IMG/VR virus record: IMGVR_UViG_3300037357_000069
Span: 1 to 22,220 of that record
Length of the DNA: 22,220 nt
Source: a virus
Reading direction: 5' to 3' (one strand)
The position numbers were made by a program, and so were the translations under genes. Positions 1-22,220 of the stretch are shown here, in pieces; within the stretch, counting starts at the first letter, position 1, and each line of letters opens with the position of its first letter. The notes beneath the pieces are model-generated. The model was not told the DNA's origin. It did no database searches and was given only the letters and a program-made list of their open reading frames with translations.

Positions 1-908
1 CCATTATTCAAAATAAAAGTGGCACTGCCCCACCAATAACTAGCATTAGGCTGACTCCCCAAAATAGTTGTAGGAAATCCACACAACACATTCCCTGTTC
101 CACACCCAGGTTGAATGCCATTGGTTGTATTCGCCTCAAGCCATGCCATGAAGCCGGGGCGGGTATCACTTCCTGTTGAATCTCCAAAATACAGCCAAAC
201 CAAATTGCTTCCATTCGGATTGGCGGCAACATTGCTGCCATTCACTCCACTGTACAGCGTGCGGTTTAGATGCCCAAGGCCATACGAGTTCAACGCAAGA
301 CTGTCCAAAATAACCGGAGAATTGGTAATGTTAATCACTGTTCCATTGGTCATGGTCGTGCTGATCATCATGTTCGCGTCGGAGATTAACGGATCATAGG
401 TGAACACGTCCACGCCGTAACCGCCGCCGCCCCCCGTAGAGTTGATGTAGATAACACCCCCGTTAGTTGTCAAGAAAACATTCGTCCCCGGACCGATAGC
501 ATTGTTGCTTCCGTTCAAAAATTGGTATCCATAAACCTGCGGTGGAATGTATCCAAGGTTCGTCGAGGCATTGACATTGCCAGTCAAATTGTTAGAAAAT
601 GCGTTTGTGAAACAATGCCAAGGCGATCCATAAACATCAGCCAGTGTGACTCTATAAGCGAACCCCGTCACAACATTTGACACAGTCACGGTGCCCGAGG
701 AAAGGACCGTCGAATAGGTTCCGGGAATGAGGATATTGTTTCCGTTCGTGCCCAGCACCGCAAGCGGCGTCAGGACGAATTTCTGCATCGCTAGAGGGCG
801 CGTGGTGAAGTCAGTCAGGTTCCAGGTCACATTGACAAGGTTCGGCTGGCAGAATGCGTCCTGAACCAACGTCGCAAGGAATATGAGTATTAAAATGTAT
901 CGTCTCAT
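1..908 (-). CDS. Secreted Asn/Thr/Gly-rich fibre-like protein, 3' end missing
   Basis: The frame stays open from an ATG at 908 to the left edge (about 302 codons), so the C-terminus is outside the window. Its ATG overlaps the TGA of the upstream gene as ATGA, which fixes the start. Residues 1-20 look like a signal peptide: MRRY, then a hydrophobic run, ending AFC-QP. No proper lipobox is seen. The mature part is rich in Asn, Thr, Gly and Ser with a poly-Gly stretch (about residues 156-161) and a Trp/Tyr-rich segment near the edge, a composition typical of beta-rich adhesins or tail fibres. No family is recognised. By position it is the last visible gene of the tail-fibre end of the operon. 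Function is inferred from composition and place only. Confidence 0.75.
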   Translation of the reverse strand, partial: MRRYILILIFLATLVQDAFCQPNLVNVTWNLTDFTTRPLAMQKFVLTPLAVLGTNGNNILIPGTYSTVLSSGTVTVSNVVTGFAYRVTLADVYGSPWHCFTNAFSNNLTGNVNASTNLGYIPPQVYGYQFLNGSNNAIGPGTNVFLTTNGGVIYINSTGGGGGYGVDVFTYDPLISDANMMISTTMTNGTVINITNSPVILDSLALNSYGLGHLNRTLYSGVNGSNVAANPNGSNLVWLYFGDSTGSDTRPGFMAWLEANTTNGIQPGCGTGNVLCGFPTTILGSQPNASYWWGSATFILNN

Positions 909-2515
909 GGCAAATAACCCCATACACCTGAAGGGGAGAATCGGATTGTGTCGTTGAGAATTTTTAAATCTCCAGAGGAGCCACCGGTGAGAGTAACACC
1001 AAATGTTGAGTCTGCGGCGAATCCGCTGCCTGAATTGAACGTGGTAATCGGAACCACCGCAAGTTTGTTTGTTTCCGTGAGCGATCCAGTCACCAAAACA
1101 GACGAGGTGGCAATATAAGCAGAAGGCCCGGTTCTCGTTATTGTCACATTCAATTTTGCAAAACCAGTAGTTAACATCGTCATTGCGAGAGTGTCAATTA
1201 AATCGCCTCCGCCGCCAAGCTCGATGACTTCGACGCGCATTGTCGCGCCGCTCGCCAGTGAAACGAAAAGCTCCCTGTCAAGCCTATCCCCATTGTTTGT
1301 CATCACATTTGCCGGCAATGTGAAAGCGTCAACTTGCGTCGCGGAAGAGCCGCTGTTTTGCTCTTGATCGTAAAAATTAGTGAAGGCTCCAATGCAAGTC
1401 GCGGGCGTTCCGCCCGCATATTGGAACGCGATTGGTTTATAGGTCAGAACGGCATCGCTCCCACCGGCGATTTGAAATCCAAGATTCCCAGTGGCGCTTC
1501 GCAAAATTGTAGCCCCGGTCGATGTTCCTCCCGAAACACCAGAATAATCCGACTCGAATCTAGCACCGCTATTACCGCCATTGTCCGTGATAAATGAATG
1601 AGTCCCATCGTTCGCATATACTTGCACCTGGTTATTGTCATACATATACATGTTGCCATTTGATTGTGCCCAAAACCGCAATTGAGTGCTTCCATTTGTC
1701 AAATAAACATCATCGCCGGAATTCTGCCAGGGCTTTATCGCGCCAAGCAGCGGTGAGAACAATGTGTAAAGCGCATTGGTGGCAGCCACAGTGAAATTGG
1801 TGTTATTGGTTGAAAGTGTTGCCGCAAAGTTGGTTGCATTGGTGAGGATCAATTGCGTGTAGTTTGTTCCGTTGGCTCCAATTGTCAGAGTGAAATTGGT
1901 GAGATTAGTCCCGGCCTGAAGCATGGCATTGCTCAAAGCCGTAAGCGCAGATGCGTTGACAAAGTTTTGCCATTGCGGAAGATTCGCGTTGACCGCATTC
2001 GTCGCTTCGTTCAAATTCAGAATGTTAATGATCCCGTTCAAGTCATTCGACAATTCAACACCTCCTATTGCATTCGTGGGAAGCCTCACCGCGTAAGCAT
2101 TTGTGATTGTGTTGGTTGCGTAATACCATGTCAACCAATTCGTTGACCCTGCCGGTCCATTCGTGAGGATGATAAGAGCCTGCCCGGGTATCCCTTGCAT
2201 GATGATATTGGTGGGGCTTGTCATCAATATATTAACAAGCGGAGTTGTCTCGGGGTAATCAGCATAAGCAACCCAAAGATTTGTCGCCGTCCAAGTAATA
2301 GAGTTGGTTTGCTGCAACTGAGTGGCCGCGCTGGTCACTGCGTTTGTCCAAGTCCGAACATGCCCGTTGACTGAGATTGTGTCCCTGTTGGTGGACTGGA
2401 CGAAATTAGTGATCGTCAAATAAGCTGTGACATATGACTGGGTCTGAGCGGCGGATTCAAAAACGAAGCATGCTGCGTTTATGCACGCGAAAAGTGCTAT
2501 GAGTAGATTTTTCAT
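905..2515 (-). CDS. Secreted Asn/Thr-rich tail fibre or adhesin-like protein
   Basis: About 536 residues. I place the start at the ATG at 2515, two bases after the upstream TAA. An upstream in-frame ATG at 2566 would overlap that gene and add a charged stretch before the signal peptide. From 2515 the protein starts MKNLLIALF and has a hydrophobic core ending ESAA-QTQ, a standard signal peptidase I pattern. The next ~220 residues carry many TN and NATN-type motifs, suggesting a repetitive shaft. The C-terminal half is Gly/Ser-rich (WQNSGDDVYLTNGS, then RFWAQSNGNMYMYDNN) and could be a beta-sandwich tip domain. It lies with the other distal tail genes and overlaps the next gene by 4 nt. A receptor-binding fibre is the likely role; an exported host-surface protein is the alternative because of the signal peptide. 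Confidence 0.7.
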   Translation of the reverse strand: MKNLLIALFACINAACFVFESAAQTQSYVTAYLTITNFVQSTNRDTISVNGHVRTWTNAVTSAATQLQQTNSITWTATNLWVAYADYPETTPLVNILMTSPTNIIMQGIPGQALIILTNGPAGSTNWLTWYYATNTITNAYAVRLPTNAIGGVELSNDLNGIINILNLNEATNAVNANLPQWQNFVNASALTALSNAMLQAGTNLTNFTLTIGANGTNYTQLILTNATNFAATLSTNNTNFTVAATNALYTLFSPLLGAIKPWQNSGDDVYLTNGSTQLRFWAQSNGNMYMYDNNQVQVYANDGTHSFITDNGGNSGARFESDYSGVSGGTSTGATILRSATGNLGFQIAGGSDAVLTYKPIAFQYAGGTPATCIGAFTNFYDQEQNSGSSATQVDAFTLPANVMTNNGDRLDRELFVSLASGATMRVEVIELGGGGDLIDTLAMTMLTTGFAKLNVTITRTGPSAYIATSSVLVTGSLTETNKLAVVPITTFNSGSGFAADSTFGVTLTGGSSGDLKILNDTIRFSPSGVWGYLP

Positions 2516-2516
2516 T

Positions 2517-3146
2517 TTAGTTCGATGGCGATGCTCCAAACGATGCCGTTCCATCTCCATTGTCAACCGCTTGGAGAAATAGCTTCTTTCCTAAAGGAGA
2601 AATCAAGGAAAAACCTTGTCCGTTATTGCCTCCGTTCTGAGGAACGAACATGCCGTTAGCGGCTTGAACTGACAGCGGCGTCAATCCGGCAGGCACGACT
2701 AACGGCATGGTCGGGATTCCTGGAAGGATGTTGACGGTCTGAGCGAAGACCGTTGTTGGTTCGCCCTCGTCGAAAAATCCTATCCTCAAAACTGCGGTGG
2801 CTGATGTTCCGTTTCCAATCAGATCCATCATGGCGGCGGTGTTCATGGGGAATGAACCCAGGAAATAGGTGTCGTTAGGATCGTTCACCCATGTTGCTTG
2901 GCTGGTATAGATCGTGCCGTTGTAAGAGCCACTGTCAAGTTGCGCAAACAGAGTAAGACCAGCCGTGTTGACGGTGACGAAATTGTTCTGTGAAGGCTGC
3001 GTGGTTTGAAGCAACTGGCGAAGGTAGATTTGCAGAGTCAACCCACCGTCCCCGGCAAAGAATGGAAGCGACAACGGGTTTACGTTCGTCGAATCGCTCA
3101 GACTGAACTGGAGCGCGTTGTCCGTTATGTCAACATAGAGTATCAT
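2517..3146 (-). CDS. Probable tail-tip or baseplate accessory protein
   Basis: About 209 residues from an ATG at 3146, preceded by a purine-rich GGCAGG. A TTG four codons upstream (3158) is a possible alternative start. The protein begins MILYVDITDNALQFSLSD and alternates beta-prone stretches; its end (SPLGKKLFLQAVDNGDGTAS) resembles the short beta domains seen in tail appendages. No signal peptide, no cysteine pattern and no known family is recognised. It follows the 475-residue tail protein and immediately precedes the secreted fibre-like gene (junction TAAAATG), so it is probably a fibre-attachment or baseplate component. The 18-bp gene-start motif sits directly upstream at 3159-3176. Confidence 0.6.
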   Translation of the reverse strand: MILYVDITDNALQFSLSDSTNVNPLSLPFFAGDGGLTLQIYLRQLLQTTQPSQNNFVTVNTAGLTLFAQLDSGSYNGTIYTSQATWVNDPNDTYFLGSFPMNTAAMMDLIGNGTSATAVLRIGFFDEGEPTTVFAQTVNILPGIPTMPLVVPAGLTPLSVQAANGMFVPQNGGNNGQGFSLISPLGKKLFLQAVDNGDGTASFGASPSN

Positions 3147-3158
3147 TTTGCCTGCCAA

Positions 3159-3176
3159 TTTTGTAATGGAGTCAAC
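3159..3176 (-). promoter_or_regulatory. Recurrent gene-start motif, copy 1
   Basis: Reads GTTGACTCC-N5-AAAA on the minus strand. It begins within the upstream gene's stop region: TGA-GTTGACTCCA is shared base for base with copy 2. It ends at the TTG/ATG start region of the next gene. TTGACT resembles a -35 box but no convincing -10 follows. Confidence 0.45.
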
Positions 3177-4604
3177 TCACTTTAGCCAGAACAGTTCGTA
3201 GTCTTCGGCATGAAAGGCATTTGGGCTTTTGGCATTTCTATCAACCGGAGGGGAAATTCCATTTACAGAATAAAATTCAAAAGGAACTCCGCTCGCTGGC
3301 GGCCCTTGCGAGCCTATGCCAAACCAGAATATGAGCGCCCACGGGAGCGTGTTTATTCCAATATTTGAAGCGTTCGCCCCTGCGAAATTTCCGCCACTCG
3401 CAAAAGCTAAAAATTCACCAGGGGGATACCAATAAGGATAGTAAGTCCTCCATGTGATCAGATAACGGTAATTATTGCTGCAATAATAATCCGTATTTGC
3501 ACAGCTTGCGCAAAAGGCTTGAAACTCTCCCATTGATTGGAAAGGAACATTAAAAAAATCATAAAGTAACGCCGGATTTATGGTCCCGTCGTTATTTATG
3601 GTGTTGAGAGTGACGCATCCGGATATTTTGCCAAGTTGCGAAATGTTAGCCCCACCGTTCACCGGATAGCCCGTGATCGGGTTATGCGGGACTTGGCCAG
3701 GAGGGGTTGGGATTGGAAAGCCGCTTGACATTCCGGTTAAATTTCCAGGGCCTGTCGCCGGGTCTGTCTGTGTTGCGAAAGTGTTGCCGCCCGCGCTTAC
3801 AATAATTCCGCCGATTTTCTTAGGTGCCGGAGGAGTGTCCCTGTAATACAAATCCGGCAATCCAGCCACGTATCCAGCGTCCCTTGCGCCCCGGAATGAG
3901 AAGCCCTTGCCGCGCTGGATTGTCCACTCCTGCTGGCCAAAAACTCCGCCCTGCTTTAGTGCACGTCGCGTCACTGAATATCCGCAGCGCACGGGGACTC
4001 CACCGGCATACGGCTGGCTCCCTGTTAGGTGTGGAGCTACATAGTCTGCAAATGCTTCTATTTCATCTAATGTTGCAAAATCCGACTCAACCTGTCCGCC
4101 TTCAAGAATTATATTATACACCTCCCCAAACTCCTGGCTCATAAGTTGAGCCTCCGTGAAAGCCGCGCCTTGAGTTTGATTTGCTTCTGCCGGGCCGAAA
4201 CTAGAAAAAGCAGCGTCCAGTGAAGAGGCTGCCAGCAAGAACGGCGTGCTTAAAATTGTGTCAAGTGCATAGGTGTCCGTTTCAATCAATTGCGAACACG
4301 CCGATTCAAGCAAACTTTCCGGGCCAGTCTGATTGTATGTCCCTGCGGTGAATGTGTTGTTTCCGTCTGTGATAGTGACGGTTTGCGGCACGGGCGTTGA
4401 GCGCGGGTCGATTCCCATAACCGCCGCGAATCCGACAACATGCGGGCCGTCCGAAAGGCCAGAAACCGTCGCACCAGAATCTTGCAAAGCGCCCCCATCG
4501 ACTGACCATTGCCCTTGAATCGCCCCGTAAAGTTGCCACTCATACCAAACTGTTAGATCGGATATGCCCGGCATGATTATTTTCACTGTGAGACTTCCTG
4601 GCAT
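3177..4604 (-). CDS. Large distal tail protein with PEGA-like N-terminus
   Basis: 475 residues, start directly abutting the previous stop (TAAATG). Residues about 1-90 (WSVDGGALQDSG, then SDGPHVVGFAAV and a QTVTITDGNNTF strand ending GTY) have the look of a PEGA or Ig-like beta-sandwich surface domain. The middle is helical. Residues about 365-400 form a Cys/Tyr/Trp-rich patch with CASC and YYCSNN, which could bind metal or form disulfides. No enzymatic motif is visible. Position after the tape measure and two further tail genes suggests a tail hub, tip or appendage protein. Assignment to a specific baseplate role is not possible from sequence alone. Confidence 0.6.
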   Translation of the reverse strand: MPGSLTVKIIMPGISDLTVWYEWQLYGAIQGQWSVDGGALQDSGATVSGLSDGPHVVGFAAVMGIDPRSTPVPQTVTITDGNNTFTAGTYNQTGPESLLESACSQLIETDTYALDTILSTPFLLAASSLDAAFSSFGPAEANQTQGAAFTEAQLMSQEFGEVYNIILEGGQVESDFATLDEIEAFADYVAPHLTGSQPYAGGVPVRCGYSVTRRALKQGGVFGQQEWTIQRGKGFSFRGARDAGYVAGLPDLYYRDTPPAPKKIGGIIVSAGGNTFATQTDPATGPGNLTGMSSGFPIPTPPGQVPHNPITGYPVNGGANISQLGKISGCVTLNTINNDGTINPALLYDFFNVPFQSMGEFQAFCASCANTDYYCSNNYRYLITWRTYYPYWYPPGEFLAFASGGNFAGANASNIGINTLPWALIFWFGIGSQGPPASGVPFEFYSVNGISPPVDRNAKSPNAFHAEDYELFWLK

Positions 4605-5258
4605 TTAATTCCCGTTAAGTTGAGGATTGTAAACCCATTTTCTATCTGGAGAAACTTCCAAGTAATAAATAGGATTGCCACTGCCATCTAACACGCCCGT
4701 CGCGTTGGCTGTTCGTCCGACTGTCACATAATATTGCTCAACGCTTGAACCATCAGGCATATCGCCAATCGCGGTGAAGGGAATTGGCTCGCCTCCAATC
4801 GCGGGACAATAACGATTGTGGATGCTGTCGAATTCGCTTGCCCCCGTCGTTGTGTTAAAAGCCAATCTTTGCGTGTCCCAATAATATTGAGAATAAATAA
4901 TTGTTTGGCCATCTATTTGCTCCGTTTCCGGGCCGCGTGCGGTGATTGATTTAGCAACGATGATTTGACTTCCAGAGACCTCCATAATATCGGCATCAAA
5001 AGGCGTTGCTCCAAAGTAATCAAACGCCACGCCATTTGCATTTCCAAATAGTTGAGTAACTACACAAAGCTGCAATGAAGTCCCTCCCCCGCCCGCTGGA
5101 GAAGCGTCCCAAAAATAACCCGCGCTTGTCTGGCGCACCTTGACCGTGGCAGTGTTGTTGAACGCCGCCTCCCGGCCCCATAGACGATCCCATACAGCCC
5201 CCATGAATTTAAACATAGAGTCACTCCCTGTCGGCCTCCTTGGAATGAATCCTTTCAT
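4605..5258 (-). CDS. Tail-tip associated structural protein
   Basis: About 217 residues from the ATG at 5258, which overlaps the upstream TGA as ATGA. A longer start at 5309 would overlap the previous gene by over 50 nt and is less likely. It opens MKGFIPRRPTGSDSMFKF, followed by WDRLWGREAAF, a short amphipathic opening, then a beta-rich body with GGGG at about residues 74-77 and many aromatic residues (QYYWDTQRLAFNTTTG). No known domain is recognised. It stops exactly at the start of the 475-residue tail protein, so the two are probably made together as components of the tail tip. Confidence 0.6.
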   Translation of the reverse strand: MKGFIPRRPTGSDSMFKFMGAVWDRLWGREAAFNNTATVKVRQTSAGYFWDASPAGGGGTSLQLCVVTQLFGNANGVAFDYFGATPFDADIMEVSGSQIIVAKSITARGPETEQIDGQTIIYSQYYWDTQRLAFNTTTGASEFDSIHNRYCPAIGGEPIPFTAIGDMPDGSSVEQYYVTVGRTANATGVLDGSGNPIYYLEVSPDRKWVYNPQLNGN

Positions 5259-6097
5259 GCGAAAATTCCGTTGAATGGATTGTAATAACCGTTCGGAGCA
5301 ATCGACCACAATGCGAGCTTGTAATCCGTTTTTATGTCAACACGATTGTTGGCGGCATTGTTTTCCGTGCTACTGCTTTTCAACCAACCCCAAAGGTAGT
5401 TTGCTTGCGGAGCCGGGACTGGAATAACGGCCAGCTTGTAAATCAAACGGGGCGGCAAAGGCAATAACCAAAGCGCGGAGTCGCTTGCTTCTGTCAATAA
5501 CTGCGCCGGGGAATAAATTGTGTCAACCCCGAAGTCAGCCACGTTTGTCTGGTATTGATTGCTGACATTCGTTGAGTGGCGAAGCACGTAGTTATTGCTT
5601 TCAAACTCCGCAGAACCGGCTTGTTGCAGTTGGTAGAATTGTTGAACGGTGGCGGTCGCCGGATCGCTGAAATGCAGCGTCTTAGAAAAGTAACCTCCAA
5701 CCTCGCTCGGCTTCCCATCGTTCTCCAATTGTTGACGCAAGTAAGCATAGTAATCGTTTGGCTGATCGCCCAGAACGGAAGCAAGATTTGGATTGCTAAG
5801 ACCGTCCATTGAAATCGCGTTCCCTGCTATCTCCCATGTGTCAAGAACAAACTCAAAAGTGGGGTCTTCAACGTGCATGGTTGCCACGTCATCCATGTAG
5901 GTAATTTCGGGACTGCATCCGCTGGCGACATATTTATTGAATAAAACAAGCATCGCTTTTTGGCTGGCCCCGTCAAATTCATATTCTCCGATATACCCGG
6001 TGGTGGGATTAAACTTGACAGACTGCTTAATGCAATTCGGATAGGGGAACCCTTTCAGTATTGTTGACGGCCCGAAGCCTGGTATTACATCGCCCAT
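5255..6097 (-). CDS. Probable distal tail protein
   Basis: 280 residues, starting two bases after the tape-measure stop. It begins MGDVIPGFGPSTILKGFPYP and shows mixed alpha/beta composition with Asn/Gln-rich stretches (QTNVADFGVD, SSSTENNAANN) and an aromatic end (GYYNPFNGIF). There is no signal peptide, coiled coil or recognisable enzyme motif. In siphophages the first gene after the tape measure usually encodes the distal tail protein that caps the tube and recruits the hub, so that role is the best guess from order alone. It overlaps the next gene by 4 nt. Confidence 0.55.
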   Translation of the reverse strand: MGDVIPGFGPSTILKGFPYPNCIKQSVKFNPTTGYIGEYEFDGASQKAMLVLFNKYVASGCSPEITYMDDVATMHVEDPTFEFVLDTWEIAGNAISMDGLSNPNLASVLGDQPNDYYAYLRQQLENDGKPSEVGGYFSKTLHFSDPATATVQQFYQLQQAGSAEFESNNYVLRHSTNVSNQYQTNVADFGVDTIYSPAQLLTEASDSALWLLPLPPRLIYKLAVIPVPAPQANYLWGWLKSSSTENNAANNRVDIKTDYKLALWSIAPNGYYNPFNGIFA

Positions 6098-6099
6098 GG

Positions 6100-7356
6100 T
6101 TAAAAAGTTCCTTTCTTTCCTCCCGATCCACCACCCTTTGCAACGGCCTTGGCGATGGCTGCCAGGTGTTTTTCCGAGCGTTTGGCGATGTCCACCATTG
6201 TTACTTGAGAGGGTGGAGTGTAGGCCCCGATAGCTTGCAACGCATTGACATGGCCGCGCAGAAGTTGTTTCCGGCCTTCCTCTGCTATGGACGATTTGTA
6301 TTTCTCGGCCAACCCTAAATCAGCGTCTTTCGTTTTGGCCAGCTTCTCCAGCCGGTCAACATCCGATTGAGATTGGCCAGCTATCTCCTTGCGATCCTTG
6401 GCTTCTTTTTCTTTTCGTCTTTGCAGCGTTTCGTGTAAAGAAACATTTTTGAGCGCATCATTGTATTCTTGTTGCGCAACCGCAAATTTGGAAAGCCGGT
6501 TGACCTCTTCTTGCGCCAGAGTTCCGGTGACCGCATGTGCGATTACAGAGCCGGTGCCAGGCGCTTTGCCGGCTTCTTTCATTCTATCTTCCAAAACTTT
6601 AAGATTGTCGCGCTCCGCTTTATTGTGCGCTTCTTCGTCCAGGTTATTGGCCTCTTTTTCCTTTCTATTTGACACTTCCAGATTGTGAGCCGCAACCTCC
6701 TTGGCCTTGTTCAATTGATCCGTGATGAAAGAAAGCTCTCTCTTTTGTTGCTCTATTTCTGCTTTTGCTTTGTTCTGCGGGGTCTGCCCGCGTTCATCAG
6801 CCAATTTTTGTTGTAGAGTGAATTCCTCGCGCATCAGTCGCAAAGATTCTTCGGTTGACTCGGAAAGAGTATCGTGATGGTTGCTAAGTTTTTGCAACCA
6901 ATCGGAATAATCCTCGGCTCTCTTAGCCGCCGCATCCATCGCTTCCGCCGTTCGATTGAGCAGCGTCGGCAAAGTTCCGATGGCTTTGTTTTCTTTCTCT
7001 GCCTCGTCAGCCATTTTCTTCAAGCCGAGAGCGAGATAAGCCGCCGCCGCGCCGACCGCGAGCAAGGCTCCCGCGAGTGGAGTTGCGATAGCTGCCAAAA
7101 AAGGCAACTGGTCATTAAGCCTTTGCACGAAAAGAGAAGCCGACCCGGGAACCCTCGTCCAGTTGCCACGGGACATTTCACGGACCAAAACTAACCCTTC
7201 CCGGATAACTCCGTTCCAATGCCTTTGGCCGCCCGCCGCGCTGTCAAGAGTTTGGGTAATGATCTTCCCTTGCGCGTTCGCCGCCGCGAGAGTTTGAGAA
7301 AATGCGGCGATGGCTTGAGCATTGTTCGCGCCTACGGTGAACATCAATCCAGGCAT
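6100..7356 (-). CDS. Tail tape measure protein (short)
   Basis: 418 residues. The N-terminal ~90 residues are Ala-rich (MFTVGANNAQAIAAF, LAAANAQGK). Residues about 91-113 form one hydrophobic segment (FLAAIATPLAGALLAVGAAA). From there almost to the end the protein is highly charged and helical (Glu/Lys/Arg-rich, e.g. DEEAHNKAERDNLKVLEDRM), a long coiled coil. It ends in a Gly/Lys tail. This architecture, plus its place after a chaperone-like gene, marks a tape measure, the ruler and DNA-channel component of long-tailed phages. Using the usual ~0.15 nm per residue rule, it predicts a tail of only about 60 nm. It overlaps the upstream gene by one base (TGATG), indicating translational coupling. 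Confidence 0.75.
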   Translation of the reverse strand: MPGLMFTVGANNAQAIAAFSQTLAAANAQGKIITQTLDSAAGGQRHWNGVIREGLVLVREMSRGNWTRVPGSASLFVQRLNDQLPFLAAIATPLAGALLAVGAAAAYLALGLKKMADEAEKENKAIGTLPTLLNRTAEAMDAAAKRAEDYSDWLQKLSNHHDTLSESTEESLRLMREEFTLQQKLADERGQTPQNKAKAEIEQQKRELSFITDQLNKAKEVAAHNLEVSNRKEKEANNLDEEAHNKAERDNLKVLEDRMKEAGKAPGTGSVIAHAVTGTLAQEEVNRLSKFAVAQQEYNDALKNVSLHETLQRRKEKEAKDRKEIAGQSQSDVDRLEKLAKTKDADLGLAEKYKSSIAEEGRKQLLRGHVNALQAIGAYTPPSQVTMVDIAKRSEKHLAAIAKAVAKGGGSGGKKGTF

Positions 7357-7985
7357 CAGTTCTTCCTCCTCCTGGCGATGGCCGATTTCAAAAGCATTTG
7401 AAGGCGTTCCTTTTCCTTGTCAGGAAGATTTTTTATTTGCTCTTGAATCGAACGCTCTTTTTCGTTCTCAATCCTGCATAGTCCGGTCGCCTCGGCATGG
7501 GCGAAGTAAACCCACTGCGCGTAGCCAAGAGGCACATTGAACGCTCCTACCCCCATCAGCGCGACAAGGCGGGCCATCATGGGGGCCCCTAGCATCCTTC
7601 CATCCTCTTCTGGTTCAAGAATCTTTGGGTAAGTGGTGCCATCCGCACGGTAGGTTCTCCAATCGGCGATAGCAACGGCAATGTCGCCTTTCGGAATGCA
7701 TAGCAACCACAATGAGATTTGAAAACGCATCCATATTCCCAAAGTTCCTTGCAGATGCTTTTGGTTATCTTCCCAACTCATTGCGCAGATTGTGACGGCG
7801 CGGAAGATGGCGTAGATTTGTTGAGGAAGTTCTAACTTATCGAAGTCATCCCACGAACCAAGGAGTGGATTTTTTTCTGCCGTCAATAGGATTTCGTGGC
7901 CGATGGAATATGGCCGCAATTTCATGCGCATGATGACAACCGGAGCGGGCCGCGCCGCGACGGCGAAAGCCTCGTTGGTGTTCAT
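7356..7985 (-). CDS. Tail assembly chaperone-like protein
   Basis: 209 residues. The upstream gene ends TAA-C-ATG, fixing the start at 7985. It opens MNTNEAFAVAARPAPVV. The middle is hydrophobic and Trp-rich (MRFQISLWLLCIPKGDIAVA), and the C-terminus is strongly basic and helical (EKERSIQEQIKNLPDKEKER to RRRKN). No homologue is recognised with certainty. Its place between the likely tube gene and the tape measure is where lambda-like phages keep the tail chaperones (gpG/gpGT in lambda). I see no slippery heptamer and overlapping frame that would produce a G/GT-type frameshift product. Confidence 0.5.
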   Translation of the reverse strand: MNTNEAFAVAARPAPVVIMRMKLRPYSIGHEILLTAEKNPLLGSWDDFDKLELPQQIYAIFRAVTICAMSWEDNQKHLQGTLGIWMRFQISLWLLCIPKGDIAVAIADWRTYRADGTTYPKILEPEEDGRMLGAPMMARLVALMGVGAFNVPLGYAQWVYFAHAEATGLCRIENEKERSIQEQIKNLPDKEKERLQMLLKSAIARRRKN

Positions 7986-7986
7986 G

Positions 7987-8478
7987 TTACGCGCCGGGTG
8001 TCAACTGCATCAAGGCTTGCTGCACCTGAGAAGTGTATTTCAGCAGGTTGAGATTCAACTCGCCCTCTTCAAGCTGCTTCAGGTCAATGTCGCTTCCGTC
8101 CTGGACCTGCCAATAATCATTGATCCATGCGCAATCCGCCGCGTCGGTCCCTCCGAATCCTGATAGTTGCAAAATGGCAAGAGGCAGAGGAAAATACGCC
8201 CCCGTTATAGCGTGAGCTGTCGTGCCTGCACTCGGAGTGGTTGTGTAACCTGTGCTGTCAACCAACATCATTCCGATCTTGAGTTCGTATGATTCATCCC
8301 TCGCGCCCCATCCGATAGTAAAACCATTCGGAGATTTGAATTTTTGAAGCTCGAACTTATGGGTGAATTTCAAACTTTTCTGCATCGGATAAATTGCCAC
8401 GGAGGCAATTGCGATTTGCCCTCCCACCCCGGTGAATTGGGCAAGGCCCGTTAAAGTTGCGACTGGGATCGTGGGCAT
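7987..8478 (-). CDS. Probable major tail tube protein
   Basis: 163 residues, beginning MPTIPVATLTGLAQFTG, five bases after the previous stop (TAA-TTT-ATG). The composition is beta-strand rich (FELQKFKSPNGFTIGWGARD, then ESYELKIGMMLVDS). The C-terminal part (DYWQVQDGSDIDLKQLEEGE to NLLKYTSQVQQAL) is polar. Size, compactness and position just before the chaperone-like and tape-measure genes fit a tail tube subunit. No diagnostic motif is visible, so the assignment is by gene order and fold style. Alternative: another small virion protein such as a tail terminator. Confidence 0.5.
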   Translation of the reverse strand: MPTIPVATLTGLAQFTGVGGQIAIASVAIYPMQKSLKFTHKFELQKFKSPNGFTIGWGARDESYELKIGMMLVDSTGYTTTPSAGTTAHAITGAYFPLPLAILQLSGFGGTDAADCAWINDYWQVQDGSDIDLKQLEEGELNLNLLKYTSQVQQALMQLTPGA

Positions 8479-8481
8479 AAA

Positions 8482-8742
8482 TTAAATCCCCCCCTTTTTT
8501 TCATAGAGGTATCGGCTTGCCTTGTGGCCTAGAACGGCCTCCAAATTGATTCCTTGGGCCATAGCGGCGTCGATAGCCGCCAGCTTGCCTTCCATGCCCT
8601 TGGCCTCGTAGAACGCCACCACGGCCTTTTGCTGGGGCGTCTTTGGGGCTTCCTGAGCCTTTGCGCTGGCTTCCTGTTGTGGACCGGGAATAACCACCAA
8701 ATTAGGATTCGACCCGGCTGGAATGAAAGTTTCTTCGGCCAT
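8482..8742 (-). CDS. Small Ala/Glu-rich protein of unknown function
   Basis: 86 residues from the ATG at 8742, which follows the upstream stop as TAATATG. A start at 8766 would overlap that gene by 23 nt and is less likely. The N-terminus is extended and Pro-rich (MAEETFIPAGSNPNLVVIPG), then Gln/Ala-rich, and the C-terminal half is predicted helical (AVVAFYEAKGMEGKLAAIDA) ending in KKGGI. No family is recognised. It lies between a membrane or secreted small protein and the probable tail tube gene, and is probably a tail or head-tail accessory protein. Confidence 0.55.
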   Translation of the reverse strand: MAEETFIPAGSNPNLVVIPGPQQEASAKAQEAPKTPQQKAVVAFYEAKGMEGKLAAIDAAMAQGINLEAVLGHKASRYLYEKKGGI

Positions 8743-8743
8743 A

Positions 8744-9127
8744 TTATTGCTGGATGATTCCAACATTGACTGAGTTGGTGGTGGTTATTGAAAACCGCTG
8801 CCAGATGGGAGCGGTGAGCTGGCCTGGCGCCCAGGTATATGTTCCGGCATTAGTCACAGTCGGAACGAAAGTCGCATTGGTAAAAAAGTTCGTTCCGTCC
8901 ATAGACCACGCAAGGTAAATCGTCATCGCAGTGGTGGCTGTCAATCCACCATCGGTAATGAGAAACGTCCCCGGATTGTAAGTGGCTGTGCTAACGCTAT
9001 TCGATCCAGAAATGTAGGTCGTGTTATTGACTGTCTGCATTGATCCTACCCAAACAATTGCGGCATAGGTTGCCATCGCAACGAGCAGAACAACCAAGAG
9101 GCAAATCAGATTAGCGTATTTCTTCAT
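8744..9127 (-). CDS. Small exported or membrane-anchored Thr/Asn-rich protein
   Basis: 127 residues beginning MKKYANLICLLVVLLVAMAT, a lysine-led strongly hydrophobic segment that reads as a signal peptide or signal anchor (possible cleavage around TYA-AIV). The remainder is Thr/Asn-rich beta-type sequence (NNTTYISGSNSVSTATYN, later YLAWSMDGTNFFTNATF) resembling secreted Verrucomicrobia-style adhesin domains. No family is recognised. It is odd to find an export signal between neck and tail-tube genes. It may be a surface decoration or a superinfection-related envelope protein. The 18-bp gene-start motif lies directly upstream at 9133-9150, ending five bases before the ATG. Confidence 0.6.
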   Translation of the reverse strand: MKKYANLICLLVVLLVAMATYAAIVWVGSMQTVNNTTYISGSNSVSTATYNPGTFLITDGGLTATTAMTIYLAWSMDGTNFFTNATFVPTVTNAGTYTWAPGQLTAPIWQRFSITTTNSVNVGIIQQ

Positions 9128-9132
9128 TTCAA

Positions 9133-9150
9133 TTTTCGCTTGGAGTCAAC
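9133..9150 (-). promoter_or_regulatory. Recurrent gene-start motif, copy 2
   Basis: GTTGACTCC-N5-AAAA on the minus strand, followed by TTGAA and the ATG. Together with the preceding TGA stop and the following TTG, 20 of 24 positions match copy 1. Confidence 0.45.
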
Positions 9151-9549
9151 TCAGAAAAGCGGAGCTATCGAAAGATGCAAGACAGTGCGTCCGGCTACTT
9201 TGGAGTTTGGATCGAAGTGCCAATGCGCGTCAACGACAACCGCTTGTGCCGAGTGGGCCGCAATCTCCGCTTTCAATGCAGCCTTCCAGTGATCTTGAAT
9301 AGCAACCGCCTGGCTCCCCTTGCCTTTGGCCTCTGGCACTTTGGCCGCGTCAATAGCGGCCCCCACATCGGCCCTCGAGCCTCTCGCGGAAAACGACCAT
9401 GTCTTGAGAGGGGGCGTTGTGCTTTCGTGCGTGCTCAGCACTTTAGGGCGCCTGGAAGACACGCTTGGCGTCGTTGGATTCTCAGTAAGAGCCTTTGCCG
9501 CTTCCTGGGATGCAGCCTCTTGCTGCGCAGTAATTAACGGAGTGTCCAT
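9151..9549 (-). CDS. Small virion-associated protein of unknown function
   Basis: 132 residues from the ATG at 9549, 14 nt after the previous stop. A longer start at 9600 would overlap that gene. The first half is low-complexity, with Ala, Glu, Thr and Ser (MDTPLITAQQEAASQEAAKA). The second half is more ordered and ends VDAHWHFDPNSKVAGRTVLH before LSIAPLF, a short His/Trp-containing beta segment. Neither half matches a family I know. Its location between a probable tail terminator and tail tube genes suggests a minor tail or head-tail component. Confidence 0.5.
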   Translation of the reverse strand: MDTPLITAQQEAASQEAAKALTENPTTPSVSSRRPKVLSTHESTTPPLKTWSFSARGSRADVGAAIDAAKVPEAKGKGSQAVAIQDHWKAALKAEIAAHSAQAVVVDAHWHFDPNSKVAGRTVLHLSIAPLF

Positions 9550-9563
9550 AATAGAATGTGGGG

Positions 9564-10139
9564 TTAGGTGAGGTTGATCGTGACTGGCTGAACTTGACAC
9601 CGGAAATTTCGGACTTCCACGAATGAAGCCCCTCCCTCATTTGGCTCTCCCCTTGTATCCCCGGTATAAATCATGTGCTGCAAAGTGAAGTTCGCCATGT
9701 CATAGTTATTGGCCTGGTCCTGCGCCAATCCCGTTGTTGCAAGCGCATTCCCGGCCGCAGTTATCAACTGGCAGACCGTGTCAAGATATTGGCGTTCCCC
9801 GGCGTAGACTTGCTTCAGGGCATAGTCCCATGCCCCGATAACCGCATCCATGATGACTCTTGGAAGCTCAAGGTTCTTTGGGAACGGATTTGAAGCGATG
9901 GTCATTTCCGCTTTAATCATCACGTCAAACATATTGCTTTGCGGGGTTGCCTGAGAACGCATGGAATGGATCGTTACATTCGGATAACTCTTTTTGAAAA
10001 CATTGTTGGCGGTGGAAATCTGACAGGCGAATGGGCTGCCCTGCATCCCGGCAATGGGAATGGAGTTCAAACCGAGACTCAGGCCATACGCTCTTATGCT
10101 ACGGTCGAGCTGAGAGCCGACATTGGGAAGGATTGTCAT
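9564..10139 (-). CDS. Probable tail terminator or tail completion protein
   Basis: 191 residues starting MTILPNVGSQLDRSIRAY, with its ATG overlapping the previous stop (ATGA). The protein alternates helices and strands: TIHSMRSQATPQSNMFDVMI, then KNLELPRVIMDAVIGAWDYA, ending VQPVTINLT. No signal peptide or catalytic motif is seen. In lambda-like and HK97-like phages the gene after the neck protein commonly encodes the tail terminator, which binds the end of the tube, and both size and order agree. The sequence itself is not diagnostic. Confidence 0.5.
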   Translation of the reverse strand: MTILPNVGSQLDRSIRAYGLSLGLNSIPIAGMQGSPFACQISTANNVFKKSYPNVTIHSMRSQATPQSNMFDVMIKAEMTIASNPFPKNLELPRVIMDAVIGAWDYALKQVYAGERQYLDTVCQLITAAGNALATTGLAQDQANNYDMANFTLQHMIYTGDTRGEPNEGGASFVEVRNFRCQVQPVTINLT

Positions 10140-10936
10140 TTCAGCATCGCGTTCATTTCGTTGAATAACTCGTCGTTTCGCTTTTGCATATAGGCTAGAG
10201 TGTTGATTTCCTCTTCCTTAATTGCTTGCTCCATAGCATCAATGGCGCCCTTGGTTTGGATAGCTTTTTGCACGCTCACGGCATTGACACCTTGCTGGCC
10301 GGTTGCGTTCTCAGCAGTGGAGGATACTAATCCGGTCCCGGCCTTGGCTGGCGATGTAACACCGGCCCGGTCGGTAAAATCATAATCATACTTCGCGTCA
10401 TCCATCGACGATCCGCGCCGCTTGACCGCGAAAGGAGACAGTCGTTTCATTGCATCAATCCAACCCGATTGAACGAAATGAGTGGAACTTCGACGGCCTC
10501 TCAGGAGCTTTAACGCCAATCTCTTCATTGCAGCCGCGCCAGCAGCCCTGGAAACGCCCTTGAACGGGTTTTTGAAGTTGCTCCACCTTCCGACACCTTC
10601 CGTCGATACTGAGCCTTTGGCGGCCCTTGTGGCGATGATTAGAGCCACAAGGGGAACATCCTTCGCCCTGGACGATCCATGGGTAAAGCTATGCCGCATT
10701 ACTTGCTTGCCTTTGCGAGTGACAAGGTTTCCCTGTCTGTCAACTCGCGGAGAGGAAACTTTACCCAAATCCGAATCAATCTGCGCAACCGTTTCAAATG
10801 GTGTCAACTGTTTTGCTCGCGCGGAGATGTAATAAGCCGCTGTGTTGACCACCTCAGCATCGGTGCGGCCTTGAAAAGCAATTCTCATGCGCAAGGCTTT
10901 GTTCAAGCCTGACATATCGAATGAGGATGCGCCCAT
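10136..10936 (-). CDS. Basic neck/head-tail completion type protein
   Basis: About 266 residues from the ATG at 10936 (MGASSFDMSGLNKALRM), which follows the upstream stop as TAATATG and has AAGGGG seven bases ahead. A start at 10951 would add five residues and overlap the upstream gene. The protein is rich in Arg/Lys and Ala. It shows the pattern of a small neck domain near the N-terminus (TDAEVVNTAAYYISARAKQL), then a basic central region (RLALKLLRGRRSSTHFVQSG) and a C-terminal charged helix. Order suggests a tail completion/neck protein of the HK97 gp10 type. Its length is greater than usual (about 110-150 residues), so the extra middle region is unexplained. Confidence 0.5.
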   Translation of the reverse strand: MGASSFDMSGLNKALRMRIAFQGRTDAEVVNTAAYYISARAKQLTPFETVAQIDSDLGKVSSPRVDRQGNLVTRKGKQVMRHSFTHGSSRAKDVPLVALIIATRAAKGSVSTEGVGRWSNFKNPFKGVSRAAGAAAMKRLALKLLRGRRSSTHFVQSGWIDAMKRLSPFAVKRRGSSMDDAKYDYDFTDRAGVTSPAKAGTGLVSSTAENATGQQGVNAVSVQKAIQTKGAIDAMEQAIKEEEINTLAYMQKRNDELFNEMNAMLK

Positions 10937-10937
10937 A

Positions 10938-11309
10938 TTAAGCCCCTTCATCCGCCGAGTTAAGCCCTAGTGTCAACTGCAATCCTCCGGTAAGAATTGT
11001 CACGTCGATACATTTATAGGAGTCCCCAAGGTATTGCATGAAAGTTTCCAGCATGGCGTCCTTGACCTGTTGCGGCGTGGTTAAAGCTTCTGTCAAGAAC
11101 GGTTTCACCAGCACGCCTTGAATCTCCAAATCGTATATCCTGGATTGTCCGCCAACGGTGAGATCATGCTTCATGGCCGCGCTTCCTGGAACTACTGGAT
11201 AGTTTACATCCCCCCAGACAAGAACCGGGCAATCCTTTCCCAGAATAGCCTGTATCTGACTCAGTCCCGCCGCATGTTGCGCGAATAAATTCACAAATCT
11301 TTCCGGCAA
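10938..11309 (-). CDS. Probable head-tail connector protein
   Basis: About 123 residues. The only reasonable start in frame is a TTG at 11309, since a stop precedes it at about 11352 and no ATG or GTG lies between. Upstream in-frame codons read ADYCNRDVY, so the N-terminus could be longer if another rare start is used. The protein opens PERFVNLFAQHAAGLSQIQA and ends in beta-type sequence (CIDVTILTGGLQLTLGLN). Size and position between the capsid block and neck genes suggest a head-completion or connector subunit. A strong hairpin ends nine bases before the TTG, so initiation may be controlled by RNA structure. Confidence 0.5.
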   Translation of the reverse strand: MPERFVNLFAQHAAGLSQIQAILGKDCPVLVWGDVNYPVVPGSAAMKHDLTVGGQSRIYDLEIQGVLVKPFLTEALTTPQQVKDAMLETFMQYLGDSYKCIDVTILTGGLQLTLGLNSADEGA

Positions 11310-11317
11310 ATAAACAT

Positions 11318-11346
11318 CCCGGTTGCAGTAATCAGCCGCAACCGGG
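11318..11346 (-). promoter_or_regulatory. 9-bp perfect hairpin before connector start
   Basis: CCCGGTTGC and GCAACCGGG pair perfectly around an 11-base loop. The hairpin ends nine bases before the TTG start at 11309. No run of T follows, so it is more likely a translation-control or RNA-processing structure than a simple terminator. Confidence 0.5.
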
Positions 11347-11371
11347 TGCTATGAATACAAACACCAAGCTA

Positions 11372-11389
11372 CCCCGCAAACAGGCGGGG
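11372..11389 (-). terminator. GC-rich hairpin after coiled-coil gene, weak terminator
   Basis: CCCCGC and GCGGGG form a 6-bp GC-only stem with a 6-base loop, beginning six bases after the stop codon of the upstream gene. The following minus-strand sequence is TAGCTTGGTGTTTG, only moderately T-rich, so termination would be partial. Confidence 0.4.
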
Positions 11390-11395
11390 AAGATG

Positions 11396-11890
11396 TTACG
11401 ATGCCTTCTTGACGGCTTCAGGCGAAAATTTCTTGAGCCAAGCGTCCTTGTCGAACTTCGACCAGGCGAGCAGGATTTCCCTCTTTTTTTGCAAAGCGCC
11501 AATCTGATCGCCGAGGGCCTTGATTTCCTCCTGCTCACACTCCTTATCGAGCAATCGTCTCTGGCCGGCAAGGGCCTTGATTTTCTTGGCGATGGCCTTG
11601 CAGGATTCACCCAGGCACTTCTGGCAATCCTCCTGTTGACGGACGGGATCGAGCAACCTTCCCCCGGCGTTGAGGTGGCCAATGAGCTTTACCTCATCCG
11701 AGTTCTTGCGCTTGACAAGCTGTTCCTCGGATAGCTCTTTCCCGGTGGCCTCATCCTGGCCAATGGAAATGATTTCCCCGGCGTCGAATTGATTCTCATT
11801 GCTCGGCGCGTCTTCGTCAGACATGCGAACAATAAGCCGGGAATGGTTTGGAAGGTTAGCCTGAAAGTGCGATGTAACTAAGAACAGCAT
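11396..11890 (-). CDS. Charged coiled-coil protein downstream of capsid
   Basis: 164 residues from ATG 11890. An internal ATG at 11824 (MSDEDAPSNENQ) gives 142 residues and a more typical acidic start; neither has a clear Shine-Dalgarno. Tight packing elsewhere slightly favours 11890. The central and C-terminal regions are Lys/Glu/Leu-rich and look coiled-coil (QEDCQKCLGESCKAIAKKIK, then GDQIGALQKKREILLAW). CQKCLGESC gives three closely spaced cysteines, a possible metal or disulfide site. No family is recognised. Position after the capsid fusion suggests a head accessory protein; scaffold-like activity is possible but unproven. Confidence 0.55.
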   Translation of the reverse strand: MLFLVTSHFQANLPNHSRLIVRMSDEDAPSNENQFDAGEIISIGQDEATGKELSEEQLVKRKNSDEVKLIGHLNAGGRLLDPVRQQEDCQKCLGESCKAIAKKIKALAGQRRLLDKECEQEEIKALGDQIGALQKKREILLAWSKFDKDAWLKKFSPEAVKKAS

Positions 11891-11911
11891 AATTTTATTT
11901 TGTTGACTGTA

Positions 11912-12595
11912 CTACGGAAGATAGGGATTGACAGGGTAAGCCCGCAACGTCGCCCCGAAAAGGTTTGTGCCGGCATTGGTCACATAGACGCGGATGTAAC
12001 CCGGCGTGGCTCGCATGTCCCAGGCAATCGTTGTTACGTTGCTCTGCTCATAACTGGCATTGCCATTTGTTATAGCCCCGGTCCCGGAACTGCATCCATT
12101 GGTGAACAATTGGAGCCCTGATGGCAAAATATATGGAGTTCCAAAACCTGACGTCGCAATATTGGGAGTTGTCACAGTTCCTTGCAGCAATCCGAAATTG
12201 GTAGCGTAAAGATTGGTGGCCGAAAGGTTAGTCCCGTTGGCATACATGAAGTTGCTATAGACCTGAGAGAACGGATTGCCGTATGCAAAGTTGGTGAGGA
12301 AAGTCCAATTGGTATTGTCAGCGGAACTTTGCACATAGAAACCCTCAATGTTGGTGCCCCAGTTGGTGCACATGGCCACGTCAAGCACACAGATACCTTC
12401 AAGGTTGCGAGTCCAGACAGGCAGGTTCGTCACGTTGGCCTGGCCGGCCGTGGCGATGTTTGCATAAGGAGCGACGACGTATTCACGCACCGGGCCGAAC
12501 AGGTCCAGCCCGCGCCCGCCGCCCTGCGCAAAGGCCGAATGGCAAAAAGCCGTCATCAGAACCGAGATTGCCAAAATGTTTTTCAAGAGTTTCAT
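11912..12595 (-). CDS. Secreted Asn/Thr-rich protein next to capsid gene
   Basis: About 227 residues from ATG 12595; an in-frame ATG at 12610 would add five residues in front of the signal peptide. The N-terminus is a textbook signal peptide: MKLLKN, a hydrophobic core, then SAFA-QGGG. The mature protein is rich in Asn, Thr and aromatic residues (YVQSSADNTNWTFLTNF, LSATNLYATNFG), very like secreted beta-domain proteins of Verrucomicrobia. It directly follows the capsid gene, where a capsid decoration protein is often encoded. The signal peptide makes an exported surface protein an equal possibility. No Shine-Dalgarno is visible; the upstream sequence is A/T-rich with TTGACA just before the start. 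Confidence 0.65.
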   Translation of the reverse strand: MKLLKNILAISVLMTAFCHSAFAQGGGRGLDLFGPVREYVVAPYANIATAGQANVTNLPVWTRNLEGICVLDVAMCTNWGTNIEGFYVQSSADNTNWTFLTNFAYGNPFSQVYSNFMYANGTNLSATNLYATNFGLLQGTVTTPNIATSGFGTPYILPSGLQLFTNGCSSGTGAITNGNASYEQSNVTTIAWDMRATPGYIRVYVTNAGTNLFGATLRAYPVNPYLP

Positions 12596-12638
12596 GTTAT
12601 TTATTGTCAATTGTGTTTATTGTTTACAACCCGGAATG

Positions 12639-14720
12639 TTAGATGTTGGCCGGGTCGGTGCTCGCGCAGACCGAGGCCGGATGGCGCAACGCCGAATCCA
12701 TGAACAAGTGCATCAGGATGCGATAAGTAGCCGAACTGGCCTGCGTGTAGGGGTCAACAAGAACGTCCAATCCGCCGAAAAACGCGATGATCAATTCTTC
12801 CCAATTCGCGAAGATCATGATGTTATTCAGGATTTGATTGCTGGCCATTGCGGGATAGCCGTTGATCATCCCCTCGCCTTCCGCGTCTTGCCCGTCCCAC
12901 AGGGCGATTTGCACAACGGTGGTGGCCCCGGTGAGAGTCTTCGCCGTCTGCTTGAGTATTCCCCGGCTGGAAGCCGAGGTGACATAGGCCATCTTGCCGA
13001 TGTCCGCATTGAGAATCGCCAGCGCGGTTTCCATGTTGACCAACGAAGCGAAAGTAGGAGCGCCCCCGAAAGTAATGGAACCAATACCAGGCTGATTGAC
13101 CATGCCGACAGGCTCATCAGCCCCGCCGCCGCCAAACATAGCGAGATAGTCTGTTTTGATGGCGAGAACCTTGCTGGCATCGCTCATCATAAAACCTTGG
13201 ATGTCCACCCCGGCCACTGCTTGTTTCAAAAGCTGCAAGCTGAAACGGCCTTCATAGGACAGGCGATGTGGTGTCAAAGGAATCTGATCAATCTGTTGAT
13301 TTGCCACCTGTGTTACTCCCAGCTCGGGCAGAGAGTAGAATGTCGCCGGGGCCGTCTGGCGAGGCAGTAGCATGTTCGCCGTGAGTCCGGCCATTGTCAT
13401 CGCCCCGCGCTTGTAGCACACGAGCCGGTTGCGAAGAAGTTCGATGACCTTGCTGTCCAACACGGTGGGCACCAGCGCGCCGCCTTGCCCGAAATTGCCA
13501 ACGGACATATCGCGCCCTTGGGCGCGCCCGTAACCAACGATTGTTCCCTTTTTCTCGCCGGTGCCAAGGATGGGCACTGAGTTTTCGTAAGAACGAAACC
13601 GCACATCGAAAGGAACCATGAAGCCTTTCGGGGTAATGTCGCCCTCGAAAGTCTTGGTGATACCATCGTGCCATTCGCGCTCGATCCCGTCCTTTGGTTG
13701 ACGAGAATCATGCTTGATGCAAGACAGGATGGCCCGAACCAAATCGTAGGACTTAATATCGTCTTCGCTGTAACCCTCGCTGGCCATCGTCCGAATTTCG
13801 GCCGGCTTCTTGACACCCAGGGCGGTCTGGTAGAGTTTCGCCCGTTCGGTTTCCAGACACACTTCGCCGTCGCGAGTGTCAAGTTCCGCGAGGTATTCGC
13901 GGATAGCTTTTTCCGTGTGCGGGTTTTCATCGATGGTGGTTTTTCCGATGGCGCGAAGCTCCTTCATCGTCGCCCTGTGACGCTTCAACGGGTCCGCGAC
14001 TGGCGCACCGCCGCCGCCTTCACCAGCACCTGCATCGAGTAAAATTCTCATACGTTTCTTTTCTTCTTCGGACATTCGCGGAATGATAAGTTCCACATTT
14101 ACTTTTTTTGGGGAGTCAACTTGAGAGTGGGCGCGCTCCAATTCCGCGCCGCATGCCGGGCAGGTTTCCGTGTCCTGTTCTGTCAATAATGCGGAACATT
14201 CCGGGCAGATGTTATCCAGGTCGGATCGATCCCGGCCAATCCCTACTTTGACATCGGCGGGAACAGGAACGATGGCTATGTGGGTGGGCCTCCACCGATA
14301 GCGCGTTGTCACCATGCCATCAGCAGCTTTATTTGACTCTACGACGCCGGTGCGGTCGTAACCTACGGAGATGTTTTTGCGGATGCCGTCTTGAACGTCC
14401 TGAAAGATTTCCTTGGCAAGCGCAGAATTTCCGAAGCGAACCACCGCTCGACCCTTTCCGTCCTGCACATTGGCGGATTCAATGACACCAATTTGCGAAG
14501 CCGGATCATGTTCGTCGTGGCCGAGTAAGAGGGGATGGTTCCCTGAGTTGATTCGTGAAAAATCATACTCGCCGTCTTTGTGGGAAAGAACTTCGTTCCC
14601 ATCCCATCTTTCAACGGGAGTTTCGCTGCTGAATGACAGTTCCGCCGTGCGCTTCGCGGCGTCTATCTTTGCGCGGTCTATTGTCACTTTCAACCGCAGG
14701 TGTTTGATTTGCTTCGCCAT
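12639..14720 (-). CDS. Prohead protease - HK97-fold major capsid fusion
   Basis: 693 residues. Residues 1-165 are a prohead protease of the HK97/U35 type: a His-containing segment LLGHDEHDPASQIG (His68/His71) and the Ser-containing ISVGY (Ser118), followed by HIAIVPVPADV. Residues 172-190 are a zinc ribbon with CPEC and CPAC. The linker runs to about residue 215. From Met216 (14075) a Glu/Lys-rich scaffold-like helix precedes an HK97-fold capsid domain (ALVPTVLDSKVIELLRNR, then GADEPVGM and PAMASNQI). The protease would cut the scaffold region and itself during head maturation. Protease-capsid fusions are known in lambda-like phages. The gene-start motif at the junction suggests two formerly separate genes. 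It lies between the portal and a secreted protein. Confidence 0.85.
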   Translation of the reverse strand: MAKQIKHLRLKVTIDRAKIDAAKRTAELSFSSETPVERWDGNEVLSHKDGEYDFSRINSGNHPLLLGHDEHDPASQIGVIESANVQDGKGRAVVRFGNSALAKEIFQDVQDGIRKNISVGYDRTGVVESNKAADGMVTTRYRWRPTHIAIVPVPADVKVGIGRDRSDLDNICPECSALLTEQDTETCPACGAELERAHSQVDSPKKVNVELIIPRMSEEEKKRMRILLDAGAGEGGGGAPVADPLKRHRATMKELRAIGKTTIDENPHTEKAIREYLAELDTRDGEVCLETERAKLYQTALGVKKPAEIRTMASEGYSEDDIKSYDLVRAILSCIKHDSRQPKDGIEREWHDGITKTFEGDITPKGFMVPFDVRFRSYENSVPILGTGEKKGTIVGYGRAQGRDMSVGNFGQGGALVPTVLDSKVIELLRNRLVCYKRGAMTMAGLTANMLLPRQTAPATFYSLPELGVTQVANQQIDQIPLTPHRLSYEGRFSLQLLKQAVAGVDIQGFMMSDASKVLAIKTDYLAMFGGGGADEPVGMVNQPGIGSITFGGAPTFASLVNMETALAILNADIGKMAYVTSASSRGILKQTAKTLTGATTVVQIALWDGQDAEGEGMINGYPAMASNQILNNIMIFANWEELIIAFFGGLDVLVDPYTQASSATYRILMHLFMDSALRHPASVCASTDPANI
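14103..14120 (-). promoter_or_regulatory. Recurrent gene-start motif, copy 3, inside fusion gene
   Basis: GTTGACTCC-N5-AAAA within the coding sequence at codons about 200-206, between the protease zinc ribbon and the capsid part. The other three copies lie at gene starts, so this one looks like a retained gene boundary. Confidence 0.45.
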
Positions 14721-14725
14721 TATGC

Positions 14726-14743
14726 TTTTCAGACGGAGTCAAT
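14726..14743 (-). promoter_or_regulatory. Recurrent gene-start motif, copy 4
   Basis: ATTGACTCC-N5-AAAA, followed by GCATA and the ATG of the protease-capsid gene. It lies in the 102-base gap after the portal gene. Confidence 0.45.
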
Positions 14744-14822
14744 TCGCGATTGACAGGATTCCTTTCATCCTCTGGATTTCTTCTTTGTCCGGGTAGCATA
14801 AAAGCAAGGATTCAAAAACGAA

Positions 14823-16676
14823 CTACGCTGCGTTTTTTCGAGAGTAGGTCTTGAAAGTAAACCCATCTCCGCCGCATTCTCTGCAAATGGTTTCTTCGTC
14901 TTCCCTGACGGTCAAACATTCGATGCACACGCATTTTGTGATCGTCTGCTTGCCTCCGGTTTTTGCGGGCAATCCTTCGCCTTGAGGTTCCGGCGCAACA
15001 TCACCCACCCCGCCTTTTTGCACGGTGGGAGTGGCAGGATCGACAGTCAAATCAACGCCATGTTTCTTCGCGGATTTGGTGTCTGCTTCGATGCGAGCCA
15101 TTAACTCTTCCCAGTCTCCACCGTATTCTGAGTCTGCCCGTATTTCGGAAGGCGCGACAAGTTTGGCTTCAATACCAAGTATCTGAGCTTGCCGGTCTTG
15201 CAGGGGATTGACGTTCTCCCACCGACGGCCAAAGAACTTAGCCGCCTTGCGCAATTCTTCCAATCTTGTTATGGAGATACCTTTTAACCTCCCTGATGCT
15301 ATGGCATAAGGAAGCCATGTCCTGAAATGGCAATGACACAGATTCCCGATGATATGGGACTGATCCAGCTTGCAGACGTTGTGCCAGTTGCCATCCACTG
15401 CCCGAATGGTAGAGAAGTTAATCCCGGTTGTGTCGCCGGATAATTTGTAGTAGGGAACATCGCTGCCTGCCGATACAGCCCTGAGTTCATGCCGCATCAT
15501 CCCCTCGGCTGCTTCAATCGGGAATTTCGGATCGACCTGGTGAATCTTCCAGCCATAGGGTAGCAATCTCCCGTATCCAGGCTCCGCAATTTCTTGAAGC
15601 TTTCCGTCCAGGCCGTCGGCGCCCTGCCAGCCTTCCGTGTTATTCTGCACTTGCTCCATTGCCTTTGACACAAAGGTGGGAACGAACTGCAAGTCGGTAG
15701 GAATTTCTTGTGTAAAGAAGAAAGGCTTGCAAGCACTCCAAATCGCCGCCGTGGTATGGCAAATGGAAAATTGATCCAACCGATGCAGCCGATTGGAAAC
15801 CGAAGCCATGCGAGGCATTCCAACCCATTCCCCCGGCCTGAGTCTCAAATCCCAAAGTTCGATAATGTCCTCGGCGGGAACGCGGTAGCGGTATTTGTCC
15901 GCCATGATTTGAACGTCAATAGCACCAGGGTGACGACTGAGAATCCAGTAAGCGACGGGAGCATTCCAGCTATCCAATTCGCGGGACATATACACCGCGT
16001 TCTCGCTTCCTGATTGCGGGCGATTCCAGTAGTGATCCAGCCGGGCGCGGTCGATTGGTTCAATCGCGTAACCGAAAGGATTTTTCGGGTAGAGTCTGTG
16101 ATGCCGGAATAACAATCCGCCATCCCGAACCATTGAAGCTATCGCCTGCCAATACATTTCATCCCGCGTTATATCGCGGGTGGAACAGCAATTTTCTTTT
16201 TCCCCGGCCTCTTGCCATGCCTCTTCCACCATTTCATTTTCACTCTCATTGTCGAGGTTCATTTCTAGGCGGAAAGGATTGTGGCCCCCTACGTCAACCA
16301 CATAGTTTTTGATGGCGCTGTGGTAGTATGGATCGTCCCTGTCAAGTCGTTGCGATCTTGACATGACGCCGAGGATTGACATGCGGTTCTCCGCGTTGGC
16401 GTCGGTGACTGAGATTGGAAAATCGGCGGTCATCCCCGTTGAAACCGCAGCCTCATACATGCGCATTTGACCAGAATTATGCGTGTTGAACATTTCCTTC
16501 ATTCGGTCATTGATTGATTCAATGACGCGAAGCTCATTGCCTCGCGGGGCGCGGATGGCGTCTCCGATTGTGCGTTTGGAAAATGGCGATGGCGCGGGCA
16601 TCTTGGTTAATTGGCCGATGCGTGCGCTCTGCGCCTGGATTGACCGCGCAGCGAAATTAGTTCCGGCTGTAATCAT
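14823..16676 (-). CDS. Portal protein, lambda gpB family
   Basis: 617 residues, the usual range for lambda-type portals. It forms the dodecameric ring at the head vertex through which DNA enters. Family features seen are the polar N-terminal arm, ASMVRDGGLLFRHH in the first third, FGYAIEPIDRARLDHYWN, and the conserved middle region LRLRPGEWVGMPRMASVSNR. The extreme C-terminus (residues 582-601) carries an additional zinc ribbon: CIEC at 584-587 and CREC at 598-601, plus Cys582. That is unusual for a portal. The ATG overlaps the stop of the 55-residue gene as ATGA. The order portal then protease-capsid is the lambda-like B-C-E arrangement with the last two fused. Confidence 0.85.
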   Translation of the reverse strand: MITAGTNFAARSIQAQSARIGQLTKMPAPSPFSKRTIGDAIRAPRGNELRVIESINDRMKEMFNTHNSGQMRMYEAAVSTGMTADFPISVTDANAENRMSILGVMSRSQRLDRDDPYYHSAIKNYVVDVGGHNPFRLEMNLDNESENEMVEEAWQEAGEKENCCSTRDITRDEMYWQAIASMVRDGGLLFRHHRLYPKNPFGYAIEPIDRARLDHYWNRPQSGSENAVYMSRELDSWNAPVAYWILSRHPGAIDVQIMADKYRYRVPAEDIIELWDLRLRPGEWVGMPRMASVSNRLHRLDQFSICHTTAAIWSACKPFFFTQEIPTDLQFVPTFVSKAMEQVQNNTEGWQGADGLDGKLQEIAEPGYGRLLPYGWKIHQVDPKFPIEAAEGMMRHELRAVSAGSDVPYYKLSGDTTGINFSTIRAVDGNWHNVCKLDQSHIIGNLCHCHFRTWLPYAIASGRLKGISITRLEELRKAAKFFGRRWENVNPLQDRQAQILGIEAKLVAPSEIRADSEYGGDWEELMARIEADTKSAKKHGVDLTVDPATPTVQKGGVGDVAPEPQGEGLPAKTGGKQTITKCVCIECLTVREDEETICRECGGDGFTFKTYSRKNAA

Positions 16677-16840
16677 TTATCCACCGCTCCATTTGTCCGC
16701 ATTTCATTGGCAAGATGATTTAGGACATGAAGGATTTCATTAGCATTAAGCCCGTCTCTCAAAGCCTGATTTATTCGCTTTATAAGCTCTTGCTCGAATG
16801 AATTGCGAATCTCCGAAGTTGGGTCTTTTGTTCTTTCCAT
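16673..16840 (-). CDS. Small helical protein, 55 residues
   Basis: Reads MERTKDPTSEIRNSFEQELI, then KRINQALRDGLNANEILHVL and NHLANEMRTNGAVDK before TGA. The start follows the upstream stop as TAATATG. The stop overlaps the portal start as ATGA, so both ends are strongly supported by gene packing. It is predicted almost entirely helical and charged. No known family is recognised. It could be a small regulator or a head assembly helper made in step with the portal. Confidence 0.65.
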   Translation of the reverse strand: MERTKDPTSEIRNSFEQELIKRINQALRDGLNANEILHVLNHLANEMRTNGAVDK

Positions 16841-16841
16841 A

Positions 16842-17465
16842 TTATCCCCACAATCCGCGAAAAGTTAAAGTGCCAGTAACCGCGCCGGGCGGCGTGATGC
16901 TCGCCAGTCCGCCGATATGTTGCCCAGTGTCCTGGCCGTTATGGGCGCGTTCCATTTGCCTTTCATTGCGGCGTTTGCAAGCCCAATATCCATGCCAGTA
17001 AACGAGCTGTTCCGGTGTCAAGAATTTAAACATGGTCTCGCCGATGCGCGATTCGAGAATAGTCTGGCTTGCCGTGCCTTCCATGACGGCCTCTATTTTT
17101 GCGAGCATCCGTTGAGCAAGGGTTGTGACCGGCACGTCTCCAGGGGTGCCTTGCAAATTCAAAGCTATCTTCAGTTCGCCATAGTAGATTCTTTCGCGCG
17201 TCGGCGGGGCTGCGTTTGGATTGACCGCGTAACCGGCCATGTAAGCGTCACAAGGAAGCCACAACGCGCTGACGCCAGCCGCCACAATGATTCGATGCCC
17301 GATGTTATCCTGGGCTGGCGTGGATTGAAACGAGATCGGCTGATCCGCCCCGCGAATTTCATAATCCAAGTAACAGCCGGTCCCGCTGGGATATTCCGGT
17401 ATCCAGCGACACCATTCGATTGTATCCCCGGCTGCAACTGCTATTGGCTCTCTGCGTTCAAGCAT
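16842..17465 (-). CDS. Head-tail joining type protein with Ig-like N-terminus
   Basis: 207 residues starting MLERREPIAVAAGDTIEWCR, with GGTGA ahead of the ATG. The first ~115 residues form a beta-rich Ig-like domain (GDTIEWCRWIPEYPSGTGCY, IIVAAGVSALWLPCDAYMAG). Residues about 118-175 (LAQRMLAKIEAVMEG, later FLTPEQLVYWHGYWACKRRN) have the helical hairpin pattern of small lambda gpW-type or adjacent head-tail joining proteins encoded next to portals. These usually add at the head-tail interface. Upstream is a palindromic element containing TTGACT. The assignment is by pattern and by position directly before the portal block. Confidence 0.55.
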   Translation of the reverse strand: MLERREPIAVAAGDTIEWCRWIPEYPSGTGCYLDYEIRGADQPISFQSTPAQDNIGHRIIVAAGVSALWLPCDAYMAGYAVNPNAAPPTRERIYYGELKIALNLQGTPGDVPVTTLAQRMLAKIEAVMEGTASQTILESRIGETMFKFLTPEQLVYWHGYWACKRRNERQMERAHNGQDTGQHIGGLASITPPGAVTGTLTFRGLWG

Positions 17466-17480
17466 TCACCATTTAGGGTG

Positions 17481-17493
17481 AGTCAAATTGACT
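17481..17493. promoter_or_regulatory. Palindromic operator-like site AGTCAAATTGACT
   Basis: A 13-base perfect inverted repeat (AGTCAA-A-TTGACT) in the short gap before the head-tail joining gene, 16 bases from its ATG. Both arms contain the TTGAC core that is enriched across the window. It could be an operator. Confidence 0.4.
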
Positions 17494-17497
17494 TAAA

Positions 17498-17674
17498 CTA
17501 TGGCCATTCTTTTGGGAATGCCCTCTTTGCCACTCTGTAAGCTATTAAATCTTGAAGGCGATGGAGTGAAAATTTGAATTCTTGAACCTCATCCGGGTGG
17601 AACTTTTTCAATTTCAGATATTCACTCCATGCAGAAACTAACAATCGCATGATTTTTCTTTCGCGCCTGCTCAT
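17498..17674 (-). CDS. Small phage protein, 58 residues
   Basis: Reads MSRRERKIMRLLVSAWSEYL, then KLKKFHPDEVQEFKFSLHRL and QDLIAYRVAKRAFPKEWP before TAG. The pattern AW...F/L..HPD-D/E-V-x-EF...IH-x-x-Q is one I recognise from short conserved phage proteins encoded near packaging/portal genes, of unknown function. It is helical and basic. Its ATG lies 13 bases inside the MKPYYEQ methylase-start relic, and it has no clear Shine-Dalgarno. It is too short to stand out by length but its protein character is good. Confidence 0.65.
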   Translation of the reverse strand: MSRRERKIMRLLVSAWSEYLKLKKFHPDEVQEFKFSLHRLQDLIAYRVAKRAFPKEWP

Positions 17675-17687
17675 AATACGGTTTCAT
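17622..17687 (-). pseudogene. Short frame starting like a DNA methyltransferase, relic 2
   Basis: Six bases after the Dam stop an ATG begins MKPYYEQARKKNHAIVSFCME and then stops. MKPYYE is the usual start of phage N4/N6 DNA methyltransferases, but similarity ends after seven or eight residues. Compared with relic 1 (22067), the changes fall at third codon positions in this frame. The start of the 58-residue gene is 13 bases downstream, exactly as at the terminase. No Shine-Dalgarno is visible. Confidence 0.4.
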
Positions 17688-17693
17688 AGTGAC

Positions 17694-18728
17694 TTAGAGT
17701 AACTTTCCCTGCTTTGATCTTTCGCAATGCGGAGAAAACCAGACTCTCTCTTTTTTACCGTTGTATGTCTTTTCTTTTGCTCGCGCTCCGTGTCCTACCC
17801 CGGCGTCCCATGAATAACACTCCCATTCGGACGGCATAACGTGCTCGCCTTCGTATCCGCAAAGAGCTATCCGCATCAATGGGTTTTTGCCTTGCTCAAT
17901 GGCCCATTCCCGCACTTCATGCGCCACTTTCAAATCGTCCACCCTGTATAATGAATCACATCGATTGGCAGTATCGGCATAGGGAGGGTCAAGAAACACT
18001 CCCGTCATTCCGTGAAAGATTGTCACGGATGGGCCGCAAACCCTTTTCCAATCTCCGCAGCAAACGCGGACTTTTTTTAACCGATCCGCAAGCTCTCTAA
18101 AGTAGTCAACCAAATCTTGTCGGGCGCAAACTTCTCTGGACCTTCCAAGGTGGACTAGCTGCCGATTCACTCCATTGCCTCCGCTAAGGTGGACTAGCTG
18201 CCGTTTCACTCCATTGCCTCCGCTAAGGTGGACTAGCTGCCGATTCACTCCATTGCCTCCGCTAAGGTGGACTAGCTGCCGAATTCCGTCTTTCTCCACT
18301 ACTCTCCACGGTCCTGAGCCATTACAGAATCCACTTCCTATCCAACACGCCATCCCCCATACCCACCATCCCGCGACCTTAACATCGAAGAAATCAGGGT
18401 CGCCCTCAAGTTTTGATTGCAGAGAATCTTTCCTGCCAACTAACCATGCGTGTCTCGCGTGCAAATCATTTTCGTTGACTGGCCAGTCAGCATGAAACGC
18501 CACTGCATCAGGATCGGTTTTTAATGCACGCCAGAAATTGCTCACAAGGCCGTCTTTGTCATTGATGGTTTCGGTTGACAATTCCCCTGGCCTGTTGAGT
18601 AGCACGGCCCCGCTTCCAAAGAACGGCTCCACGTAGTTAGCAATTTTCCCGAATCGACTCCACACTATTTCCGCGACTTTCCTCTTGCCGCCAAAGTAAG
18701 GAAATGGGGATTTTAGGAATTCATTCAT
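17694..18728 (-). CDS. dam: Dam-type DNA adenine methyltransferase with internal repeat array
   Basis: 344 residues, longer than E. coli Dam (278). Class D12 motifs are in order: SPFPYFGGKRK at 7-17 (cofactor side), EPFFGSGAV at 34-42 (motif I), and DPPY at 247-250 (catalytic motif IV). ERVWFSPHC lies near the C-terminus. It methylates adenine in DNA, most likely protecting phage DNA from host restriction or affecting packaging. Residues about 150-195 contain four tandem 13-residue units (RQLVHLSGGNGVN type) between motif I and DPPY, where the target-recognition region lies. The ATG overlaps the stop of a 9-codon mini-cistron (ATGA). A phage-style Dam with this kind of HLxGG repeat is, to my recollection, seen in other phages. 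Confidence 0.85.
   Translation of the reverse strand: MNEFLKSPFPYFGGKRKVAEIVWSRFGKIANYVEPFFGSGAVLLNRPGELSTETINDKDGLVSNFWRALKTDPDAVAFHADWPVNENDLHARHAWLVGRKDSLQSKLEGDPDFFDVKVAGWWVWGMACWIGSGFCNGSGPWRVVEKDGIRQLVHLSGGNGVNRQLVHLSGGNGVKRQLVHLSGGNGVNRQLVHLGRSREVCARQDLVDYFRELADRLKKVRVCCGDWKRVCGPSVTIFHGMTGVFLDPPYADTANRCDSLYRVDDLKVAHEVREWAIEQGKNPLMRIALCGYEGEHVMPSEWECYSWDAGVGHGARAKEKTYNGKKERVWFSPHCERSKQGKLL
18147..18281 (-). repeat. 39-bp tandem repeat (minisatellite) inside dam
   Basis: Three full copies and an 18-base partial fourth, starting at 18147, 18186, 18225 and 18264. The units are nearly identical. 39 is a multiple of 3, so copy-number change keeps the reading frame and alters only the length of a 13-residue loop (RQLVHLSGGNGV-N/K). 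Confidence 0.9.
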
Positions 18729-18754
18729 TGGCGGGGTAACACCTTGTCAATCAT
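18725..18754 (-). CDS. 9-codon mini-cistron coupled to dam
   Basis: ATG at 18754 starts MIDKVLPRQ and stops at TGA overlapping the dam ATG (ATGA). It has the strong Shine-Dalgarno AAAGGA at good spacing (GAAAGGAAATC-ATG), whereas the dam ATG has none at usable spacing. Ribosomes could load here and re-initiate on dam, giving translational control of methylase level. The peptide itself need not be functional. Confidence 0.4.
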   Translation of the reverse strand: MIDKVLPRQ

Positions 18755-18773
18755 GATTTCCTTTCAGGCCTGC

Positions 18774-19466
18774 TCATTTTTTCTTGGTTAGAGATTCAAG
18801 CTGTTTTTGTTTGGCAAGGGAAAGTATTTCTTCCAATTGCGCAGGCGTGAAGGTGCAAGGGCATTTGAATTCCACCAATCCATCGTCCAGAATTAGATAG
18901 CGAACCTTATTCTTCGATTGGCCGCTTGCAGCGGTCGGCTTTGCAAAAAGAGCCGATGCCCAAGCGCGGTCGCCGACATAACTATCAACGCCATGACCGC
19001 TTGCAGCGGTCGGCTTTGCAGGGGTCCTTGCCTGCTGTTCTCTCAACGGGCGCAAACCTGATTCCTTAATGGCTGTCTTGGCCTCCTGGCGTGAAAGCTC
19101 TGCGATTGGCTTGTATGCCACTTTCCCGTCTTTATCCATAACAGGAACTTCTCCGAGGTCATAGATTTCCTTTTGAAATTTGGCCGGCAAGGTGGCAATC
19201 AGTTTACTGGCCGGGCAGTTATATGTAAGGCACCTAATGTCGAGCCTGCCTTCTCCGATGGCAAGGAAGGCGTCATACATTTCCTGGCTGATGCTTGGAA
19301 TGTGTTTGCACAAGAGCTTGCCGTAATTCTTGAATTTGGCCGCGTGCTCCGCAACCGAATGGGCGAACAGCTGCATGTTCCTTACGATGCCTTCGTTAAA
19401 GATTTTAGCGTCTTGCGCGATGGCGAGTTGAACTGTTTCATTGATAACTTCGACTTTTTTACTCAT
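18774..19466 (-). CDS. Unrecognised 230-residue protein with duplicated AKPTAASG
   Basis: Starts MSKKVEVINETVQLAIAQDA. Residues 1-150 are helical and charged, with a Cys pair in IRCLTYNCPASKL and a segment YDLGEVPVMDKDGKVAYKPI. The segment of about residues 145-185 contains two copies of AKPTAASG 25 residues apart, encoded by identical 24-bp DNA with hairpin potential, so this stretch may be a later insertion. The C-terminus is Lys-rich (LEEILSLAKQKQLESLTKKK). The family is not recognised. The helical N-terminal part and position between the Arg-repeat protein and dam suggest a nucleic-acid-associated role, but this is only inference. Confidence 0.6.
   Translation of the reverse strand: MSKKVEVINETVQLAIAQDAKIFNEGIVRNMQLFAHSVAEHAAKFKNYGKLLCKHIPSISQEMYDAFLAIGEGRLDIRCLTYNCPASKLIATLPAKFQKEIYDLGEVPVMDKDGKVAYKPIAELSRQEAKTAIKESGLRPLREQQARTPAKPTAASGHGVDSYVGDRAWASALFAKPTAASGQSKNKVRYLILDDGLVEFKCPCTFTPAQLEEILSLAKQKQLESLTKKK
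18922..18945. repeat. 24-bp hairpin-forming repeat, copy 1
   Basis: Identical to 18997-19020 over 24 bases. The core is an inverted repeat CCGCT-TGC-AGCGG. On the minus strand it encodes AKPTAASG. Confidence 0.8.
18997..19020. repeat. 24-bp hairpin-forming repeat, copy 2
   Basis: With the two preceding bases it forms a perfect 7-bp stem GACCGCT-TGC-AGCGGTC at 18995-19011. It resembles a REP-type palindromic repeat placed in a coding sequence in a tolerated frame. Confidence 0.8.
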
Positions 19467-19478
19467 AGCTTTATTTGT

Positions 19479-19862
19479 TTATGTTAATGTTTGACCGATT
19501 GATTCTATTACCGAAAGCATGGCGATGTATTTTTGAAGGGATCGGGTAGGGCCTCTGATCTTAAGATTGTGTTTTCTCGCCGCTTCCCTCACTCGATCTG
19601 GACGCCTAAGGCGATATTTTCTCCTTGCTTCCCTCACTCGATCTGGATGCCTAAGGCGATATTTTCTCATTGTTTCCCTATTGTAATCTGGATGCCTAAG
19701 GCGAAATTTTCTATTTGATTCCCTCGCTGATTCCCTAACTCGATCTGGATGCCTAAGGCGATATCTTCTCTTTGCTTCCCTCGCTGATTCCCTAACTCGA
19801 TCTGGATGCCTAAGGCGATATCTTTGTTCCCTTGTAAGGCCGTCATTTATTTTTTCTCTCAT
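19479..19862 (-). CDS. Arg-rich tandem-repeat protein, possible HNH endonuclease remnant
   Basis: 127 residues, ATG overlapping the terminase stop (ATGA). After MREKINDGLTREQR come five units of YRLRHPDRVRE type with spacing 19, 19, 15 and 15 residues: SAREAKRR and SARESNRK link the longer units, and TMRK and ARRK link the shorter. The end (SLQKYIAMLSVIESIGQTLT) is not repetitive. Such YR-x-x-HPD/NPE-x-x-RE repeats are familiar as the N-terminal DNA-binding portion of some phage and viral HNH endonucleases. HNH genes next to terminase are common and aid end formation. No HNH catalytic motif is present, so this is either a stand-alone DNA-binding protein or a remnant of such an enzyme. Confidence 0.6.
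   Translation of the reverse strand: MREKINDGLTREQRYRLRHPDRVRESAREAKRRYRLRHPDRVRESARESNRKFRLRHPDYNRETMRKYRLRHPDRVREARRKYRLRRPDRVREAARKHNLKIRGPTRSLQKYIAMLSVIESIGQTLT
19592..19821 (-). repeat. Tandem DNA repeats of 57 and 45 bp
   Basis: Five copies of a 26-base core (CTCGATCTGGATGCCTAAGG on the plus strand, then CGATAT) begin at 19592, 19637, 19682, 19739 and 19796. The steps are 45, 45, 57 and 57 bases, all multiples of three. The 19682 copy has diverged at its first four bases. They encode the repeats of the Arg-rich protein. Confidence 0.85.
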
Positions 19863-22054
19863 AGCCCAAACGGGTTATATTTCCCTCCACTACGAGGCCC
19901 GCCAATGCTCTTAAACGGGCTTCTAGGACGCTCTGGCCTGGCTTCTGGTATCTTCACGGCCTTTGGCTCGTGCAGCGTCTCAGGCTGTCTCAATTCATAT
20001 TCTCTCACAGTCTGAGAAGCGGCCGGGGCCGGTTGCGTTTCCATCTTCACCGGCGCTGGCATTTTAAGCAAAACCTCTTTCCATTTTCGGGCGATCCATT
20101 CCACCACTCCACTCCTGCGATTCCACTCCAGGCCCCCATTGGCATAGACAAGCATGTCGAACGGTTCGTTTCTCTCAGAGGGAGTTAGCTTGCGCCACTC
20201 CGAAATATAAGTCCCATTGCGCTGTTGAATTGACACTTTTTTCTCCGAGCAAACCCCTTGGAAAAACTTTTCATCAAATACCTTGGATTTGGGAAAGTGA
20301 ATTGAGTTAGGGCCGTCCGAGTTATGCAGGTTTCCCGCCACGGTATTCTTGAGATAATCCACATTGAAGTTCAGGACGTAGATTCCGAAAGCTCTTTCTT
20401 TGACGCCGGTAACAATGGAAGATAGCATTTTCGACATGCCAAACCCTTTGATGGCATAGACGTTTTTGTTCTTGTGGTTTCGGCAGAACCGATAGACCGC
20501 TTTTTGCTTGTGTCCTGAGTCCACAAAACCGGAATGGTATGCCATGTCGCCCAGGACGGGATGTTGAAACCTCTTGCCGAACAAATGCTCCGCAACCCGA
20601 TCTTGAAAAGCAGGCATGTCAAAGTCCCCATAAATCACGTTGTAGCCAAGCACCCAGGATTGCTCTGAATCTCCAAAACCGATTGACAGGATTTCTACCC
20701 GGTCGGCTTGGATGTCCATTGAGAATTCAACCAGCATCACGCCGACCGGGGTTGTCTTTTCATCCACCGCAGAGAACCCTAATGCGCGAAGTTCTACCCT
20801 GTAATCCTCCGCTCTGTCATACAGAACTTTCCAATCTACTTTTTCGGATTGATCTTCAAAGACTTCCGTTTTCTTTACGTTAGTCCAGACCATGAAAGTT
20901 TCCCGGCCTCCATGAACCGCCTCCAGGAATTCATCCGCGTTTTGGTGCAAGTAGGTGTCGAAGCCTTGCTTCAAGCCGATGGTCAAATACATCGTCGAAA
21001 GGTGCCTTGACCGAATGCCATTGAATGCCGCTGTAGGCCTCCACGTTGCGCGCAGGTCGATTCCGTTGACACGGATGGCCGGATTGTCCTCGTGTCCAGA
21101 CATGTAGCTGGCAATGCGTTGTGAGTCAGTCCAACCATGCTTGCACTCTTCGCAGATGTAGATGGCTCGCCTCGTGTCGCGCAACGGGAATTCTCCTATC
21201 TCGAAAGCCCTATCAGTCGGATGCCGGCCATCTGTCAAGTGTTTATACTCATCTTCCGTGAAAGAGAATTTGTTATGCTCGGTCTTGAGCCATTGCATGA
21301 ATCCGCAGTGCGGGCATGGCACAAAGTATTTTTGCTGGTCCCCTCGTTTGTATCCGGCGTCAATACGAGAGAATCCGGCAAGCGTAGGAGTGGAGGCTGC
21401 ATTGATCCAAGCATCGCCAAAGGTGGTTGCGGCTCGAATAAGCAACGCCATTTGATCCCCTTCCTTCGTTGCTTTGTAGGCGTCAACTTCGTCGAAGAAT
21501 AACTTCCCCGCCGATGTAGAACGCATTTTTGAAGTCGCATTGCTGCCCATAACTCGGATTGACCCCCCAGGGAAACGACGATTCAACCCGGTGGATTTAC
21601 TATCGCGCATCCTCGGTTCCTTCAATAATCCTTCCATACAAGGAGTGTCTTCAACCGTTGGCATGAATTTATCCCGCATCCAGTCAAGCGCGGTGTCCTC
21701 TGTTTGCCGCATCATAATTATTGACTGCCGAAGTTCGGCAATGCAGTAACAGCATTGGATTATTTGCACGAGCGTTTTCCCAAGCTGCCCGCCTATCTCG
21801 TTGTAACTTTCCCGGACGCCAGGCGAGATTGGATCGTCAAGCATATCCCGCTCATGTGGCATTCTTGACAGATGATATTTTCCCGACTCTGCGTTGCCTT
21901 CGGACGGCACGCGGGCGTTTTTTTCCGCCCACTCAGAGATTTTCAACCTGCTTTTCGGAAGCAGGATTGCATTTTCTCGCTTATCAAATTCTTGAATCAC
22001 AAGAGAATTTCCTGCTGCAGTCGCCGTGGTAAATCTGAATGCCCGCGTGGTCAT
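19859..22054 (-). CDS. terL: Terminase large subunit, GpA family
   Basis: 731 residues from ATG 22054. It packages DNA into the prohead by ATP hydrolysis and cuts genome ends. Visible motifs: SEWA near residue 40 (family N-terminal landmark), Walker A GGQLGKT at 88-94, Walker B KLFFDEVDAY at 184-193, coupling AASTPT at 219-224, and a zinc ribbon with CPHCG at 247-251 and a later CEEC. The nuclease half contains the acidic segments SMDIQADRVEI and GFVDSGHKQKA. The last ~75 residues are Pro-rich. The start is uncertain. The ATG at 22054 has no Shine-Dalgarno and its first 18 codons share DNA with a methylase-like start. A GTG at 22000 with AGGA upstream is an attractive alternative. GpA family membership suggests cos-type packaging. 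Confidence 0.9.
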   Translation of the reverse strand: MTTRAFRFTTATAAGNSLVIQEFDKRENAILLPKSRLKISEWAEKNARVPSEGNAESGKYHLSRMPHERDMLDDPISPGVRESYNEIGGQLGKTLVQIIQCCYCIAELRQSIIMMRQTEDTALDWMRDKFMPTVEDTPCMEGLLKEPRMRDSKSTGLNRRFPGGSIRVMGSNATSKMRSTSAGKLFFDEVDAYKATKEGDQMALLIRAATTFGDAWINAASTPTLAGFSRIDAGYKRGDQQKYFVPCPHCGFMQWLKTEHNKFSFTEDEYKHLTDGRHPTDRAFEIGEFPLRDTRRAIYICEECKHGWTDSQRIASYMSGHEDNPAIRVNGIDLRATWRPTAAFNGIRSRHLSTMYLTIGLKQGFDTYLHQNADEFLEAVHGGRETFMVWTNVKKTEVFEDQSEKVDWKVLYDRAEDYRVELRALGFSAVDEKTTPVGVMLVEFSMDIQADRVEILSIGFGDSEQSWVLGYNVIYGDFDMPAFQDRVAEHLFGKRFQHPVLGDMAYHSGFVDSGHKQKAVYRFCRNHKNKNVYAIKGFGMSKMLSSIVTGVKERAFGIYVLNFNVDYLKNTVAGNLHNSDGPNSIHFPKSKVFDEKFFQGVCSEKKVSIQQRNGTYISEWRKLTPSERNEPFDMLVYANGGLEWNRRSGVVEWIARKWKEVLLKMPAPVKMETQPAPAASQTVREYELRQPETLHEPKAVKIPEARPERPRSPFKSIGGPRSGGKYNPFGL

Positions 22055-22067
22055 AGTAGGGTTTCAT
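21984..22067 (-). pseudogene. Short frame starting like a DNA methyltransferase, relic 1
   Basis: ATG at 22067 overlaps the upstream gene's TGA (ATGA) and has GGAAGGGGCTGGA ahead of it, a better ribosome site than the terminase ATG. It reads MKPYYDHAGIQIYHGDCSRK, then FSCDSRI and stop. MKPYYxxxGIxIYHGDC is the characteristic opening of phage N4/N6 DNA methyltransferases, including the start of motif I region. The rest of the enzyme is absent and the large terminase reads through the same DNA in another frame. Either a methylase relic left by deletion, or a translated leader. Confidence 0.55.
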
Positions 22068-22220
22068 ATTCCAGCCCCTTCCGTTAAAATATCATCCTCC
22101 AATTGCATTGCAGAGACTGGCTTTCCTTTGCTTTCTTTGTCTTTGACAAACTCAGTCCGTATATCGTCAATTACTTTTTGGATGGATGATTTCTGAGACT
22201 CACTAAGTCCAAGCTGGGAT
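22064..22220 (-). CDS. C-terminal end of probable small terminase subunit, partial
   Basis: The frame is open from the right edge and ends at TGA 22064-22066. Visible residues: SQLGLSESQKSSIQKVIDDI, then RTEFVKDKESKGKPVSAMQL and EDDILTEGAGI. They are charged and helical. The only support for a small-terminase role is that it immediately precedes the large terminase. The start and any DNA-binding helix-turn-helix are outside the window. Confidence 0.45.
   Translation of the reverse strand, partial: SQLGLSESQKSSIQKVIDDIRTEFVKDKESKGKPVSAMQLEDDILTEGAGI

Follow-up and report, generated by a model that had tools for sequence, protein, structure and literature searches.

Organization of the terminase locus

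The window, i.e. the whole stretch of DNA analysed here, is an entire IMG/VR virus record of 22,220 bases from an uncultivated phage. Its minus strand carries, in order, the end of the small terminase gene (terS), a short open reading frame that we call the stub, the large terminase gene (terL), a 2.4-kb accessory stretch, and the head-tail joining, portal and capsid genes. The features around the terS-terL junction are the following:

22064..22219, minus strand: terS, C-terminal 51 codons, the gene being cut by the contig end; its TGA stop overlaps the ATG of the stub (ATGA)
22075..22082, minus strand: Shine-Dalgarno-like GGAAGGGG of the stub, anti-Shine-Dalgarno duplex of -8.6 kcal/mol
21984..22067, minus strand: stub ORF, 27 codons, reading MKPYYDHAGIQIYHGDCSRKFSCDSRI and then a stop; matched by methyltransferase (MTase) profiles
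22003..22067, minus strand: MTase-derived DNA, certain over the first 17 codons and probable beyond them (nhmmer alignment, E 9.2e-14; the peptide of L237, then REILP)
22013..22014, minus strand: putative 2-base insertion (CA) within the Arg-Glu codons, as read from the nhmmer alignment
22008..22013, minus strand: AGGAAA, a weak Shine-Dalgarno for terL (duplex of -4.3 kcal/mol, not exceptional), within the putative MTase remnant
19859..22000, minus strand: terL, lambda gpA type, starting at GTG 22000 (Pfam and alignment with relatives)

The 27-codon frame from 22067 is present exactly as a preliminary description of this DNA had claimed, and so is the ATGA overlap with the upstream stop. The ribosome site called good there is indeed so, as the GGAAGGGG duplex ranks among roughly the strongest 5% of random window positions. 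Together, the ribosome site and the ATGA overlap suggest that the stub is still translated. The layout is that of a leader or coupling ORF, with a start overlapping the upstream stop and a stop near the downstream start.

The terS piece is 38.7% identical to the TerS of the related phage L156 over 31 aa (E 0.002), which itself belongs to phrog_141 (E 2.4e-9); directly compared with phrog_141, the piece gives a weak match (E 0.06). A terS gene occupies this position ahead of terL in L003, L156, L238, L239, and L240 too.

The large terminase starts at GTG 22000

TerL contains both domains of the gpA type (GpA_ATPase, PF05876, E 4e-48; GpA_nuclease, PF20454, E 6e-49; Pfam). Its relatives in L002, L003, L156, L238, and L239 are 42–52% identical to it, while those in bacterial genomes and phage GenBank reach about 21–31% identity at most. 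All five of the closer relatives start 19–22 residues before the conserved Arg of a (P/S)xR(L/M) segment. Of the two start codons between which the preliminary description proposed to decide by alignment, GTG 22000 lies 18 residues before this Arg and ATG 22054 lies 36, so the relatives favor the former. AGGAAA is found about nine bases upstream of GTG 22000.

A start at ATG 22054, with MTTRAFRFTTATAAGNS as the genuine N-terminus and the MTase likeness a coincidence, is open and in frame with terL, but we give it almost no credence. The MTase match far exceeds chance, the Shine-Dalgarno of this start is at background level (-3.3), and MTTRAFRFTTATAAGNS is what MTase starts give when read out of frame. 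The extension is found in no TerL relative; specifically, conservation of MTTRAFRFTT as a TerL N-terminus, which the preliminary description named as evidence against its reading, was looked for and is absent from every relative. The positions of the relatives' starts and the absence of MTTRAFRFTTATAAGNS from them thus place the start of terL at GTG 22000, which corrects its start codon. As such, the stub lies between terS and terL and overlaps terL by 17 bases, its stop falling 14 bases past the terL start; the earlier statement that it is embedded in the terminase gene would be true only with a start at 22054.

The stub is the opening of a phage methyltransferase gene

The preliminary description read the stub as the start of a phage N4/N6 DNA methyltransferase, and both DNA and protein profiles bear this out. 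A DNA profile built from 83 intact MTase starts has its sole strong match in the window at the stub (nhmmer, E 9.2e-14), and a protein profile of 99 intact MTases matches stub residues 1–17 (E 3.4e-10). The stub has the conserved N-terminal opening of phrog_67 MTases, MKPYYxxxxIxIYHGDC. Against phrog_67 itself (DNA methyltransferase, PHROGs) the match is weak (E 0.24, profile positions 115–131) because the piece is so short. A Pfam search with the 27-residue peptide returned no match. A match to a beak protein in a PDB search was dismissed as chance.

In a degenerate DNA pattern search, MKPYYxHAGIxIYHGDC is encoded exactly in 35 viral contigs, and in almost every case it begins a methyltransferase frame. 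A wider DNA pattern recovers 119 stretches, of which almost all are complete MTases containing a DPPY-type motif. When the AGIQ variant was targeted, the search revealed, in L237, an intact 246-residue MTase that begins (GTG)KPYYDHAGIQIYHGDCREILP and is identical to the stub peptide at 16 of 17 residues, the start codon being the one difference. Over the first 51 bases, L237 and the window differ at nine positions. One is in the start codon; the other eight all fall on third positions of MTase-frame codons and are synonymous in that frame. Translated in the terL frame, by contrast, these bases retain only 8 of 16 residues, which argues that the stub DNA was shaped as MTase coding sequence. On this comparison, the stub appears to have undergone little non-synonymous change since the MTase body was lost.

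The same counts bear on a local misassembly of the metagenome contig, in which an MTase start would have been joined to terL. The motif is common to many metagenome phages, and several stretches (L048, L057, L066, L076, and L077) terminate inside it or immediately beyond it, both of which would favor a misassembly. However, the stub shares at most 43 of 51 bases with any of the 35 exact-motif loci and 42 of 51 with L237 and L236, so that no long k-mer common to them is known; the flanking terS and terL moreover form a correct pair, and both reading overlaps are unbroken. We therefore consider misassembly very improbable.

What remains of the gene cannot be an enzyme. Catalytic motif IV, (D/N/S)PP(Y/F/W), is absent from the stub, whose ORF ends at codon 27, and so is the SAM-binding motif DPFMGSGTT, which lies near the MTase C-terminus; the distance from the stub start to the terL start is only about 66 bases. 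A protein-profile search of the window for further phrog_67-like pieces found none, except a sub-threshold match of 8 residues. With neither motif nor a body, the stub is a remnant, and we regard its MTase origin and its position as established.

Extent of the methyltransferase homology

Judging from the alignments, codons 1–17 (22067–22017) are certainly MTase-derived, and the homology probably extends through the Cys-Arg-Glu-Ile-Leu codons (22016–22003) up to the terL start. In the DNA profile, the window's TGCAG-CA-GGAAATTCTC aligns to these codons of the family with a 2-base insertion, and in the intact MTase of L237 the peptide shared with the stub is followed by REILP. An extension match this good occurs at about 5e-4 (0.05%) of random positions and about 5e-3 (0.5%) of Shine-Dalgarno-like positions, which makes homology past codon 17 probable and yet uncertain.

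If the extension is right, the joint lies at the terL start and the Arg-Glu codons of the MTase became the terL ribosome site. The 2-base insertion would have shifted the frame of the stub, whose stop would thereby fall 14 bases downstream of the terL start; without it, and if the extension is right, the stub stop would overlap the terL start as GTGA.

Variable gene content between terS and terL in gpA-type phages

Comparison of related loci indicates that gpA-type phages have, between terS and terL, a cargo slot whose content varies. It is empty in L156 (terL starts inside terS), L238 (ATGA), and L239 (three bases). In L003 it holds a 62-residue Cys-rich ORF with ATGA on the terS stop, and in L240 a 55-residue Cys-rich ORF, also with ATGA on the terS stop, followed by a DnaJ-like ORF; from reading of the sequences, the Cys-rich ORFs may be called zinc-ribbon-like, and the DnaJ-like label has the same basis.

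The preliminary description suggested a search for a full methyltransferase with this N-terminus between terS and terL, and one is found in a distant gpA phage, L091, where terS (phrog_57, E 1.6e-29) is followed through the same ATGA overlap by an N4/N6 MTase (phrog_67, E 1e-40, profile positions 115–347), a Dam-type MTase (phrog_111), and terL. The L091 TerL is 27% identical to that of the window. In a scan of TerL loci for MTases, the short MKPYY class occurs between terS and terL only in L091; in L145 and L109, an MTase of this class lies about 0.7–0.8 kb before terL with unassigned ORFs between. Large N4/N6-MTase-like ORFs often lie 0.5–3 kb before terL in other gpA phages, and these were not counted as slot occupants. 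Among close sister phages, taken as those with >55% TerL identity, none was found to have a full MTase in the slot, and no near-identical phage turned up in the collections searched, which may leave such records out.

Other features of the window

A second variable slot is the accessory stretch that separates terL from the head-tail joining gene (17465–19859, minus strand; 2.4 kb). L002 and L156 have almost nothing there, and it measures about 1.6 kb in L003 (a radical-SAM-like ORF and others) and 1.7 kb in L240. In the window, its 127-aa protein at 19479–19862 (minus strand) consists mostly of a repeated RYRLRHPDRVRE motif; its match to phrog_17714 is weak. The D12-class (Dam-like) methyltransferase at 17694–18728 (minus strand) has four in-frame tandem repeats (RQLVHLSGGNGVN...) in mid-gene, and its Pfam match is confined to the first 75 residues.

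A few bases past the stop of this gene is a second, very short MTase-like start, MKPYYEQ (17687–17622, minus strand; nhmmer E 0.0024), which overlaps the start of a 58-aa ORF matching phrog_13916 (annotated DNA ligase, E 7e-14). Either chance or a second MTase scar could account for MKPYYEQ.

Further along, the major capsid protein (12639–14720, minus strand) matches Phage_capsid only in its C-terminal part, and its N-terminal side is fused to a region of about 400 residues that is probably a prohead protease and includes a zinc-ribbon-like CPECSALLTEQDTETCPACG segment.

Stubs of the same start in other phages

Among 121 MTase starts, we find three other closed short stubs, in L141 (18 codons), L043 (19), and L047 (31); in L028 a longer truncation, of 96 codons, precedes a terS-terL pair of a different type. 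In L043 and L141, which are unrelated phages, the stub ends in an ATGA overlap with the gene that follows. At L043:10270–11200, the stub is followed by a small inserted gene for an XRE-like regulator and then by an intact MTase that has a PYYxxxGI opening of its own; on the reverse complement of L141 (5572–6412), it is followed by an inserted gene for a small hydrophobic protein and again by an intact MTase with a PYYxxxGI opening. These may be tandem MTases of which the first has decayed.

Such stubs bear on whether the 27-codon ORF is a functional short leader under present-day selection, coupling terS to terL or tuning the dose of TerL, a reading compatible with an MTase origin and not exclusive of a scar. 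Its good Shine-Dalgarno and ATGA overlap, a stop within reinitiation reach of a terL start whose own Shine-Dalgarno is weak, and the ATGA endings of the 18–19-codon stubs of L043 and L141 would all fit. Against this, the stub is present in one genome only, its last 10 codons have no counterpart, and its stub-less kin couple terS to terL directly (ATGA in L238, an overlap in L156), so a leader is not required. We hold selection as a leader to be a real but minority possibility.

The recurrence of stubs in other contexts (L043, L141, L047, and L028), together with the strong conservation of the MTase start across unrelated phages, also fits an import, i.e. recombination at the conserved first ~50 MTase bases that joined an end carrying terS plus an MTase start to an end carrying terL, with a full MTase never beside this terL. 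This seems unlikely, since both terminase genes of the window match one set of relatives (L156, L003, and L240), so that the two sides look like one lineage, and the terL side has no MTase homology for recombination.

More broadly, the conserved ~50 bases that open MTase genes might act as a recurrent genetic joint: after loss or swap of the body, the MTase start would persist together with its ribosome site as a short coupling ORF passing ribosomes to the next gene, with the window as one of several independent captures of one translation-start cassette. We rate this idea as more doubtful still. The stubs are few and 5' remnants are the easiest to recognize, so their recurrence is a lead and not a result.

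Proposed history of the junction

We consider it very likely that the stub is the decayed 5' end of a small phrog_67-type N4/N6 MTase gene, slot cargo deleted down to its start, with terL beginning at GTG 22000 and the stub probably still translated and perhaps a bridge between terS and terL. This is in essence the methylase gene between terS and terL, deleted to about 20 codons, that was first proposed; the L091 arrangement and the TerL N-termini support it.

Under this history, a small N4/N6 MTase gene would once have occupied the slot. A deletion or an equivalent recombination would then have taken everything past codon ~17–21, bringing the MTase start to the terL start, and a 2-base change, later or simultaneous, would have shifted the stub frame. 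As the stub begins with ATGA on the terS stop and ends 14 bases beyond the terL start, ribosomes leaving terS could read the stub and go on to terL by translational coupling or reinitiation, and the former Arg-Glu codons (AGGAAA) may serve as the weak terL ribosome site. Three elements of this history are inferences: that the deletion happened in place, where exactly the joint lies, and that the stub has a coupling role.

The event itself is of a familiar kind, gene decay at an accessory-gene slot. It is a clear example of an accessory methyltransferase reduced to a stub with the packaging operon unbroken, and as a scar of cargo-gene loss it is informative on phage evolution, with no new kind of system. 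Should stubs of the MTase start turn out to be under selection, they would account for the swapping of accessory genes inside tightly coupled phage operons. We found no description of a terS-stub-terL arrangement in the open-access literature, where absence proves little.

Comparison with known systems

Phage N4/N6 adenine/cytosine MTases of the phrog_67 type, orphan enzymes carried as morons, are the closest comparison. The 17 opening residues of the stub are those of intact members (e.g. L237), and the stub aligns to the same start of the phrog_67 profile as the L091 MTase; unlike these enzymes, it lacks motif IV (DPPY), the SAM-binding motif, and the body. The stubs of L043, L141, L047, and L028 share the conserved opening and have likewise lost the body, but their neighbors differ from those in the window, with an intact MTase following in L043 and L141 and the terS-terL of another terminase type in L028.

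With the slot genes of gpA-type phages (the MTase pair of L091 and the ORFs of L003 and L240), the stub shares its position and the ATGA junction with terS, which is how occupants of this variable slot usually begin; in the window, by contrast, only a stub of the cargo is left. The translationally coupled leader peptides found in operons of phages and bacteria are short ORFs with a Shine-Dalgarno and a stop that overlaps the next start region. The stub shares all of these features but, unlike such leaders, this candidate originates from an MTase gene.
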